DNA from: Thermosipho melanesiensis BI429
GTDB taxonomy: Bacteria; Thermotogota; Thermotogae; Thermotogales; Fervidobacteriaceae
Direction: 5' to 3'
Assembly (NCBI RefSeq): GCF_000016905.1
Contig: NC_009616.1
Span: 434,001 to 498,000, forward strand
DNA: 64,000 nucleotides
Part shown: positions 1 to 64,000 of the stretch, piece by piece
How the letters are laid out: the number at the start of each line of letters is the position of its first letter
How positions within the stretch are numbered: the first letter of the stretch is position 1
Translations under genes and position numbers: made by a program
Notes under the pieces: generated by a model
The model's input: the letters and a program-made list of their open reading frames with translations, nothing else
Databases searched by the model: none
What the model was told of the DNA's origin: nothing

Positions 1-138
1 GACCTGAAAAAAACAACAATCAATACAAAAATACTAAATCAATTAAAATATATTAGTTGATTATATAAACAACCATTTAGTGGTTAATCAGTCTATGCTT
101 CGCCGGAGCCAGTGAAAGGAATTTTTAGGAGATTAAAA

Positions 139-162
139 CGGAACCATATGGTTCCGCTTTTT
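139..162 (+). terminator. Intrinsic terminator at end of unknown upstream unit
   Basis: An 18-nt perfect palindrome (CGGAACCAT / ATGGTTCCG) is followed by CTTTTT. Before it, at 69-83 and about 93-106, lie two more short hairpin-capable stretches in a region with no good reading frame, so the last 100 bases of the upstream transcript may be structured RNA. What is terminated lies outside the window; frame 1 is open from base 1 to a TGA at 58-60, which could be the last 19 codons of a gene, but this is too short to support. Confidence 0.6.
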
Positions 163-181
163 ATGTTTTGTTAATTGATTT

Positions 182-486
182 TTAAACATACTTCAAAAGT
201 ATAGTCTCTATTTCTTTATGCTCTCTAACATTTAGCTCGCCTATCTTTCTACCTTTTTGAAGTATTACTATTTTATCTATCTTTTTCAACTCTTCTATTT
301 CATGTGTTGCAAAAAGAACTATTTTCTTTTTTTGAACCAACTCTTCAATAAGTTCATATATCTTTTGCCGCGTTTTTATATCCACACCACTTGTTGTTTC
401 ATCAAATATATATACTGTTGATATTGTTATTTTTTCCTTAGCATATTTTTGATTTTTTAATAAGTCTGGCCAATTTAATAGTTTTC
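182..486 (-). pseudogene. ABC transporter ATP-binding protein, 3' remnant
   Basis: Only the C-terminal third of an ABC-type ATPase remains. Reading the minus strand from about 486 gives roughly 100 codons without a usable start; a stop (TGA) lies immediately upstream at about 487-489. The segment contains a Walker B-like stretch VYIFDETTSGVD with its D-loop, then the H-loop ATHEIEELKKIDKIVIL and a short tail. There is no Walker A and no LSGGQ signature, and no preceding sequence on this strand supplies them before the hydrolase gene begins. An internal ATG at 385 could start a 67-residue peptide, but it would lack the nucleotide-binding site. It reads as a truncated gene of the ABC-2 drug/bacteriocin exporter ATPase class. 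The 5' deletion endpoint near 487 has no visible repeat. Confidence 0.75.
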
Positions 487-503
487 ATACAAAAAGCATT
501 TTC

Positions 504-1082
504 CTAGTAATTTCCATTTTTAAAAAAAGGGTTTATTTTAAATAAATCTGAGATTTTACACACTTTTTCATGCCCTGGTAAAATAAACATATTTTTGTTA
601 AGTTTTAAAAATACATCGTTTAATCTTTTAATTGCTTCATTCATCAATTTTTTTGACCCACCCAAATCGCTTCTCCCTACTGTATTGCAAAATACAGTGT
701 CTCCTGTAAATATTAAATCTTCGAATATAATTATCCTAGACCCCAAAGTATGCCCAGGAACCTTTATTGTTTCAAAGAAAACATCAATATCTTCTGCATC
801 TTTCTCATATATAAACGTTGTCCCAAAAAGATGAGAAAAATTCTCATTTGGATCATACAACATTTTCTTATCTTCTTTAGAAATATAAACTTTTTCCACA
901 TTAAGTTCTGTAAGACCAGCAATATGATCATAGTGCCCGTGAGTTAAAAGCACACAAACGGGTATATCACCTAAATACCTACCTATTCCAAAACCTGGAT
1001 CCACAACATAAATTCTTTCTTTTTTGAAAACATAAGTATTCGTCCCTAAAAATCCAGATGTTTTGTACAATTTAAATTCCAT
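504..1082 (-). CDS. MBL-fold metallo-hydrolase (glyoxalase II-like)
   Basis: A 192-residue cytoplasmic metallo-beta-lactamase-fold hydrolase. The metal ligands of the family are visible in order: THGHYDH near residue 48, the GHTLGS histidine near 110, the metal-bridging aspartate in FTGDTVF near 126, and the C-terminal PGHE near 168. The length and the tail ending in NPFF match the short glyoxalase II-like group (COG0491), whose physiological substrates are mostly unassigned; hydroxyacylglutathione hydrolase is only one possibility and glutathione is not expected in this kind of organism. It is monocistronic, with an extended -10 (TGATAAAAT, minus strand) 17 bp upstream of the start. The relic ABC ATPase lies downstream. 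Confidence 0.85.
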   Translation of the reverse strand: MEFKLYKTSGFLGTNTYVFKKERIYVVDPGFGIGRYLGDIPVCVLLTHGHYDHIAGLTELNVEKVYISKEDKKMLYDPNENFSHLFGTTFIYEKDAEDIDVFFETIKVPGHTLGSRIIIFEDLIFTGDTVFCNTVGRSDLGGSKKLMNEAIKRLNDVFLKLNKNMFILPGHEKVCKISDLFKINPFFKNGNY

Positions 1083-1098
1083 AACATCACCCAGAATA

Positions 1099-1107
1099 AT
1101 TTTATCA
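1099..1107 (-). promoter_or_regulatory. Extended -10 promoter of MBL hydrolase
   Basis: The minus strand reads TGATAAAAT, 16 bases upstream of the ATG at 1082. No good -35 is visible. It is the same extended -10 form found before many genes in this window. Confidence 0.5.
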
Positions 1108-1208
1108 TAGATAGAAAAGTTAGTATATACCTCAAAAAACTCCCAAAAATATTCTTTTACATGATTTTATCCAACTTGTAACATTTTAACACGAACCCGA
1201 AACATATG

Positions 1209-1235
1209 TTATCAGTCTATATATGTGACTGATAA
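1209..1235 (+). promoter_or_regulatory. CIRCE-like inverted repeat (putative HrcA operator)
   Basis: Perfect 9-bp arms, TTATCAGTC and GACTGATAA, are separated by exactly 9 nt. The geometry is that of the HrcA operator CIRCE (TTAGCACTC-N9-GAGTGCTAA); each arm differs from that consensus at two positions and the changes are complementary between arms, so the dyad is preserved. It lies 28 bp before the ATG of a Clp-family heat-shock ATPase, as expected for a stress repressor site. Binding by HrcA is inferred; hrcA itself is not in the window. A CtsR or unrelated regulator is the alternative. Confidence 0.7.
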
Positions 1236-1263
1236 AACAAAAAATAATATTGGAGGTGGTTAG

Positions 1264-3633
1264 ATGAGATATTTAGATGAAAAGATGCAAGAGTTAGTTC
1301 AGCAAGCAGCTGAAAATCTGGAGAACAAAAGGCAAAACCTTCTAAAACCGGAACACGTATTATACGAAGTACTTCAAGAGGAAACCATTCAAAAAATTTT
1401 ATTAAAAGATAAAGGATTAAGTTTAGAAGAGATTTTTGATAGATTAGAAGAACTAATAGAAAGTCAATACGGGGTATACTATGGTTCCGGTTCAGGTGTT
1501 TACATATCAAACGAGTTATCTAGAATTTTTGAACTTTCAAGAAAAGAAGCAAAATTATTAGGTTCAAACAAAGTTTCTCCTGTACATTTTCTTTTAGCAC
1601 TGCTAAAAGACGGTTCCACACAAGCTGCATCAATACTATCTAGATATGGTATAACCTACGAAGAGATAATTAAGAAAGTAAAAGAATTATCTGAAAGTGG
1701 TGAATTAGATGGAGAAGGAAACGTACTTACAAAATATACAGTTGATTTAACTAAGCTTGCAAAAGAAGGAAAATTATCACCAGTTATTGGAAGAGAAAAA
1801 GAAATAGAAAGGGTTATAGAGATTCTCTCCAGAAAAACAAAAAACAACCCTGTATTAATTGGTGATCCCGGAGTTGGTAAAACTGCAATTGTGGAAGGTC
1901 TCGCACAGAGAATTGTCGAAGGAAAAGTACCAGACAAATTAAAAAACAAACGTATTTTAATGCTTGACTTGGGTAAAATGCTTGCAGGAAGTAAATATCG
2001 TGGTGAATTTGAAGAAAGACTTAAAAAGGTGATGGAAGAAATAAATAAATTAAAAAACAACGTTATATTATTTATTGATGAACTTCATACAATTGTCGGA
2101 GCGGGTGCTGCTGAAGGTGCTATGGATGCATCAAATATGCTAAAACCTGCACTTGCAAGAGGAGAATTACATGCAATAGGCGCAACAACATTGGAAGAAT
2201 ATAGAAAGCATATTGAAAAAGACAAAGCTCTTGCACGAAGATTCCAACCTGTCTTTGTAGAAGAGCCAAGTGTTGAAGAAACTATAAGAATATTAAAAGG
2301 TCTAAAGGAAACTTACGAAAAACATCACAACGTAAAAATCACAGATGAAGCTATAGAAGCTGCAGCAAAATTATCTTCAAAGTACATACAAGATAGATTT
2401 ATGCCAGATAAAGCAATAGATTTAATAGACGAAGCTGCAGCAAAAGTAAGTTTAAAGTCTTCCGACCCAAAAATCTCTGAATTAAAAGAAAAGATAAAAT
2501 CTTTAAGTGAAAAGATTGATGAATTAACCATCAATTCAAAATATAAAGAAGCAGCTGAAATGAAACAACAAATGTTCAAATTACAAAAGCAATACGAAGA
2601 GCTCGAAAAAAAATATGGTACAGATACCGTCTCCGCCGAAACTGTAGCAAAGGTTGTTGAATCTTGGACTGGAATTCCAGCAACAAAAATGATGGAATCT
2701 GAAAAAGAAAAATTATTAAAGTTTGAAGAATTAGTTCACCAAAGAATGGTTGATCAAGAAGAAGCAGTAAGAGTTGTAGCAGATGCAATAAGAAAAGCAA
2801 GAGCAGGAATAAAAGATCCAAATAGACCTATCGGAACTTTCCTATTTTTGGGGCCAAGTGGTGTCGGTAAAACAGAACTTGCAAAGACTATTGCAGAGTT
2901 GTTGTTTGGTTCAGAAAACGCATTAATTAGGATTGACATGAGTGAGTATATGGAAAAACATTCAGTAGCAAGACTTATCGGTGCACCTCCAGGATACGTT
3001 GGATATGACCAAGGAGGGCAACTTACTGAAGCTGTTAGAAGAAAACCATACAGTGTTATCTTGTTAGATGAAGTTGAAAAAGCACACCCTGAAGTTTTCA
3101 ACGTGTTATTACAAATGTTTGATGACGGAAGATTAACCGATGGAAAAGGAAATACTGTTGATTTCAGAAATACAATAATAATCATGACAAGCAATCTTGC
3201 AAGTGATAAAATCTTAAGAAAAGTAGAAGCAGGTATAGACTTTGAAAAGATAGAAGAAACGGTAAGGGAAGATTTAAAACATTACTTTAGACCAGAGTTT
3301 ATAAATAGAATAGACCACATTGTAATCTTTAAACCTCTAACTAAGGAAAATATGAAAGAAATTGTCGAAAAATTAGTTGCAAAGCTTGAAAAAAGGTTAA
3401 AAGAAAAGAAGTTAAAGATAAGCCTAACAGATACTGCAAAAGAATATCTAGCTAGCAAAGGATATGATCCTGCATTTGGTGCAAGACCTCTAAGAAGACT
3501 TATAGAAAGAGAAATCGAAACACCATTATCAAGAAAGATAATAGCAGGTGAAATAATCGAAGGTGATGTTGTTCTTGTTGACGAAAAAGATGGAAAATTA
3601 ATAGTTGAAAAAGAAAAACAGTTAACAAAATAA
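1264..3633 (+). CDS. clpC: Clp-family AAA+ ATPase (ClpC/ClpB-like)
   Basis: A 789-residue Hsp100 unfoldase or disaggregase. It has an N-terminal Clp-N double repeat (about 1-145), AAA1 with Walker A GDPGVGKT at 200-207 and Walker [11 protein letters not shown], a short coiled middle domain of some 50 residues (about 405-460), and AAA2 with Walker A GPSGVGKT near 535 and a C-terminal D2-small domain ending in the [11 protein letters not shown] motif. The length and short middle domain are ClpC-like. However, after MTSNLASD in AAA2 the sequence runs straight to the [10 protein letters not shown] segment, and the extended loop with the VGF/LGF/IGF tripeptide that docks ClpP is not visible, which is ClpB-like. 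Start choice: GGAGGTG 7 nt before ATG. Probably controlled through the inverted repeat upstream; transcribed alone and followed by a terminator. The ClpC name follows overall architecture; ClpP partnership is doubtful. Confidence 0.85.
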
Positions 3634-3655
3634 GGGGCAAGCGCCCCTTATTTTT
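3631..3655 (+). terminator. Terminator of clpC
   Basis: Stem TAAGGGGC / GCCCCTTA with a 4-nt loop followed by TTTTT; the clpC stop codon is the first triplet of the stem. Confidence 0.85.
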
Positions 3656-3711
3656 AATTATCACTTTGTGAAAAATTGTTTGAGTTATTTTCATTTTTTA
3701 GCAATATATAG

Positions 3712-3717
3712 TATAAT
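3712..3717 (+). promoter_or_regulatory. -10 of rubredoxin operon
   Basis: TATAAT about 50 bp before the rubredoxin ATG, in an AT-rich stretch after the clpC terminator. No convincing -35 at the right distance. Confidence 0.4.
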
Positions 3718-3767
3718 TTTATATGTAAGTAAGTGAATTTTTTACCTTATATAGGGGGGGTGAAAAT

Positions 3768-3926
3768 ATGAAAAGATACGTATGTTCCGTATGTGGATAT
3801 GTATATGATCCAGAAGTAGGAGATCCCGATAATGGAATAGAACCAGGAACATCATTTGAAGAACTACCAGAAAATTGGGTATGTCCAGTATGCGGTGTAG
3901 GTAAAGATCAATTTGAAGAAGAATAG
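3768..3926 (+). CDS. Rubredoxin
   Basis: A 52-residue iron protein. Two CxxCG pairs (CSVCGY at residues 6-11 and CPVCGV near 39-44) supply four cysteines for one Fe(SCys)4 centre, and the [25 protein letters not shown] segment between them is the standard rubredoxin core, so the identification is firm. It is a small soluble electron carrier; in anaerobes rubredoxin usually feeds oxygen or peroxide reductases. A G-rich ribosome binding site lies 5 nt before the ATG. It ends 11 bp before a TM1266-like regulator, with which it is probably cotranscribed. Confidence 0.95.
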
Positions 3927-3937
3927 GAGTGGATATA

Positions 3938-4207
3938 ATGAAAGATATTACCGTAAGAACTGTTATGGCTATATTAATCGATAACAGGGAAAAATCAGCT
4001 ACTAAGGTTCAAGAACTACTTACAGAATATGGTTGCTACATCAAAACAAGGCTGGGACTCCACGAAGGTGTGCCACAATATTGTTCAAATTCCGGTTTAA
4101 TTATTTTGGAATTAGTAGACAACGAGAAAAAACACGAAGAACTCATGGAAAAATTAAATCAAATTCCTGGAGTAAAGTCGGATTTAATGAGATTAAAGTT
4201 CGATTAA
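3938..4207 (+). CDS. TM1266-like iron-only hydrogenase system regulator
   Basis: An 89-residue protein with the ferredoxin-like (ACT/NikR C-terminal-like) pattern of the 'iron-only hydrogenase system putative regulator' family typified by Thermotoga TM1266: an initial strand VRTVMAILIDN, a helix with KVQELLTEYG, then GLHEGVPQYCSNSGLIILEL and a C-terminal GVKSDLMRLKF strand. The family is often encoded near [FeFe]-hydrogenase or maturase genes; none is in this window. The start at 3938 is preferred over an in-frame GTG at 3929 because that GTG lies inside the GGAGTGG ribosome binding site. Function is known only by association. Confidence 0.8.
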   Translation: MKDITVRTVMAILIDNREKSATKVQELLTEYGCYIKTRLGLHEGVPQYCSNSGLIILELVDNEKKHEELMEKLNQIPGVKSDLMRLKFD

Positions 4208-4237
4208 AAAAGTCGGGGAACATCTCCCGACTTTTTA
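4206..4237. terminator. Bidirectional terminator
   Basis: Stem AGTCGGG / CCCGACT, preceded by a run of A and followed by a run of T, lies between the convergent TM1266-like gene and the H-NOX chemoreceptor gene, so it can act in both directions. Confidence 0.85.
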
Positions 4238-6028
4238 TATATCAACTTTATTTAAGTTTTCTTGAATGAGTTTTAAAAGATTTATTGTTTGTGTTACATT
4301 CTCAAATACACTCTTAATTTCACTTAAGAATCTTTGAATGGATGCACTTATTTCCTCTGCAGTTGCAGAGCTTTCCTCTGATATAGCCAGAAGGTTTTGT
4401 ATACTATTTGTTATGTCATCTAATTTAGCTGCTTCGCTATTTAAAGCGTCAATAAGTGAGTTTAATTGTTGGGTTATACCGGAAATTACGTTACTTGATG
4501 CTTTACTCTTTTCTGAACTTTCCGATAATGCTTTTGTTTGCTCTTTTAAACTTTCATACCCCGATATAATACCGGCGTTCAAATTTTTGATTCCATTCGA
4601 AATTCTCGAAAGAAAATTTGAAATTCTGTTTGCGGATAACTTACTTTCTTCTGCAAGCTTTCTAATTTCATCTGCAACCACTGCAAAACCTTTCCCAGCT
4701 TCACCACTTCTTGCAGCTTCTATTGCAGCATTCAACGCCAAAAGATTTGTTTGTTCAGCTATGTTCATTACTGTATTAGCTATCTTTTTAATCTCATCTG
4801 CATCGTTTCTTAAATTTTCGCTTTCATTTGCTATCTTTTCAAAATCATTACTTACCTTTCCAATGTTTAAATACGCATTCTCAACACTTTGTGCCGCAGA
4901 AACTATGTTATCAACAGCCTCATTTAAACTTTTTATTATCTCATTCTGTTGATTAATTGTCTGTGAAATAGTTTCAACATTTGAAGAAACTGTTTCGGAT
5001 ATTCTCTCTGCATCGTTACTAATCTGAATAGCTGTATCAGCAACTTGTGTTGATAAATCTTTCATAGTATCTATTTGTTCTTGAACAATATCTATGGAAT
5101 TCATGGTTTTTTCAGAAAAATTAAGTAACTCTTCCGTATCACCTTGAAATGATATAAACATCTCTTTAAATTTTTCATTTGCTTTGTTTAATTTTTGACT
5201 AATTTCCTCAAAATTTCTTTCCCCAGTGATATATGTTACTGAAGATAGGTCATCAAATTTTAAAGATTTAAAACCTTTCTTTAGATCAAAAACAACTGGA
5301 ATTGAAAGTACAAACGATGAAATAGCAATAATTATAGATGAAACTACTGGTGGAGTAAAAGAAGAAGATAATAACGAAATAACAAACAAAATTAACGGAA
5401 AAAATATTAAATTGTTATTTAATATATTTTTCAACAAACCAAAAGACACTAACTTAAACGCCTTTAGTCTTATTAATTTTCCATATGGTTTTGTCGCTTT
5501 AACCTTAATTTCAATAAAAGCTCCAGAACTATTTGAACCTTGATTTAAAATCTCAAGTTCAACTGGATCATCAAAAAGCTTCGATGCACCCTTTGTTAAA
5601 CCTATAAAGTAACTTCTAAAATCCCTTTTAGACTCATATCTTATCCTTGCAGTCTTCTCATCTATGTAAGTATAAATAATTCTTGGAGGCTTTGCACCTT
5701 TTATCCTTCTTGTAAGTGCCCTATGTACCATATCCATAACACTTAAAAAGGAAAGAATACCGTCTTTTTTAAAATAACCAGGATAATATGAACGAAAGGT
5801 AAAAATATTCTCAAATCCTGTTTCTTCCCAGAGTTGCTCGTATGTCTTTCCAACCTTTTTTGAAAGTTCTTGCGAAAATTTTACTACAAAGTTATCTTCC
5901 ACATCGTTTATTGGATTTAAAAGTACTTCAGTATTAAGATTGAAAGATTCAATAAGTTCGTTCACCACCTTTTCTCCATAAAGCTTTTTCCAAGTATTTA
6001 TCCATATATTCATTACAAAACTTTTCAT
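4235..6028 (-). CDS. Methyl-accepting chemotaxis protein with N-terminal H-NOX haem domain
   Basis: A 597-residue chemoreceptor. Residues 1-185 form an H-NOX (haem NO/O2-binding) domain: proximal haem ligand H102 in DMVHRAL, the KPPR turn with P115, and the propionate-binding YxSxR motif (Y131, S133, R135). Distal-pocket residues W9, N74, Y140 and L144 sit at the same numbers as in the O2-binding H-NOX of C. tengcongensis. Two adjacent hydrophobic segments (about 206-223 and 226-246) make a membrane hairpin, followed by a cytoplasmic coiled-coil signalling domain with the hairpin tip [18 protein letters not shown] / [21 protein letters not shown]. There is no periplasmic sensor, so the ligand is sensed inside the cell. 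The architecture is that of known H-NOX-MCP fusions that report O2 or NO to CheA. Start supported by GGAGGTG 5 nt before ATG. Monocistronic. Confidence 0.9.
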
Positions 6029-6048
6029 CTTAACACCTCCTTCTTTTT

Positions 6049-6057
6049 ATTTTACCA
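6049..6057 (-). promoter_or_regulatory. Extended -10 promoter of H-NOX chemoreceptor
   Basis: The minus strand reads TGGTAAAAT 20 bp before the ATG at 6028, in the 47-bp gap shared with the divergent pseudouridine synthase gene. Confidence 0.5.
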
Positions 6058-6075
6058 TAAATGTTAAAATATTAG

Positions 6076-6807
6076 ATGAAAGGAGTTGATAATATTAAAT
6101 TACAAAGGATTCTCCAAATATGTGGCTTTGCAAGAAGAAAAGCAGATGAACTTATATTTTCAAAAAAGGTAAAAGTTAATGGTAAAATAGTTACCAAACC
6201 CTGGTTTGATGTAAAAGTAGATGATGAAATAACCGTAGAAGGAAAAAAGTTTACACTTCCAAAGTTTGAATATTATGTTTTACACAAACCAAAAGGTTAT
6301 GTAACAAGTCTATACGACCCAAAAGAGAAAAACACGATAAAAGAGTTTTTCAAAGATAAACCTTTAAAACCAGCTGGAAGACTGGATAAAGACGTTTCTG
6401 GTGTCTTAATATTAACCAATGATGGAGATTTAATTGATGTTTTAACAAATGCAAAATATGGAGTAAAAAAAGTTTATATAGCAAAAATAACTGGAAGGGT
6501 TAAGTTTGAAGACCTTCTTTCTCTAAAAAAAGGCATATACGATAAAGGTGACTTTTTAAAACTTGAACACTTTGACATCCTAGAACAAGGATTCAACTAT
6601 TCAACAGTAAAGGTAGAAATGATAAAAGGAAAAAAACATGAAGTAAAAAGACTCTTTGAGAAAATAGGTCATAAAGTTTTAGAATTAAGAAGAATAAAAC
6701 ACGGTCCTGTAAGTATTTCTCTTGCTCCAAATCCCGGGGATATGAGAAAGATAGAAGGAGAAATTCTAAAGAAACTTTTAAAATTAAAAAGGAGGAAAAA
6801 AGCATGA
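6076..6807 (+). CDS. RsuA/RluB-family pseudouridine synthase
   Basis: Isomerises a specific uridine in rRNA to pseudouridine. An S4 RNA-binding domain (about 8-60, with LQRILQICGFARRKADELI) precedes the catalytic domain, whose active-site motif PAGRLDKDVSGVLILTNDG carries the catalytic aspartate; a GKKHEVKRLFEKIGHKV segment follows. The 240-residue size fits RsuA or RluB types; the exact target is not resolvable. The start is unusual: the ATG at 6076 has no ribosome binding site upstream, whereas a strong AAAGGAG at 6079-6085 lies inside that reading and is spaced 8 nt before an in-frame ATT at 6094, giving an N-terminus (M)KLQRIL like that of relatives. Translation may begin at the ATT. galE overlaps the stop by ATGA. 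Confidence 0.85.
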   Translation: MKGVDNIKLQRILQICGFARRKADELIFSKKVKVNGKIVTKPWFDVKVDDEITVEGKKFTLPKFEYYVLHKPKGYVTSLYDPKEKNTIKEFFKDKPLKPAGRLDKDVSGVLILTNDGDLIDVLTNAKYGVKKVYIAKITGRVKFEDLLSLKKGIYDKGDFLKLEHFDILEQGFNYSTVKVEMIKGKKHEVKRLFEKIGHKVLELRRIKHGPVSISLAPNPGDMRKIEGEILKKLLKLKRRKKA

Positions 6808-7784
6808 ATGTTTTAGTTGCAGGTGGTGCTGGATATATTGGCTCTCACGTTTGTAAGAAGCTTAACGAAAAAGGATACCATGTGATTGTAATTGATAATC
6901 TTTCAAACGGTCACAAAGAATTTGCAAAATACGGTGAATTTATTTTAGGGGACATTTCAGATAAAAAATTACTTGAGATAGTTTTTAGTAATTATCATAT
7001 AGATGCTGTTATGCATTTTTGCGCATACATTGAAGTAGGGGAATCCGTTGTAAATCCGCATAAATACTATGAAAATAACGTCTCAAGTACCCTTGTTCTC
7101 TTACATTCTATGTTAAAACACAATATTAAAAAGTTTATTTTTTCATCTACAGCAGCAATATACGGACTCCCCAACAAAATCCCTATAAAGGAAGACGCCC
7201 CCAAAAATCCCATAAATCCATATGGAAAGAGTAAATATATGGTAGAAGAAATTTTAGACGATTTTGATAAGGCTTATGGGTTAAAAAGTATACGATTTAG
7301 ATACTTTAATGCAGCAGGTGCCGATGAATCAGGAGAGATTGGAGAAGCACACAATCCCGAAACTCATCTTATTCCACTAATTTTAGATGCAGCAATGGGA
7401 AGAAGGGAGAGTATAAAGATTTTTGGAACGGACTACGATACCAAAGATGGGACTTGTATTAGAGATTTTGTACACGTTAACGACCTTGCAGATGCGCATA
7501 TAAAAGGATTAGAATATCTTTTAAGTGAAAACAAAACAGATTATTTTAACTTAGGTAGCGGCGAGGGTTTTTCTGTAAAAGAGGTTATTGAAAAAGTAAA
7601 AGAAATAACAAACGTGGATTTTAAAGTTGAAGAAACTGATAGACGACCAGGTGATCCAGCCTATTTAATAGCAGATAACAAAAAGGCAAAAGATATACTT
7701 TCTTGGAAAATAAATTATTCACTAGAAGATATTATTAAAACCGCTTGGAATTGGCATAGGGTGAGATACAATGGGGATAATTGA
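6804..7784 (+). CDS. galE: UDP-glucose 4-epimerase
   Basis: A 326-residue extended short-chain dehydrogenase/reductase that interconverts UDP-galactose and UDP-glucose. The NAD-binding GGAGYIGSH motif is at the N-terminus, the catalytic YGKSK (Tyr and Lys) is near residue 145, the serine of the triad lies in FIFSSTAAIYG, and the sugar-binding RYFNAAGAD segment follows. Length is normal for GalE. It overlaps the pseudouridine synthase stop (ATGA) and itself overlaps addA by 14 nt, so it is part of a four-gene translationally coupled unit. It supplies the epimerase step for the Leloir pathway completed by galT and galK 9 kb downstream. Confidence 0.92.
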   Translation: MNVLVAGGAGYIGSHVCKKLNEKGYHVIVIDNLSNGHKEFAKYGEFILGDISDKKLLEIVFSNYHIDAVMHFCAYIEVGESVVNPHKYYENNVSSTLVLLHSMLKHNIKKFIFSSTAAIYGLPNKIPIKEDAPKNPINPYGKSKYMVEEILDDFDKAYGLKSIRFRYFNAAGADESGEIGEAHNPETHLIPLILDAAMGRRESIKIFGTDYDTKDGTCIRDFVHVNDLADAHIKGLEYLLSENKTDYFNLGSGEGFSVKEVIEKVKEITNVDFKVEETDRRPGDPAYLIADNKKAKDILSWKINYSLEDIIKTAWNWHRVRYNGDN

Positions 7785-10782
7785 AAAGATAAAAGATATA
7801 AATAAAAACTATTTTATCTCTGCATCAGCTGGGACAGGCAAAACATATACCATAACACATTTTTATGTAAAAATACTCAGTGAATACGAAAAGCAAAACT
7901 ATCCAGAAATAATAGATAGAATAGTTGTAACCACCTTTACAAAAAAAGCGGCTGCTGAAATGAAAGAAAGAATTTTTAAACTTGTTGAACCTCACAATTC
8001 ACCATATTGGCACAAAGTAAAAAATTATCTTCCAAGAGCAATTATTTCAACAATTGACAGCTTTTGTCAAAGATTACTTAGAGAAGAAAATATTAATGCA
8101 AATATCGATCCAAATTTTACAATAATAAGCGATTTAAAAATGTCAAAATTGATAGATAGAGCTGTATTTTTAACGTTGAAGTTGACATTTCAACTATACG
8201 ACTTTGGAAAAACAAATGTAAGATTAAATATATCAAAACATCGCAAAGAAAATATAGAAAAACTTTTGGAAAAATTAAAAGATGTAAAAGAGGGGATTAA
8301 AGAGTTGTTTAATATATACAAAAGTATAAATGAAATAGAAAAAATACTACAAGAAACCTTGAAAAATTGGAGAACTGAAATGAAAAGGTCTACAGTCTCT
8401 GAAAAAATATTGGAAAATGGTGAAAGTAAATCCCTTGCACTACAAGCATTCAAATACATGGTACTAATATCAAAAGAAATATATGAAGGATTTACAATTG
8501 ATAATTTCGAGTTTGATTTTAAAGGGGTTCTAGAAAAAACTTTAGATGTTTTGGAAGATGAAAACATAAGAAAAAAGTACCAGGAAAGATTTAAATATAT
8601 AATAATCGACGAATTTCAAGACACAAATTATCTTCAAAAAGAATTATTTGACAAACTACATACCAGTAAAAATTATCTATTTTATGTTGGAGACAGAAAA
8701 CAATCCATATATAGATTTAGAAACTCAGATGTTTCCGTTTTTTTAAAAACTCAAAAAGATTTCGAAAAAAACAACGAAGAAGTATTGGCTTTAAAAGAAA
8801 ACTACAGATCAAATAGTGCTCTCGTAGAATATTTTAATTTCATATCTAAAAACAAAATATTCAACAAACAATTAGTAACTGGTGTTGAAAAATATGAAAC
8901 CTTTAAAACTCTTGAACCTGATATCTACGAAAAACTATGGTTTGATGAAAAAATGGACTTATCAATTTCCACAATTTCCTGTGAAGGAAATATTCCATCA
9001 TTAAATGACAACGAAAAGGGAGGTAGGATTAAATATATCATTGTTGAAGAAGAAACAAAAAATCTATTGGAAAAAGAAGCAGAAATAGCTGCATTTATTG
9101 TCAAAAAACTAGTCGGCAAAAAAATCACGGTAAAAGGACAAAACGGAACATGCATCGACAAAGAAATAACATATGGTGATTTTGCAATATTAAGATCCAG
9201 ATTAAAAGATGCAGAAGATGTTTACAAATCTATTTTTGAAAAATACGGTATACCACTACATGTAATTGGCGGAAAAAGCTTTTACAAGCAACTTGAAATA
9301 CTAGCAATCTTAAATGCCTTATTTGCAGTTCAAAATCCAAACAACAACTATTTTTTTACAAGATACTTTTTTTCTCCTCTTGTACTAGGAACTTTTAAAG
9401 AATACGATGAAATTGTAAAAAATCGAAGAGAAGATGAAACACTTTTTGAAACGGCTAAGAGAATAAAGTTTAAAAGTGAAAGAGATAACGCAATAAAAAT
9501 CCTCGAAAAATACGCACAACTTAAATACTACATTAGGCCAACTGAGATCTTAAAAGGATTAATAAATGATTTAAATTATCTTGAAAAACTTGCATTTTTT
9601 GAAGATAGAGAATCGGCTATACTAAACGTAAAAAAATTACTTTTAGAAGCACAAGAATTCGATCAACTTGCAGATTCATTTTTAGAACTTGTAAAACTTA
9701 TACAAAAAATAGGTGATACTCAAGAAGCAGAAGCATCTATAGAAGATGAATCTTCTGAAAGCGTTAAGTTAATGACAATACATGCATCTAAGGGCCTAGA
9801 ATTTAAAATTGTAATATTGGGGGATTTATACGATAAACAAAAGGAGAACTCAAATCATTTGAGATTTTACAACAAAAAAGGAACAAGCTATTTCATGTTA
9901 ACTAAGATAATGAATGAATTTCCCTTTGATATAGTTAAAGAATTTTACCTCGATGAGATATACAATGAAACAGAACTTTCAAGAAAAATGTACGTTGCAA
10001 TAACAAGGGCTTCTGAAATGTTTATTCCTATAATTTTTTCAAGGGATTTTTCAAATACACTTGCAAGTTATATAATGTTAGAAGAAAAGGAATTGGAAAA
10101 ATTAAAGGAAAAAGTAAAAAGTTTTGAACTTATAAAATTAAAAGATGTAAAGTTATATGCAGAAAAACATGAAAATAAAAGAAAAAAAGAAACCATTCCG
10201 TTAGAAAATTTAACTGATTTTTCACATCTTTCATACAAATCTTATATTTCTCCAACTACCCTTTATGGCTTTTTAGGCAACGAAAAAGAAGCACAAGAAG
10301 AAGATATAACCTTTGCACTTTCTGATAAAACCTTTCAAGGTTCTCAAATTCACAAAAAGCTTTCAAACATAAACACTTTATCACAGTTAAAATACCTTGA
10401 AAATACGGACATTTTACCCGTTAAAATCTCCACTAAAATAGGGTTTTTATTTGAAAATTCAAAAGTATATTCGGAATGGAGGCTTGTAAAACCATTTTAT
10501 CATGAGGGTAGAAAATATATGCTATTTGGTATTCCTGATAAAGTTATCTTTAAAGATGAAAAAATTTACGTTATTGATTTTAAAAATGTGGAAAATTTAA
10601 AAGATGAAAAATACAAGTTTCAAATACAATTTTACATGTACCTTTTACATGACTTTGGCAAAGTACATAAGGGTTATATTTTATCAACAAAGACCGGTGA
10701 TATTTTAATGGTAAAATACGAAAATAACTTCGAAGAACTCATACATAAAGCAATTGAAATTTTCGAGAAGGTGAAATTATGA
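7771..10782 (+). CDS. addA: AddA-like UvrD/Rep helicase-nuclease (RecB family)
   Basis: A 1003-residue SF1A helicase fused to a C-terminal RecB-type nuclease, for processing double-strand DNA ends. Helicase motifs in order: Walker A SASAGTGKT (about 16-24), TTFTKKAAAEMKER (Ia), IDSFCQRLL, the DEFQDTN Walker B/motif II near 275, GDRKQSIYRFR (III), ENYRSN (IV), MTIHASKGLEFKIVIL (V) and YVAITRASE (VI). The C-terminal 150 residues hold a PD-(D/E)XK pattern: GIPDKVIF then YVIDFKN, with a downstream QIQFYMYLL helix. It starts within galE and its stop overlaps the addB start (ATGA). Together the pair should form an AddAB-type end-resection enzyme; sequence similarity to characterised AddAB is likely low outside motifs. 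Confidence 0.88.
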   Translation: MGIIEKIKDINKNYFISASAGTGKTYTITHFYVKILSEYEKQNYPEIIDRIVVTTFTKKAAAEMKERIFKLVEPHNSPYWHKVKNYLPRAIISTIDSFCQRLLREENINANIDPNFTIISDLKMSKLIDRAVFLTLKLTFQLYDFGKTNVRLNISKHRKENIEKLLEKLKDVKEGIKELFNIYKSINEIEKILQETLKNWRTEMKRSTVSEKILENGESKSLALQAFKYMVLISKEIYEGFTIDNFEFDFKGVLEKTLDVLEDENIRKKYQERFKYIIIDEFQDTNYLQKELFDKLHTSKNYLFYVGDRKQSIYRFRNSDVSVFLKTQKDFEKNNEEVLALKENYRSNSALVEYFNFISKNKIFNKQLVTGVEKYETFKTLEPDIYEKLWFDEKMDLSISTISCEGNIPSLNDNEKGGRIKYIIVEEETKNLLEKEAEIAAFIVKKLVGKKITVKGQNGTCIDKEITYGDFAILRSRLKDAEDVYKSIFEKYGIPLHVIGGKSFYKQLEILAILNALFAVQNPNNNYFFTRYFFSPLVLGTFKEYDEIVKNRREDETLFETAKRIKFKSERDNAIKILEKYAQLKYYIRPTEILKGLINDLNYLEKLAFFEDRESAILNVKKLLLEAQEFDQLADSFLELVKLIQKIGDTQEAEASIEDESSESVKLMTIHASKGLEFKIVILGDLYDKQKENSNHLRFYNKKGTSYFMLTKIMNEFPFDIVKEFYLDEIYNETELSRKMYVAITRASEMFIPIIFSRDFSNTLASYIMLEEKELEKLKEKVKSFELIKLKDVKLYAEKHENKRKKETIPLENLTDFSHLSYKSYISPTTLYGFLGNEKEAQEEDITFALSDKTFQGSQIHKKLSNINTLSQLKYLENTDILPVKISTKIGFLFENSKVYSEWRLVKPFYHEGRKYMLFGIPDKVIFKDEKIYVIDFKNVENLKDEKYKFQIQFYMYLLHDFGKVHKGYILSTKTGDILMVKYENNFEELIHKAIEIFEKVKL

Positions 10783-13679
10783 AACATGCAATAATTACAG
10801 ATTTAAACGAAAAACATTTTGAATATATAGCAAAGGAAATAGAAAAACACTATGATCCTTTTACGTTCTTATTTATAGGTCCTACAGGTTATTACGTCAG
10901 ACAAATTTCGGATAAATTTTCTGAAAATATTTCAAAAACAATTAACAGAGATGCTTTCAGAGTTGTTAACCAATACGTTGTAGAAACTTTGTTATTAAAC
11001 AACATGGATGCATCCTTTTTTGATAGAGATTTTTTTAAAGCGTTTATTGCATCACAAATTGAAGAATATATAAGAAAAGAAAAAAATGAGGAATATGGGG
11101 TTTTTTTAAGAACAATTTCAAAATCCAAAGGTATACTTGACTACATACTTGACTTGTTTGAAAAAGCATGGGAAATAAAGGTTTCTAACAGTGATTTCTT
11201 GCCATCCTATTACTTTGAAATTCAAAAACTACTTGAAAGAGAAGAAAAAATTTCACAACTAATTTCCAGATTGTTAAATGATATAAGTATAATTTTACAA
11301 AAATCGGGAAATATATTTGAACAAATAACCGCATACAAATGGTACGTGGAAGAATTTCTTGAGGAAAGAAAAAATACACTTGTTTTAAGTGGATTTTTCG
11401 ATCTTACACCTATGTTAAAAAACGTTTTTAAGAAAATGTTTGAAAGCTTTGAAAACGTTTTTTTCTACATTTGGCCTAAGATTAATGATAGGGCTTTTTA
11501 CCAATTAGAAGATATATATAGCTTCCTGGAACAAGAAAATTTTTCTTTCTCTGGAAAGTCAAAAGGTGTATTTCATATAAAAGATAAAACAAAGGTTTTT
11601 GCATATAAAAATTCTATTATGGAAATTTATGAAGTTTCAGGAAAAATAAAAGAGTTGGTAAAAGATGGATGTTCACCAAGTGATATTGCAGTAATCGTTC
11701 CCAACGTCAATGTTGCAAAGCAAATTTCAGAAAAACTAACAGAAATGGGAATACCCAACAACGTCAATTTACAATCAAAGCTTTCAGAAAGTAAAATTGT
11801 TAGAATATTACTCCAGCCACTAAAAACAATATACTTTAATTACGAGATAGAAGACATCTTGGCATTGATAGAGTCACCGTATATTAACACTAGAGAACTT
11901 ACAATGGATAAAGTGGAAAAATTTTTCATGGAATTTAAAATGATTGATGATGAATTTTCCAAAGAAAAAATAAATGAGATTACGGAAAAGATAAAAAAAC
12001 TAGAAGAAGTGGAAGATGATGACACATATCAAGATAGAATGGAAAAAATAGAAGAATATAAAACCTTTATAGATATACTAAAGGATGTATTTACACTCTT
12101 GGACAAAGTAAAAGAAGGATTAAGTGGTGATTTCATAAAATGGTTCTTGGAATTTGTAAAAAACTCCATAGAAGATTTTAAAGTGTTTCTTTCCAATGAA
12201 TATGAAATAATGGAAGAAAGAAATGCCCTTTTAAAATTTGTAGAAGTACTAAACAATTTGCTATCTTATGACCTTGATATAAAATCTTGGCGAACCTGGT
12301 TTAAAATAATAAATTCAATCATTGGAGTTGAAAAGTATAGATTTCTAGAAAGAAAAGAAAATGCTGTAGATATATTTGACATTACCCAAGCAAGATTTGT
12401 AAAAAAGAAGTATAAATTTTTTGTAAGCTTTTTGGATACTTACTATCCTTCATTCGACCTAAACCCACTAATCTTAAATGTTCTTTCAAATCCAAATAAA
12501 TTAATGGCGTTTAACGAAGAAATAGAAAGACGAAACATATTTCTATCACTTATTTTCTCGGATACTAATTACATTACATATCCTCATTCCACATTAACTG
12601 GTGAACCACTTTTACCTTCTGTGTACGCAAATGAATTTGGAATAATTGAAAAAGTTGACTCAACATTCTACATTATTCCGCCCGCAAATAAAGTATATTC
12701 ATATATTGATAAAAAACTCTATGAAGCCTTTAATGATGAAAAATCATTAAAATTAAACGAAACATGGCAGACTAATTTTAGTGTAAAAAAGTTAAGTCAT
12801 ACTTTGATATCCAAATATGTAGGTTGTCCATTTTACTTTTATTTAAGTGAAAAAGGAAAAGTAAAAAATTTCGACGAAAATAAAGAAAGTTTGTATAAAG
12901 GAATATTGTACCACAGGGTTTTAAAAAAGTACTTTGAGGAAAAACCTAATGTAATTCTAAAAAAAATAGTTCAAGAAACATACGATGAGATATTCACAGA
13001 TGAATTTTCTCAGTACTCCATACCAAAAACCGTTAACATAGAAAAATATCTAAGTTCAATTTCAAATTTTTTTGATAAAATGGAACACGAATATTCTAAA
13101 CTCAAGGAATATGATCCTCAAAGTATCTTTAAATTGGAACAAGTATATTCTTCAAAGCTAAAAGATTTTTTAGTAGAAGTAAGAGTCGACAGAATAGATA
13201 TCTTAAAAAAAGAAAACAAAACAGTTTATGCTATAATAGACTATAAAACCAAACTAAACAAAATCCCAGTTGAACAATTACTCATATATGATTATGTGTT
13301 TAGGAAAAATATAAAAAGCAACGAAACTTTACTAGTATTTCTAGGAATAGAGAATGAAAATAGTACAGGCTATTTCCTAAAAAGAATTGATAATACATTG
13401 TATTACAAATTTAAAAGAAAAGAAAAATCAATAAATTATGAATACTTTGAAGCTTGGATAAATAATGTTATTGAAAATATTACTTCTGGTAACGCCAAAC
13501 CAATATTTTTCGAAGAAAAACTACGACCATTTTTGGGTTATCTTTATGATTCCGGAATAGAGGTTCAAAAATCTAAAATATACGAAAAAAAGTGCAAAAT
13601 ATTCAAAAGAAAATGTGATTATTACGATATTTGCAAAAATTTCGAAATTTACAAAGAAATACGGCTAAATGAAAAATAA
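10779..13679 (+). CDS. addB: AddB-like nuclease subunit
   Basis: A 966-residue partner of AddA. The N-terminus has a P-loop-like FIGPTGYYV but lacks the Walker A lysine, so ATPase activity is not expected. The C-terminal region has a RecB-type nuclease: a cysteine in YVGCPFYFYLS (about residue 690), the EVRVDRIDIL / YAIIDYKT metal-binding aspartates, and a terminal cluster CKIFKRKCDYYDIC. One cysteine before and three after the nuclease core is the arrangement of the AddB iron-sulfur cluster. Coupled to addA by an ATGA overlap and followed by a terminator, so this is the last gene of the unit that starts at 6076. Recognition of Chi-like sites is inference only. Confidence 0.82.
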   Translation: MKHAIITDLNEKHFEYIAKEIEKHYDPFTFLFIGPTGYYVRQISDKFSENISKTINRDAFRVVNQYVVETLLLNNMDASFFDRDFFKAFIASQIEEYIRKEKNEEYGVFLRTISKSKGILDYILDLFEKAWEIKVSNSDFLPSYYFEIQKLLEREEKISQLISRLLNDISIILQKSGNIFEQITAYKWYVEEFLEERKNTLVLSGFFDLTPMLKNVFKKMFESFENVFFYIWPKINDRAFYQLEDIYSFLEQENFSFSGKSKGVFHIKDKTKVFAYKNSIMEIYEVSGKIKELVKDGCSPSDIAVIVPNVNVAKQISEKLTEMGIPNNVNLQSKLSESKIVRILLQPLKTIYFNYEIEDILALIESPYINTRELTMDKVEKFFMEFKMIDDEFSKEKINEITEKIKKLEEVEDDDTYQDRMEKIEEYKTFIDILKDVFTLLDKVKEGLSGDFIKWFLEFVKNSIEDFKVFLSNEYEIMEERNALLKFVEVLNNLLSYDLDIKSWRTWFKIINSIIGVEKYRFLERKENAVDIFDITQARFVKKKYKFFVSFLDTYYPSFDLNPLILNVLSNPNKLMAFNEEIERRNIFLSLIFSDTNYITYPHSTLTGEPLLPSVYANEFGIIEKVDSTFYIIPPANKVYSYIDKKLYEAFNDEKSLKLNETWQTNFSVKKLSHTLISKYVGCPFYFYLSEKGKVKNFDENKESLYKGILYHRVLKKYFEEKPNVILKKIVQETYDEIFTDEFSQYSIPKTVNIEKYLSSISNFFDKMEHEYSKLKEYDPQSIFKLEQVYSSKLKDFLVEVRVDRIDILKKENKTVYAIIDYKTKLNKIPVEQLLIYDYVFRKNIKSNETLLVFLGIENENSTGYFLKRIDNTLYYKFKRKEKSINYEYFEAWINNVIENITSGNAKPIFFEEKLRPFLGYLYDSGIEVQKSKIYEKKCKIFKRKCDYYDICKNFEIYKEIRLNEK

Positions 13680-13681
13680 AA

Positions 13682-13706
13682 ACTCATCCAAACGGATGAG
13701 TTTTTT
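13682..13706 (+). terminator. Terminator of addB unit
   Basis: Stem ACTCATCC / GGATGAGT with an AAAC loop and six T. Confidence 0.85.
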
Positions 13707-13761
13707 AAACAAAATTTATGTTTCTAAAAAGTAACTACATGGTTTACTAATTGTTAATATC

Positions 13762-13790
13762 TTGAAAACACAAAATATTATTGATATAAT
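13762..13790 (+). promoter_or_regulatory. Strong sigma-70-type promoter
   Basis: TTGAAA at 13762-13767, a 17-bp spacer, and TATAAT at 13785-13790 that is also an extended -10 (TGATATAAT). It is among the best promoter matches in the window and drives a single short gene of unknown function. Confidence 0.75.
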
Positions 13791-13820
13791 CCCAATGTAA
13801 CTTACAATAGGGGGGGGAAT

Positions 13821-14372
13821 ATGAAAAAAATTATATTAGCCGAAGATATAGCCATGTGTGTTGCTGGCAAAAAAAGGGAACCATTAAGGTACAGGGAAAA
13901 ATATGAAAATTTCTACAATGCCGTTAGATTATTTTTAGAAACACGCGATGAAGAACTTGTAAAACACGTCTTAGATGAGGAATTTGAAAATGTGTTTTTC
14001 ACATTTAAAGGAATAATTAGCAAAACAAAATATTTTAATTTTATAAACCCGACTCCTAAAAAATTTACAAAAAGATTCTTGATAAACAACCAATATTTCG
14101 AAATAGTACTTTTTACTGACTTTTACGTAAAAAATAGAAAAAAGGTATTTTATTACTTCATCCTACCTGATGCAATGGGATGGACGGAAGCTGCTTTAAA
14201 ACATTTTCACCGTATAGGTAATGATATAATCAACAACACATTACCACCAGAAAAATCAGAATTTAGAATAATAAACCTCTTCAAAAAAGAAATAATAAAA
14301 GGAAATAACGTAAGCTACAGATACCATCAGAAAGTTTCAAACATAGTCTCCAAAATAGTAAATGTTTCCTAA
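13821..14372 (+). CDS. Hypothetical protein, 183 aa
   Basis: Not recognised. A soluble-looking basic protein without signal peptide or membrane segment, rich in Lys, Phe and Tyr. The N-terminal half has a helical stretch KYENFYNAVRLFLETRDEELVKHVLDEEFENVFF, the middle is strand-like (KRFLINNQYFEIVLFTDFYVKNRKKVFYYFILPD), and a conserved-looking DAMGWTEAALKHFHRIGND segment follows. The ATG is preceded by a run of eight G that serves as ribosome binding site. It stands alone between a strong promoter and a terminator, which points to substantial expression. Nothing in the context suggests a role. Confidence 0.75.
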   Translation: MKKIILAEDIAMCVAGKKREPLRYREKYENFYNAVRLFLETRDEELVKHVLDEEFENVFFTFKGIISKTKYFNFINPTPKKFTKRFLINNQYFEIVLFTDFYVKNRKKVFYYFILPDAMGWTEAALKHFHRIGNDIINNTLPPEKSEFRIINLFKKEIIKGNNVSYRYHQKVSNIVSKIVNVS

Positions 14373-14378
14373 TAACCA

Positions 14379-14405
14379 AAAAGTCCCTAGCATGGGGACT
14401 TTTTT
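14379..14405 (+). terminator. Terminator of the 183-aa gene
   Basis: Stem AAGTCCC / GGGACTT with a short loop, flanked by A-run and T-run, so usable in both directions. Confidence 0.8.
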
Positions 14406-15045
14406 CTTTCCTAAAAGTTGCGCTAATTTTCCAAGAATAATACCAGAAAAAACATTATTCCCAATTATCCAAAAATAAATCAAAAAAAACTCTCAGTTTT
14501 TACATTTTGTTTTATTTGGTAAATATGATTTAATGTCATTAGTGATGTTAAATTTTAAACGTATAACCATGAAGAAATTTCGAATGCTTTGGTGTTAGCT
14601 TCTTTGCATTTAGTTTTTCCAAAGATAAGAATAGATATAAGCGATAATACATTGGCTCCCACACCAGAGAAGGTATTTAAAATAATAAATTGCCTTTCAC
14701 TTGGTAATACGGAATTATTCCTACTAAGTCTTAAATACCTACAACCAACTGGTGTTATTTTGATTATCCAAACGTAAAAATCAACAGATATAAATTCCAT
14801 ATAAATTTAAATAAACTCAACCACAGGAAAACTCCCACATGCCGTTCTAAAAATTAAAAAATTTTTTAGTTGATAATAATAAAAATATATCTTCTTATAT
14901 CCTTTGTTTAGAAAAACAGTAATGTATCGCATCTAACAAATTTGTTAAAAATATTACACCTAAAAAGTTAAGAATAAATTAGATTTTCAATTACAGATAG
15001 TAGATCCAAACAAATGCAAAAAGAGAAACTTAAAGGAGGGAAATA
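14406..15045. other. Intergenic stretch with a coding-like relic
   Basis: No intact gene. From about 14566 to 14777 the plus strand is open for about 70 codons (EEISNALVLASLHLVFPKIR followed by IDISDNTLAPTPEKVFKII and a short tail), with protein-like texture but no start signal or family I can name; the minus strand is also open over the same bases. It may be a decayed gene fragment. The remainder is AT-rich leader DNA of the galactose operon, including a 14-bp palindrome at 14934-14947. Confidence 0.4.
14934..14947. promoter_or_regulatory. Palindrome upstream of gal operon, candidate operator
   Basis: TAACAAATTTGTTA is a perfect 14-bp dyad about 100 bp before galA, within the presumed promoter region. 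It is AT-rich, so chance is possible, but placement suits a sugar-responsive repressor. No regulator gene is adjacent. Confidence 0.35.
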
Positions 15046-16713
15046 ATGAAGATATTTGGAAACAATTTTGATGGTGAATATATAGAAATAGCAAATAATA
15101 AATACACCCTGAAATTAAAAATAGAAAATATACCTGAAGGTTATATTATTCGAGGAAAAATAAAAGGAAAGTTGAGAAATATAAAACTATTTGAAGATAA
15201 CTCAGATGAAGAGTTATTTATCAACAACTGGCAAAGTTGGGGACCAGCTAAAAAAATATGCTTGTCAAAATATGAATACAACGTACCTGAAAAGTGGAAA
15301 AAAACTGCAAAATATAGTATTCATCCAATTCCAAAATACTTAGAAAATAATGTTATTTCTGACTACTTCATAGCTAAAAGAAACAAGGTCTACGGCTTTT
15401 TAACTTCAAAAACTGCTCATCCATTTTTTAAAGTTAAAAATGATAAGATAGTTGCTATTCTAGAATATTTCGGCAAATACACAGATAAATATATTGATAT
15501 TGAACCTTTGATAATTTTAGAAAATGAAAATATTGAAAAACTACTTGAAATATATGCAGATTACGTTACTTTTGAAAATAAACCTCGTTTCTCAAAACAA
15601 AATCCAGTTGGTTGGTCCTCCTGGTATTACTACTTTGAAAAACTTACTTGGAACGACGTATTGAAAAACCTGGAACTTTCAAAAGAATATAACTATGAGA
15701 TCTTTCAATTAGATGATTCCTGGCAAAAAGATATAGGGGATTGGATTCCCAAATCGTCTTATCCAAATCTGGAAGAAATCACCAAAAAAATCAGTGAATA
15801 CGGATATATCCCTGGTCTATGGCTTGCACCTTTTAGTGTATCTGAAACATCCACTATCTACTCAAATCACAAAGATTGGCTAGTAAAAGATGAGTCTGGA
15901 AAACCCAAGGTTGCATACATCAATTGGAATAAAAATATCTACGCATTAGATACCACTCATCCAGATGTACAAGAGCATTTAAGAAAAACGTTTTTTAACT
16001 TTATGAAAGTTGGTTTTCATTACTTTAAAATAGACTTTCTCTTTGCGGGTGCTATCCCAGGAAAAAGGCATTTAGATGTAACTCCTATTGAGGCGTATAT
16101 TATGGGAATGAAAATAATAAGGAAAACCACAAAAAACAACTTTATATTAGGATGCGGTGCACCTTTATTACCTTCTGTGGGATATGTAGATGGAATGAGG
16201 ATAAGTGCGGATACCGCACCTTTTTACGATAGTCAAAAATTAGATTTCCTATATCCAAATGCATTCTACGCTTTAAGAAACGTTATTACAAGATATTTTG
16301 TGAATGGAAAGTGGTGGTGGAACGATCCCGATTGTTTATTGTTAAGGTTAGAAAATACAAATTTAAGTGAAAATGTCATTGAAATGTATTCATATGTGTC
16401 AGGTGTGCTAAATAATATGATCATCCAAAGCGACAATTTATCAAAAAATATTAGAAAAAGTATATTCAGTAACACTTTAAAATTAAGAGGGGGAATTCCA
16501 CATGTAAAAGGATTTATGGATGAGAATCTGATATTCGAAATCAACTCTTTTGGCACAACAAGTGGAAATATCAAGATGCTGGTAGATCTTAAAAAGGAAA
16601 AGTTTGAAATGGAAAAAGATGAGGATTATCCTCATCTAAAAAAAGAAACAGTTGTAAGAAAAGATGATATGAGATTATTCCATTATTACAAGGAGAATGA
16701 TAAAGATGCTTGA
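15046..16713 (+). CDS. galA: Alpha-galactosidase, GH36
   Basis: A 555-residue glycosidase, close in length to Thermotoga GalA. It hydrolyses terminal alpha-1,6-galactose from melibiose, raffinose and galactomannan pieces. An N-terminal beta domain (INNWQSWGPAK, about 62-72) is followed by a TIM barrel starting at PVGWSSWYYYF; the substrate-binding LDDSWQKDIGDW is near 225, the catalytic nucleophile is D330 in FKIDFLFAG, and the acid/base is D389 in RISADTAPF. No signal peptide, hence intracellular. Start is supported by AAAGGAGG 8 nt upstream. It leads the operon galA-galT-galK, overlapping galT by 8 nt. Confidence 0.93.
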   Translation: MKIFGNNFDGEYIEIANNKYTLKLKIENIPEGYIIRGKIKGKLRNIKLFEDNSDEELFINNWQSWGPAKKICLSKYEYNVPEKWKKTAKYSIHPIPKYLENNVISDYFIAKRNKVYGFLTSKTAHPFFKVKNDKIVAILEYFGKYTDKYIDIEPLIILENENIEKLLEIYADYVTFENKPRFSKQNPVGWSSWYYYFEKLTWNDVLKNLELSKEYNYEIFQLDDSWQKDIGDWIPKSSYPNLEEITKKISEYGYIPGLWLAPFSVSETSTIYSNHKDWLVKDESGKPKVAYINWNKNIYALDTTHPDVQEHLRKTFFNFMKVGFHYFKIDFLFAGAIPGKRHLDVTPIEAYIMGMKIIRKTTKNNFILGCGAPLLPSVGYVDGMRISADTAPFYDSQKLDFLYPNAFYALRNVITRYFVNGKWWWNDPDCLLLRLENTNLSENVIEMYSYVSGVLNNMIIQSDNLSKNIRKSIFSNTLKLRGGIPHVKGFMDENLIFEINSFGTTSGNIKMLVDLKKEKFEMEKDEDYPHLKKETVVRKDDMRLFHYYKENDKDA

Positions 16714-17668
16714 AAGAAGGTATAATCCAATAACAGGAGAATGGGTAATGATTTCATCATCTAGACAAAAAAGGCCAAACTTACCTAAAGATAGCTGTCC
16801 TATATGTCCAGGTGTCTTGGAATTACCTGAAGAATATGATTTAGTTAGCTTCGAAAATAGATTTCCAGCATTAAAAAGGGATGCACCTGAAGTAGAAAAA
16901 AATAGTAATATTTTAATAAGGGAAAAATCACAGGGTATTTGTGAAGTTGTTGTATATACCGAAAATCATGATTCGGAATTATCGCAAATGCCATTAAAAC
17001 AAATTGAAAAACTCATTAATATGTGGGCAGATAGAACAAAAGAATTATCATCTTACGAATTTATAAAGTACATCTTTATTTTTGAAAATAAAGGAAAAGA
17101 AGTGGGTGCAACTTTACCTCATCCACATGGTCAGTTGTACGCATTCCCATTTTTACCACCAAGAATTCAGTTAAAAATGGAGGCTTTGGAAAAATGGTAT
17201 ACAAAAAGAAATTCATGTGCAATATGTGATGTTATCAAAGAAGAAAAAAACAGAAAATCAAGAATAGTTTATGAAACTGATAGTATAATTAGCCTTGTAC
17301 CATTTTATGCAAGATATCCATATGAAGTTCATGTTTATCCTAAAAGACATGTTGAAACCATATACGAATTGTCAAATAAAGAAAAGAAGGAATTTGCACT
17401 TGTGCTAAAAACTATTACCAATAAATATAATGGACTTTTCACCACGCCATTTCCATATATGATGATGTTTTTCCAAAAGCCTTTTAATATTAACAGAACT
17501 ACTCATTTTTTCCACTTCCATGTAGAGTTTATCTCTCCAATGAGAGGACCAAATTTAATAAAATGGGTTGCAAGTGTGGAAAGTGGAACTTGGGTATTTA
17601 TTAATCCAATTGAACCAGAACAAGCTGCAAAACAACTAAAAAATGTTGAGGTAAATTTTGATGTATAG
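16706..17668 (+). CDS. galT: Galactose-1-phosphate uridylyltransferase
   Basis: A 320-residue HIT-superfamily enzyme that swaps UMP between UDP-glucose and galactose 1-phosphate. The active-site HPHGQ (uridylylated central His) lies near residue 148 and the zinc-site cysteines DSCPICPG lie near residue 30; a second CAIC pair is near 171, and the C-terminal half has YEVHVYPKRHV. ATG 16706 is chosen over an in-frame ATG at 16697 because AGGAG ends at 16695, only one base from the latter but 10 nt from the former, and because MLERRYNPITGEWV matches the usual N-terminus. Overlaps both neighbours. Confidence 0.93.
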   Translation: MLERRYNPITGEWVMISSSRQKRPNLPKDSCPICPGVLELPEEYDLVSFENRFPALKRDAPEVEKNSNILIREKSQGICEVVVYTENHDSELSQMPLKQIEKLINMWADRTKELSSYEFIKYIFIFENKGKEVGATLPHPHGQLYAFPFLPPRIQLKMEALEKWYTKRNSCAICDVIKEEKNRKSRIVYETDSIISLVPFYARYPYEVHVYPKRHVETIYELSNKEKKEFALVLKTITNKYNGLFTTPFPYMMMFFQKPFNINRTTHFFHFHVEFISPMRGPNLIKWVASVESGTWVFINPIEPEQAAKQLKNVEVNFDV

Positions 17669-18716
17669 AGCACCTGGAAGAATAAATATTATAGGTGAGC
17701 ACACAGATTACAACGATGGATTTGTTTTGCCTTTTGCAATTGATAAATACATAACTCTACACATTGAAAAAAGTAAAAAATTTATATTTAAATCTAAAAA
17801 CTCAACTCAGGAAATCCAATTGGACAAATTAGAAAAAACTAACACATGGGCAGATTATATCGTTGGGGTAATTTTCGAAATTGAAAAAAACCATGGAAAG
17901 GTTAGTCCTTTTAAATTTTTTATTAATTCAAATCTTCCCATCGGTGCTGGACTTTCCAGTTCAGCTGCTTTAGAAGTTGTTTCAGCATATGCAATTAACG
18001 ACCAGCTAAATTTGAATTTATCACTAGAAGTAATTGCTTTAATAGGTTGGAAGGCAGAAAATAACTTTGTGGGATTAAATTGTGGAATAATGGACCAATA
18101 TGCAGTTGCTATGTCTAAGAAAAATCATGCGCTTTTTATAGATACCTACACAAAAAGTTATGAGTTAATCCCTTTAAATTTAAAAGATTATAGCTTTTAC
18201 ATCATAAACTCAGGGATAAAACATGAACTTGGAAATTCCGAATACAACATTAGAAGAAACCAATGTAAAGAAGCTTTAAAAATAATTGGCAAAAAAACTT
18301 TTAGAGAAATATCTTACAAAGATCTATCAAAATTAGAAGGCGTTTATTTCAAAAGAGCAAAACACATATTAGATGAAAATAAAAGAGTATTAAATGTAAT
18401 TAAATCCCTTAAAAACAATGACATCGAAACTGTAGGAAATTTGCTATTTGAATCTCACGAAAGTTTGAAAAATTTGTACGAAGTTTCATGTGAAGAAATT
18501 GATTTTATTGTAGAATTTCTAAAAAACAAAGTTACAGGTGCAAGGATTGTAGGGGGTGGATTTGGTGGATCAGTCTTAGTTTTATCCAAAGAAAACGTGT
18601 TTGAAAACATTATAGATATTTTAAAATACGAATATGAAAAAAAATTTCATATTAACCTCGAATACTTTAAAGTTGAAAGTACAAACGGAGTAGAAAAAAA
18701 GGAGGGAACAGTGTAA
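17661..18716 (+). CDS. galK: Galactokinase
   Basis: A 351-residue GHMP-family kinase that phosphorylates galactose at C1. The galactokinase signature GRINIIGEHTDYNDGFVLP is at the N-terminus; the ATP-binding motif LPIGAGLSSSAALEV is near residue 95 and the third motif GARIVGGGFGGSV is near 295. The catalytic Asp region is CGIMDQYAVA. The ATG at 17661 is preferred to the TTG three bases earlier. The start overlaps galT, and the stop at 18714-18716 overlaps a GTG that follows a GGAGGG ribosome binding site, the former start of the now broken transporter gene. Confidence 0.93.
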   Translation: MYRAPGRINIIGEHTDYNDGFVLPFAIDKYITLHIEKSKKFIFKSKNSTQEIQLDKLEKTNTWADYIVGVIFEIEKNHGKVSPFKFFINSNLPIGAGLSSSAALEVVSAYAINDQLNLNLSLEVIALIGWKAENNFVGLNCGIMDQYAVAMSKKNHALFIDTYTKSYELIPLNLKDYSFYIINSGIKHELGNSEYNIRRNQCKEALKIIGKKTFREISYKDLSKLEGVYFKRAKHILDENKRVLNVIKSLKNNDIETVGNLLFESHESLKNLYEVSCEEIDFIVEFLKNKVTGARIVGGGFGGSVLVLSKENVFENIIDILKYEYEKKFHINLEYFKVESTNGVEKKEGTV

Positions 18717-20002
18717 ACAAAAGAGTTGCTATAATCTTCATTACCATAATGCTTATTTTTCTAAATGCCGATCAAATGGTTATATCTCCAAACATCGATC
18801 TAATTGAAGAGGAATTTCACATTAACGACGCACAAATTGGACTTGTTGCTTTTACTTTCACCATATTAGGTGCTGTTATTAGTTTATTATGGGGGTATTT
18901 ATCTGACAAATACAACAGAAAAGTTTTACTTATTCTATCTATTTTTGTAGGGAAAATTCCAGCATTTTTATCTGCATTTGCCGGAAGTTATTGGGAACTT
19001 TTTCTTTGGAGAACACTTCCCGGTATTGGCGTAGGTACTTTATTTCTCATTGCTTATTCATTAGTAGGTGATATGTACAAACACGATAAAAGAGGAAACA
19101 TTGCAGTCATATTATCTCTTTCCATAGCAATGGGAAGTATCTTTGGAATGATGATAGGCGGATATGCTAGTAGTATATATGGTTAGAGATTACCGTTCAT
19201 ATTAGTATTCGTTTCAAACTTTGTATTTTCAATATTATCTATATTTAAAAAGAACCAAAAAGAGGTGCTATGGAAGTTGCAATTGGTGAATTAATTGAAA
19301 AAGGCTATGAGTATCCTGAAAAACCAAAATTAAGCGATTACTTAAATTTGTTTAAAATAAAAACAAATTTTCTATTATTCTTGCAAGGTATAGCAGGAAC
19401 TATACCTTGGGAAGCAATCCCATATTATTTAGTTGAATTCTTTAAAAAAGAAAGAGAATTAACTGTTTCCCAAGCAACAACAATCCTTTTAGTTTTTGGA
19501 GTAGGAAATATGATTGGAACTCTTGTTGGTGGATTAATTAGACAAAATTTGTACACAAAATCTCCAAAAAAAGTTCCTATATTTACCTCACTCACAACTG
19601 CAGCAGGAGCAATTTTCTCTATTTGGACATTCACATACACTCCAAAAACATATCTTCTGGAATGCTAATTCTATCTATCTTAGGATTTTTTGCATCGTTA
19701 CTTGCATCGTTAACCAATTCAAACGTGAAAATGATGTTGTTAAATGTTAATGAACCACACGACAAAGGTAGAATCTTTTCCATATTCAATTTAACTGATT
19801 CATTGGGAACTGGTATTGGAAAATTTGTTGGTGGGGTAATTTCCATTTCACTTGGTTCATTAGTTGTAGCAATGAAAATTTCTCATATTTTTGGTTTTTA
19901 TGTGCAGTATTTTTGTTTATGTTGTACTGGTACTTTGAAGCAGACATAAAAAAATTAATAGATAAAATGAAAAAATTAAAAAAATCTTTCAGTAACAGCT
20001 AA
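18711..20002 (+). pseudogene. MFS transporter, inactivated (probable galactoside permease)
   Basis: Remains of a 12-helix major facilitator transporter spread over three frames. Pieces: 18749-19183 with the MFS loop motif GYLSDKYNRK, then TAG at 19184-19186 where relatives have Trp (the reading continues as RLPFILVFVSN); a frameshift at the A-run 19257-19261; 19270 to about 19640; a second frameshift in an A5 run near 19642; then a third in a T run near 19887, after which the natural C-terminus ends at 20002. Each shift can be undone by one base. The start is also damaged: a GTG with a good ribosome binding site at 18711 runs straight into TAA. Position after galK indicates uptake of galactose or galactosides. 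Confidence 0.88.
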
Positions 20003-20009
20003 TGAATAT

Positions 20010-20759
20010 ATGAAACACTTAAACATGGAAGGAACTTGTATAGAAAATGAGATTATAAGATTAATAGTATTACCAAAACTGGGTGTAAAAATAGTATCAA
20101 TATATTTTAACCCCCAAAACTTTAAAATTCTCTTTCAACCAAAAAGATATTATCTTCCCAAATATAGTGATTTATTCGAAAGGTACGATACATCTGATAT
20201 AGATGACATGTTTCCAAATATCTATTATTTATTATTTATCTGGGGAATATTATGGAAAAAATTGCCAGACCATGGTGAATTTTGGAGTATTCCATGGATT
20301 TGTGAAAAAAAGATGAAAACACCATTGAATGTAAGGTTAAAAGCCAAAATTTTAACTATATATTTACCAGAACAATGAAATTATCTTCAACTACAAAGTT
20401 AAAAACATTGCAAACAATAAATTTAGAGGTTTTTGGGTATTTTATGGTTTAGTTGCTACTGACAAAAATAGTGAAATCATATTAGAAGAAATTGACAAAG
20501 TATTAAACGTAAAACGTAGTACTTATTTGGAAGAATTAGAGAGTATATGTTCATACCCAATCCATAAAAATTATCATCTTAATGTATCTAATAAAGGTAT
20601 AAAAAGATTCCCTTTTTGGGTATTTGGAAAAATGAAGGTGGTTTTAAAGGAGAATTTAACCCAGCACTTGAATCAAGCAATGTTTTTTATGATTCTTTAG
20701 AAATCGCAAAAAAGCACGGAAAATATCTAACCTTTAAACCATTTGAAGGAAAAACTTAG
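20010..20759 (+). pseudogene. Aldose 1-epimerase-like protein, inactivated
   Basis: Remains of a COG2017-like sugar epimerase (galactose mutarotase fold). The first piece (20010-20378) has IRLIVLPKLGVKIVSIYF, DIDDMFPNI and LPDHGEFWSIPW, the family's N-terminal strands and His-containing loop. Frame changes are needed near 20320 and 20370, after which NEIIFNYKVKNIANNKFRGF and VATDKNSEII read on, and again near 20625, giving a C-terminus ending in FKPFEGKT at 20759. Most shifts correspond to one missing A in an A-run. It follows the broken MFS gene, so the last two cistrons of the gal operon have both decayed. Confidence 0.75.
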
Positions 20760-20800
20760 TCTATAAGCATTGTTTTGTACGAAATTAAGCAAATGAATTT

Positions 20801-20834
20801 TAATTTAAGCCCCCAATTTGGGGGCTTAAATTAT
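20801..20834. terminator. Bidirectional terminator
   Basis: A 14-bp stem TAATTTAAGCCCCC / GGGGGCTTAAATTA with a short loop closes both the decayed gal operon and the convergent HU gene. Confidence 0.85.
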
Positions 20835-21112
20835 TATTTATTAACCTTTTCTTTGAGCTCTTTACCAGGTTTGAATTTTGGAACTTTTCTTGCAGGAATT
20901 TTGATTTTTTCTCTTGTTCTTGGATTTACACCTGTTCTCTCCTCTGCTTTTCTTACTTCAAATGTTCCAAAACCAATAAGTTGAACTCTTTCGCCGTTTG
21001 CTAAAGCATCTGAAATAGCTTCAAAAACAGCATCAATAACAGCTTTGATATCTTTTTTCTTTAACTCTGGCATCTTTTCTGCCACCATATTTACAAGTTC
21101 CTTTTTGCTCAT
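20834..21112 (-). CDS. hup: DNA-binding protein HU
   Basis: A 92-residue HU/IHF-family nucleoid protein. N-terminal helices MSKKELVNMVAEKMPELKK are followed by the dimer core VQLIGFGTFEVRKA and the DNA-binding arm with RTGVNPRTREKIKIPA, the standard bacterial histone-like signature. Length is typical. Strong GAGGAGGGGA ribosome binding site upstream. Monocistronic, with a promoter at 21155-21184. It bends and compacts DNA; in a thermophile it also stabilises the duplex. Confidence 0.95.
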   Translation of the reverse strand: MSKKELVNMVAEKMPELKKKDIKAVIDAVFEAISDALANGERVQLIGFGTFEVRKAEERTGVNPRTREKIKIPARKVPKFKPGKELKEKVNK

Positions 21113-21154
21113 AACCTTTCCCCTCCTCTTGTGTGATAGTTAAAATACGTATAT

Positions 21155-21184
21155 AATATAGCATTTTTTTGCGTATAAATGCAA
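21155..21184 (-). promoter_or_regulatory. Promoter of HU gene
   Basis: On the minus strand TTGCAT, an 18-bp spacer, then TATATT in extended form (TGCTATATT), 43 bp before the start codon. Confidence 0.5.
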
Positions 21185-21204
21185 ATGTAAGGTTATATAT
21201 ATTG

Positions 21205-21678
21205 CTACTTTTTAAAATTCTTTCTGTAAAAATTATCTATTATTTTTGCAACATCAAATTTTGTTTTGTTTTCCGAAGAAATAACTAAATCCGAGTTCTG
21301 AGAAAAAATTGCATGAAAATTTTCGTAAATTTTATCTAAATCTCGGAATTTTTTGGAAACTTTGTGTATTCTTTTTACAAACTTTTCCTTGGGAACTTTT
21401 ATATACACAATCTTTCCAGAATAAAGCTTTTTGTCTGTAACAAGACCAAGTGTAACAATAATTTTATCATCGAATTTCTTAAATCTTTTTAAAAACCTAC
21501 CCTCTAAGTTCCTCAACACAGCAAAACCATTTGATAATAATATGCCGTTAAAACTTTTCCCCGTTTCAAGAGATAAAATTTCATCAAAATCCACTATTTC
21601 ATAACCAAAATCTTCTTTTAATATTTTACCAACAGCAGACTTTCCACTCCCTGGAAGTCCCAGTATATATAATGACAA
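21205..21678 (-). CDS. Shikimate kinase-like P-loop kinase
   Basis: A 157-residue P-loop kinase of the shikimate kinase type. Walker A GLPGSGKSAVGK is at residues 7-18, then VDFDEILSLETGKSFNGIL (the D-x-D/E shikimate-binding region) near 33, and AVLRNLEGRFLKRF in the place of the FRxxE motif near 53. The usual GGG motif of shikimate kinases is replaced by VTLG, and the LID region KFVKRIHKVSKKFRDL is basic. It is probably a divergent AroK that phosphorylates shikimate, but no other aromatic-pathway gene is nearby and a different small-molecule kinase is possible. It follows the YjbQ gene by 10 bp in one unit. Confidence 0.65.
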   Translation of the reverse strand: MSLYILGLPGSGKSAVGKILKEDFGYEIVDFDEILSLETGKSFNGILLSNGFAVLRNLEGRFLKRFKKFDDKIIVTLGLVTDKKLYSGKIVYIKVPKEKFVKRIHKVSKKFRDLDKIYENFHAIFSQNSDLVISSENKTKFDVAKIIDNFYRKNFKK

Positions 21679-21688
21679 AATATCCCCC

Positions 21689-22087
21689 CTAATCGGAAAT
21701 AATTTTTACATAAACCTTCCTTCTTCTTGGGCCATCAAATTCGCAAAAATAAACCCCTTGCCAAGTCCCAAGTAAAAGATTCCCATTATCAATTATCAAA
21801 GTTATACTAGGTGATACCAACGTTGATTTTATATGAGAATCAGAATTTCCCTCTAAATGAGTATATCCCCAATCAGGTAGTATAACCTTACTTAACGTGT
21901 TTTCTATATCCCTTTTTACCGATGGATCTGCGTTTTCATTTATTGTAACAGCCGCCGTAGTGTGCGGAACATAAACCACACATATTCCGGAAGTTACTCC
22001 TGACTTTTTCACAACCTCGTTGACTTTATAAGTTATATCTACAAGCATATTCCTTGCATTTGTGCTTACTTCAAATGAATATAACAT
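21689..22087 (-). CDS. YjbQ/UPF0047 family protein
   Basis: A 132-residue member of the YjbQ (UPF0047) family. The signature is clear: [24 protein letters not shown] followed by [14 protein letters not shown] and [20 protein letters not shown]; the conserved His and the GTWQ motif form the metal site seen in structures of the family. Some members have weak thiamine-phosphate synthase activity, but the physiological role is not settled. First gene of a two-gene unit with the shikimate-kinase-like gene, preceded by a GGAGGG site and an extended -10. Confidence 0.85.
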
Positions 22088-22112
22088 ACCTTACCCTCCT
22101 TTTTTCTTGATT

Positions 22113-22121
22113 ATTATATCA
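22113..22121 (-). promoter_or_regulatory. Extended -10 promoter of yjbQ-like gene
   Basis: The minus strand reads TGATATAAT, 25 bp before the start at 22087. Confidence 0.55.
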
Positions 22122-22148
22122 CAAAACTACGTAAATATGCAATTTCTC

Positions 22149-22176
22149 TTGACTTTTATCCGAATAATGATAAAAT
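22149..22176 (+). promoter_or_regulatory. Promoter of the Fur-family/znu operon
   Basis: TTGACT at 22149-22154, a 16-bp spacer and TAAAAT at 22171-22176. The expected transcription start falls inside the palindrome at 22181-22197. Confidence 0.65.
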
Positions 22177-22180
22177 AAGA

Positions 22181-22197
22181 ATGCAAATGATTTGCAT
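22181..22197. promoter_or_regulatory. Fur/Zur-type operator
   Basis: ATGCAAATGATTTGCAT is a perfect dyad of 8-1-8, containing the 7-1-7 geometry (TGCAAAT-G-ATTTGCA) usual for Fur-family boxes. It covers the predicted start point of the fur-znu operon, so the first gene product probably represses its own operon when zinc is sufficient. Confidence 0.75.
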
Positions 22198-22217
22198 TTT
22201 CAAATCGAGGTGTTTGT

Positions 22218-22589
22218 ATGACAAAATGGAGAAAAAGGATTTTGAATATTTTGGAAAACAGCAAAAGACCTCTAAGTGCTGAAGAAATTTACCAATTAAA
22301 TGAGTTTAAACCAAGCCTTTCAACAATTTATAGGGCCTTAAATTTTCTTGAAAAGAAAGATATTGTCTCATCAATTTCATTTGAAAATACCACTAGATAT
22401 TTTTTCCCAAAAGAAAAACACATGCATTTTTTGTACTGTATAAAGTGTGGTTCCATTGAAGTGTTTGAAAACTGTATAGCAGATGAAATAAAAAGTGCAC
22501 TAGAAAAAAAATACAACTACACCATTTTAGACCATGTTTTTTACTTTAAAGGCATTTGTAAAAAATGCAAAAAGGAGGGAGAAAAGTGA
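22218..22589 (+). CDS. Fur-family metalloregulator, probably Zur
   Basis: A 123-residue repressor. The N-terminal winged helix (RILNILENSKRPLSAEEIYQ, then PSLSTIYRALNFLEK recognition helix) is followed by a dimerisation domain with the metal-site HMHFLYCIKCGSIEVF and a structural zinc site of two CxxC pairs (CIKC near 74 and CKKC near 116). It is the first gene of an operon with znuA, znuC and znuB and carries a palindromic operator at its own promoter; this context favours Zur over Fur or PerR. Its stop overlaps the GTG start of znuA. Confidence 0.85.
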   Translation: MTKWRKRILNILENSKRPLSAEEIYQLNEFKPSLSTIYRALNFLEKKDIVSSISFENTTRYFFPKEKHMHFLYCIKCGSIEVFENCIADEIKSALEKKYNYTILDHVFYFKGICKKCKKEGEK

Positions 22590-23365
22590 AGAAATTAATA
22601 GTTTTCGTTCTTATGATTTCAACTGTTATGCTTTCTTATGTGGTCGTAACTATTAACCCTTACTACTTATTAACTAAAGAAATTTTAGATGGGGTAGATG
22701 AAATAAAACTTTTACTTCCTCCTAATATAAATCCGCATATTTATTCTTTAAAAGTTAGTGATGTAAAACTCATTTCAAATGCAAAACTTGTAATTGCAAA
22801 TGGTGATCTAGAACCTAATTTGAAAAAATTTGACAATGTTATTTATATAAGAAATTTTATTCCTGATATCTTCGTCGAGTTTAAAAATCCTCATTTTTGG
22901 CTCGAACCATATTTTGTAAAATTTTATATTGTTCCATACCTTTCTGAACATTTATATAATATATATAAAGAAAAAAAGATAATCGATAATGCAAAAAGGC
23001 TTATTAAAGAAATTGACGAATTTTTACGACATGCAAATACAACACTAAAAATAAATGGTACAATCCTTGTGCATCATCCGAGTTTTTACTATTTTTTCAA
23101 AGAATTTGGAATAAAAATAAAATGGCTGGAAGAAGGGCATAACGTATCCACAAGTGTTAAAAAAATTATAAATACCATTAAGGGAGAAAAGTTAGTTGCA
23201 ATTTTTAGTGAAAAACAGCAGTCACAAAGTAAAATAAGTATAATTTCAAAAGAGCTAAAAATACCTTATTTCACATTGGATCCTTTGGGAGTTAACGCAA
23301 AAAAATTCTTGGATATTTACTACAATAATCTTGAAGTTATAAAGAAGGCGTTAAGTAATGAGTAA
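22586..23365 (+). CDS. znuA: Zinc ABC transporter, substrate-binding protein
   Basis: A 259-residue ZnuA/TroA-type binding protein. Residues 1-22 are an export signal (KKLIVFVLMISTVMLSYVVV) without a lipobox cysteine. Candidate metal ligands: His in NINPHIYS near 52, HFWLEP near 103 and VHHPSFYYF near 160, with a C-terminal FTLDPLG acid; these follow the order His, His, His, Asp of the cluster A-I fold. The His-rich loop common in ZnuA is absent. The translated frame opens earlier at 22565, but the GGAGGGA ribosome binding site lies inside that extension, so GTG 22586 is chosen, giving a GTGA coupling with the regulator. Zinc rather than manganese is inferred from the Zur-like neighbour. Confidence 0.8.
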   Translation: MKKLIVFVLMISTVMLSYVVVTINPYYLLTKEILDGVDEIKLLLPPNINPHIYSLKVSDVKLISNAKLVIANGDLEPNLKKFDNVIYIRNFIPDIFVEFKNPHFWLEPYFVKFYIVPYLSEHLYNIYKEKKIIDNAKRLIKEIDEFLRHANTTLKINGTILVHHPSFYYFFKEFGIKIKWLEEGHNVSTSVKKIINTIKGEKLVAIFSEKQQSQSKISIISKELKIPYFTLDPLGVNAKKFLDIYYNNLEVIKKALSNE

Positions 23366-24080
23366 AGTTGTTATTTCAGTGAGTAATTTAAGTTACAAAA
23401 TCAACGAGAAATGGATCTTAAAAAACATTACTTTTGAGGTAAAACGTGGAGATTTTGTTGGAATTGTAGGACCAAATGGTGCGGGGAAATCAACTCTCAT
23501 AAAGATTTTGGTTGGTGAAATAAAAAATTTTGAAGGACATGTAAAACTATATGGAAAAATAGGGTACATACCACAATTTCAAACAATCAATAGAGAGGTC
23601 CCAATAAATTCATTACAATTTATCAAAATGGGTGCATACAAAAGAAAAGTTAAAGAAAGCTATATAAAAAAATTACTTAACGATGTGGGGTTAGCAGGGA
23701 AAGAAAAACAACTTATTGGTACAATGTCCGGAGGAGAACTACAGAGACTATCGCTTGCTCGTGCACTTTTGTATGAACCAGATATATTGATTTTAGATGA
23801 ACCTGAAGCAGGTGTCGACCAAATGGGAAAAGCTAGATTTTATGATTTACTCTATGAATTTCAAAAGAAATTAAATTTAACAATACTAATGGTTTCACAC
23901 GACATTGGTATGATTTTTGAAAAATGTAATACAATTATGTGTCTTAATAAAACACTTCACTGCCACGGTCCTTCAAAAGATGTAAGACCAGAAGAAATAA
24001 ATACTCTGTTCCCCGATTTTGATATTTGGCTACGTTCAAAAAATCATTACGAAAGGAAGCATAAACATGGAGATTTTTGA
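23358..24080 (+). CDS. znuC: Zinc ABC transporter, ATP-binding protein
   Basis: A 240-residue ABC ATPase. Walker A GPNGAGKST near 36, Q-loop in IPQFQTINRE, signature MSGGELQRLSLARAL near 128, Walker B DILILDEPEAGVD near 148, and H-loop in MVSHDIG near 182. The C-terminal LHCHGPSKDV is common in metal-uptake ATPases. It overlaps znuA by 8 nt and znuB by 14 nt. Confidence 0.9.
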   Translation: MSKVVISVSNLSYKINEKWILKNITFEVKRGDFVGIVGPNGAGKSTLIKILVGEIKNFEGHVKLYGKIGYIPQFQTINREVPINSLQFIKMGAYKRKVKESYIKKLLNDVGLAGKEKQLIGTMSGGELQRLSLARALLYEPDILILDEPEAGVDQMGKARFYDLLYEFQKKLNLTILMVSHDIGMIFEKCNTIMCLNKTLHCHGPSKDVRPEEINTLFPDFDIWLRSKNHYERKHKHGDF

Positions 24081-24855
24081 ATTAGAATTTTTGAGAATTG
24101 CATTAATTGCTACAATATTTGCTGCCATTTCATCTGCTATTATTTCACCAGTTGTTGTTTTTAAAAAGATGGAATTTATAGGCGATGGCACCGCACACGC
24201 AGCATTTGCAGGGCTTGCTTTTGCTTTCTTGTTTGGGATAGATTATAGACTAATAGCAATTCTAACTGCTTTGCTATTTTCTTTTCTCATAAGCTATTTT
24301 ACAAACAAAAGAAATATTCATGAAAACAGTGCAATTGGTATGTTACTCCCTGTATTTATGTCAATTGGAGTAATTCTTTTGTCAAAGAGTAATACTTATG
24401 CACAAGACATATCCAGCTATTTGTTTGGAGATATCTTACTTGTAAATTACATAGACATTTACTTTTTAATATTTGTAATATTGTCTGAAATTTTACTTTT
24501 CTTCATCTTTAGAAAAGAGATATTATATTTTCTTGCTGATGAAAAAATGGCAAATTTTTATGGAGTAAAAACAAATCTCTTAAGAATAATACTCTTAGGA
24601 ATTATTTCTATAACAGTGGTTAGTGTAGTAAAAATTTCTGGTGTAATACTTTTAGGTGCACTTTTAATTGTTCCAGGACTTGTGGCAAAAAAATTTTCAA
24701 AATCATATAAGTCCGTCTATTTTATTTCCATCTCATTCAATGTTATTGTATCATTCATTGGTTTTTATATAGCCTACATATTTGATATAGCCCCTGGCCC
24801 TTCAATTGTAATTGTTTCTTTTACCACATTTCTAATTCTCTCTTCAATTAATTAA
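24067..24855 (+). CDS. znuB: Zinc ABC transporter, permease
   Basis: A 262-residue ABC-3 family permease with about eight hydrophobic helices. GDGTAHAAFAGLAFA near residue 40 and KISGVILLGALLIVPGLVAKKF near 195 are family motifs. The start ATG 24067 is preferred over the longer frame from 24019 since AAGGAAG lies 9 nt upstream and the protein then begins MEIFELEFLRIALIA. Last gene of the fur-znuACB operon; no clear terminator follows. Confidence 0.88.
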   Translation: MEIFELEFLRIALIATIFAAISSAIISPVVVFKKMEFIGDGTAHAAFAGLAFAFLFGIDYRLIAILTALLFSFLISYFTNKRNIHENSAIGMLLPVFMSIGVILLSKSNTYAQDISSYLFGDILLVNYIDIYFLIFVILSEILLFFIFRKEILYFLADEKMANFYGVKTNLLRIILLGIISITVVSVVKISGVILLGALLIVPGLVAKKFSKSYKSVYFISISFNVIVSFIGFYIAYIFDIAPGPSIVIVSFTTFLILSSIN

Positions 24856-24961
24856 ATGGATAACAATCCTCAAACACCCAATTACTAAATAGCATGTATT
24901 AAAAATGTAAATTAAAAATTAATTAAGAATACCTCGATTATCGCTTGCAATTTTTTATTTC

Positions 24962-24970
24962 TGGTATAAT
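24962..24970 (+). promoter_or_regulatory. Extended -10 promoter
   Basis: TGGTATAAT 40 bp before the small exported protein gene. Confidence 0.55.
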
Positions 24971-25009
24971 ATATTTTAGAAAGAAGTTACATTACAAGGA
25001 GGTGAAAAC

Positions 25010-25504
25010 ATGAGGTATTTGTTATTAATATTTTTGATATTGTCGGTATCTGTGTTTCCATTTTTCTTAGGAGTAGAAGGATTAACCTTGCCACAAATTG
25101 ATTTTCCAGAGTATCCTGCCCCACAAATAGAATTGTTCGCAAGAATGGATCTTGGTTTGTTGTACTTTATGCTTCCTTTTGGTACTTACAACGAAGATGG
25201 AAGTGTATTTATTGTTAATAATATCGATGCAGAGTACATAAAAAGATTCCTAGGAGTTGGACTTCAACTTACACCAAATTTTTCAAAAAATTTCTATATG
25301 AGACTTTCAACAGATATGCCCATAATCGAAGCAATTTCAATAAGACAATTTAACGTCTTGGATTTAAAAGTAGGTTTAGGTTTAAAATTTGCAATCTTTA
25401 AATTTGAAGCAGGAGCTGTAGGAAGGATGAAAAAACTAACCGACGGTTCACTTGGTATGAAATTTGGTGAAATTTTCTATTTTGCAGGTGGATTTTCATT
25501 TTAA
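25010..25504 (+). CDS. Exported hypothetical protein, 164 aa
   Basis: Not recognised. Residues 1-17 are a signal peptide (MRYLLLIFLILSVSVFP). The rest alternates in a beta-rich way: FARMDLGLLYFMLPFGTY, FLGVGLQLTPNFSKNFYMRLS, FNVLDLKVGLGLKFAIFKFEAGAV, ending in the aromatic GEIFYFAGGFSF, as in small outer-membrane beta-barrels. Own promoter and terminator. Likely an envelope protein of the toga. Confidence 0.7.
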   Translation: MRYLLLIFLILSVSVFPFFLGVEGLTLPQIDFPEYPAPQIELFARMDLGLLYFMLPFGTYNEDGSVFIVNNIDAEYIKRFLGVGLQLTPNFSKNFYMRLSTDMPIIEAISIRQFNVLDLKVGLGLKFAIFKFEAGAVGRMKKLTDGSLGMKFGEIFYFAGGFSF

Positions 25505-25530
25505 AGGCTCTGGTTCCAGAGCCTTTTTTT
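25503..25530 (+). terminator. Terminator of the 164-aa exported protein gene
   Basis: Stem AAAGGCTCTGG / CCAGAGCCTTT with a TT loop and T-run; the TAA stop codon leads into the stem. Confidence 0.88.
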
Positions 25531-25533
25531 ATA

Positions 25534-25542
25534 TGGTATAAT
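25534..25542 (+). promoter_or_regulatory. Extended -10 promoter of ribF
   Basis: TGGTATAAT only 18 bp before the TTG start, giving a very short leader that begins almost at the ribosome binding site. Confidence 0.5.
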
Positions 25543-25560
25543 TTTTTTGAGGTGATTTTT

Positions 25561-26430
25561 TTGAGAGTTGTAACTGTTGGCGTATTTGATGGCGTACACA
25601 TTGGACACGTAGAAATATTAAGTAGATTAAAAAGACTTGCCGAAGAGTTCAATTCAACGTCTGAAATATACACGATTGTTTTTCCAATGGAATATTACAA
25701 AGGACACTTTGATGGTCTATTGATCCCACTTGAAGATAGAATAACCTTACTTGAAGTATATGGGGAAGTATTTCCACTTGAACTTAATGAAATTAAAGAT
25801 ATAGATGCAAGTAAATTTTTTGAAATAATTTCAAAAGACACAAAGGGAATTGTTGTAGGAAAGGATTTCAGATTTGGAAAAAACGCAAAGGGAGATATTT
25901 CCCTTTTAGAGAAACTCTGCAAAAAGAAAAATATAAAATTGGAAGTTGTAAATGACTTGACGGAAAATGGAAAAAGAGTTAGCAGCACCTTAATTAGAAA
26001 ACTAATAAAAGAGGGAAATATAAAATTGGCAAATAAACTCTTGGGAAGAGCATATCCCGTTTATGGAAAAGTATATAAAGACAAACAACTAGGAAGAAAG
26101 CTGGGGTTCCCAACGGCTAATATTAGAAGACATAAGGAATTAGTCATTCCAAAATTTGGTGTATACCTTTCAAAGGTCTACACCCCTAAATTATATTTTG
26201 GCCTTGTAAATATAGGCTTAAGACCAACTGTTGAAAAAACAAAAAATGTAAAATATGAAGTTTATATCTTTGATTTTAATGAAAACATATACGGAAAAGA
26301 AATTAGAGTAGAACTACTTGAATTTTTGCGAGCAGAAGAAAAATTTAAAAACATAAATGATTTAATCAATAGGATGAAAGAAGATGAAAAATTGGCAAAA
26401 AAAATACTGGAGGAAAAGTATGCATCTTGA
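25561..26430 (+). CDS. ribF: Riboflavin kinase / FAD synthetase
   Basis: A 289-residue bifunctional enzyme making FMN and FAD from riboflavin. The N-terminal adenylyltransferase has GVFDGVHIGHVEIL (HxGH) at residues 6-19, FRFGKNAKGD near 103 and the SSTLIRKLI segment near 141. The C-terminal kinase has GRKLGFPTANI near 178 and GLVNIGLRPTV near 219. Start is TTG 25561: the GTG at 25552 is part of the GAGGTG ribosome binding site 6 nt upstream. Overlaps nth by 11 nt. Confidence 0.92.
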   Translation: MRVVTVGVFDGVHIGHVEILSRLKRLAEEFNSTSEIYTIVFPMEYYKGHFDGLLIPLEDRITLLEVYGEVFPLELNEIKDIDASKFFEIISKDTKGIVVGKDFRFGKNAKGDISLLEKLCKKKNIKLEVVNDLTENGKRVSSTLIRKLIKEGNIKLANKLLGRAYPVYGKVYKDKQLGRKLGFPTANIRRHKELVIPKFGVYLSKVYTPKLYFGLVNIGLRPTVEKTKNVKYEVYIFDFNENIYGKEIRVELLEFLRAEEKFKNINDLINRMKEDEKLAKKILEEKYAS

Positions 26431-27031
26431 AGAGGTGGCAAAAAGAATTATAAAAAACTTTCCAAGAAACCATAAAGAAAAAGATCCGTTTAAAGTTCTA
26501 ATAACAACGGTTTTAAGCCAAAGAAGCAAAGATGAAAATACTGAAATCGCTGCAAATAGGTTATTCGAAAAATATCCCACACCTCAAACACTTCTGAAAG
26601 CAAAAGAAGAAGATTTATATGAACTAATTAAACCTGCGGGATTGTACAGACAAAAGGCAAAAAGAATAATAGAAATTTCCAAGATTATTGTAAATAAATT
26701 TTCTGGAAAAGTTCCAGATACTCTAGAAGAACTTTTAACCTTACCTGGTGTTGGACGAAAGACCGCAAATATTGTATTGTATGTTTCATTCTCAAAACCT
26801 GCTTTAGCCGTTGATACTCATGTTCATAGGATATCTAATAGATTGGGGTGGTGTAAAACAAAAAATCCAAACGAAACGGAATTTGCACTTATGAAACTTC
26901 TTCCCAAAGACCTTTGGGGCCCCATTAATGGTTCTATGGTTAAATTTGGGAAAAATGTTTGTCTTCCAAGAAATCCAAAGTGCGATATTTGCCCAATCTA
27001 TGATTACTGTAAATGGGAGGGTAAGAAATGA
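26420..27031 (+). CDS. nth: Endonuclease III
   Basis: A 203-residue DNA glycosylase/AP lyase for oxidised pyrimidines. The helix-hairpin-helix LLTLPGVGRKTANIVL carries the catalytic Lys, and the catalytic Asp is in ALAVDTHVHRI near 130. Four C-terminal cysteines (VCLPRNPKCDICPIYDYC, spaced C-x6-C-x2-C-x5-C) hold the 4Fe-4S cluster. The ATG at 26420 has TGGAGG upstream; an in-frame extension to 26384 lies within ribF coding sequence and is not favoured. Overlaps the aminotransferase start (ATGA). Confidence 0.93.
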   Translation: MHLEEVAKRIIKNFPRNHKEKDPFKVLITTVLSQRSKDENTEIAANRLFEKYPTPQTLLKAKEEDLYELIKPAGLYRQKAKRIIEISKIIVNKFSGKVPDTLEELLTLPGVGRKTANIVLYVSFSKPALAVDTHVHRISNRLGWCKTKNPNETEFALMKLLPKDLWGPINGSMVKFGKNVCLPRNPKCDICPIYDYCKWEGKK

Positions 27032-28155
27032 TACCGCTTTTCGATATTACAAGACAATACAAAATGATAAAAGATGAAGTGCTTAAAGCAATAGATAGGG
27101 TTCTATCCAGTGGAAGGGTAATCTTAGGTCCTGAGGTTGAAAAATTAGAAAGTAACATAGCAAATCTTGTGGGAGTAAAATACGGTGTAGGTGTTGCAAA
27201 TGGAAGTGATGCTCTTGTAATTGCACTTAGAGCACTGGGAATAAAAAAAGGCAATAAAGTAATTACCACATCATATACATTCTTTGCCACTGCATCTTCA
27301 ATTGTAAGAAACAACGCAATTCCTATTTTTGTAGACGTTGATAAAGATACTTATAACATTGATTTAAATCAAGTAGAAGATATATTAAAAAAGGAAAAGA
27401 TATTTGGATTGATTCCTGTACACCTTTTTGGACAGACCGTTGATTTAGAGGGGTTAAACTTTTTAAAAGAAAAATACGGAATAAAGATTTTAGAAGATTG
27501 CGCACAATCAATTGGCTCTGAAGGAGTTGTTAAAGGAAAGATAAAAAAGAGTGGGAGCATAGGAGATGCCGCAATTTTTTCATTCTTTCCCACAAAAAAT
27601 TTAGGCGCATATGGCGATGGTGGATTAATAGTAACAAATGACAAAAAAGTATACGAAAAATCTAAAATGTTAAGAACACATGGTGCAAAGAAAAAATATT
27701 ACCATGAAGAAGTGGGATACAATTCAAGATTGGACGAAATACATGCCGCAATATTAAATATAAAATTAAAATATCTTGACACGTGGACAGAAAATAGAAT
27801 AAACATTGCAAAAAAATATGCAGAAGAGTTTAAAAACAGAAAAATGCCATTAAAATATCCTTATCCCAAAGACAAATTCCATGTATTCCATCAATACGTT
27901 GTGGAATTTGAAAAGGAAGACGATAGAAACAAAGTAAGAACTTATTTATCAGAAAAGGGTATAGGAACAAGCATATATTATCCTGTACCTCTTCATCTTC
28001 AAAAGTGTTTCAAAGATTTTGGATACAAAAAAGGAAATTTTCCAATTTCTGAAAAACTTTCAAAAACAACTCTTGCATTACCAATATTCCCAGAACTTCG
28101 CTTTGATGAAGTTGAAACAATAGTAAGTAAAATAGAAGAAGCTTTGAGGAGGTAG
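27028..28155 (+). CDS. DegT/DnrJ/EryC1-family aminotransferase
   Basis: A 375-residue PLP enzyme of the sugar aminotransferase family. It opens with MIPLFDITRQYKMIKDEV; LSSGRVILGPEVEKLE and GVGVANGSDALVIALRALG bind the cofactor phosphate; the PLP lysine is in FSFFPTKNLGAYGDGG near 190; RLDEIHAAIL and the GIGTSIYYPVPLHLQ motif complete the pattern. It aminates keto-sugar nucleotides for surface polysaccharide, but the substrate is not defined and no other sugar-nucleotide gene is adjacent. It is translationally coupled to nth by ATGA, probably a chance operon arrangement. Confidence 0.88.
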   Translation: MIPLFDITRQYKMIKDEVLKAIDRVLSSGRVILGPEVEKLESNIANLVGVKYGVGVANGSDALVIALRALGIKKGNKVITTSYTFFATASSIVRNNAIPIFVDVDKDTYNIDLNQVEDILKKEKIFGLIPVHLFGQTVDLEGLNFLKEKYGIKILEDCAQSIGSEGVVKGKIKKSGSIGDAAIFSFFPTKNLGAYGDGGLIVTNDKKVYEKSKMLRTHGAKKKYYHEEVGYNSRLDEIHAAILNIKLKYLDTWTENRINIAKKYAEEFKNRKMPLKYPYPKDKFHVFHQYVVEFEKEDDRNKVRTYLSEKGIGTSIYYPVPLHLQKCFKDFGYKKGNFPISEKLSKTTLALPIFPELRFDEVETIVSKIEEALRR

Positions 28156-28158
28156 ATT

Positions 28159-28353
28159 ATGGAAAATCAAACACTAGAAGAACTATTAAAAAGGTATTTA
28201 AAGGTTAAAGAAACCATTAGAGAACTAAACAGAGAAAAAAAAGAACTAGAAGAGATGATAGTTGAATTTGTTGAGCATATGGATATCGATAATGTAGTAG
28301 TTGATGGGGTTTTGGTTGAATTCACACGGAAAACAAAAATAAATATTAAATAA
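28159..28353 (+). CDS. Small coiled-coil protein, 64 aa
   Basis: Not recognised. The first 40 residues are a charged helix (TLEELLKRYLKVKETIRELN followed by EKKELEEMI) likely to form a coiled coil, and the tail VVVDGVLVEFTRKTKINIK is strand-like. A good GAGGAGG site lies 7 nt before ATG, and it begins 3 bp after the aminotransferase stop, so it belongs to the ribF-nth unit. Similar small proteins in bacteriophages and plasmids bind nucleic acid, but nothing here settles a role. Confidence 0.65.
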   Translation: MENQTLEELLKRYLKVKETIRELNREKKELEEMIVEFVEHMDIDNVVVDGVLVEFTRKTKINIK

Positions 28354-28384
28354 TTTACCTATATCTCAAGGGGGAGGAGAAACT

Positions 28385-29725
28385 ATGGATAAGTTTTTCA
28401 AACTGCACGAAAGTGGAACAAGTGTTAAAACTGAGATTATTGCAGGTATTACAACTTTTCTTACCATGGCTTATATCATCTTTGTCAACCCAAACATATT
28501 AATTAATGTAATTCCAGGTTTAAACCCAGATAATCCTTTATATGCACAATTTTTTGGTGCATTTATGGTAGCAACAATTCTTGGAGCAGCAACTGCTACA
28601 TTAATAATGGGATTTTGGGCAAATTATCCATTTGCACTTGCACCAGGAATGGGACTAAATGCGTATTTTGCATTTACCGTATGTGGGAAGTTAGGAATTG
28701 ATTGGAGAATTGCTCTTGCAGCTGTTTTCGTTGAAGGTATATTATTTATCCTACTTACTATAACTGGTGTTAGAAGTTTTGTTGTAAAGGCTATACCAAA
28801 TTCTGTTAAAATTGCAACAAGTGCTGGTATAGGTCTGTTTATTGCATTTATAGGTCTAAAAAGCGCAGGGATAGTGATAGCAGACCAGGCAACATTCGTA
28901 ACTTTAGGTGATTTAACTTCTCCCACTGCATTAGTAGCAATAATCGGATTTTTTATAATAGCAGTTTTATTTGCACTTAGAGTTCCTGGTTCCATACTAA
29001 TTGGTATTTTGGCATCTACATTTATTGGGGCTCTACCTATTTTTGGCGTAACAAAATTCCAAGGAATTGTTGGGAAAATTCCCGATATTTCCCCTACATT
29101 CTTTAAGTTGTTTGAAAAATTTTCTTGGGCAGATCTTGCTTCTGGAACATTTTGGATTGTTGTATTTACATTCTTCTTTGTAGACTTCTTTGATACACTA
29201 GGCACTTTGACTGGACTTGCAGAAAGTGCTGGATTTATAAAAAACGGTGAATTTCCAAGATCAAATAGAGCATACTTGGCAGATGCTGTAGGTACATCAG
29301 TTGGTGCATTATTTGGAACATCAACAGTTACTACTTACATAGAAAGTAGTACTGGTATTGCCGAAGGTGGAAGAACTGGACTTACTGCTGTAACCGTTGC
29401 AGTCTTTATGCTTTTAATGCTCTTTTTTGCACCTCTTGGTTTAACTATACCCGCTGCAGCAACTGCTCCAGCATTAATTTTTGTTGGTGCATTGATGTTA
29501 AAAGGTTTAAAGTTAATTAATTGGGATGACATAACAGAAGCATTACCCGCTTTTGTAACTATGATTATTATGCCTCTAACCTATTCAATTGCCAATGGTA
29601 TTGCATTGGGACTAATTGTTTATCCAGTAGTTAAAACATTCAGTGGAAAAACTAAAGATGTACACGTACTTAACTGGATCCTTGCTATATTGTTTGCTGT
29701 TTATTTAATATTTTTAAGAGGATAA
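28385..29725 (+). CDS. NCS2-family purine permease (AzgA/PbuG-like)
   Basis: A 446-residue inner-membrane transporter with 12-14 hydrophobic segments. The AzgA-type signature is plain: the start KFFKLHESGTSVKTEIIAGI, then FLTMAYIIFVNPNIL, NYPFALAPGMGLNAYFAFTV near 78, and FFVDFFDTLGTLTGLAE near 265 with GTSTVTTYIESSTGI, the substrate-site TM10 half-helix. It takes up hypoxanthine, guanine or adenine by proton symport. The leader is only 31 bp from the 64-aa gene and has no room for a purine riboswitch. Followed by a terminator. Confidence 0.9.
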   Translation: MDKFFKLHESGTSVKTEIIAGITTFLTMAYIIFVNPNILINVIPGLNPDNPLYAQFFGAFMVATILGAATATLIMGFWANYPFALAPGMGLNAYFAFTVCGKLGIDWRIALAAVFVEGILFILLTITGVRSFVVKAIPNSVKIATSAGIGLFIAFIGLKSAGIVIADQATFVTLGDLTSPTALVAIIGFFIIAVLFALRVPGSILIGILASTFIGALPIFGVTKFQGIVGKIPDISPTFFKLFEKFSWADLASGTFWIVVFTFFFVDFFDTLGTLTGLAESAGFIKNGEFPRSNRAYLADAVGTSVGALFGTSTVTTYIESSTGIAEGGRTGLTAVTVAVFMLLMLFFAPLGLTIPAAATAPALIFVGALMLKGLKLINWDDITEALPAFVTMIIMPLTYSIANGIALGLIVYPVVKTFSGKTKDVHVLNWILAILFAVYLIFLRG

Positions 29726-29742
29726 ACTCTAAAATTTCTCAT

Positions 29743-29775
29743 AAAAGGCTTTGGATTTAATCCAAAGCCTTTTTT
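29743..29775 (+). terminator. Terminator of purine permease gene
   Basis: Stem AAAAGGCTTTGGA / TCCAAAGCCTTTT with a TTTAA loop. Confidence 0.88.
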
Positions 29776-29869
29776 GTCACTTGGTATGTTACAATTTTAT
29801 TAAGTAAATAAAAAATCACTATTTTTGAATATTTTCAAGCTTTATATTTAAAGTTTTATAAAATATTTT

Positions 29870-29898
29870 TTGACAAATATCTTATTTTTTGTTATATA
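29870..29898 (+). promoter_or_regulatory. Promoter of the pilin-like operon
   Basis: TTGACA at 29870-29875, a 17-bp spacer and TATATA at 29893-29898. A second TATAAT-like element lies at about 29909-29914. Confidence 0.6.
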
Positions 29899-29946
29899 TA
29901 AATTAGGTTATAATAAATTAGCAAAATAATTTATAGGAGTGAGAAT

Positions 29947-31629
29947 TTGAAGAAAGGTTCAATAAGTATTATTTTGATTTCACTGCTAGTTGTATTTTCG
30001 ATTTTTTCAATATCTATATTTTCAATCTTAAAAAATACTCATGATGTGTTTTCTAACAATTTTAAAAAATTGCAAGCGGAAAAAATTGCAAACAATCTTT
30101 TAGAATTTTCCATTGCTACAGTAAAAATGGGAATAGACGCCATGAGTAATTTAAGAGATGATGTATTTTCATTTTCGGATACATCCAGTGATGTAAAAAG
30201 TATAAAAAACGTTAATTGGACATCACAAACAAAGAAATTTATAAATAAATATGTTGATACATCAAAGGCAACTATTATTTTTTCAACCAATGGATATTCT
30301 TTAGATTTTGAAAAGCTCTCTTTGATGGACTTAAAGAAAAGTTTCGAAGATTATTTAAGTAATTTTTCTGAAGGAATTAACACCTTTTCCGCTATCTACA
30401 AAATTAAAAAAGGCGGAAAATATCTAGTTTACGCAAAGGTAAAAATTGATAACATTTCATATGCAAAAATCGCAATAATAACATCCGAGAAATTAAACAA
30501 ATACGTTTATTATTCAGAAGAAGAACCTAAATTTTATTTTACAAGCAACGAAGTTATTTATGGACCATTAAAAAGTAATGCAGTAATACATACTTGGCAA
30601 TATGCTGGAAATAATAAAAAGTTTACCGTTATGGGAACACTAGAGGTTCCGGGAATAAGACATTATGATGAAGAAAGCAGAAAACACATAAATTACAACG
30701 CGAATAATAACCCTAATGAAGTTTACAATGTATTTAATTTAAAGGGTAATCCTCCAATAAAATTTGTTAATTCAGATGTGAGATTTTCAGAAATATATAA
30801 TGATTATTCAACAGCTGTTTCTTCACTTTGTATGCCAATTGAGGAAATTATAGACACAAACTTTGGTGAGGTAGGAATAGCACTTTCAAAAGATACAAAA
30901 ATTGAATCTAATATAGAAAATGGAGAAAATATCTTGTATATAGATACTTCAGATAAAATGTATATCATATCTTGGAAAATAGGCAAATTACCTGATGCAC
31001 GTATACAATATAAGAAAAACAACATATGGAAACAAAAACATATAAAATTCAATGGTGTAATTTCTTCCGAAAAAAATATAATATTAACCAACTCTAACGA
31101 TTTACAAAACAGACGATTTCTGTATGACGGAAATTTAACTATTTTTTCAAAAGAAAATATATACATAGATGCAAGAATTATACCTTACAAAACGTTTTCA
31201 AAATTTTCCACCACAGAAAAAGATGAAATATCTTTAGATGAACTGGAAAACATAAAAGAGTTTGTTTTGGAGAAAGAAACATCTTCACTAGACTTAGTAT
31301 CAGAAAGAGATATAATTATAAAATCATCAACACATAATTCCAGAATAAATAACCACAAAATATTTGCCAATATATACTCGTTTGATGGCTCCTTTAAAGT
31401 AGAAAATTATAATTTAGGGAATAACAACGGACAGTTGTTTGTTTTTGGAAGTATTATGCAAAAAGCTAGGGGGGTAGTGGGAATTGTGGGTAATAACCAA
31501 CCTGGATATTACAAATTCTATGTGCACGATTCTAGAGCATTATTTGGAAGAATAGGTACAATTGCAACTCCCGCGAAAAAGAAAAGTATAATGATACTTT
31601 ATCTGGAAAATGCTTTCGAAAGGGGATAG
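29947..31629 (+). CDS. Pilin-pathway-associated protein, 560 aa (PilX-like N-terminus)
   Basis: A 560-residue protein with a short basic N-terminus and one hydrophobic helix (SISIILISLLVVFSIFSISIF), then a long extracytoplasmic region with no recognisable family. The N-terminal form MKKGSISIIL resembles the PilX/GspK-like minor pilin class, which has 'MKRQ/KxGxA' starts before a hydrophobic helix, but there is no conserved Glu five residues after the putative cleavage Gly. The region from about 200 on is beta-rich, with several NNKKFTVMGTLEVPG-like strands and asparagine-rich turns. Start is TTG with ATAGGAG upstream. First gene of a three-gene set ending at 32481. Confidence 0.65.
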   Translation: MKKGSISIILISLLVVFSIFSISIFSILKNTHDVFSNNFKKLQAEKIANNLLEFSIATVKMGIDAMSNLRDDVFSFSDTSSDVKSIKNVNWTSQTKKFINKYVDTSKATIIFSTNGYSLDFEKLSLMDLKKSFEDYLSNFSEGINTFSAIYKIKKGGKYLVYAKVKIDNISYAKIAIITSEKLNKYVYYSEEEPKFYFTSNEVIYGPLKSNAVIHTWQYAGNNKKFTVMGTLEVPGIRHYDEESRKHINYNANNNPNEVYNVFNLKGNPPIKFVNSDVRFSEIYNDYSTAVSSLCMPIEEIIDTNFGEVGIALSKDTKIESNIENGENILYIDTSDKMYIISWKIGKLPDARIQYKKNNIWKQKHIKFNGVISSEKNIILTNSNDLQNRRFLYDGNLTIFSKENIYIDARIIPYKTFSKFSTTEKDEISLDELENIKEFVLEKETSSLDLVSERDIIIKSSTHNSRINNHKIFANIYSFDGSFKVENYNLGNNNGQLFVFGSIMQKARGVVGIVGNNQPGYYKFYVHDSRALFGRIGTIATPAKKKSIMILYLENAFERG

Positions 31630-31640
31630 GGGGGATTTTT

Positions 31641-32027
31641 TTGAAGAAAGGTTTTAGTCTTACTGAAACTCTTGTTGCCATATTACTCATTTCTTTGATT
31701 TCTGTAAGCGTATTTTCTTTGGTAACTTTTTCTACCTTTCAAAACAATAAAATAAAATATGAAAATATGTATAATGATTTAAAAAAAATTGCATTTAATG
31801 AAATCATAATTCGAGGTGTAAAAGATGAGGGAATTGAAAATCTCGTAGATTATATAAACCAAAAGTTTTATGGAGGTAAAAACATAAGTTATCCAAAGAT
31901 CTCAGAAATAAAAATAGAAAAAACTTTTGAAGATTCAGGCATCCCAATAGCACGGATTATTAAAGTAAAAGTATTAAAAAATAAAAAAACAAGTGAAGAA
32001 TTTTTTGTATTTCAAGGGAGGCCATAA
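31641..32027 (+). CDS. Type IV prepilin-like protein
   Basis: A 128-residue protein with a canonical prepilin N-terminus: KKG followed by FSLTE and a hydrophobic helix (TLVAILLISLISVSVFSLVTF). The Gly before Phe is the PilD cleavage site and Glu at mature position 5 is present. The remainder is short and charged, as in minor pilins. Start is TTG behind GGGGG, 11 bp after the preceding gene. No pilus motor genes are in the window, so assembly must use machinery encoded elsewhere. Confidence 0.8.
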   Translation: MKKGFSLTETLVAILLISLISVSVFSLVTFSTFQNNKIKYENMYNDLKKIAFNEIIIRGVKDEGIENLVDYINQKFYGGKNISYPKISEIKIEKTFEDSGIPIARIIKVKVLKNKKTSEEFFVFQGRP

Positions 32028-32028
32028 A

Positions 32029-32481
32029 ATGGGATTTAATCTAAGTGGTATACTAACCTTTTTAACAATTTTTGTCATTATATTCGCAACAATATTATCA
32101 CTTTTCACTTTACTAACAAAAAGTCTAGAGATTACATTTAGGAATTGTAGCTTGGAACAATGTGTTTTGTTATCATCAAATGCTTTGCAAAAATTTTTTG
32201 AAAATGCAAATTTATCCAATGGAATAAATGTTTCTGATAAAGAAATATCGTTTTTAGTTTCTGCTCCCGATGGAAAAGCAAAAGAATATAAATTTTTAGT
32301 TATTGAAAATGTAAATGAAACATTAGTAAGGTTATATTTAGGTGAAAAATACTACAATATAGTATCAATTCCTAACGTAATTTCAATACAATTTGATATT
32401 AGAGAAAATTTACCGATAGTAAAGTTTTTATTTAATAACAAAGAAAGAGAATTTATCCTAACTTCAAATATATCAACCTAA
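32029..32481 (+). CDS. Minor pilin-like membrane protein lacking Glu5
   Basis: A 150-residue protein, MGFNLSGILTFLTIFVIIFATILSL at the N-terminus and a soluble domain of about 115 residues with FLVSAPDGKAKEYKFLVIEN and similar strands. The leader MG then FNLSG looks like a one- or two-residue prepilin leader, but Glu5 is Gly. Absence of Glu5 is known for the tip-type GspK/XcpX pseudopilin. ATG 32029 is chosen over the in-frame 31993 because GGGAGG lies 8 nt upstream. Last gene of the set, ahead of a terminator. Confidence 0.65.
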   Translation: MGFNLSGILTFLTIFVIIFATILSLFTLLTKSLEITFRNCSLEQCVLLSSNALQKFFENANLSNGINVSDKEISFLVSAPDGKAKEYKFLVIENVNETLVRLYLGEKYYNIVSIPNVISIQFDIRENLPIVKFLFNNKEREFILTSNIST

Positions 32482-32516
32482 AAATAATAGGCCCTTTCGG
32501 AAGGGCCTATTATTTT
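32482..32516. terminator. Bidirectional terminator
   Basis: A 15-bp stem AATAATAGGCCCTT / AAGGGCCTATTATT closed by a TCGG tetraloop separates the pilin-like set from the convergent lipoprotein gene. Confidence 0.9.
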
Positions 32517-33303
32517 AAAAGTTAAAATCAACTGTTACATCTTTTCCTTCTATTGTCACAGTTCTTGACACATTCTCTGTTGGTAATACCAAATCTTCAG
32601 ATTCATCTGGTAATTCTAGATTTTTAAAGATTTTTACAACATATGTTCCATTTTTCCATTTTCCCAGGTAAAAACTTCCATCTTTTCTAGTTAATGTTAA
32701 TCTAAGTATTGTTGATTCATCTGTTGGAAACAATGCTACAACAGCATGTTTTAAAGGCAATGATGCTTCTACAGCAGTTCCTTTAATGGAAAAGACATTT
32801 CCTCTCCTAAATGTTGGTTTTAGAACAGGAGTTAAAATATATTTGTTTCCGTTATAATGTAAAGAACGCACCAAATCAAAATCAAGTACAAGTTCACCAT
32901 CAACAGCAGATATATCTACTTTAGGTAAATGAACAGTTTTATTCGGCAATATTACACTATTCTCCACACCTGCCACTGTTACAGTAGCACTTTCTACTTC
33001 AAATCTAATTTGTGTCAACGTAGCATTTTCGGGAAGGTTTATTTTTAACCATGAAACTTCCGTTCCCGCAAGTGAAAGTATATCAACAGATGTAGAAACA
33101 TTTGTAGGAGTTGCCCAAACTCCTTCATCGGCAATTGCGTAATGATAAGAAAACGATGAAATATCCACTTTTAATTTTTCAATATCTTTAACAGGTTTAT
33201 CCGCTAAAAGCACTTCTAAAGTTACAATTTTAGGGCCAAACATGTTAACACATGATGAAAAGATGAGTATAAGCAGCACAAGAACAAGTAGTATTTTTTT
33301 CAT
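32515..33303 (-). CDS. DUF4382-type lipoprotein
   Basis: A 262-residue lipoprotein. The signal MKKILLVLVLLILIFSSC ends in a lipobox cysteine at residue 18. The mature part resembles the DUF4382 domain: a strand ending in LEVLLADKPVKDIEKLKVDISSF, SWLKINLPENATLTQIRFEVESA, and VVLPNKTVHLPK-like turns, followed by a C-terminal carboxypeptidase-regulatory-like segment (FSIKGTAVEASLPLKHAVVAL and TLTRKDGSFYLGKW). Such proteins sit on the cell surface; function unknown. The ATG at 33303 is chosen because the in-frame GTG at 33312 is part of the GGAGGTG site. It follows the O-antigen-ligase-like gene by 5 bp. Confidence 0.75.
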   Translation of the reverse strand: MKKILLVLVLLILIFSSCVNMFGPKIVTLEVLLADKPVKDIEKLKVDISSFSYHYAIADEGVWATPTNVSTSVDILSLAGTEVSWLKINLPENATLTQIRFEVESATVTVAGVENSVILPNKTVHLPKVDISAVDGELVLDFDLVRSLHYNGNKYILTPVLKPTFRRGNVFSIKGTAVEASLPLKHAVVALFPTDESTILRLTLTRKDGSFYLGKWKNGTYVVKIFKNLELPDESEDLVLPTENVSRTVTIEGKDVTVDFNF

Positions 33304-33308
33304 AAAAT

Positions 33309-36300
33309 TCACCTCCCAGAAATTTTTTTAAGAAAATTCAATATATCCTCTTTTGTGGTTAAAGGTGTTCCTTCATCTAAAAGAACGTTTCCCCAATCCT
33401 TAATAACGTTTTCCCACATATTATCTGTCATTTCTGAGTATGTGTTAATTAACTTCTCTGCGTTAAATTTTAAATCATTTTCTATTAATTTGTAATGTGC
33501 TATGAATCTTGCATAAGATTCATAAATACTTGCATAACTTGGTATATTAATTAATCCTTGTATTTCATTCTTAATATTGATTATTATCTGAGTGTGTACA
33601 CCCATTTTTTGTAAGTTAGAAAGGAAATTGTTTAAATGTTTTACCATTATCATGCTCCAAATACTATTCTTTGATACATTGTACCAGTCTTGAGGTTTTT
33701 GTGAAATGAGTTTTTTCATGTAATCTGCTTCAACTGCAATATAGTTGTATCTTTTAAACTCCTCATTTGCCTTATCAACTGCTTCTTCAAAATTCCTAAC
33801 TATTACTTTTCGTCCACTACTTGGAATTTCACTTAAAACATTTTCAATATTCTTTGAATATTTTTCTTTTAAAGCTCCAATTTGATTATCAAGTGCTTCT
33901 TTATACTTTAAAATCCTCTCACTTGAAATTAAGAAAGACTCTTTGTACATGTGGTGAAGTTTTTCTAAAATATATATTGCTTCCTGTATGGCTCCAGTTT
34001 TATAATACTCAAATGAAGTGGCATGCAAGAAATCTATCACTCCATTTGGAACTCCCCAGACATTTTTCAAGTTCATGTATTTAGCCGCTTTTATTTCCAT
34101 TTTTGCAAGCCATTCTGTAAACTCGTAAACGGGTTTTAGTATTGGAGGTTGTAGTTTGAACGTCATACTGGCAAAAAATCTATAAATATCCTCACCACGT
34201 GTTGCTTTTGAAATATCTGGATTTTTCCAATCGGAAAATCTATTCCAACCACCTGGCATGTTGGTTAATGTTTTCTTTGCATACTCAACATATTTATCAA
34301 ACGCTATTACAACTAACTTTTTGATTTTTTCCTTATATTGTTCTTCATCTATGTAATTTAATAATTCCTTTAACAAAACATGTAGCGAATGAAATCTCAT
34401 GGCTATTGCTTTGTAGGTATTTCTCTCGTTAAAGCAAAGAAGTGAAGTTTCGTATATACCAATAGAATCTATAACAGCTTGTGCTGTTGCAAAATCAAAC
34501 TTGTCTAAAATTTCACTGCGATCTTTTATGTATGGTACAAGCACACTTAACCATTTAGTTTTATTATGAATTATTTTTTGAAATTCATCAAAATCCTGGT
34601 TAAATATTTTTTCATAATGTTCTTTTATGTTGTTTTTTAGAATATTAATCCTAAAATCTTGCACCGCTAATGTTGCAAGATAAAAGTATGATTTTCCATA
34701 TGTATGGTTAATAGTAACACTCCTTAGCAAGTTCTTTTTGGCTTTTATATAGTAATCTTTTGCCAATGATGGAAGTTGCGATCTTTGCTTTTTTATCTGT
34801 TCAATTTGTGACAAAAGCTGATTTTTTATTTTGTTTATTTGTGCAATCCTTTGATTTTCTATTTCAAACTCATTGTATGGCAAATTCTTGCTTTTGTATT
34901 CTTCAATCTTTTGCCTTTTCCATACATCTTTGTTAAGATAATAAAATTCACTTTGTTGTTTATTCAAATCTTTAAGTTTTTCTTCAAGTTGTGATATATA
35001 ATCTGCCGCTTTTGGATATTCTTCCATTATCTTTGCAAAGGTTAAATAAGCTGCATTTCCTTCTTTGAAATAGACTTCTGAAATAAAGTGATTCCATCTT
35101 AAATAAGTTGATGCATATGTTACTGTTAAAATGAATAACATTAATAAAATTGCTTTTGTATTCTTTATTTCTTTTAAAGGTTTTTTTGTAAAATACGGTC
35201 CTATAGCTATACCAACAAAAACAATTGCCGCAAGGGCATTTGGAAGAAGATGTCCCGGAAAGCTGAAAAAGCTTTGTATGGAAAAACCGACTATTGAAAT
35301 AGAAAGTGATAAGAAAAGTAACAAATCATCTCTGTTTTCAATTTTCTTTGGAATGGTAAAAAAGTAATACACAAGAAAAGCTAAAAGGAGTATTATAAGG
35401 GAAAGACCAACGATTCCCGTTTCACCAAGTACTTGGAAATAATCGTTGTGTGCTCTTTTAAAATTGTTCCAACCGTAGTATAATTCTGGGTGCTTTTCAA
35501 GGTATTCTCCCATCTTTGTAAGTGATAAAAGTTGGTACGTCCCTATTCCCGTTCCAAATATTTTGTGATCTTCCCATAACTCCAGCGACGTAAACCAAGA
35601 AAGGAATCTTTCATCTCTACTTGAAACTGAGGCCATAGCAGAAAATCTATTAGTCATATTTACCTTACCTTGTCCAGTCAAAGGATTTTCCGTATTGTAT
35701 ATTAAAACTATAAATACTGAAACAATTAACAAAACTATTAAAAGTAAGTTTGTCAATTTTTTTATCTGTGGTATTGGAGAAGACTTCTTTCTCCAAACAA
35801 AGTAGAAAATGACATACATAACACTCATGACAATTATTGCAAGATACTCAGACCTTGTCTGTGAAACTATAACAGCCATTAATCCCAAGATAAAACTTAC
35901 CAGCGAAGATAACTTTATCAAACTAACTTGCCAAAATTTTTTTACTCCTAAATCATATGCAAGTAAAAAGTAAAGCGCAATTGGGAGAAGCATATCAATG
36001 TAGTTTGCAACAAAGATGACATTTCCCACACTTGCTTTTATTGAACCTCTAGAAAGTGGTTGGCCTACTTTACCAAGAAAAATATCATACCCTATATAAA
36101 AATTTAAGAGAGCATCTATTGAAATAAATAACCCTGTCAACATAAATGTGAAAAGAAGAATATTTATTCTCTTTTTCTCATTATATTCACTACTTATGTA
36201 AAAAGCAACAAGTACGTTAAACAAAACATAAAGACCTATATCAAACGATTGTCTAAAATAAAATGGGTTATCCCTAAGTGTGTTAAAGCTTGAAATTATG

Positions 36301-36521
36301 GAAGAAATTGCAAAGAAAAACCAAATTATATGAGCAGGTGATATATAGATACTTATCTTTTTTTCTTTTATTACTTTTGCCGCAAGATATGTAAATAAAA
36401 CCGAGAAAGCAAAGGTTAATATAGCATACTTTGGTACACTAAATTCATACGTTAATTTTGGACTCGCAAATAGTGCAACTAGCACAATTGTAATATTAAG
36501 AAATATATCTTTAAAGTACAA
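33309..36521 (-). CDS. O-antigen ligase/polymerase-like membrane protein, 1070 aa
   Basis: The N-terminal 470 residues have about 12 hydrophobic helices and the Wzy_C/O-antigen ligase motif: RFLSWFTSLELWEDHKIFGTGIGTYQ near 310, then RAHNDYFQVLGETGIVGLSLII near 365, with the conserved His-Asn-Asp. The remaining 600 residues are soluble, helical and rich in Lys, Glu and Tyr, with long charged helices (QIEQIKKQRSQLP, KEKIKKLVVIAFDKYVEYAKK); TPR-like repeats are possible but not regular. O-antigen ligases join glycans to lipid carriers or proteins; bacterial protein glycosylases of the PglL type share the motif. The tail is unusually long. Its partner is the lipoprotein downstream; it could be the acceptor, which is only a guess. 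Confidence 0.75.
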   Translation of the reverse strand: MYFKDIFLNITIVLVALFASPKLTYEFSVPKYAILTFAFSVLFTYLAAKVIKEKKISIYISPAHIIWFFFAISSIISSFNTLRDNPFYFRQSFDIGLYVLFNVLVAFYISSEYNEKKRINILLFTFMLTGLFISIDALLNFYIGYDIFLGKVGQPLSRGSIKASVGNVIFVANYIDMLLPIALYFLLAYDLGVKKFWQVSLIKLSSLVSFILGLMAVIVSQTRSEYLAIIVMSVMYVIFYFVWRKKSSPIPQIKKLTNLLLIVLLIVSVFIVLIYNTENPLTGQGKVNMTNRFSAMASVSSRDERFLSWFTSLELWEDHKIFGTGIGTYQLLSLTKMGEYLEKHPELYYGWNNFKRAHNDYFQVLGETGIVGLSLIILLLAFLVYYFFTIPKKIENRDDLLLFLSLSISIVGFSIQSFFSFPGHLLPNALAAIVFVGIAIGPYFTKKPLKEIKNTKAILLMLFILTVTYASTYLRWNHFISEVYFKEGNAAYLTFAKIMEEYPKAADYISQLEEKLKDLNKQQSEFYYLNKDVWKRQKIEEYKSKNLPYNEFEIENQRIAQINKIKNQLLSQIEQIKKQRSQLPSLAKDYYIKAKKNLLRSVTINHTYGKSYFYLATLAVQDFRINILKNNIKEHYEKIFNQDFDEFQKIIHNKTKWLSVLVPYIKDRSEILDKFDFATAQAVIDSIGIYETSLLCFNERNTYKAIAMRFHSLHVLLKELLNYIDEEQYKEKIKKLVVIAFDKYVEYAKKTLTNMPGGWNRFSDWKNPDISKATRGEDIYRFFASMTFKLQPPILKPVYEFTEWLAKMEIKAAKYMNLKNVWGVPNGVIDFLHATSFEYYKTGAIQEAIYILEKLHHMYKESFLISSERILKYKEALDNQIGALKEKYSKNIENVLSEIPSSGRKVIVRNFEEAVDKANEEFKRYNYIAVEADYMKKLISQKPQDWYNVSKNSIWSMIMVKHLNNFLSNLQKMGVHTQIIINIKNEIQGLINIPSYASIYESYARFIAHYKLIENDLKFNAEKLINTYSEMTDNMWENVIKDWGNVLLDEGTPLTTKEDILNFLKKISGR

Positions 36522-36552
36522 AATAACCCCTCCTTTTTTTATTCTACAAAAA

Positions 36553-36561
36553 ATTATACCA
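36553..36561 (-). promoter_or_regulatory. Extended -10 promoter of O-antigen-ligase-like gene
   Basis: The minus strand reads TGGTATAAT, 31 bp before the start codon and back to back with the plus-strand element at 36569. Confidence 0.55.
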
Positions 36562-36568
36562 TTAATTC

Positions 36569-36577
36569 TGATATAAT
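36569..36577 (+). promoter_or_regulatory. Extended -10 promoter of CsgG/LPP20 cluster
   Basis: TGATATAAT, 24 bp before the start codon of the first gene of the cluster; diverges from the minus-strand promoter 7 bp away. Confidence 0.55.
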
Positions 36578-36601
36578 TATTAAAAATAAAGGAGGTAAAA
36601 A

Positions 36602-37798
36602 ATGAAAAAACTTATCTTAATTTTATTACTTCCGACTATTTTATTTTCAAAACCTTTGATAGTAATAAATGTACATACATCAGATTACTCAAATCTTATA
36701 TACGCAAGTGCATATGGAACTTTAGGTAAAAAAAGATTTGAGATTTTGCTCGAAGATGCTCTAAAAAAACTAGGACTTGAGATGAAGCTTCAAGATCTAT
36801 TCTCCTCTAAAAACGAAGTACTAAATAAAAAAACTGAAAAACCGCTGGAGCTGAATATATATGTTGAAGATTTAACAATAGATATCTTAAAAGAAAAAAA
36901 TAACTACATTGAAAATAACGCATCTGGTGAATATATAAAGGTATATGATAAATATATAAAGGTTTACGTGGGAAAATGGTTTGACAAAAACGGACAATTA
37001 ACAAAAGATGGTTTATACGTTAAAGGAGTTGACGGTAACTTTTACTATCCTTCCACCTTTTATACAAAATTTAGTCATACAATTGAATACTATACAATCA
37101 AAGGACACATTAGGTACGTATTTAAAGGTAAAGAAGAAACTATTTTACTAGATAGTAATCTAAAGAAAAAGTGGTACAAATGGAATGAAGCTGTAAAAAG
37201 CCCAATAAGTATGGAAAAAAGTTTTAACTACGTTATTGATTATCTTGCAAAAAAAATCGGGAATGATCTGCTTGAAAATTTGAATTACAAGACAAAAGCT
37301 AAAATCGCAAATATGAATGATAATAGAGTTATCTTAAACGTTGGAAAAGATGACGGAATAAATACTAACACTGCATTTGAAATAGATGAAAATGCACAGA
37401 TAATTGTAAAAAACGTTGAAAAAAATTTCTCAGAAGGGGAAATTTTATACTTGAAAAAGGGCACACAACTTCATGTTGGTGATGAATTGGTTGAGGGAAA
37501 AAGAAAAATTTCTATTCCAATATCCTTAGGCCTTTATTACTCAACACAAGGTGCATATTTTTCAATAGAATTAGTACAGAAGAATATTCATCATGAAAAA
37601 GTGGCATTTTTTGCTTTGGAATTTTCAGATAAACAAAGTTATAGCCTTGGAGTTAGAGTATTAAATTTTGAAGATTTAGATTTATTTTTTACATACAATC
37701 CAGGTTATTTAGGATTTTTTGTTAAGTACAAGCTTTTTGATTTGCTTTTTAAATTTAATGGAACAGATTTCGTTCTTGGTGGTGGTATTTCATGGTAA
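36602..37798 (+). CDS. Exported CsgG-related protein, 398 aa (cluster gene 1)
   Basis: No family could be named with certainty. It has a signal peptide (MKKLILILLLPTILFS), a region laid out like CsgG (PLIVINVHTSDYSN strand, then FEILLEDALKKLGLEM helix), an inserted Tyr-rich block at about 107-160 (GEYIKVYDKYIKVYVGKWF, later GLYVKGVDGNFYYPSTFYTK), a helix SMEKSFNYVIDYLAKKIG, then a segment of form 'RVILNVGKDDGINTNTAFEI' near 245 like the FlgT C-terminal domain, and a final beta-rich 100 residues ending in aromatic GGGISW. The same order occurs in the next two genes. It overlaps the next gene's ATG by 7 nt. A secreted or outer-envelope part of a CsgG/FlgT-like assembly is likely. Confidence 0.65.
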   Translation: MKKLILILLLPTILFSKPLIVINVHTSDYSNLIYASAYGTLGKKRFEILLEDALKKLGLEMKLQDLFSSKNEVLNKKTEKPLELNIYVEDLTIDILKEKNNYIENNASGEYIKVYDKYIKVYVGKWFDKNGQLTKDGLYVKGVDGNFYYPSTFYTKFSHTIEYYTIKGHIRYVFKGKEETILLDSNLKKKWYKWNEAVKSPISMEKSFNYVIDYLAKKIGNDLLENLNYKTKAKIANMNDNRVILNVGKDDGINTNTAFEIDENAQIIVKNVEKNFSEGEILYLKKGTQLHVGDELVEGKRKISIPISLGLYYSTQGAYFSIELVQKNIHHEKVAFFALEFSDKQSYSLGVRVLNFEDLDLFFTYNPGYLGFFVKYKLFDLLFKFNGTDFVLGGGISW

Positions 37799-39558
37799 AA
37801 AAGATAACTATCTTTCTTCTTTTACTTTCCTCACTTTCTCCTTCAAAAGTGCTTGTACATTCGAAATACAATTTAAAGATAGATACTAATGCATTTGAAA
37901 GCGAAAATTTTGTGGTAATTTCAATACTTTCTGTGGAAAAAGAATCTCTTTCAAGAGAAGTAATCAGCTATATAAAAAATGAAAATGGAAACTATATAAG
38001 ATACAATGGTAATTTCTACTACACCTCAGATAATAATAAATACAGGCTAGTTGGTGAAAAATTTGTAAAGGATGAAAATGGGCCATATGTTTATGCATCA
38101 GAATTTTTCTGGGCAAGAAATGAAAAACAAAGATATATCTTAAGCGATTTCTACAAAAAAATAGTAACAAAAGAAAAATTGGAAAGATTTGTTATTTCAG
38201 GTTATTTAATTGAAATAGATAGCAGTAATTTTTACATTCTCTCATTTACTCCATTTGTATTTTATGTTAGAGATTTTAACGAAGTAGAAAAGAAGATATT
38301 AACAATACAAAAAAATGAAAATCATTTTAGCGTGGATAAATATGACATTGTAGTAAATTTTATCAATACCCCTTCAAAACTTAAGTCATTCATTCTTTCA
38401 AAACTCCAAGAAGATGATAGATACAATATATACGATAGAGAATATTTAGAAGAACTGCTAAAAGACATTTCTCTAAAAGATGCTTTGAAAGGTATAAATA
38501 TTAAATTTAGAACCCCAAATTATGTAATCAATATCGACACTGTAGAATTTTTAAACGATAAATTCCAAAAAGATTACATGATATTTTTAAAAAATGATAT
38601 GAATGGGCAATTTTTAATTACAGGTGAGAAAGTAGAAGTGGGAAGATTCTATCAAAAAGAAAATGATGCGTATATTTTAGACAAAGAAAAAGGGAAATAT
38701 GTAAAGGTCTTAAACTATCCATGGAGAAAAGAGCGTTTTAAATACGCAAGTGAATTTTACGATATCTCTTTAAAAAAAGGAGAGGGGTACACAAATTATT
38801 ATCTAACGATTCTTTTAAATGTTATTGATGTTGAAAGTGCAAAAATTGTTTATTCTAATATTTTGGATAAAAATATAGAATTTCCACAATTCTCCTACTC
38901 TCTGCACGGAACCTTTCAAAATAGTGAAATTGAAAAGTTAAATAATCTATTTTTAAGTTTATCAGAAGATGTAAAAGAAAAATTAAGAAAAGTTTTCTAT
39001 TTAACAAGTGTAGTCAAAGATGTAGATGGTTTAAACGTTTTTCTTTATGATGGTAAAAATATCGGCATAAAAGAAGGACAAATCTTCAGGATTTTTGATA
39101 ATCATTTTACACAAGGATATTTAAAAGTAAAAAGTGTTGAATGGAATGAATCAAGTGGTAACGTATTCTATTTGATTGGTGAAATTAATAAATTTAACCT
39201 TGCCAGCGAGTCTTTTCATTATCCATCAAGAATTGGTATCTCTTTTACTTTGAATAACCTCCTCGAATTAGGTGCTAAAATAAAATTTCTAGATCTGTAT
39301 GGATTTGAGAATTTTTCTTTTTTATTTGGCATAACATACAAAGAACTTTATGTAGGCTTTTCAAAAAGATTTAGCTTTATTGACACTTCTTTAAAAGTGT
39401 ATTATAACAGTTTAACAGATAACATGTCATTTGATATTGGTATTTTTCTAACGTCTTTTTCTAGAATTTCTCTTTTTAATTCCTCTGGCAACGGAATATT
39501 TATAGGCTACAATTTAACAAAACAAAAAATCTCCTTTGGATATGAACTTGGACTATAA
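37792..39558 (+). CDS. Exported CsgG-related protein with duplicated Tyr-rich block, 588 aa (cluster gene 2)
   Basis: Signal peptide MVKKITIFLLLLSSLSPS, then two copies of the Tyr-rich block seen once in the gene before: copy one at about 64-115 (GNYIRYNGNFYYTSDNNKYRL, later GPYVYASEFFWA) and copy two at about 270-325 (DAYILDKEKGKYVKV, later FKYASEFYDI). Between them lies a CsgG-like helix and strand (SFILSKLQEDDRYNIYDREY, EFLNDKFQKDYMIFL). A FlgT-C-like segment GLNVFLYDGKNIGIKEGQIFRI is near 415, and the last 110 residues are beta-rich with aromatic alternation (FENFSFLFGITYKELYVGFS). Its start overlaps the preceding stop and its end is 35 bp from the CsgG gene. Function unknown; probably an envelope component acting with its neighbours. 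Confidence 0.65.
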   Translation: MVKKITIFLLLLSSLSPSKVLVHSKYNLKIDTNAFESENFVVISILSVEKESLSREVISYIKNENGNYIRYNGNFYYTSDNNKYRLVGEKFVKDENGPYVYASEFFWARNEKQRYILSDFYKKIVTKEKLERFVISGYLIEIDSSNFYILSFTPFVFYVRDFNEVEKKILTIQKNENHFSVDKYDIVVNFINTPSKLKSFILSKLQEDDRYNIYDREYLEELLKDISLKDALKGINIKFRTPNYVINIDTVEFLNDKFQKDYMIFLKNDMNGQFLITGEKVEVGRFYQKENDAYILDKEKGKYVKVLNYPWRKERFKYASEFYDISLKKGEGYTNYYLTILLNVIDVESAKIVYSNILDKNIEFPQFSYSLHGTFQNSEIEKLNNLFLSLSEDVKEKLRKVFYLTSVVKDVDGLNVFLYDGKNIGIKEGQIFRIFDNHFTQGYLKVKSVEWNESSGNVFYLIGEINKFNLASESFHYPSRIGISFTLNNLLELGAKIKFLDLYGFENFSFLFGITYKELYVGFSKRFSFIDTSLKVYYNSLTDNMSFDIGIFLTSFSRISLFNSSGNGIFIGYNLTKQKISFGYELGL

Positions 39559-39563
39559 AATCA

Positions 39564-39572
39564 TGATATAAT
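39564..39572 (+). promoter_or_regulatory. Extended -10 promoter before CsgG-family gene
   Basis: TGATATAAT, 22 bp before the ATG at 39594, so the last two genes of the cluster may also be transcribed on their own. Confidence 0.5.
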
Positions 39573-39593
39573 TTTTTGCAGGGAGGTGGGATT

Positions 39594-40778
39594 ATGAAAA
39601 AGTTAATACTTGTTCTTTTGGTTTTGGTAAGTATTTCATTTGCAATTACAGTTAGCGAAAAAACGGGGATAGTTATTTTACCTGCAAAGGTTGGTAATGG
39701 ATGGAATATGGATGAAGCAGATTATTTGATTTCACTGCTTGAAGAAAAGGCATTATCACTTGGAAGGTTTAGAGTATATTCAAGAAACGATCTAGATGCT
39801 ATTGTAAAAGAAAGAAATTTATCTGAACTCGGTATTGTTGAAAAAACTTTTGAAGCTGGAAAAATTCTTGGCGCAAAGTATGCAATATTACTTACTCTAA
39901 CTGAATTAACATCTCAATATGAAGATAATGGATACACAGCAAGCTTAAGGTTATCGTTGAAATTGTATGATTTAAGTAGTGGTGAGCTGCTTGCCGCAAA
40001 AACATTTGATGATAGCACATACGTCGAAGAAGAAACCGCCCAAAAAGCTATAAATAGTCTTTTAGAGTTGGTTTCGGAAAAAATTTGGCTTACCTTAAGA
40101 GAATTTTTCAAAGTGGAAGCTTATGTAAAAAGTGTTGAAGATGGAAAGGTATATCTCGCTGGATTAGAGCCAAATATTGTAAAGAAAGGATTTATATTCA
40201 AAATTGAAACTTCCGATGGTGATGTTGCTTATGTAGAAGTAATTGGAATTGACAGAAAAGAAAATCTTGTAGTCACAAAATTCAAATACGGTGGAACTCC
40301 AGAGGTTTTTGATCCAGCTATAGAATATCCCATATCTGGAACGTACGGAGGATTTTCAATTGGAATGTACTCTGGAAAAATATCAATTGGAATCTCTGGA
40401 TTCCAAAATAATTTGTTTGTAGATGCTGGTATTATTCTTGCATCTGAAATGGGTTATGTTCCATGGTATACAACTGTTGGTGGTCTTTTAAAGTTTGCTG
40501 AGATGGGACAAATAAGCCTCTCTGGTTTTGGTGGCCTTCAACTACTTGGCATTTACAACACCAACAGTGATAGTAATGATTCGTTTTTAAATGTTTTTGG
40601 TATAAACGCAGGAGTGCAAATAAAGTATGAATTTGAACCAAAAAATGGAATTTTTATCAATGCAGGATACACCATGTTATTTCTAGGAGATGTTGTCCAA
40701 AATATTTACAATATCTTGTTTGGTATTGACAATACATCTTTTGTACAATTTAACATTGGCTACTTTATGGCATTTTAG
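39594..40778 (+). CDS. CsgG-family protein, 394 aa (cluster gene 3)
   Basis: The clearest CsgG relative in the cluster. After a signal peptide (MKKLILVLLVLVSISFA) come the family elements: TGIVILPAKVGNGWN, the helix EADYLISLLEEKALSLGRFRV, SRNDLDAIVKERNLSELGIV, LGAKYAILLTLTELTSQY, and LSLKLYDLSSGELLAAKTFDDS with AQKAINSLLELVSEKIW. A FlgT-C-like segment follows (DGKVYLAGLEPNIVKKGFIFKI, near 200) and the final 130 residues are glycine- and aromatic-rich beta strands ending in FNIGYFMAF. In curli producers CsgG is a secretion pore; there is no lipobox here, so it is a relative rather than CsgG itself. ATG 39594 is chosen over 39576 because GGGAGGTGGG precedes it. Confidence 0.8.
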   Translation: MKKLILVLLVLVSISFAITVSEKTGIVILPAKVGNGWNMDEADYLISLLEEKALSLGRFRVYSRNDLDAIVKERNLSELGIVEKTFEAGKILGAKYAILLTLTELTSQYEDNGYTASLRLSLKLYDLSSGELLAAKTFDDSTYVEEETAQKAINSLLELVSEKIWLTLREFFKVEAYVKSVEDGKVYLAGLEPNIVKKGFIFKIETSDGDVAYVEVIGIDRKENLVVTKFKYGGTPEVFDPAIEYPISGTYGGFSIGMYSGKISIGISGFQNNLFVDAGIILASEMGYVPWYTTVGGLLKFAEMGQISLSGFGGLQLLGIYNTNSDSNDSFLNVFGINAGVQIKYEFEPKNGIFINAGYTMLFLGDVVQNIYNILFGIDNTSFVQFNIGYFMAF

Positions 40779-40789
40779 GGGGATGTGAA

Positions 40790-42820
40790 ATGAAAAAAAT
40801 TTACATATTTTTGATAGTAATAATATTCATTTTATTTTCCTGTGATAATTCTCAAAACACCACAAATTCAACATCAAATACTTCTACTAATTTTGTTATA
40901 CCTTACGGCTTTATTGGCGCTTTTGGTGAAGGATATGCAGAATCTGAAGGCCTTTCCGAAGAAATTGCAAGGAAAGAAGCATTAAAAAAAATATCCGAAC
41001 AAATTTTTGTAGAAGTAAAAAGTGATACTACATTGTATGAAACTCTCAATCAAGTTACAAAAGATGAAAAAATAAAAGAAGAGGTTGAAACAAAACTTGA
41101 AAGTGTAGTGAAAACAACTACAAATATAGAGCTTGTAAACGTAGATTTTACTTTGGTTGATAAAAAATATAAAAATGGAAAATACTACACAAAGGTTTTG
41201 GGATTGATAGATAAAGAAACTGCATTAAATACATACAAAGTATATTTTGCAGTAAAGCTTGGCCAAGTATTGCTGAAAGATAAAATGATTTTTAGTGCTC
41301 AAAAACTGGTGGAAGAATACTCGGAGCTCTTAGAAAAAAAGAGGGAAAAGCTACCAGCAAATATGTTTTCAGAGCTCTCGAAAATTGTTTCAAATATAAA
41401 ACTTGAGTGGAGAAAAGTAAATAATATATACAATCAACTTTCTGAAAAAAACGTTTCAAATATAGTTGAGGCACTAAAACTCCTTGAAAGTATAGATAGA
41501 ATAAAGGATATTGCAAGAGATTTTCCAAATGAAAAGCTGGTAACTTTACAAAACAAAGCAAAACCATTTATTAAAGACATAAATATAAAAATAGAGGGAC
41601 CTAACAAAGTTTCTGTTGGAATGAGAATAGACTTAATTGTAAAACTAACACCAAAAGTTGACAGTATAGTTTTAAAGGTAAACTCTAAAAACGCTAATTT
41701 TCCAAATAGTATATCCCTAAAAGACGGTGAAGGGCAAATAAGCGGTATTGTAAAAGATACAGAAATGGAAGTAGAATTTTCTTTGGGAGGATTACTATCC
41801 AAAAAATTTGTTCCTGGTACAGTACAAGAAAGTGGAATTTCATCTCAAGATATAGGTAAAATTATTAGAATTGCAGTAGAAGGAGTAGATATTGACAGGA
41901 ACAAAGCAATTGAAAAAGGATTAACTTTAGCAGTAAAAAAAGCAGTGGGAATTTTATTCTCAGAAGACGTAAACCTTCTTTTGAGTTTACCTGTAGATAG
42001 CGAATTAATAGATGCTTTAATGGGAGTCCTCCAATACGAAATTGTGAATGAAGCACTAAAAAATGGTTCTTATCACCTAGTTATGAATGTAAGTTTCAAA
42101 AAAGAAGAATTTAAAAAACTACTTAAAGAAGTTATTGAAAACAAACCTACAGGATACGCCGTTTTAGTTGTAAATAACGATGAATATGGTTACATTGAAC
42201 CATATTTTGAAGAAAAATTGATAAATTTGGGTATAAATTTAGTTTCTAAAGAATATTCAAAAAAACTAGTTGGATATAACAATCCAAGTGTTTTATCAAA
42301 ACTCGCACTGCTTTCCGCAGCAAAGTATGTAATAAACGTAAAGGTTTCTTATGGTGAAAAATATTTACAAGATTACGATCTTTGGTCCGTAAGAATACTT
42401 TTGTCCGTGCAGTTAATAGACACCTTTACTGGAAAGATATTAAAAAGCTTAACGTTTGAAGAAACAAGAGCTGGTGCTACAAAACAATCTGCGCTTTCCA
42501 AAGTGTTAAACAGTGATAAATTTAATATATTCATCGAAAATTTAGTTGGAATGTTAAAAAGTAATGAAGGTAAAATAAATGAAAAAATAAGTTTGGTATT
42601 TAAGGTATCAAGATCAACATTTGTACTAGTTTTAAAAGATTATTTAAAGGAGATTTTTGAAAGTGTTACATTGATTAGAAAAACAGATAATGAAGGTTTT
42701 TTTATAATTCAAACAGATAAAAGCATTGATAATGTAATTGATAAAATATTAATGTTTAAAAATTTAGAGATAAACGTTTTACAAGTTAAAAACAATGAAG
42801 TAATATTTGAAGTAAAATAA
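40790..42820 (+). CDS. LPP20-type lipoprotein, 676 aa (cluster gene 4)
   Basis: Signal with lipobox MKKIYIFLIVIIFILFSC, cysteine 18, then a Thr/Ser/Asn linker. An LPP20-like domain spans about 38-150: GFIGAFGEGYAESEGLSEEIARKEALKKISEQI, then YYTKVLGLIDKETALNTY. A helical stretch (160-265) and a Big-like beta segment (IEGPNKVSVGMRIDLIVKL) follow. From about 350 a second block (DIGKIIRIAVEGVDIDRNKA, LTLAVKKAVGILFSEDV) looks like a degenerate second LPP20/FlgT-N domain, then VNVKVSYGEKYLQD-type CsgG-like strands (SVQLIDTFTGKILKSLTFEE). LPP20 proteins include the flagellar outer-ring protein FlgP. It follows the CsgG gene by 11 bp and ends in a strong terminator. Confidence 0.75.
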   Translation: MKKIYIFLIVIIFILFSCDNSQNTTNSTSNTSTNFVIPYGFIGAFGEGYAESEGLSEEIARKEALKKISEQIFVEVKSDTTLYETLNQVTKDEKIKEEVETKLESVVKTTTNIELVNVDFTLVDKKYKNGKYYTKVLGLIDKETALNTYKVYFAVKLGQVLLKDKMIFSAQKLVEEYSELLEKKREKLPANMFSELSKIVSNIKLEWRKVNNIYNQLSEKNVSNIVEALKLLESIDRIKDIARDFPNEKLVTLQNKAKPFIKDINIKIEGPNKVSVGMRIDLIVKLTPKVDSIVLKVNSKNANFPNSISLKDGEGQISGIVKDTEMEVEFSLGGLLSKKFVPGTVQESGISSQDIGKIIRIAVEGVDIDRNKAIEKGLTLAVKKAVGILFSEDVNLLLSLPVDSELIDALMGVLQYEIVNEALKNGSYHLVMNVSFKKEEFKKLLKEVIENKPTGYAVLVVNNDEYGYIEPYFEEKLINLGINLVSKEYSKKLVGYNNPSVLSKLALLSAAKYVINVKVSYGEKYLQDYDLWSVRILLSVQLIDTFTGKILKSLTFEETRAGATKQSALSKVLNSDKFNIFIENLVGMLKSNEGKINEKISLVFKVSRSTFVLVLKDYLKEIFESVTLIRKTDNEGFFIIQTDKSIDNVIDKILMFKNLEINVLQVKNNEVIFEVK

Positions 42821-42843
42821 CCCCCCAGTCGGGGGGTTATTTT
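42815..42843. terminator. Bidirectional terminator
   Basis: Stem AATAACCCCCC / GGGGGGTTATT with an AGTC loop between the LPP20 gene and the convergent decayed chemoreceptor. Confidence 0.9.
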
Positions 42844-44230
42844 ATAGGTTTTTTAGCTCTTGCGACTTTTCTGAAATTTCTTCTATTATTTTTTCTATTT
42901 CCTCTTGGCTCTTTTTTAAATCTTTGAACTTTTCAAATAAATCCTTTGCAATATTTTCAATTTCAACTTTTAAATTATTTGAAATATTATTTTGTTCTTT
43001 GTTCATTTCAACTATTTGTTTGAAACTTTCAAACATACTTGTCATTTCGCTAGTACTTTGATTTATTGAATTTAAAGTTTCGTTATTCTTTACTATTGCC
43101 ATAGATAATTTCTCAGAAAGCTCATATACAAAATTATTTACCTGCTCAAAATCCTTTTCTATTACCGAAACAGTTGAGTTTATATTATCCACTAACATTG
43201 TTGTATCCTGTGATAGTTTCCTAATTTCATCTGCAACAACTGCAAAGCTTTTCCTAGCCTCTCCTGCTCTTGCAGCCTCAATTGCTGCATTCAAAGATAA
43301 CAAGTTTGTTTGTGTAGCAATATCTTGAATCTTTGAGGTTATACTTTTTATATTCTCCACATTTTTCGAAAAATCTTCAAAGGCTTTTAAAAGATTATCC
43401 TTAACATTAATTAGATTTTCTGACAGTGTAATAACTTGTGAAAAATTTTCCAAATTATTTTTTGATGAACTCTCTATTCCTTCTCCCATTTGGCTAACGA
43501 AAGATATCTTTTCCGTTATTTCTTCTGTTTTTAATTGCACATTTAACAAAAACGAGTCAAATAAATCGAGTACATTTAAGAGATTGGATATTTTTTCATC
43601 TACTTCTTCTGTCTCTACAGCTAATTTTGATTAATTGCGTTTACAGCCTCAGTTGCGTTAAATACAACTTTTGAAAATTCCTTTGCACTTTCTGACCAAT
43701 TTGTAAGTTTTTTTATGTTCTCCTTTTCTTGCTTAAGAAGCTCGTTTACTTTTTTTACTTGTCTCAATAGTTTTTCTGTTTATTTCTATTATGTTTGTAA
43801 AAGCGTAAATACCAAGTGTAAGTCCAAATCCCGTTTGCGCTATGTTAAAAAACATGTAATCTATGTTTACCATGTTCAAAACAGAAAGAATCGACAAAAA
43901 TATACCTGCTACAACCGCTCCAAGACCCATTGTAACAAATCTTTCTGAAAGAACTTTTGAGTTTTTTATAAATAGATATGAAATATATATAAGTGACAAT
44001 ATCGCAAAAAGATAAAATTGTGAGTAATTTGTACGGACCGTTGTCAAATTTTTTGATAAAAGTACTCTTAAAAAGAACAACCAATACATAACTATATATA
44101 CCTTGAAAAATAAATGCCTTTTTAATTTAAATATCTCATGTGAAAATTCTAACGCAAAATACTTAGACAATGCCACACCTGAAATTACTATTTTTTTCCA
44201 AAACAATATAGGATGCAAAAATAAATTCAT
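42842..44230 (-). pseudogene. Methyl-accepting chemotaxis protein, frameshifted
   Basis: A chemoreceptor split by two single-base shifts. The N-terminal piece (44230 to about 43735) has several hydrophobic helices (VYIVMYWLFFLRVLL, FYLFAILSLIYISYLFI, MGLGAVVAGIFLSILSVLNM). It runs out of frame at a run of seven A near 43757; dropping one A continues as VNELLKQEKENIKKLTNWSE to a stop near 43630, where adding one A to an A4 run continues to the C-terminal piece (from 43549) with the signalling domain [20 protein letters not shown]. The invariant hairpin tip is altered as well (EARKSFAVV instead of EAGKGFAVV), which supports real decay rather than sequencing error. It overlaps the small membrane protein gene upstream by ATGA. 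Confidence 0.8.
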
Positions 44231-44649
44231 CTCATCTTTTGTATATCACTTAAATTCCCCACAAACCACTTACTTTCTATTCCGCCTATTTGTCGCGAAT
44301 AAAAAACTATTTTTGTATTTTTGTCTAATGGAATATAATAATACCTATGCCAGGAACTTAAATCTGGACCTTCTACAACAAATATAACCTTTTCACCTTG
44401 GTAAACTTCTACTTTTTCGTTAGCCGTAACTGCAAATGCAAGGTATCCACTTGTCTCATCTACATCCACCTCAAATCTATGAATATTGTTGTCTGTGAAA
44501 GTCATAAGCTTTTCATTTACTTTATCACCATTAAGAATTAAATTTGGTGTGTACAAGGAAACATTTGCTTGAATGTACGTATTAATTGAGAAAATAATAA
44601 CCAAAATAACAAATGCGCCAATAACGTAGTATATGATATTCTTCAGCAT
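44227..44649 (-). CDS. Membrane-anchored protein, 140 aa, paired with chemoreceptor
   Basis: Not recognised by family. One N-terminal helix (NIIYYVIGAFVILVIIFSINTYI) and an exported domain of about 110 residues with a beta pattern: VNEKLMTFTDNNIHRFEVDV, SGYLAFAVTANEKVEVYQG, SSWHRYYYIPLDKNTKIVFYS. The fold resembles periplasmic 7TMR-DISM extracellular domains, suggesting a sensory module. The ATG at 44649 is chosen for its AAAGGAGGG site rather than the in-frame start at 44667. The stop overlaps the next gene's start, so this domain and the broken chemoreceptor were coupled and may once have formed one receptor. Confidence 0.6.
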   Translation of the reverse strand: MLKNIIYYVIGAFVILVIIFSINTYIQANVSLYTPNLILNGDKVNEKLMTFTDNNIHRFEVDVDETSGYLAFAVTANEKVEVYQGEKVIFVVEGPDLSSWHRYYYIPLDKNTKIVFYSRQIGGIESKWFVGNLSDIQKMR

Positions 44650-44679
44650 AAGAACCCTCCTTTCCAAAAATTCCTTTTT

Positions 44680-44688
44680 ATTTTATCA
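44680..44688 (-). promoter_or_regulatory. Extended -10 promoter
   Basis: The minus strand reads TGATAAAAT, 30 bp before the start of the 140-aa membrane protein. Confidence 0.45.
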
Positions 44689-44694
44689 TTTTTA

Positions 44695-44725
44695 TGGTAA
44701 AATATAACTGACCATGTGGTCAGTT
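44695..44725 (+). promoter_or_regulatory. Promoter with TetR-type operator of ABC exporter operon
   Basis: An extended -10 TGGTAAAAT at 44695-44703 is followed at 44706-44725 by a perfect 9-2-9 dyad, AACTGACCA and TGGTCAGTT, covering the expected transcription start. The operon's last gene encodes a TetR-family repressor, the natural candidate to bind it. Confidence 0.75.
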
Positions 44726-44746
44726 TTCTTGATAGGAGGTAGATGT

Positions 44747-45607
44747 ATGATTGTTGTACAAAATTTAAAAAAGTACTACGGAAAAAATGTAGGAATAGAA
44801 GACGTAAGTCTTGAAGTAAAAGAAGGAGAAATATTGGGGCTTATCGGCCCAAACGGCGCAGGTAAAACTACCACCATACGTATCTTAATGGGCTTTTTAT
44901 CACCAGATGCAGGCAAGGCACTTATCTCTGGGAAAAGTATGCCAAAAGAAATAGACTTTGTTAAAAAAAATTTAGGATATATACCAGGTGAAGTAAATTT
45001 CTATGGTGATATGAAAATAAAAGAATTCTTAAAATTCAACAGGGCATTTTACAAAAAAATAGATTTAAAATATGAAAGATACATTGTTGAAACATTAGGG
45101 ATAGATTTAAATAAAAAATTCAAGGAACTTTCTTTGGGAAATAAGAAAAAAGTAGCAATACTACAGGCATTAGTACATAAGCCGAAATACCTCATTTTAG
45201 ACGAACCAACAAGTGGACTTGATCCCATCATTCAACAGAAATTCTACAAACTTCTTGATAAACACAAAAAAAATAGGGCAGTTATTTTATTCTCATCACA
45301 TATCCTTTCAGAAGTGGAAAAATTATGCGATAAATTTGCCATGATAAAAGATGGGAAAATTATAATGAGCGGAGAGATTTCAAAGTTAAGGGATATATCC
45401 ATAAAGCAAGTACATATATATGGTTTGAACTTTTGCAATTCTTTGGAAAAATATCCATATAAAAAAGAAGATATGGATTACATTTTTGAAATAAAACAGT
45501 CTCAGATGAAGGAATTTTTAAAAGAAATTTTAAATTGTGAGTTTAAGGACATAGAGATAAAAAATCAAGCACTTGAAGACATATTTTTGAAGATGTACAG
45601 GTGGTGA
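44747..45607 (+). CDS. ABC-2 exporter, ATP-binding protein
   Basis: A 286-residue ATPase of the drug/bacitracin exporter class. Walker A GPNGAGKTTT near 37, Q-loop in GYIPGEVNFYGDM, a signature ELSLGNKKKVAILQAL near 127 in which LSLGN replaces LSGGQ as is usual for this class, Walker B YLILDEPTSGLDP near 148, and H-loop in LFSSHILSEVEKL. The ATG at 44747 follows AGGAGGT by 5 nt. Its stop overlaps the first permease reading. First gene of a four-gene operon behind a TetR-type operator. Confidence 0.9.
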   Translation: MIVVQNLKKYYGKNVGIEDVSLEVKEGEILGLIGPNGAGKTTTIRILMGFLSPDAGKALISGKSMPKEIDFVKKNLGYIPGEVNFYGDMKIKEFLKFNRAFYKKIDLKYERYIVETLGIDLNKKFKELSLGNKKKVAILQALVHKPKYLILDEPTSGLDPIIQQKFYKLLDKHKKNRAVILFSSHILSEVEKLCDKFAMIKDGKIIMSGEISKLRDISIKQVHIYGLNFCNSLEKYPYKKEDMDYIFEIKQSQMKEFLKEILNCEFKDIEIKNQALEDIFLKMYRW

Positions 45608-45612
45608 TAAAA

Positions 45613-46410
45613 GTGATTATTATAAAAAAAGAGTTAAAATTTAATTTGAAAAACTTCATAATATGGGTTATTGTAGTAGTATTATTTGTCTTTATGTATG
45701 CATCTGTTACTAAATTTTTTACAGATCAAAATAGTCCTGCAATAAAATTTATCGAAAAGTTTCCAGAAAATTTACTAAAAACATTTAACATTGACTTAGA
45801 GGCCTTCTCGAAAACAGAAGGAATTTTTGGAACGGAAGGTATGTTGTTTATGTTTTTGATTTTTGCAATTTATGCTATTGTATTATCAAGTAAAATCTTT
45901 GCAGGAGAATTTGATAATAAAACTGTTGAATATTTATTTATAAAACCCATAAATAGAAAAAGAATCTTTTGCGAAAAATTATTTGCAATTTGGCTTTATC
46001 TAATAACATTCTTTTCTTTTTTCCTTTTATCCGAGTTAATGTTTTTTAATATGTATTTAGATGATTTTAGAACAAAAGTTTTATTTGGTTTTGCCGCATA
46101 CGTTTTTGTAATATCGATTCTATTTTCTTCTATTTCAATATTTTTTTCTATCCTTTTCCAAAAAAGAAAATTTGTAAATTCACTCTCTATAGCCCTTTTA
46201 TTTTTGTTTTATTTTTTCAATAGTGTAACCCAAGGGGTTGACACATTTGAATTTCTCAGAAAGATAAGCGTTTTTCACTATTTGTCTTCCGTGGATTTAG
46301 TAAATACAGGTAAAATCAATTATCTTTCAATGTTTGTCATACTATTTGTTTCACTTACATTACTTTATTTTTCAAAGAAAAGATTTGAAAATCAAGACAT
46401 TTTAATTTAA
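45613..46410 (+). CDS. ABC-2 exporter, permease 1
   Basis: A 265-residue integral membrane protein with six hydrophobic helices (FIIWVIVVVLFVFMYASV first) and the ABC-2 pattern: a conserved GEFDNKTVEYLFIKPINRKRIF cytoplasmic loop after TM2. Three in-frame GTG codons (45601, 45604, 45613) could start it; 45613 is chosen because AGGTGG lies 8 nt upstream. It pairs with permease 2, with which it is clearly homologous. Confidence 0.85.
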   Translation: MIIIKKELKFNLKNFIIWVIVVVLFVFMYASVTKFFTDQNSPAIKFIEKFPENLLKTFNIDLEAFSKTEGIFGTEGMLFMFLIFAIYAIVLSSKIFAGEFDNKTVEYLFIKPINRKRIFCEKLFAIWLYLITFFSFFLLSELMFFNMYLDDFRTKVLFGFAAYVFVISILFSSISIFFSILFQKRKFVNSLSIALLFLFYFFNSVTQGVDTFEFLRKISVFHYLSSVDLVNTGKINYLSMFVILFVSLTLLYFSKKRFENQDILI

Positions 46411-46424
46411 GGGGTGAAGATAAT

Positions 46425-47219
46425 ATGTTATTCTCAAAAGATTTGAAGTATAACCTTAAGACTTTCTTTATATGGTTTGCTGTACTATTTTTATTTTCAT
46501 ATATGATAGCACCATTTATTGATACAGTAATGCATGATTCAAAAGAATTCCTCAAATTCATTGATTCCCTTCCAAAATTCATGATTAAAGCCTTTAACAT
46601 ATCAGAAAGCTTTATTACACCGGAAGGTTTTTTTGGAGTAAAGATGATGTTGATGGCTCAAATTTTTGCAGCAATATTTTCCATTTTAATTGCCTCAAGC
46701 ATATTCTCACAAGAGTTTGAAAACAAAACAATGGAATATTTGTTAGTAAAAACCTATTCACGCAAAAGAATATTCATAACAAAATCTTTGGTAGCATTTT
46801 TGTTTTATACATCTTTTGCTTTATTTTTTGGTATTAGTATTGTAGCATTATTCAACATTTACGTTAGTTTCGAATACAATGTAAAGATTCTCTGGGGATT
46901 TTCTCTTTATATTTACGTAGTAGAAATATTCTTTGGTTTTTTAGCAATTTTTTTCTCAATTATTTTTCAAAAATCTTTTCCTTCTATTTCTCTTTCTATT
47001 GGCTTATTTGTAATTATGTACATAATGGATCTTTTCGGTACCGCTGTTGAAAATTTTAAATGGTTAAGATATCTAAGTATTTTTAAATATATTTCAGTAG
47101 GTGATACTCTAAAGTTTAACCAAGTGTATGTTTTTAATTCTATACTTTTAATACTTTTATCTTTTTCTTCATTGATAATAGGTATATTCATATTTAACAA
47201 GAAAGATATTATAACGTAA
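46425..47219 (+). CDS. ABC-2 exporter, permease 2
   Basis: A 264-residue membrane protein of the same layout as the preceding gene (FFIWFAVLFLFSYMIAPFI, then QEFENKTMEYLLVKTYSRKRIF). The two permeases are paralogues and probably form a heterodimer with the ATPase. Substrate unknown; control by a TetR regulator suggests a toxic compound, for example an antibiotic. Confidence 0.85.
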   Translation: MLFSKDLKYNLKTFFIWFAVLFLFSYMIAPFIDTVMHDSKEFLKFIDSLPKFMIKAFNISESFITPEGFFGVKMMLMAQIFAAIFSILIASSIFSQEFENKTMEYLLVKTYSRKRIFITKSLVAFLFYTSFALFFGISIVALFNIYVSFEYNVKILWGFSLYIYVVEIFFGFLAIFFSIIFQKSFPSISLSIGLFVIMYIMDLFGTAVENFKWLRYLSIFKYISVGDTLKFNQVYVFNSILLILLSFSSLIIGIFIFNKKDIIT

Positions 47220-47230
47220 GGAAGGATTTT

Positions 47231-47800
47231 ATGAGGGAAAAAATATTAAATATTGCAATTGAAGAATTTGCAAAAAAAGGTTATTTTGGTGCATCAACTA
47301 ATGTTATCTCAAAAAAAGCTAATGTCTCAAAAGGAGCACTCTTTTATCATTTTAAAAGCAAAGAAGGGCTATATATTGAATGTTTCAAAAGCTTTATCCA
47401 ATTATTTGAATTGGAATTTCTTAAATTTTATAATGAAAATGATAACTTAGACTTTTTTACTTTCTTATTAAAATGGTCTCAGAGAAAGGTTGAAATGACA
47501 AATGAAATGAAATACGTACTAGATTTTTTTGAAACAATTAAAAACATACCAAAGAATATTGAAGAAAAAATCCAAGATATTTTAAGCAAAAACTATGAAA
47601 AATATATCCCTTTTTTATGGGAAAAGTTCGAAAAGTTAAATCTGAGAAAGGAATTAGATAAAAAATTTGCATTTTCTATGGTTTTGGATTTTTTCGAAAC
47701 CTTCTCTAAAAGGTACTATAAAACTACTATTGAACCTAAAAAAATATTTTTAGATTTCAAAAATGTTATGGAAATTATAAAATATGGAATACTTGAGTAA
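47231..47800 (+). CDS. TetR-family regulator
   Basis: A 189-residue repressor. The N-terminal DNA-binding domain has the usual form (ILNIAIEEFAKKGYFGASTN then VISKKANVSKGALFYHFKSKEGLYIECFKSF), and the C-terminal helical domain is unconserved, as is usual for ligand-binding domains. Encoded 11 bp after permease 2; the 9-2-9 dyad at the operon promoter is its likely operator. Confidence 0.9.
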   Translation: MREKILNIAIEEFAKKGYFGASTNVISKKANVSKGALFYHFKSKEGLYIECFKSFIQLFELEFLKFYNENDNLDFFTFLLKWSQRKVEMTNEMKYVLDFFETIKNIPKNIEEKIQDILSKNYEKYIPFLWEKFEKLNLRKELDKKFAFSMVLDFFETFSKRYYKTTIEPKKIFLDFKNVMEIIKYGILE

Positions 47801-47805
47801 AATTG

Positions 47806-47814
47806 TGGTATAAT
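47806..47814 (+). promoter_or_regulatory. Extended -10 promoter of GH13 gene
   Basis: TGGTATAAT, 41 bp before the start of the alpha-amylase-family gene. Confidence 0.55.
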
Positions 47815-47855
47815 TTTTTAGAGTTGTTTGGAACCGTTTCTATGGAGGTGTTTAA

Positions 47856-49847
47856 ATGTTAAAAGAGTTGGAAAAATATCTAAAAGCCAAGATAACCGGT
47901 CACAAAAATTATGCTATACCAAAACTTTGGATTAAAGGTTATGAGTATTTATACGGTGACATCTTTGAAGAAAAAGGAGAAAATCTTTTCGTAGATCCTT
48001 ACGAATTTTTCTTTAAAGTTATCTCGCATATAAATTCACAAAGGGAAAAAATAGATTACTCAAAACCAATTTCTTACCACTCAAAAGAAAAAAATTGGGA
48101 AAAAAATGCAATAATGTATGGAACACTCCCAAGGATGACTACTTCTTTCAACCACAAAGGTTTTGGAAATTTTGAAGAAATCGATATTCTGGGTTTTAAA
48201 GAATCTGGAACATTTTTAAAGATGATAGCGCTACTTCCGTATTTAAAAAATTTTAATGTAAATACAATCTATATGCTTCCAATAAGTAAAACAAGCGATT
48301 TGTTTAAAAAAGGAAGTATTGGCTCACCATACGCAGTAAAAAATCCACTAGAGTTAGACGAGTCATACCACGATCCACTCCTTGCAGATTTCTCTGTGAA
48401 AGATGAGTTTAAAGCATTGGTAGAAGCCGCACATATCCTTGGCATGAGGGTTGTTCTTGATTTTATACCACGTACCGCTTCAAGAGATTCTGATCTTATT
48501 AAAGAACACCCAGATTGGTTTTACTGGATTAAAATTGATGATTTAGCAGATTACAAACCACCGCGTGTCGATGAACTTTCTTTCAAAATACCCGATAAAG
48601 AAGATATCCCCGTTTTGTATAGAAATACAGAGGTTAGAAAACACCTAAATCGGTTTGTTGATTCACCAGATAAGATAGATCCAAAAAAATGGGCTAAAGT
48701 AAAAAATATGCCTGGAAACATACTCGTTAATATAATCAGAGAATTTGAATTGGTAACCCCTCCAGGTTTTTCTGACTGGATAAACGATCCACAACCAACG
48801 TGGGACGATGTAACCTTTCTAAGACTTTACCTTGACAACCCAATTGATGCACAAGAATATATTCCAGAAGATCAAAAACCATATATATTGTTTGATGTTA
48901 TAAAATCAAGCAAGTTTCCCGGGAGTATACCTAATAAAGATCTTTGGGAATATATTTCCAACATTATTCCAAATTACCAGAAAAAGTTTGGAATAGACGG
49001 TGCAAGAATAGATATGGGACACGCACTCCCTTCAAAGCTACAAGAGATGATAATAAAAAAAGCAAGGGAAATAGATCCATTCTTTGTTTTCATAGCAGAA
49101 GAGCTAGAAATGGATAATGACATAAAGGCAAAAGATGATGGTTACAATGTTATACTAGGCAATTCCTGGTATGCAGCGCCAAGAAAAGAGGAAATGTACA
49201 AATTACTAGAAGAAAAAGCTAAAAATTTAGCAATTCCATTTATTGCCTCTGTTGAAACACCAGATACACCAAGAATAAGCACAAGAGAATTTGGTGAAAA
49301 ACTAAAATATCTTGCAACATTTTTGCTTTATTTTTCACCAAATGGTATTCCTTATATAAACTCTGGACAAGAAATAGGTGAAATACAACCAATGAATTTA
49401 GGGCTTGATAATACAGTCTGGGGAAAAACTGTTCTCCCACCTGATGATGAATTTTATGGAAAGCTTGCATTTTTCGATCATTATGTGCTCCATTGGAATG
49501 ATTATGATGAAAAGCTTTTTGAATTTTTAAAGACCTTACTATTTTTAAGGAAAAAATACAATGATTTTGTTTTGAATGGTGAATTCAAATATGTTTATTT
49601 TAACTATCAAGATGGATTTTTGGCAAATTATTCTTACTGGGTCGAAGATAAGGGACTAATCGTAGTTGGAAACTTAGACCTATCGTGGGAAAGAGCTTTT
49701 GATATATACTTAGAAAATACTGCCGAAAAAACCTTAAATGTAAAAAGTGTAAAGATTTGGGATGGTGAAGAAAAAACTTATGAGCCTCAAAAAATACTCA
49801 ACTTAAAACTTGCCCCAGGAGGTTTTGCTTTAATAATTATTAATTAG
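47856..49847 (+). CDS. GH13 alpha-amylase-family protein (cytoplasmic)
   Basis: A 663-residue glycoside hydrolase with no signal peptide. The TIM barrel starts near 120 ([25 protein letters not shown]). Conserved regions: VVLDFIPRT (I), nucleophile Asp in [12 protein letters not shown] (II), acid Glu in [11 protein letters not shown] (III), and [13 protein letters not shown] (IV), where the transition-state Asp is kept but the usual preceding His is Pro. An inserted block between about 225 and 370 ([12 protein letters not shown]) is larger than in common amylases. Subfamily is not assigned: transferase or maltodextrin-hydrolase activity are both possible. It is followed after 13 bp by a secreted pullulanase, so the two likely process alpha-glucans together. 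Confidence 0.8.
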
Positions 49848-49860
49848 GGAGGGGAAAAAT

Positions 49861-52389
49861 ATGAAAAGATTGTTAGTGTTTTTCTTTGTTTTGTTATCTT
49901 TTATTGCAATTTCATCTACAACCATAATTGTACATTACCATCGTTTCGATGGTAACTACAATGGATGGAACTTGTGGATTTGGCCTATGAAACCCATAGC
50001 AATGGAAGGAAAATCCTATCAATTTACAGATCAAGATAATTTTGGTGTAGTAGCTAAGATAACACTTGACCTGGATCTTGAACAGGTGGGAATAATCGTA
50101 AGGCTCAACGATTGGCAAGCAAAAGATGTAGCAAAAGATAGGTTTATAGACATAAAAGATGGAAAAGCGGAGGTGTGGATTTTGCAAGGAGTCGAGGAAA
50201 TTTACACAAAAAAACCTGATACAAGGCCAAGGGTATTTTTCGCAGCTGCAAAAGCAGATAATGTAATTGAAGCATATTTAACAAATACAGTTGACACAAA
50301 GAATGTAAATATAAAAGTTAAAGTAGATGGCAAAGAAAAGAAAGTATTAAATGTGGAAAAAGCAGATCCAACGGATCTTTCTAAGACAAATTACATAAGA
50401 ATAACTTTAGCAGATAAATTAACTGAAGATGATTTAAAAAAAGATGTTAAAATATATATCGAGGGCTTCTCTCCGTCTACTGTTTATATGTTAGATGTTT
50501 TAGACAAATTTTATTTTGAAGGTGAGCTCGGTTACATATACTCCAAAAACAGGACCATATTTAGGACCTGGTCTCCTGTTTCAAAATCTGCACAAGTTTT
50601 ATTGTATAGAAACGGAGAAGACAAAAAACCATACAAAATAGTTAATATGAAATACATGGGAAATGGTGTATGGGAGGCCAGGGTTGATGGTGACTTAGAT
50701 GGTATCTTTTACAAATACAGATTTGAAAATTACGGCAAAATAAGGGAAACAGTAGATTATTATTCCAAAGCTGTATATAAAAATGGATTAAAAAGTGCAG
50801 TTGTTGATCTTTCAAAGACAAATCCTGATGGTTGGTTCAATGATAAAAGACCATACATGAAAACACCCGAAGATGCAATAATTTACGAAATTCACATTGC
50901 TGATATAACTGGCCTAGAAAATTCAGGTGTAAAAAACAAAGCAACGTATCTGGGATTGACAGAAGAAGGAACAAAAGGGCCAGGCGGTGTAACTACAGGA
51001 TTGTCTCATCTTGTAGAGCTTGGGATTACTCATGTTCATATCTTACCCATATTTGATTTTTACACGGGCGATGAGGAAAATAAAAATTTCGAAAAAAGTT
51101 ATAATTGGGGATACGACCCATATCTCTTCACTGTACCTGAAGGAAGATACTCAACAGATCCAAAAAATCCATACGCTAGAATAATAGAAGTCAAAAAAAT
51201 GATTCAAAAGCTTCACGAAAATGGAATTAGAGTAATACTTGATATGGTCTTCCCACATACATTTGGAATAGGTGAACTTTCCGCCTTTGATCAAACAGTA
51301 CCATATTACTTTTACAGACTTGATAAAACAGGAGCATATTTAAATGAAAGTGGTTGTGGAAATGTGATAGCAACGGAAAGACCGATGATGAGAAAATACA
51401 TAGTAGATACAATTTTGTATTGGATTAATGAATATCACGTGGATGGATTTAGATTTGATCAAATGGGCCTAATAGATAAAAAAACTATGCTAGAAATTGA
51501 AAGAAAAGCACACAAAATTGATAAGACGATTATATTATATGGTGAACCTTGGGGAGGTTGGGGAGCACCAATTAGGTTTGGTAAATCTGACGTTGCACAT
51601 ACACACATTGCAGCATTCAATGATGAATTTAGAGATGCATTAAGAGGTTCTGTATTTGATGAAAAGGTAAAAGGATTTTTAATGGGGGCTATTGGAAAAG
51701 AAACACGCGTTAAAAGAGGAGTTGTTGGAAGTATTCAATATAATTCACGAATAAAAAGCTTTGCGGCAGATCCTGAAGAAACTATTAATTACGTTGCATG
51801 TCATGATAATCATACATTGTGGGATAAAAATTACCTTGCGGCAAAATACGATAAAAAATATAAATGGACAGATGAAATGTTAAGAAACGCACAAAAACTT
51901 GCTGGTGCTATACTTTTAACATCACAGGGAATTCCTTTTATTCATGCTGGTCAAGATTTCGCACGTACAAAGAATTTCAACGAAAATTCTTACAATGCAC
52001 CTATTTCCATTAACGGATTAGACTATCAAAGAAAATACGAATATTTAGATGTATTTGAATATTACAAAGGACTTATTAAACTAAGAAAGGGGCACCCGGC
52101 ATTTAGAATGACAAATGCACAAGAAATAAAAGAACACATCAAATTTTTACCCAGCAGAAAAAGAAGAATAGTTTCTTTTGTCATATCCAATCACGCAAGA
52201 AATGACGAATGGAAAGATATTTTGGTAATATATAATGGAAATGTTGATTCTGTAGAATATGAACTTCCTGAAGGCGAATGGAATATGATAGTAAATGGGA
52301 AAATTGCAGGAACTGACATTATTGAAAAAGTTTCTGGTAAAATAATACTCGAAGGAATTTCTGCATATGTTTTTTACAAGAACAAATAA
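49861..52389 (+). CDS. pulA: Pullulanase, type I
   Basis: An 842-residue secreted debranching enzyme that cuts alpha-1,6 bonds in pullulan and limit dextrins. Signal peptide [22 protein letters not shown]41-type domain ([21 protein letters not shown]) first; then a CBM48-like module ([21 protein letters not shown]) near 230; then the GH13 barrel with the pullulanase signature YNWGYDP near 415, nucleophile Asp in [10 protein letters not shown], acid Glu in [10 protein letters not shown] and [10 protein letters not shown]. Length and domain order match Thermotoga PulA. Same unit as the preceding GH13 gene. Confidence 0.93.
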
Positions 52390-52393
52390 ATTG

Positions 52394-52402
52394 TGGTATA
52401 AT
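52394..52402 (+). promoter_or_regulatory. Extended -10 promoter of response regulator
   Basis: TGGTATAAT, 30 bp before the start, immediately after the pulA stop. Confidence 0.55.
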
Positions 52403-52432
52403 TTATTCAGTAATCCTGTAAGGGGTGAGAGT

Positions 52433-52792
52433 ATGTCAAAAAAAAGAATATTGGTTGTTGAAGATGAAGACAACATGAGGCTTTTAATAACTGAAGAGTT
52501 GGAAGAAAGTGGCTATGAAGTAGATGAAGCAAGGAACGGACAGGAAGCTCTTGAAAAATTTAGGTCTAAAGACTATGACCTTGTTACTGTTGATATTGAA
52601 ATGCCAGGCATGAACGGTCTTGAAGTCGCTGGTAAGATTCGTGAAATGAAAAAAGATGCAAAAATAATAATACTTACTGCTTATTCCCATTACAAAAGCG
52701 ATTTAGCATCTTGGGCAGCAGATGCATATGTGGTAAAATCTTCCGATCTAACGGAACTTAAAGATACCATTGCAAAGATAATTAATATGTAA
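52433..52792 (+). CDS. Single-domain response regulator (CheY-like)
   Basis: A 119-residue receiver domain without an output module. The acidic pair is at E10-D11, the phospho-acceptor D54 in VTVDIEMPG, the switch threonine in IIILTAYSH near 84, and the conserved lysine in YVVKSSD near 104. The tail AKIINM ends the domain. The ATG at 52433 follows GGGGTGAG; longer in-frame readings run into pulA. Not linked to che genes, so its partner kinase is unknown; KSSD rather than KPF after the lysine makes it divergent from CheY. Confidence 0.85.
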
Positions 52793-52797
52793 AATAT

Positions 52798-52838
52798 GCC
52801 CTCCCCCAAGAAAAGGTGGCGGGAGGGCCACCTTTTTT
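52798..52838 (+). terminator. Terminator with alternative hairpin
   Basis: The terminator stem AAGGTGGC (52813-52820) / GCCACCTT (52827-52834) is followed by a T-run. A second stem, GCCCTCCC (52798-52805) with GGGAGGGC (52821-52828), overlaps the right arm, so the two structures exclude each other. It lies between the response regulator and ileS. Confidence 0.7.
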
Positions 52839-52875
52839 GTTAATAATACAAAATAAAATAAATGGAGGTGTAAAG

Positions 52876-55602
52876 ATGGATTACAAAGAAACGTTGAACT
52901 TGCCTTCAACTGAATTTTCTATGAGAGCAAATCTTGTAAAAAAAGAACCAGAGATGATTAAAAAATGGCATGAAATGGATGATTACAACCTAATTTTGAA
53001 ATCCAGAGAAGGCAAACCAAAATTTGTTTTGCACGATGGACCACCATATGCTAATGGAAATATCCACATTGGGACTGCAACAAACAAAATCTTAAAAGAT
53101 ATTGTAATAAGATACAAAACAATGAGGGGATATTATGCACCATATGTACCTGGTTGGGATACGCATGGACTCCCCATTGAACACAGAGTTTCAGTTGAAA
53201 TGGGAGAAAAAATAAAGGGGATGTCTCCCGTTGAAATAAGGCAAAAATGTAAGGAATTCGCACTTCACTTTGTTGATGTCCAAAGGGAACAATTTAAAAG
53301 ATTGGGAGTTAGAGGAGATTGGGATAATCCATATCTTACGCTTGATCCAAAATATGAAAAACACATTTTAAATATATTCAAAACGTTAGTAAAAAACGGC
53401 AATGTGTATAGGGGAAATAAACCTGTATATTGGTGCCCAACATGTAAAACGGCGCTAGCAGAGGCAGAAGTTGAATATCACGATCATTCTTCGCCATCTA
53501 TATACGTAAAATTTGAGCTAGAAAAAAACACATACATAGTTATCTGGACCACAACCCCCTGGACATTACCTGCAAATGTAGCTATAGCTGTGCACCCTGA
53601 ATATGATTATGTAAAAATAAAGGTAGGTAACGAATATTGGATAGTTGCAGAAGGACTTTTAAACAAATTTGCAGCTGAAACTGAGATAGAATACTCTGTT
53701 GTCGAAAAGTTTAAAGGCAAAGATTTAGAACATAAAAAGGCAAAACATCCATTCATGAATAGAGAATCGCTAATAGTACTAGCAGATTATGTAACGTTGG
53801 AAGATGGTACAGGTTGTGTACATACAGCTCCAGGACATGGTGCCGAAGACTACCTTACAGGTATAAAATATAATCTACCAGTATTATCACCAGTAAATGA
53901 AGAAGGAGTATTTACAAAAGATGCGGGAAAATACGCCGGATTAAAAATTTGGGACGCCAACAAAGTGATAATTGAGGATTTAGAAAAATTGGGAGTTCTA
54001 ATAAAGTCACAAAAGATAGAACACAGCTATCCACACTGTTGGAGATGTAAAAATCCTGTTATTTTTAGAGCAACTCCCCAATGGTTTATATCCGTTGACA
54101 GAAATGGTCTTAGAGAAAAGGTACTAGAGGAAATTAAAAAGGTAGAATGGCATCCAAAATGGGGAGAAAATAGAATTACCGCTATGGTTAAAGAAAGACC
54201 AGATTGGACCATTTCAAGACAAAGAGTTTGGGGAACACCTATTCCTGCAATTAAATGCAAAGAATGTGGAGAAGTGTTTTTGGATGAAAAAGTTATAGAT
54301 AATTTCGTAAATATTGTAGAAGAAAAAGGAACAGATGCTTGGTTTGAACTTTCTGAAGATGAATTAATACCAGAAGGTGTAAAATGCCCAAAATGTGGAA
54401 AAAACTCTTTTGAAAAAACATACGATACATTGGATGTTTGGATTGATTCTGGTTGTTCTTTTGAAGCTGTAATCAGATCCAAAGGAGAAAAATTTCCTGT
54501 AGACCTTTATTTAGAAGGTGATGATCAACACAGAGGGTGGTTCCAAAGTTCCATATTTATGTCCGTTGCCCATACTAATATAGCACCATATAAATCTGTT
54601 GTAACCCATGGGTTTATAAAAGATGAACATGGTAGAAAGATGAGCAAATCATTAGGAAACGTCATTGATCCAAAAGAAATAGTTGATAAGTATGGTGCAG
54701 ATATTTTAAGACTTTGGGTTTCAAGTATCGACTTTTTTGACAATATAAGGGTGGGGAAAAATATAATTCAACAACAAGTAGAAACATACAAAAAACTAAG
54801 GAACACATTAAGGTACTTGTTAGGTAATTTAAACGATTTTGAAGAAAATATGATTGTTCCGTTTGAAAAGTTACTACCTCTTGATAAATGGGCATTAGGT
54901 AGACTTCAAGAAGTTATTTCACAAGTTACTGAGCATTTTGAAAAATATGAATACTCCAAAGTGTACAGTTTGCTCAATAGATATTGTACTGTGGAGCTAA
55001 GTGCAACATATCTTGATATTATCAAAGACAGAATATACGTAGAGGCCAAAGGCTCAATTTACAGGCGCTCTGCACAAACGGTTATGTACTACATCCTCCA
55101 ATCATTGATAAAAATGCTTGCGCCAATTTTAGTATTTACTGCAGAAGAAGCATATCAGTTAAGTCCATTTAAAAAGTACGAAACAGTACATTTGGAATAT
55201 TGGCCAGAAGTAAAAGAAGAATATATAGATAATCAAATAATGGAAGATTTTAAAATGATACTGCTAATTCGTGATGATGTATTAAAAGCTCTAGAAGAAG
55301 CCAGAAAACAGGATATTATTGGTCACTCTCTTGATGCAAAAGTTACAATTGAAGGATTAAACGATAACGTTCAAATGATAATTGAAAAACACAAAGATTA
55401 TCTATCAGAAATATTCATTGTTTCAGATGTAGAAATAGGAAATGGACAAACCAAAGGAGAATTCGTAAGTGTAACCGTGGAAAAGGCAAAGGGTGAAAAA
55501 TGTCAAAGATGCTGGAAATACAGTGAAGATGTTGGAAAGGATGATACTTACAAAGATGTATGTCCAAGATGTGCAGCTGTTTTAAAAGGTGAAAGAAAAT
55601 AA
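52876..55602 (+). CDS. ileS: Isoleucyl-tRNA synthetase
   Basis: A 908-residue class I synthetase. HIGT of the HIGH motif is at 64-67 ([11 protein letters not shown]), the editing domain holds [12 protein letters not shown] and the threonine-rich edge around 225, KMSKS is in [14 protein letters not shown] near 597, and the C-terminal zinc site is [12 protein letters not shown] plus CPRC. The ATG at 52876 follows GGAGGTG; the in-frame extension to 52816 covers the terminator and is rejected. Transcription may depend on read-through of the structured region upstream. Confidence 0.95.
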
Positions 55603-55626
55603 GCGGGGAAAATTCCCCGCTTTTTT
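55601..55626 (+). terminator. Terminator of ileS
   Basis: Stem AGCGGGGAA / TTCCCCGCT with a short loop and T-run, partly overlapping the ileS stop. Confidence 0.88.
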
Positions 55627-55639
55627 GAAGGGGGATTAT

Positions 55640-56140
55640 ATGAAAAAGGTAGCAATTATAGGATATTCTGGAAAGATTAGTAAAAATCTTGAGAGTATTT
55701 GTATTTCTCTTGGCGAAGCTTTGGCTGATAAGTATATTGTATTAACAGGTGGTAGAGACGGTGTAATGGAAGTAGTTGCTAAAGGTGTTAAAAAAGCCAA
55801 TGGTATATGTATCGGAATATTACCCTTTGATGAAAAAGGAAATCCGCATAATTCTTTAGACATAGTAACAGGTCTTGATTTTCAAATGCGCTCTTTTATT
55901 TTGCTAAAAAACGCTAATGCCGTAATTTCAATAGGTGGTGAAATTGGAACCGCAATTGAGATTTTGGGAGCATATGCATATGCAAAACCTACTATTTTAT
56001 TTAAAGGGACTGGGGGATGGACAGATAAAATTCAAAATGTTTTGATAGATGGAAAATATTTAGATAACAGGAAAATTATGGAATTAAGATTTGCAGATAA
56101 TATCGAAAAAATATTGAAATTGTTGGAGGAGTTGATATGA
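55640..56140 (+). CDS. TIGR00725-type Rossmann-fold protein (LOG-like)
   Basis: A 166-residue protein of the SLOG/lysine-decarboxylase-like superfamily. It starts MKKVAIIGYSGK, followed by LTGGRDGVMEVVAKGVKKANGICIGILP and a SIGGEIGTAIEILGAYAYAKP strand-turn-helix. The PGGxGTxxE motif of cytokinin-activating LOG enzymes is replaced by GGEIGTAIE. Nucleotide or nucleotide-sugar binding is expected; no role established. It is coupled to the EamA transporter gene by overlap. Confidence 0.75.
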   Translation: MKKVAIIGYSGKISKNLESICISLGEALADKYIVLTGGRDGVMEVVAKGVKKANGICIGILPFDEKGNPHNSLDIVTGLDFQMRSFILLKNANAVISIGGEIGTAIEILGAYAYAKPTILFKGTGGWTDKIQNVLIDGKYLDNRKIMELRFADNIEKILKLLEELI

Positions 56141-57006
56141 AGTACATCCCTTTAACCTTGGTAGTATTTTTCTGGGGACTTTCCTTTATTGCAACAAGCG
56201 TTGTTGTTAAAGAAATGAGTCCACTTGTTGCCGCATTTCTCCGCTTTCTAATAGCCTTGTCAGTACTTTTTGTAGTTCCTAAAAAAAGAAAAATAAGTCT
56301 GTTTAACATACACAAAATCATGGCAGGTTTTTGGGGTATTACCATGTATTTTGTAGCAGAAAACTTTTCCCTAAGATTTACAACTCCAACTAATGCTGCT
56401 ATGATAGTATCAACAGCGCCAATTTGGTATGTTCTATTTACACAACTCGTACATAAAAAAAGAACACATCTGTTCCAATACTTTGCATCTATTGTGGCTA
56501 TTTTCGGTGTGGGACTTGTTATTTTAAACGGAAGATTATACCTAGATGTAAATCCAATTGGGGATTTACTGGCTTTTGGTGCCGCCTTTTCATGGGTATT
56601 TTACACACATCATATATTGAAACTATCTGATCATGCTTCAATTACTGCGGTTTTTGAGATCACTTTTTGGGGAGTAATTACGTTAATTCCGTTTACATTA
56701 ATAGAATTCTTCTTTTTCAATGCTAAGATTAACTATTCAATAAACATTATTTTCGGACTTTTGTATCTGGGAATACTTTGCTCAGCAATAGGTTATATCA
56801 TGTGGAATAAATCCATAGAAACTTTGGGAGACAGAACCACTACAAATGCCGTCTATGTCATACCAATCATCACTGCCATTTTTGAAAGTATCATTTTCAG
56901 AAGGTTACCAACATTTTTACTAATTTCGGGTATAATATTAGTTGTAATAGGACTATATATTTTTGAAAAGCACGAGGAAAGGGGAGAAAAATATGGGCAA
57001 AAATGA
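56137..57006 (+). CDS. EamA/DMT-family transporter
   Basis: A 289-residue drug/metabolite transporter with ten hydrophobic helices in two EamA repeats: the first begins LVVFFWGLSFIATSVVVKEM, the second near 145 at PIGDLLAFGAAFSWVFYTH. Pro/Gly-rich loop RFTTPTNAAMIVSTAPIW and SAIGYIMWNKSIETLGDRTT are typical. Efflux of amino acids or small metabolites is likely; the substrate is not resolvable. It overlaps mreB by 14 nt. Confidence 0.87.
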   Translation: MKYIPLTLVVFFWGLSFIATSVVVKEMSPLVAAFLRFLIALSVLFVVPKKRKISLFNIHKIMAGFWGITMYFVAENFSLRFTTPTNAAMIVSTAPIWYVLFTQLVHKKRTHLFQYFASIVAIFGVGLVILNGRLYLDVNPIGDLLAFGAAFSWVFYTHHILKLSDHASITAVFEITFWGVITLIPFTLIEFFFFNAKINYSINIIFGLLYLGILCSAIGYIMWNKSIETLGDRTTTNAVYVIPIITAIFESIIFRRLPTFLLISGIILVVIGLYIFEKHEERGEKYGQK

Positions 57007-58000
57007 CTTAGGAATAGACCTTGGAACTGCAAATTTTTTGGTTTATCAAAAAGGAAAAGGAATAGTTCTTTATCAACCTTCTGTCGTTGCTATTTCAAAG
57101 AAAACAGGCAAAATTATTGCAATTGGCGATGAAGCAAAAGAAATGATTGGAAAAACCCCAGAAGAAAGTATTATTGCAGTACGACCTATGAAAGATGGAG
57201 TAATTGCAGATTATACAATTATCTCAGAAGTTTTAAGGATGTTTATAAAGAGAGTGACAATAGGATTTTTCTTAAAACCCAATATGGTTATTGGTATACC
57301 AGCAAAGACTACAACTGTCGAAAAAAGAGCAGTTTTCGACGCAGCAATAAGTGCCGGGGCAAAAAAAGTATATGTGGTTTCAGAACCACTTGCAGCGGCA
57401 ATTGGTGCAGGTATAGATGTTACAAAACCCGAAGGAAACATAATAGTTGATATAGGTGGTGGAACTACAGATATTGCCGTTATTAGCCTTGGAGGCGTTG
57501 TAGTGGGAGATTCTGTTAAACTTGCTGGAGATGCCATGGACGATATGATAATAAAAAGTGTTAGAAAACTCCTTGGATTAATTATCGGAGAATCAACAGC
57601 CGAAGAAATTAAAAAAAGAATAGGAAAGGCACATCCAGAAGTGGAAGATTTTGAAATGGAAGTAAAAGGAAGAGATGCAGTGACTGGATTACCAAGAACA
57701 GATAAATTAAACTCTTTTGATGTATACAAAATTTTAAAACCTATACTCGAAAACTTAATTGCTAGAATAAAGGTTGTTTTAGAAAAAACACCTCCAGAAC
57801 TTTCCGCAGATATTATGGAAAAAGGTATAGTAATCACAGGTGGTGGAGCACTTCTGAGAGGAATTGATAAAGCCATTTATGATGAAATTGGTGTACCTTG
57901 CAAAATTGCTGAAGATCCGCTAACATGTGTTGCACGAGGTACAGGAATTTTACTTGAAGACGAAGAACTATTAAATGAGGTAGCAGTAACATACGAATGA
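56993..58000 (+). CDS. mreB: Rod-shape-determining protein MreB
   Basis: A 335-residue actin homologue that guides lateral wall synthesis. Phosphate 1 LGIDLGTANFLVY is at 6-18, phosphate 2 IIVDIGGGTTDIAVISLGG near 153-171 and the adenosine motif IVITGGGALLRGID near 283. ATG 56993 is chosen (GGGGAG 9 nt before), giving MGKNDLGIDLG, whereas the earlier in-frame ATG lies deep in the transporter gene. MreC and MreD are absent nearby; instead flgF and flgG follow at once. Confidence 0.95.
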   Translation: MGKNDLGIDLGTANFLVYQKGKGIVLYQPSVVAISKKTGKIIAIGDEAKEMIGKTPEESIIAVRPMKDGVIADYTIISEVLRMFIKRVTIGFFLKPNMVIGIPAKTTTVEKRAVFDAAISAGAKKVYVVSEPLAAAIGAGIDVTKPEGNIIVDIGGGTTDIAVISLGGVVVGDSVKLAGDAMDDMIIKSVRKLLGLIIGESTAEEIKKRIGKAHPEVEDFEMEVKGRDAVTGLPRTDKLNSFDVYKILKPILENLIARIKVVLEKTPPELSADIMEKGIVITGGGALLRGIDKAIYDEIGVPCKIAEDPLTCVARGTGILLEDEELLNEVAVTYE

Positions 58001-58009
58001 GGTGAAAAA

Positions 58010-58711
58010 ATGTATAGAGGAATATACCTTGCTTCAATGGGAATGTTAGCAGATATTACTAAGTTAGACACTCTTTCAAACAATATATCAAATGTAGATA
58101 CAGCTGGATACAAATCTGATTCTTTGGCTTTTAAAGCCTACTTTGAAAAACAGCTATATTCCTTCAACCCTATGCCACAAAAAGAGGAAGTTGAGGTAAA
58201 AAAAATTGGAAGTTTCGAACAAGCTCTTATTTTAGATCAAGTAAAAACAAACTATTCTCAAGGAACGTTGGAATATACGGGCCATTCTTTGGATTTCGCC
58301 ATCGATGGTAAAGGTTTTTTTGTCGTAGAAAATGCGGGAAAAAGGATGTATACACGTGCTGGGAACTTTAAAGCAAATGAAGAAGGATATTTGATAACAC
58401 CAGAAGGGTATTATGTATTAGGAAAGAATGACCAAAAAATAAAACTAGATGGTAATGTACTGGAAAAATTACTGGTTGTTGCTCTAAAAAATCCCAGAAA
58501 GGTTGGATACACATTTTTTAAAGGTGAAGAAGTGAGAAAAGAAAATTTTAGGATTTTACAAGGTTATGTAGAAAAATCAAATGTGAACATAGTTAGAGAA
58601 ATGGTAAAAATGATTGAAGCAACACGACATTATGAGACACTTTCAAAAGCAGTAACTGTACATGATGAATTACTTAATAAATCTATTAATTCCGCGGGAA
58701 GTCTAAAGTAG
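58010..58711 (+). CDS. flgF: Flagellar basal-body rod protein FlgF
   Basis: A 233-residue proximal rod protein. The N-terminal SNNISNVDTAGYKSD segment and the C-terminal helix pair (GYVEKSNVNIVREMVKMIEATRHYETLSKAV) are the family's coiled-coil ends; SLDFAIDGKGFFVVE and YTRAGNF lie in the core. Short for the rod/hook family and preceding flgG, which points to FlgF. Exported by the flagellar type III system. Confidence 0.87.
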   Translation: MYRGIYLASMGMLADITKLDTLSNNISNVDTAGYKSDSLAFKAYFEKQLYSFNPMPQKEEVEVKKIGSFEQALILDQVKTNYSQGTLEYTGHSLDFAIDGKGFFVVENAGKRMYTRAGNFKANEEGYLITPEGYYVLGKNDQKIKLDGNVLEKLLVVALKNPRKVGYTFFKGEEVRKENFRILQGYVEKSNVNIVREMVKMIEATRHYETLSKAVTVHDELLNKSINSAGSLK

Positions 58712-58724
58712 GAGGTGCTAAACA

Positions 58725-59510
58725 ATGATTAATGGTCTTTATACCGCAGCAACAGGAATGTGGGCTCAACAATTTAAATTAGATACACTTTCTAACAACA
58801 TTGCAAATGTTGATACTGCTGGCTACAAAAAGGTAAAAACAGAATTTCAAGACTTGTTGTACGATTATTCAAAAAACGCTGGCGCTGCAACCGCGCAAAA
58901 TTCTATCCATCCAACTGGATTATATGTTGGTCATGGAACAAAACTTTCGGCAACTACGAGAATATTTACACAAGGGAACCTTGAAAGAACGGGAAATTCA
59001 TTGGACATTGCAATTTCAGGAGATGGTTTTTTCCAAATACAACTTCAAGATGGTAGAATTGCATATACAAGAGATGGTCAATTCAAAATTGATGGAAACG
59101 GAAGAATAATAACAAGTAATGGTAATCTGCTGTCGCCGAATATTGTTGTACCGCAAAATGCTGTTGCCATTAACATCTCCCCAGATGGTATAGTTACCGC
59201 TGAGCTTCAAGATGGAACTCTACAAAATTTAGGGACAATTACACTTGTAAGGTTTATAAATCCATCTGGATTGAAAGCTATTGGTGACAATCTTTATCTT
59301 GAAACACCCGCAAGTGGTGCACCAGTAGAAGGAACCGCAGGACAAGACGGTTTTGGGTCAATTCTTCAGGGATATGTAGAAAAATCTAATGTGGATATTG
59401 TGAAAGAAATGGTTGATATGATAAGTGCAATGAGAGCATATGAGTTAAATTCAAGAACAGTACAAACAGCAGATGAAATGTTAAGAACTGCAAGTAATAT
59501 GAAGAGATAA
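58725..59510 (+). CDS. flgG: Flagellar distal rod protein FlgG
   Basis: A 261-residue distal rod subunit of normal length. MINGLYTAATGMWAQQFKLD, SNNIANVDTAGYKKVKTEF, TGNSLDIAISGDGFFQI, YTRDGQFKIDGNGRI and the C-terminal GYVEKSNVDIVKEMVDMI, then RAYELNSRTVQTADEML, are diagnostic. It follows flgF by 13 bp and closes the unit at a terminator. Confidence 0.95.
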   Translation: MINGLYTAATGMWAQQFKLDTLSNNIANVDTAGYKKVKTEFQDLLYDYSKNAGAATAQNSIHPTGLYVGHGTKLSATTRIFTQGNLERTGNSLDIAISGDGFFQIQLQDGRIAYTRDGQFKIDGNGRIITSNGNLLSPNIVVPQNAVAINISPDGIVTAELQDGTLQNLGTITLVRFINPSGLKAIGDNLYLETPASGAPVEGTAGQDGFGSILQGYVEKSNVDIVKEMVDMISAMRAYELNSRTVQTADEMLRTASNMKR

Positions 59511-59527
59511 AAATATTAAATGGAAAA

Positions 59528-59560
59528 TAAAGTCCAGGTATGAGGATACCTGGACTTTTT
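59528..59560 (+). terminator. Terminator of flgG unit
   Basis: Stem AAGTCCAGGTAT / ATACCTGGACTT with a GAGG loop and a T-run. Confidence 0.9.
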
Positions 59561-59572
59561 TATTTTGATATA

Positions 59573-59581
59573 TGATATAAT
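59573..59581 (+). promoter_or_regulatory. Extended -10 promoter of AAA-ATPase-like gene
   Basis: TGATATAAT, 18 bp before the start codon. Confidence 0.5.
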
Positions 59582-59599
59582 CTTTACGGAGGTGTAGAA

Positions 59600-61144
59600 A
59601 TGAAGAAGCTGCCGATAGGGGTACAGGATTATAGAGAAATAGTAGAAGAAAATTATGTTTATGTGGATAAAACAAAATATTTGTATGATTTAATGACAAG
59701 TGGGAAGTTTTACTTTTTATCACGACCAAGGAGGTTTGGGAAGAGTTTAACGATATCGACGTTGTATTACATATTCAAAGGGGAGAAAGAACTTTTCAGA
59801 GGAACATACATATACGACAAGTGGGATTTTAAAGAGTATCCCATTATTAAACTTGATATGTCAGATAATACGTTAAGTACATACGAAAAATTCTTGGAAT
59901 CACTACATAATAAATTTAACGAATTATATAGCAAACATGGCTTACAAGCAACGACAGACGATTTACCAACAATGTTTGGTAACTTAATAACTGAATTAAA
60001 CGCGAAATACAGAGAAAGAGTAGTGATATTAATAGACGAATATGAAGCACCGATATTAGAACATATAAATAACAAAAAAGAAGCGGAAAAGATAAGAAGT
60101 TTTTTAAGAGAGTTTTATAAAAAGATAAAGACAAAAGATGAATACATAAAATTTGTTTTTATGACAGGGATAACGAAGTTTACAAAGACAGGGGTATTTT
60201 CGGCATTAAACAATTTGAATGACATATCGTTGAACAAGAAATATTCACAGATGCTAGGGTACACACAAGAGGAGCTAGAGTATTATTTCAAAGAACACAT
60301 AGAAGAGACGGCAAGAGAGATAGGGATGGGGAAAGAAGAGTTAATAGAGAACCTGAAAGAATACTACAATGGATTTTCATTTGATGGGAGGAGGAGTGTA
60401 TACAATCCATTTTCGATATTGAGATTTTTTGAAGAGAGAGAATTTAAGAACTATTGGTTTGAGAGTGGGTCACCATCGTTTTTGTACGAATACATAAAGG
60501 GGAGGAAAGTGACATATGAAGAGCTAGTGAAATATCCGGTAAGTGCAATGGATTTTACGACGAGGGAGATAGAAGATGCGAATGCGAACATATTCTTTGC
60601 CCAGGCGGGATATTTGACGTTTAAAGGAGTAAAAAAAATAGGATTAAGGGAAAAATACATATTAGACTATCCGAACATAGAAGTGAGGAACAGCTTTTCA
60701 AAGTTAATATTAGAGGCAAATTATGGGATAGAAGGGACAGAAGAGATTGAGAATAGGATATATGAGAAGATAGAAAAGGGAGAGATAAAGGGATTAATAG
60801 AAGAGATAAAGAGGATAATAAGCAGTATACCATACAATTTACACAGGGGAGAAGAGAGATATTATCATTCATTGATATACACGATAATAGCGTCAGCGGG
60901 AGTGAATGTGACAGCAGAGGAATTAACGAGTATAGGTAGGAGTGACATAGTGATAGAAGAAAGGGGAAAGGTATACATATTTGAGATAAAGATAGACAAA
61001 GGAGCAAGGGAAGGGATAAGACAGATAAAAGAGAAGAGGTATTATGAGAAATACGTAGGGAAAGAGATATATCTGATAGGGATAAAGATAAGTTCGAAAG
61101 AGAGGAATATAGAAGAGTATGTGATTGAGAAAATCAATAAATGA
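59600..61144 (+). CDS. AAA-ATPase-like / PD-(D/E)XK nuclease-like protein, 514 aa
   Basis: A member of the AAA-ATPase_like (PF09820) plus PDDEXK-nuclease-like (PF08011) family. Opening KKLPIGVQDYREIVEENYVYVDKT is its hallmark, then a P-loop FLSRPRRFGKSLTIS near 40, VILIDEYEAPILE near 142, GYTQEELEYYF, and YNGFSFDGRRSVYNPFSIL near 257. At the C-terminus DIVIEERGKVYIFEIKIDK with GIRQIKEKRYYEKY gives the D...E-x-K nuclease-like core. The role is not known; the family is often multicopy in bacterial genomes. The sequence is richer in G on the coding strand (AGG, GGG, ATA codons) than its neighbours, a sign of a separate origin. Own promoter and terminator. Confidence 0.85.
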   Translation: MKKLPIGVQDYREIVEENYVYVDKTKYLYDLMTSGKFYFLSRPRRFGKSLTISTLYYIFKGEKELFRGTYIYDKWDFKEYPIIKLDMSDNTLSTYEKFLESLHNKFNELYSKHGLQATTDDLPTMFGNLITELNAKYRERVVILIDEYEAPILEHINNKKEAEKIRSFLREFYKKIKTKDEYIKFVFMTGITKFTKTGVFSALNNLNDISLNKKYSQMLGYTQEELEYYFKEHIEETAREIGMGKEELIENLKEYYNGFSFDGRRSVYNPFSILRFFEEREFKNYWFESGSPSFLYEYIKGRKVTYEELVKYPVSAMDFTTREIEDANANIFFAQAGYLTFKGVKKIGLREKYILDYPNIEVRNSFSKLILEANYGIEGTEEIENRIYEKIEKGEIKGLIEEIKRIISSIPYNLHRGEERYYHSLIYTIIASAGVNVTAEELTSIGRSDIVIEERGKVYIFEIKIDKGAREGIRQIKEKRYYEKYVGKEIYLIGIKISSKERNIEEYVIEKINK

Positions 61145-61176
61145 CCCCTTCCAAAAAATGTTGGAAGGGGTTTTTT
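61144..61176. terminator. Bidirectional terminator
   Basis: Stem CCCCTTCCAA / TTGGAAGGGG with a 6-nt loop and a T-run, between convergent genes. Confidence 0.85.
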
Positions 61177-61897
61177 ACAATATATGTCTTAAAAATTCTT
61201 TTGTTCTTTGTTTTTTTGGATTTTTAAATATTTCCTCAGGAGTTCCATCTTCTGCTATAACCCCTTGATCCATAAATATAATTCTATCTGCTACTTCTCT
61301 CGCAAACCCTATTTCGTGGGTAACAACTATCATTGTCATACCAGATTTTGCTAAATCTTTCATTACTTCAAGTACTTCACCAACAAGCTCTGGATCAAGT
61401 GCAGATGTAGGTTCATCAAATAGCATAAGCACTGGATCCATCATAAGTGCTCTAGCTATCGCAACACGTTGTTTTTGACCTCCTGAAAGATTATCGGGAT
61501 AATAATTTATTTTTTCCAATAGTCCAACTCTTTCTAGAAGTTTTTTAGCTTTTTTAATAGCCTTTTCTTTATCCATTTTTAGTACTTTCGTTGGTGCAAG
61601 AATTAAATTATCTAACACCGACATATGAGGAAACAAATTAAAATGTTGAAATACCATACCTATTTTTGTCCTTAATTCATTTATATTTTCAGACTTATCA
61701 ACTTTCTTACCTAAAAATATTATTTCACCTTTTTGATAATCTTCTAAATGATTAATACATCTTAAAAACGTACTTTTCCCACCACCACTTGGACCTATTA
61801 TTACGATAGTTTCTCCTTTCTCAACTGTTAAGTTTATACCTTTCAACACTTTTAAATCTCCAAAGCTTTTGTGTAAATCTCTTACTTCCAATATCAT
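61175..61897 (-). CDS. Polar amino-acid ABC transporter, ATP-binding protein
   Basis: A 240-residue GlnQ/HisP-type ATPase: Walker [14 protein letters not shown] near 34, [18 protein letters not shown]-loop, signature [19 protein letters not shown] near 135, Walker [20 protein letters not shown] near 155 and H-loop [16 protein letters not shown]. Last gene of the transporter unit, overlapping the permease by 4 nt (ATGA). Confidence 0.92.
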
Positions 61898-62544
61898 GAT
61901 ATCTCCATCCTTTTTTCCGCAAATCTCACTAATCTTGATATAGTAAATGTCATCACAAAATATATTAGAGCAATACCAAAGTATATGGAAAATGTTTGAA
62001 ACGTCCTAGTAATAACAAATTGCCCTCTTCTCATTAATTCAGTTACACCAATAATTGAAGCAAGTGAACTATCTTTGGTAAGAGTTATAAATTCATTACC
62101 AAGTGCAGGTAAGATATTTTTAAACGCCTGCGGTAAAATAATATACCTCATCGTTTGAAAATGTGTCATTCCAAGAGATCTTGCTGCCTCGTATTGACCT
62201 TTCGGAATAGATTGAATACCTGCCCTTACTATTTCTGCAATATAGGCACCACTATTCAAACCAAGTGCAACAATTGCAGCAGGATATGCTTCCAGTTGTA
62301 TACCAAGTTGCGGAAGTCCAAAATACACTATTGATATTTGTACCAACAACGGTGTTCCACGCAAAAATTCCACATATACAGTTGACGGTATATTTATCGC
62401 TTTTATTTTTGAAAGGCGGCCCATTCCAATAAACGTTCCAAGAACAAGTCCTATAAGCACCGAAAAAAATGTAAGCTTTAAAGTATCCCATGCCCCAAGT
62501 AGCAAAAAAGGTAGATTCTCTATTACAACAGTTATTGCTTCCAT
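61894..62544 (-). CDS. Polar amino-acid ABC transporter, permease
   Basis: A 216-residue HisM/GlnP-type permease with about five hydrophobic helices and the EAA loop ([36 protein letters not shown]). The [19 protein letters not shown] segment is standard. Preceded by GGAGG 12 bp after the binding-protein gene. Confidence 0.92.
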
Positions 62545-62556
62545 GTTTGGCCTCCT

Positions 62557-63294
62557 TTAAAACCATTTTTCAACTAACACATCATACGGGCTTTTAAATA
62601 AATTCGAAATTACCTTATTTACAAATTCAAGTAATTCGGTATTTTCCTTTTTAACCCCTATTCCATATTTTTCTCCTGTATCTATTACCGTGGAAACTTC
62701 AAATTTTGGAAATTTTTTTACATATGCCCTTGCCACAGCCTCATCCAAAACAACTGCATCAACACGTTTGTTTTGAAGTTCAAGAAATGCATCGGTAAAC
62801 TTCTGAAATCTCGTAATTTTTATTCTCTTAATATCAGATACGACAAGATCACCCGTTGTACCAAGTTGTACTGCAACGCGTTTTCCAACTAATTCATTAA
62901 GACTTTTTGGAGAAAAACTTTCACCTTTTCTAACAACAATTGATTGGTTTGCATTAAAATATGGGATAGAAAAATCTATTACTTTTGCTCTCTCTTTTGT
63001 TATAGTCATACCAGCTATTATTAAATCAATTTTGTCAGACATAATAGCAGGAATTAGAGAATCAAACGGTAGATTAACAATCTCAAGTTCTACTCCAAGT
63101 TCTTCTGCAATTTTTTTGGCAATATCAATGTCAAAACCAACTATATTGTTATCTTTATCCACATATTCAAAGGGCGGAAAAGTTGGCTCAGTACCAATAA
63201 TAAGTTTTCCTCTTTCTTTTATTTCTGATAAAGTGCCTCCAAAAATAACTCCTACAATTATCAAAAACACAAAAACAGCAACCCATCTTCTCAT
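62557..63294 (-). CDS. Polar amino-acid ABC transporter, substrate-binding protein
   Basis: A 245-residue family 3 solute-binding protein. A signal peptide (MRRWVAVFVFLIIVGVIFGG) precedes RGKLIIGTEPTFPPFEYVDKDNNIVGFDIDIAKKIAEELGV, then DLIIAGMTITKERAKVIDFSIPYF and KRVAVQLGTTGDL. The binding Asp/Arg pattern fits polar or basic amino acids, but the ligand cannot be read. ATG 63294 has GGGAGGG 6 nt upstream; an ATG at 63300 is too close to it. Confidence 0.9.
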   Translation of the reverse strand: MRRWVAVFVFLIIVGVIFGGTLSEIKERGKLIIGTEPTFPPFEYVDKDNNIVGFDIDIAKKIAEELGVELEIVNLPFDSLIPAIMSDKIDLIIAGMTITKERAKVIDFSIPYFNANQSIVVRKGESFSPKSLNELVGKRVAVQLGTTGDLVVSDIKRIKITRFQKFTDAFLELQNKRVDAVVLDEAVARAYVKKFPKFEVSTVIDTGEKYGIGVKKENTELLEFVNKVISNLFKSPYDVLVEKWF

Positions 63295-63373
63295 ACCCAT
63301 CCCTCCCTTGTTAATATTGCAAAAATATTTTAACATATTATATACTTTTTTTAAAAACATGAAAATAAACAAA

Positions 63374-63402
63374 AATAAATCCCCCGATCGGGGGATTTAT
63401 TC
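63374..63402. terminator. Bidirectional terminator of glmS
   Basis: A perfect palindrome AATAAATCCCCCGA / TCGGGGGATTTATT that overlaps the glmS stop, followed on the minus strand by TTTTTG. Confidence 0.85.
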
Positions 63403-64000
63403 AACAGTAACACTTTTTGCCAAATTTCTCGGTTTATCTGGATCATATCCTCTTTTATCTGCTATCTGGTAGGCAAATAACTGTATTATTGGGGATATTG
63501 TTAGCGGATACATATCATCAGGACTATCTGGAACATATATTATATCATCTGCTACACCTTCAAGTTCCTTGTTACTCTCATTAGTCACGGCAATTATTCT
63601 TGATTTCCTTGCTCTTGATTCCTCTATATTATTTTTTGTCTTTTCAAATAGTTTATCTTTAGGTACAATAGCAAATACGGGAAACGTTGGATCAAGTAAT
63701 GCTATAGGTCCGTGCTTTAATTCACCTGCAGGATAGGCAGTTGCATTAATATAACTTATCTCTTTTAATTTTAATGCACCTTCGAGTGCCGTTGGATAAT
63801 TAATTCCTCTACCTATATACATAAAATGATGATAGTTTTTATAATACGAAGAAACCTCATCCAAATTTATGGTAGTCAAAATCTTTCTAAACACATTTGG
63901 AGATTTCTTTAAAAATTGAAAGTCTTTTTCTAGCTCTTCATTCCAGATATTTTTTGATTTCAATATATACATTCCCAAAATATAAAGAACAACAAGTTGG
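63397..64000 (-). CDS. glmS: Glutamine-fructose-6-phosphate aminotransferase, 3' part
   Basis: The C-terminal sugar-isomerase end of GlmS, which makes glucosamine 6-phosphate for cell wall precursors. Visible elements: YIGRGINYPTALEGALKLKEISYINATAYPAGELKHGPIALLD (second SIS domain), then DDIIYVPDSPDD, LFAYQIADKRGYDPDKPRNLAKSVTVE, the invariant GlmS C-terminus. The reading stays open to the window edge, so the 5' two-thirds, with the glutaminase domain, lie beyond 64000. Any glmS ribozyme would be further upstream and cannot be seen. Confidence 0.95.
   Translation of the reverse strand, partial: QLVVLYILGMYILKSKNIWNEELEKDFQFLKKSPNVFRKILTTINLDEVSSYYKNYHHFMYIGRGINYPTALEGALKLKEISYINATAYPAGELKHGPIALLDPTFPVFAIVPKDKLFEKTKNNIEESRARKSRIIAVTNESNKELEGVADDIIYVPDSPDDMYPLTISPIIQLFAYQIADKRGYDPDKPRNLAKSVTVE

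Follow-up and report, generated by a model that had tools for sequence, protein, structure and literature searches.

A predicted O2-type H-NOX chemoreceptor in Thermosipho melanesiensis BI429 and the haem gap of the Thermotogota

The window analyzed here, a stretch of 64,000 nucleotides to which all positions refer unless another genome or locus is named, belongs to the genome of the thermophilic, oxygen-shunning Thermosipho melanesiensis BI429, a single contig of 1,915,238 bases; the source of the strain was mussel gills from a deep vent (PMC6211235, available text). An open reading frame at 4235–6028 encodes a chemoreceptor of 597 amino acids composed, according to the frame and its Pfam matches, of an H-NOX haem domain, a membrane hairpin and an MCP part. 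It is located on the minus strand, a point on which the sequence-only reading was silent. The gene starts with the ATG at 6028, five bases downstream of the ribosome-binding site AAGGAGGTG (6034–6042, minus strand, as read from the sequence), and the strength of this site rules out a wrong start codon that would shift the residue numbers. The gene is solitary: the gene opposite its start, 47 bases off, encodes a pseudouridine synthase, and its 3' end converges on a small gene for a CPF_0552/TM1266-like putative hydrogenase regulator (3929–4207, plus strand; context only), with a strandless, two-way terminator-like hairpin at 4215–4228 between the two genes. Five terminator-like hairpins were observed in the region 3600–6300 vs 1.0 expected. 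A pseudogene was ruled out by the open frame and by the purifying selection on its orthologues. Elsewhere in the window, three consecutive ORFs at 42842–44667 (minus strand) resembled a single receptor in pieces (exported, multi-helix, MCP signaling), and an MFS transporter within a galactose gene cluster looked broken, being divided between two ORFs (145 and 132 aa; 18749–19668).

The H-NOX domain occupies residues 1–185 (5474–6028, minus strand), as delimited by the ungapped alignment to PDB 1u4h and by the fold match. Pfam HNOB matched residues 2–159 (whole-protein E 1.1e-36; 126.7 bits vs a cut-off of 25.5), and in phmmer residues 1–181 aligned free of gaps with 1u4h, the Tt/Ct H-NOX of Caldanaerobacter, at E 8.8e-37, which rules out a chance resemblance. 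The numbering was identical to that of the Tt/Ct H-NOX at W9, N74, M98, H102, P115, Y131, S133, R135, Y140 and L144, so all residues which the sequence-only reading had placed at the C. tengcongensis numbers were confirmed by the gap-free alignment. The domain possesses both the proximal His and the YxSxR motif of an H-NOX (H102, codon 5723–5725; Y131, S133 and R135 within residues 131–135, 5624–5638), the latter known as the haem-propionate motif. It also has, with the fold in register, the distal-pocket tyrosine of the O2-type H-NOX-MCP (Y140, codon 5609–5611), of which W9 (6002–6004) and N74 (5807–5809) are the distal partners; all these codons are on the minus strand and were assigned from the alignment. 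In the Ct H-NOX, the equivalent of H102 is the proximal haem ligand and Tyr140 has a described role in the distal pocket (PMC9814294, available text), and haem b is predicted to be bound to H102 in the receptor. The haem-contact residues were invariant in an alignment of 19 rows. A structure model of residues 1–254, based on a three-sequence input (mean pLDDT 70, better in the H-NOX part and low in the hairpin), was in register with the Tt H-NOX structures over about residues 2–189 (Z about 19–20). The shift of Y140 out of the pocket, which had been named in advance as fatal to the O2-type assignment, was thus seen neither in the alignment nor in the predicted fold, and the proposal of an O2-type pocket with its haem site proved correct.

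The domain is connected to a two-helix membrane hairpin at about residues 207–247 (5288–5410, minus strand), consisting of two short hydrophobic helices that have K/R on either outer side and hardly any loop in between, as judged from hydropathy, flanking charge and low-confidence helices of the model. The cytoplasmic part after it (4235–5287, minus strand) is a coiled coil with the MCP signaling module, in which Pfam MCPsignal matched residues 395–546 (E 4.8e-30, above the cut-off), while the 13-residue motif of the MCP hairpin tip was located at residue 428, 157 residues before the C-terminus. Hydropathy, flanking charge and Pfam therefore identified a membrane-bound fusion to an MCP domain, upholding the hairpin that had been suggested earlier as the link between H-NOX and MCP output. 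The signaling-domain hairpin and the presence of CheA/CheW partners in the genome are those of an MCP chemoreceptor: CheW domains were detected in a 678-aa frame of CheA size, whose identity was assigned from its length beside CheW, in the neighboring 159-aa frame, and in a third frame of 156 aa.

H-NOX was present in 46 of 103 Thermotogota genomes, the 47 matches representing 45 distinct proteins (two pairs were identical over the first 150 residues), and the W9/N74/Y140 set was kept in 44 of the 45. The sole exception, L006, is a stand-alone domain of 173 aa with L9 and F140 from a fragmented genome; together with L074 (truncated at the edge of a contig) and L048 (a split frame), it makes up the three short Thermotogota frames. 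In the case of L048 (draft genome G089) the H-NOX-MCP gene was broken into two frames. The MCP tip was recognized in all 42 full-length Thermotogota proteins (40 by pattern, 2 by eye). In the sample of Bacillota, the phylum of Caldanaerobacter, H-NOX was found in 40 of 398 genomes, and 30 plus two further loci were read, leaving out the matches in ten of these 40 genomes. All 30 rows of full-length MCP fusions (29 distinct loci) had W9/N74/Y140, with the MCP tip recognized by pattern in 23 and by eye in 7, and the two stand-alone proteins had W74 with either I140 or F140. In the domain tree the 44 Tyr-type Thermotogota rows clustered as a single group with support of 100/99, and so, separately, did the stand-alone H-NOX of both phyla (100/100); the grouping of the former makes it most likely that the Tyr-type chemoreceptor has been held and vertically inherited within the Thermotogota. 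The window H-NOX used alone as a query against the genome contigs did not find a relative.

The gene neighborhoods were compared, as raw counts, in 41 Thermotogota loci including the window; one representative per gene type was confirmed by Pfam and the others were labeled by blastp at 1e-5. In nine loci (L053, L054, L055, L056, L052, L075, L078, L143 and L144) the receptor gene was followed on the same strand by a rubrerythrin gene and one for a superoxide reductase of the desulfoferrodoxin type, and an AhpC-type peroxiredoxin gene was located three genes upstream in seven further loci, so that these two patterns placed oxidative-defence neighbors in 16/41 loci; one additional locus had rubrerythrin within five ORFs. 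The 16 loci may reflect one or two events, because all of them are from family f9, and the nine rubrerythrin loci, from a single family and close in the tree, are possibly one event. No O2-defence neighbor was present at the window locus, and none of the 28 Bacillota loci examined with the Thermotogota queries had an O2-defence gene within five ORFs. The rubrerythrin and superoxide reductase neighbors lend comparative support to an O2 role. An HD-domain (HD-GYP-like) gene was found directly upstream in 8/41 Thermotogota loci and a GGDEF gene in 4/41, and c-di-GMP-type genes occurred within five ORFs in 24/41 Thermotogota loci vs 2/28 in Bacillota; such neighbors point as much to the control of motility or biofilm. 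In most of the nine rubrerythrin loci, a large gene further on clustered with the ClpB-like gene near the window receptor, and an aspartate kinase gene adjoined H-NOX in L062, L067 and L073, stand-alone H-NOX included.

The haem gap, not the sensor itself, is the surprising part. HemB, through which, to our knowledge, the synthesis of every known tetrapyrrole passes, was detected in 4 and absent from 99 of the 103 Thermotogota genomes (controls positive in 11/14), while ferrochelatase was detected in none of the 103 (controls positive in 8/14). HemB was missing from 43 of the 46 H-NOX genomes, the three exceptions being T. melanesiensis BI429 and two others of its genus. Gaps in the drafts can explain single absences but not 43/46, since among the 82 genomes that were at least 90% complete, 42 of them with H-NOX, only 4 had HemB. 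The hemB gene of T. melanesiensis (genome G000, 746275–747204; locus L066, 9273–10220) lies inside a cobalamin-synthesis cluster that also holds hemA, hemC, a cobA/hemD-like fusion, hemL and cbi-like genes (names assigned by reading their sequences), consistent with the B12 genes published for Thermosipho (PMC6211235, available text). The T. melanesiensis genome yielded no known haem-finishing enzyme (no ferrochelatase and no AhbD over the cut-off), and in 61 genomes probed with the AhbD profile TIGR04545 none had a match over the cut-off, with weak radical-SAM matches everywhere. The best match to this profile came from G046, a genome with HemB and without H-NOX, where two radical-SAM genes resembling AhbD/NirJ flank hemB (contig C56, 21733–24821). 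HemW-like proteins were uninformative as a haem marker, being over the cut-off in 90/103 genomes. In Bacillota, HemB was lacking in 13/40 of the H-NOX genomes and in 10/28 of the genomes with a read MCP fusion, C. subterraneus DSM 13054 being one of those lacking it.

The dN/dS ratio of H-NOX ranged from 0.015 to 0.12 in nine of ten close pairs (dS was not estimable in one), with near-saturated dS in the lowest pair; nine of the ten pairs were from genomes without HemB. The sensor domain is thus under purifying selection, indicating that the haem site is in use. With no known haem-finishing enzyme found and the sensor yet under purifying selection, import is the most likely origin of the haem, which is probably scavenged from outside.

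We consider with reasonable confidence that the protein is best explained as the Thermosipho orthologue of the H-NOX chemoreceptor of Caldanaerobacter, giving O2 avoidance, with the haem most likely imported. Following the model for the Ct H-NOX (PMC9814294, available text), haem b on H102 would bind O2 in the cytoplasm and Y140 would hold it there; the haem, bent by P115, would shift the H-NOX domain, and the shift would pass via the short hairpin into the MCP coiled coil, whose change would alter CheA activity and lead to O2 avoidance. From the sequence we infer O2 binding and aerophobic taxis by the T. melanesiensis receptor. The suggestion of an O2-binding rather than NO-selective sensor goes beyond the sequence: the tyrosine marks the pocket as competent for O2 without barring NO, because the archetype Ct H-NOX binds O2, NO and CO; in the available text of PMC9814294 its presumed O2 function is undemonstrated in correlation with living conditions, and aerophobic taxis is unproven. 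These properties of the archetype would also suit a sensor of NO (or a general diatomic or redox sensor) in vivo with Tyr140 tuning how tightly the ligand binds or how stable it is once bound, as would the upstream HD-GYP-like and GGDEF genes (8/41 and 4/41), which resemble the c-di-GMP pathways that NO-type H-NOX have in other bacteria (PMC8738867, available text). Such a function appears unlikely, considering that the tyrosine accompanies the MCP fusion in every full-length case, with the non-Tyr forms seen being stand-alone, and that 16/41 loci have oxidative-defence neighbors.

More doubtful is a vertically kept Thermotogota receptor reading both oxygen and foreign haem, in which O2 avoidance is on only when haem is available; if true, the cofactor would be foreign, for example haem from animal tissue, BI429 being from mussel gills. 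The absence of HemB from 43/46 H-NOX genomes and of ferrochelatase from all 103, combined with the haem contacts invariant in 19 rows, is compatible with a domain that exists mainly in the apo form in nature and serves as a receptor for haem (or porphyrin), with haem loading as the signal, although the full O2 hydrogen-bond network, needless for pure haem sensing, is kept, and we rate this possibility somewhat lower again. An undescribed haem-making route in the Thermotogota would account for the strong conservation of a haem site where no known haem synthesis is encoded, but it is very improbable, as the absence of HemB in 99/103 means that nearly the whole pathway would need replacing.

The nine genomes in which rubrerythrin and superoxide reductase genes come after the receptor gene independently support the O2 role of the class, which is undemonstrated. 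Most H-NOX carriers among the relatives appear unable to make haem, which points to an outside or unfamiliar source, and the conservation of a haem site where the phylum has no ferrochelatase and hardly any HemB turns haem acquisition in fermentative thermophiles into a testable question. The open-licence literature, which covers part of what is in print, gave no account of H-NOX with either Thermosipho or Fervidobacterium, nor one joining H-NOX with superoxide reductase or with heme biosynthesis and aerotaxis.

The O2-binding H-NOX of obligate anaerobes with a distal Tyr and a fusion to an MCP are a described class (PMC8738867; PMC9814294; available texts), to which the T. melanesiensis protein belongs, and the receptor itself is thus expected. 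It shares the order of parts, the pocket, the haem site and an equal length of the MCP tail with the H-NOX-MCP of Caldanaerobacter subterraneus (T. tengcongensis; PDB 1u4h/1xbn), at 30% identity over the full length. In contrast to the latter, from which it is distant in sequence, it has five fewer residues between the membrane helices and R138 and V5 in place of Y138 and I5 (V5 also occurs commonly in Bacillota), and its genome contains HemB in a B12 cluster, while no HemB match was found in C. subterraneus DSM 13054. Of the NO-type stand-alone H-NOX, L006, L104 and L108 have the haem motif in common with the receptor but are without the MCP and the distal tyrosine, and have L9 (position 9 is missing in L104). 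The Shewanella and Nostoc structures of this type have the same fold as the T. melanesiensis domain, and so does the H-NOX of the soluble guanylate cyclase beta (Z about 11–14), which is fused to a cyclase and excludes O2 (PMC8738867, available text).

Follow-up and report, generated by a model that had tools for sequence, protein, structure and literature searches.

Genes and features of the locus

Four co-directional ORFs, designated genes A to D, were identified in the window, the 64,000-nucleotide stretch of Thermosipho melanesiensis BI429 DNA analysed here, where the first-pass annotation had placed a four-gene envelope cluster. Genes A and B overlap by 7 bp, spacers of 35 and 11 bp separate B from C and C from D, and a strong intrinsic terminator closes the operon. 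The most likely start of gene C is 39594, an ATG after AGGGAGGTGGG, rather than 39576. The genes and the terminator are as follows.

36602..37798, + strand: gene A, 398 aa; signal peptide, CsgG-like core with a Tyr/Gly-rich insert, FlgT-C-like segment and an outer-membrane beta-barrel-like C-terminus ending ..VLGGGISW
37792..39558, + strand: gene B, 588 aa; duplicated core/insert unit, FlgT-C-like segment and an outer-membrane barrel-like C-terminal region
39594..40778, + strand: gene C, 394 aa; signal peptide, CsgG/FlgT-M-like core, FlgT-C-like domain and a predicted 8-stranded outer-membrane beta-barrel
40790..42820, + strand: gene D, 676 aa; lipoprotein with the order LPP20, helical, Ig-like, LPP20/FlgT_N-like, CsgG-like core and C-terminal alpha/beta domain
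42812..42845, + strand: strong intrinsic terminator at the end of the operon after D

In a Pfam search of the window proteins, C matched CsgG above the cut-off (7.2e-6), B matched it below the threshold (0.009), and A gave no match. No annotation beyond a CsgG or LPP20 domain was obtained for the four proteins in the libraries searched, and a literature search on FlgT and CsgG in Thermotogae and on LPP20 with CsgG returned no description of the cluster.

Convergent with D, and sharing a bidirectional terminator with it, lies a gene for a 235-aa protein that contains an MCP signalling domain but lacks an obvious membrane segment (42842–43549, − strand); an MCP-like gene is also located upstream of A-B in another genome (G055, locus L110). 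A 1070-aa Wzy_C/O-antigen-ligase-like protein is encoded divergently from gene A (33309–36521, − strand). Three genes in a row at 29947–32481 (+ strand), at least one of which has a prepilin-like N-terminus (MKKGFSLTETLVAILLISLI), are kept beside the locus in genome G078. The 164-aa protein encoded at 25010–25504 (+ strand) has the C-terminus IFYFAGGFSF and is possibly another outer-membrane barrel.

Domain architecture of the four proteins

The domains were delimited as listed below, all on the + strand.

36899..37066, +: A, Tyr/Gly-rich beta insert of about 55 residues within the CsgG-like core (residues ~100–155; boundaries approximate)
37283..37507, +: A, FlgT-C-like segment (residues ~228–302), from profile alignment and weak FlgT_C Pfam matches in 2 of 14 A-family members (E 0.016)
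37508..37795, +: A, C-terminal beta-barrel-like region (residues 303–398); terminal W or F in 14/14 homologues
37900..38271, +: B, N-terminal first copy of the core/insert unit, from hhalign self-comparison
38332..38991, +: B, second CsgG-like core with insert (residues ~181–400)
38992..39225, +: B, FlgT-C-like segment (residues ~401–478), from alignment with C
39226..39555, +: B, C-terminal barrel-like region; 12 of 13 homologues end in F, the window protein in L
40335..40775, +: C, OmpA/OprF/NspA-like domain predicted as an 8-stranded barrel (residues 248–394) from the model and fold matches; 11 of 12 homologues end in F
40913..41224, +: D, first LPP20 domain (residues ~42–145), Pfam E 8.7e-7
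41852..42145, +: D, second LPP20/FlgT_N-like domain (residues ~355–452), from FlgT_N Pfam matches in homologues and model secondary structure
42146..42565, +: D, CsgG/LpoB/FlgT-M-like core (residues ~453–592), from hhalign, the model and fold matches

Genes A, B and C share a common ancestry. Comparison of the orthologue families by hhalign gave 99.8% (E 1e-29) for A and B across the full length of A, 97.6% (E 5e-12) for B and C, and 96% (E 1.5e-9) for A and C. Since the three are mutually homologous, their common order of CsgG-like core, FlgT-C-like segment and beta-rich C-terminus, which had been proposed from the ORF translations, is not a matter of chance. CsgG was matched in Pfam by all 12 C-family members. 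The xVxLxxGKxxGIxxGxxFxI-type pattern, proposed earlier as the mark of the FlgT-C-like segment in all three proteins, was recovered in A (residues ~241–262) and B (~413–433) and was weaker in C (~184–205).

All three proteins have ordinary signal peptides and no lipobox. The cores of both A and B contain a Tyr/Gly-rich insert of about 55 residues, and alignment to C puts this insert after the strand where CsgG places its first membrane hairpin. Self-comparison of B by hhalign demonstrated a duplicated N-terminal unit, with residues 37–205 corresponding to 242–402. A 749-aa variant of the C family was observed in Fervidobacterium sp. UBA8200 (locus L116, 67–2316), in which the barrel is replaced by an apparent fibronectin-III-like domain and repeated propeller-like units.

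The C-terminal regions of all three proteins end in a BAM-type signal. Phe or Trp is the last residue in 37 of the 39 homologues of A, B and C, and Thermotogales porins likewise end in F (PMC3387000). The beta-signal motif ....G..[hydrophobic].[FWYL] was found in exactly A, B and C among the 55 window genes, and period-2 amphipathicity peaks in the C-terminal region of each family, at a modest level (mean z 1.5–1.9). The C-terminal region of A is short (96 aa). The C-termini of A and B are probably outer-membrane barrels, as judged from the terminal signal and the amphipathicity.

Protein C was modelled from four sequences (pLDDT 77). The model consists of a CsgG-like core (residues 22–172), a small beta domain (173–247) and eight further strands. 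With eight amphipathic strands and a terminal aromatic residue, the last domain has the characteristics of an OmpA-type barrel, and on the model it is an 8-stranded outer-membrane barrel. The eighth strand was drawn at 367–380, with residues 383–394 at low confidence; much of the stretch before the terminal strand is missing from the Fervidobacterium orthologues, so the conserved terminal strand is more likely to be strand 8. In a Foldseek search of the PDB, the top match of the model was Vibrio FlgT (3w1e; 283 columns, E 2.9e-9), followed by the LPHT ring (8z5n), and further matches included GNA1162, PelC, OprF, CsgG, OmpA and NspA. Whole-chain TM-scores between C and FlgT were low (about 0.3), indicating that the individual domains and their sequence along the chain are matched, but not the protein as one rigid body. 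Sequence searches of the PDB with profiles of C, D, B and the FlgT-like family described below returned no significant structure, and the link to FlgT therefore comes entirely from fold comparison.

The earlier description of gene D as an LPP20-type lipoprotein was borne out by an LPP20 score of 29.7 bits (curated Pfam cut-off, 25.9) and by the lipobox LFSC with Cys18. The residue at +2 is Asp, which is found in four of five lipoprotein orthologues. In Enterobacteria, Asp at this position favours the retention of lipoproteins in the inner membrane. The Fervidobacterium orthologue of D has an N-terminal membrane helix. We infer that D may be located in the inner membrane in Thermosipho.

Among 14 homologues of D, Pfam matched LPP20 in 10 and FlgT_N in four (best 5e-6); the latter matches, together with the modelled secondary structure at 358–451, confirmed a second LPP20 copy that had been suspected. 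The CsgG-like core at 453–592 was absent from the first-pass annotation. The model of D is of low confidence (pLDDT 56, from a two-sequence alignment), but its order of elements fits LPP20, helices, Ig-like domain, LPP20, CsgG-like core and alpha/beta domain. The top PDB fold match of this low-confidence model was again FlgT (3w1e; 401 columns, E 1.4e-8), and the LPHT ring, GNA1162, HpaA, CsgG and LpoB were also matched. The models of C and D thus match FlgT and CsgG in fold, in line with the first-pass annotation.

Gene D is a fusion of two genes. In family f3 and in genome G100, its halves are encoded by separate genes with a vWA+LPP20 gene in between (FlgT-like protein, 457–490 aa; vWA protein, about 674 aa; protein with TM anchor, LPP20, Ig and TPR, about 654 aa), and the C-terminal half of D matched the FlgT-like family in profile comparison (98.9%, E 1e-17). 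Two Thermosipho species encode, immediately after D, a 353-aa lipoprotein akin to the vWA+LPP20 protein (L096, 5557–6618; L097, 13285–14346); it is absent from the window.

Distribution in Thermotogota and flagellar neighbourhoods

The distribution of the genes was surveyed in 103 Thermotogota genomes. The four-gene order occurred only in Thermosipho (g1), where it was found with tight spacing in all four species, and the cluster is thus conserved beyond a single strain. The A-B pair was present in g1, Fervidobacterium, g10, g35 and g36, and C and D were present in g1, g5, most Fervidobacterium, g3, several f3 genera, g17 and g37. Family f10 has A-B without C-D, and g5 has C-D without A-B. A-B and C-D are therefore two separable modules that are joined in Thermosipho. 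Genes for two inner membrane–anchored LPP20-like proteins of about 220 aa flank C and D in four Fervidobacterium-type genomes, and in genome G003 a C homologue overlaps an FlgT-like gene. A scan of genome contigs with the C alignment identified three loci, all from Thermotogota, and a scan with D gave no match.

C- and D-type genes lie near flagellar genes in several relatives. In all three genomes of the related genus g14, the operon flgB-flgC-fliE-rodA-SDH protease-C ends with C, and its gaps are 7 bp or less. In G097 and G099, homologues of D (FlgT-like, vWA and LPP20-Ig genes) are found 2–3.5 kb from fliP; in G088 the FlgT-like cluster is within about 3 kb of the flagellin gene, following flagellin and a glycosyltransferase gene. 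The description of the cluster as stand-alone accordingly does not hold, as its modules are separate elsewhere and have flagellar neighbours there. The glycosyltransferase of G088 is a family 2 protein with TPRs (L168, 689–3358) and is possibly involved in flagellin glycosylation.

These neighbourhoods are not universal. In Thermosipho and Fervidobacterium the genes are outside the flagellar operons, the Thermosipho cluster being 15 kb from flgF/flgG and 25 kb from fliF, and A-B had flagellar neighbours in none of the genomes seen. Co-occurrence with flagella had been suggested for examination in the first-pass annotation. FlgH was present in all 26 genomes carrying any of A-D, and none of the 23 FlgH-negative genomes carried any of them. 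The association is significant by genome (Fisher, 7e-4) but not at the genus level (p 0.11). Genus g4, a flagella-less member of the same family as the host, lacks all four genes. Most flagellate Thermotogota genera also lack A-D, which indicates that flagella do not depend on these genes. The idea that the cluster takes the place of the L-ring protein FlgH was rejected because FlgH is present in all cluster genomes. Two Thermosipho relatives have an intact cluster but an interrupted fliF, with an in-frame stop in G080 (L166, 8320–9933) and an apparent frameshift in G085 (L165, 7355–8972); the interruptions could reflect flagellar decay or sequencing error, and their occurrence beside an intact cluster counts against a flagellar role.

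Comparison with known systems and possible roles

FlgT of Vibrio (3w1e; H ring/LPHT ring, 8z5n) is the best PDB fold match of both C and D, the model of D being of low confidence. A FlgT-C-like domain is found in A-C, and a FlgT_N-like domain and a middle-domain-like core are found in D; the genomic proximity of C- and D-type genes to flagellar genes in some relatives is a further likeness. However, no single chain of A-D contains FlgT_N, FlgT_M and FlgT_C together, A-C are extended by a membrane barrel (a probable one in A and B) and D by LPP20, helical and Ig-like parts, and flagella in Thermotogota do not require A-D. The curli secretion channel CsgG has the alpha/beta core domain in common with C, which Pfam placed above its cut-off, but each CsgG subunit contributes two membrane hairpins to a 36-stranded barrel and is held by a lipoprotein anchor, whereas C lacks the hairpin, A-C lack a lipobox, and C would be anchored by its separate C-terminal barrel. 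D resembles the LPP20/FlgP lipoproteins of the basal disk in its LPP20 domain and, in Thermosipho, its lipoprotein signal; it differs in its much larger size, two LPP20-like copies, additional domains and, in Fervidobacterium, a TM anchor instead of lipid. The periplasmic outer-membrane lipoproteins PelC, LpoB and GNA1162 have the same core fold as C and D but are single-domain proteins, while the cores of C and D are embedded in multidomain proteins with a barrel or inner-membrane anchor. The C-terminal domain of C resembles the small barrels of OmpA, OprF and NspA, including the terminal-F beta-signal, although in OmpA and OprF the barrel is N-terminal to a peptidoglycan-binding domain and in C it is C-terminal to ring-type domains.

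The location of C- and D-type genes beside flagellar genes in relatives suggests that the cluster may form a flagellar ring. We tentatively propose that A-D constitute an envelope-spanning scaffold of the FlgT/CsgG type, most likely a collar or ring accessory to the flagellum at its passage through the toga; the proposal, which falls somewhat short of an even chance, builds on the computed domain anatomy, barrel signal, two-module history and flagellar neighbourhoods in other genera. A, B and C would be anchored in the outer membrane through their own small C-terminal beta-barrels and would display the CsgG/FlgT-M-like core and the FlgT-C-like domain in the periplasm. D would extend from the inner membrane, with lipid as its anchor in Thermosipho and a transmembrane helix in Fervidobacterium, and would contribute LPP20/FlgT_N and CsgG-like domains to meet A-C, presumably making contact with C. 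Such proteins could assemble into a ring working like that of FlgT/FlgP in the Vibrio H/T ring, with barrels in place of lipids as anchors. FlgP and FlgT have an SHS2-like fold in common, and ring formation in that family accompanies an insertion (PMC12222027). The flagellar function of the cluster is a lead of moderate strength. A further-reaching version seems rather doubtful: in it, Thermotogota lineages would possess a flagellar outer collar, an accessory ring outside Proteobacteria, in which FlgT/CsgG-type proteins with their own outer-membrane barrels are connected to FlgT/LPP20 proteins of the inner membrane, with the paralogous A-B added in Thermosipho.

The H/T rings, the basal disk and other accessory rings of flagella have been described mainly from Proteobacteria. 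If the proposal is correct, barrels fused to ring domains would represent an alternative means of anchoring such rings in the outer membrane, early-branching Thermotogota would possess a FlgT-like set with candidate proteins linking inner membrane, periplasm and toga, and proteins annotated no further than CsgG or LPP20 would gain a testable role.

The same domains could instead serve independently of flagella as an envelope tether or a regulator of peptidoglycan synthesis, in which outer membrane–anchored CsgG/LpoB-like domains reach the inner membrane–anchored D and the wall synthases. LpoB is among the Pfam and fold matches, C follows shortly behind rodA in one operon in g14, and the chain of domains would suit a bridge from inner to outer membrane. 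On the other hand, FlgT ranks above LpoB in the fold searches of both C and D, and no SLH or peptidoglycan-binding domain was found in the cluster proteins. Thermotogota without flagella also have a toga, but they lack these genes. We consider this reading, in which the proteins would hold the toga or activate PBPs, unlikely.

Export of a polysaccharide or adhesin was also considered, with A and B (and C) as an outer-membrane ring of the CsgG/PelC/HfaB type and D as a periplasmic adaptor. The fold matches of C include PelC and CsgG, and by hhalign the Tyr/Gly-rich insert of A and B is roughly at the site of the first CsgG hairpin. In C, however, core strands 96–110 and 113–126 are joined in the model by a two-residue turn, with no CsgG-type membrane hairpin, and the membrane part appears to be a barrel of OmpA size, too narrow on its own for passage. 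Secretion, one of the two roles suggested in the first-pass annotation, is for these reasons unlikely for C, whereas A and B might form a CsgG-type channel. The Wzy_C gene is divergent from A at 55–80 bp in Thermosipho and lies 1.5–2.6 kb from A-B in four Fervidobacterium genomes, but it occurs in 97 of the 103 genomes and is unlinked to A-B in several, and the linkage was therefore rejected as specific evidence for a role of A-B. No substrate gene is conserved beside A-B. Export by the cluster has, in our estimation, only about one chance in five. It is less probable still that A-B and C-D are functionally unrelated and stand side by side by chance in one genus: the modules are cleanly separated in Fervidobacterium and in other families (A-B only in f10, C-D only in g5), yet A, B and C are homologues of the same architecture, and the tight spacing of the four genes is kept in all four Thermosipho species.
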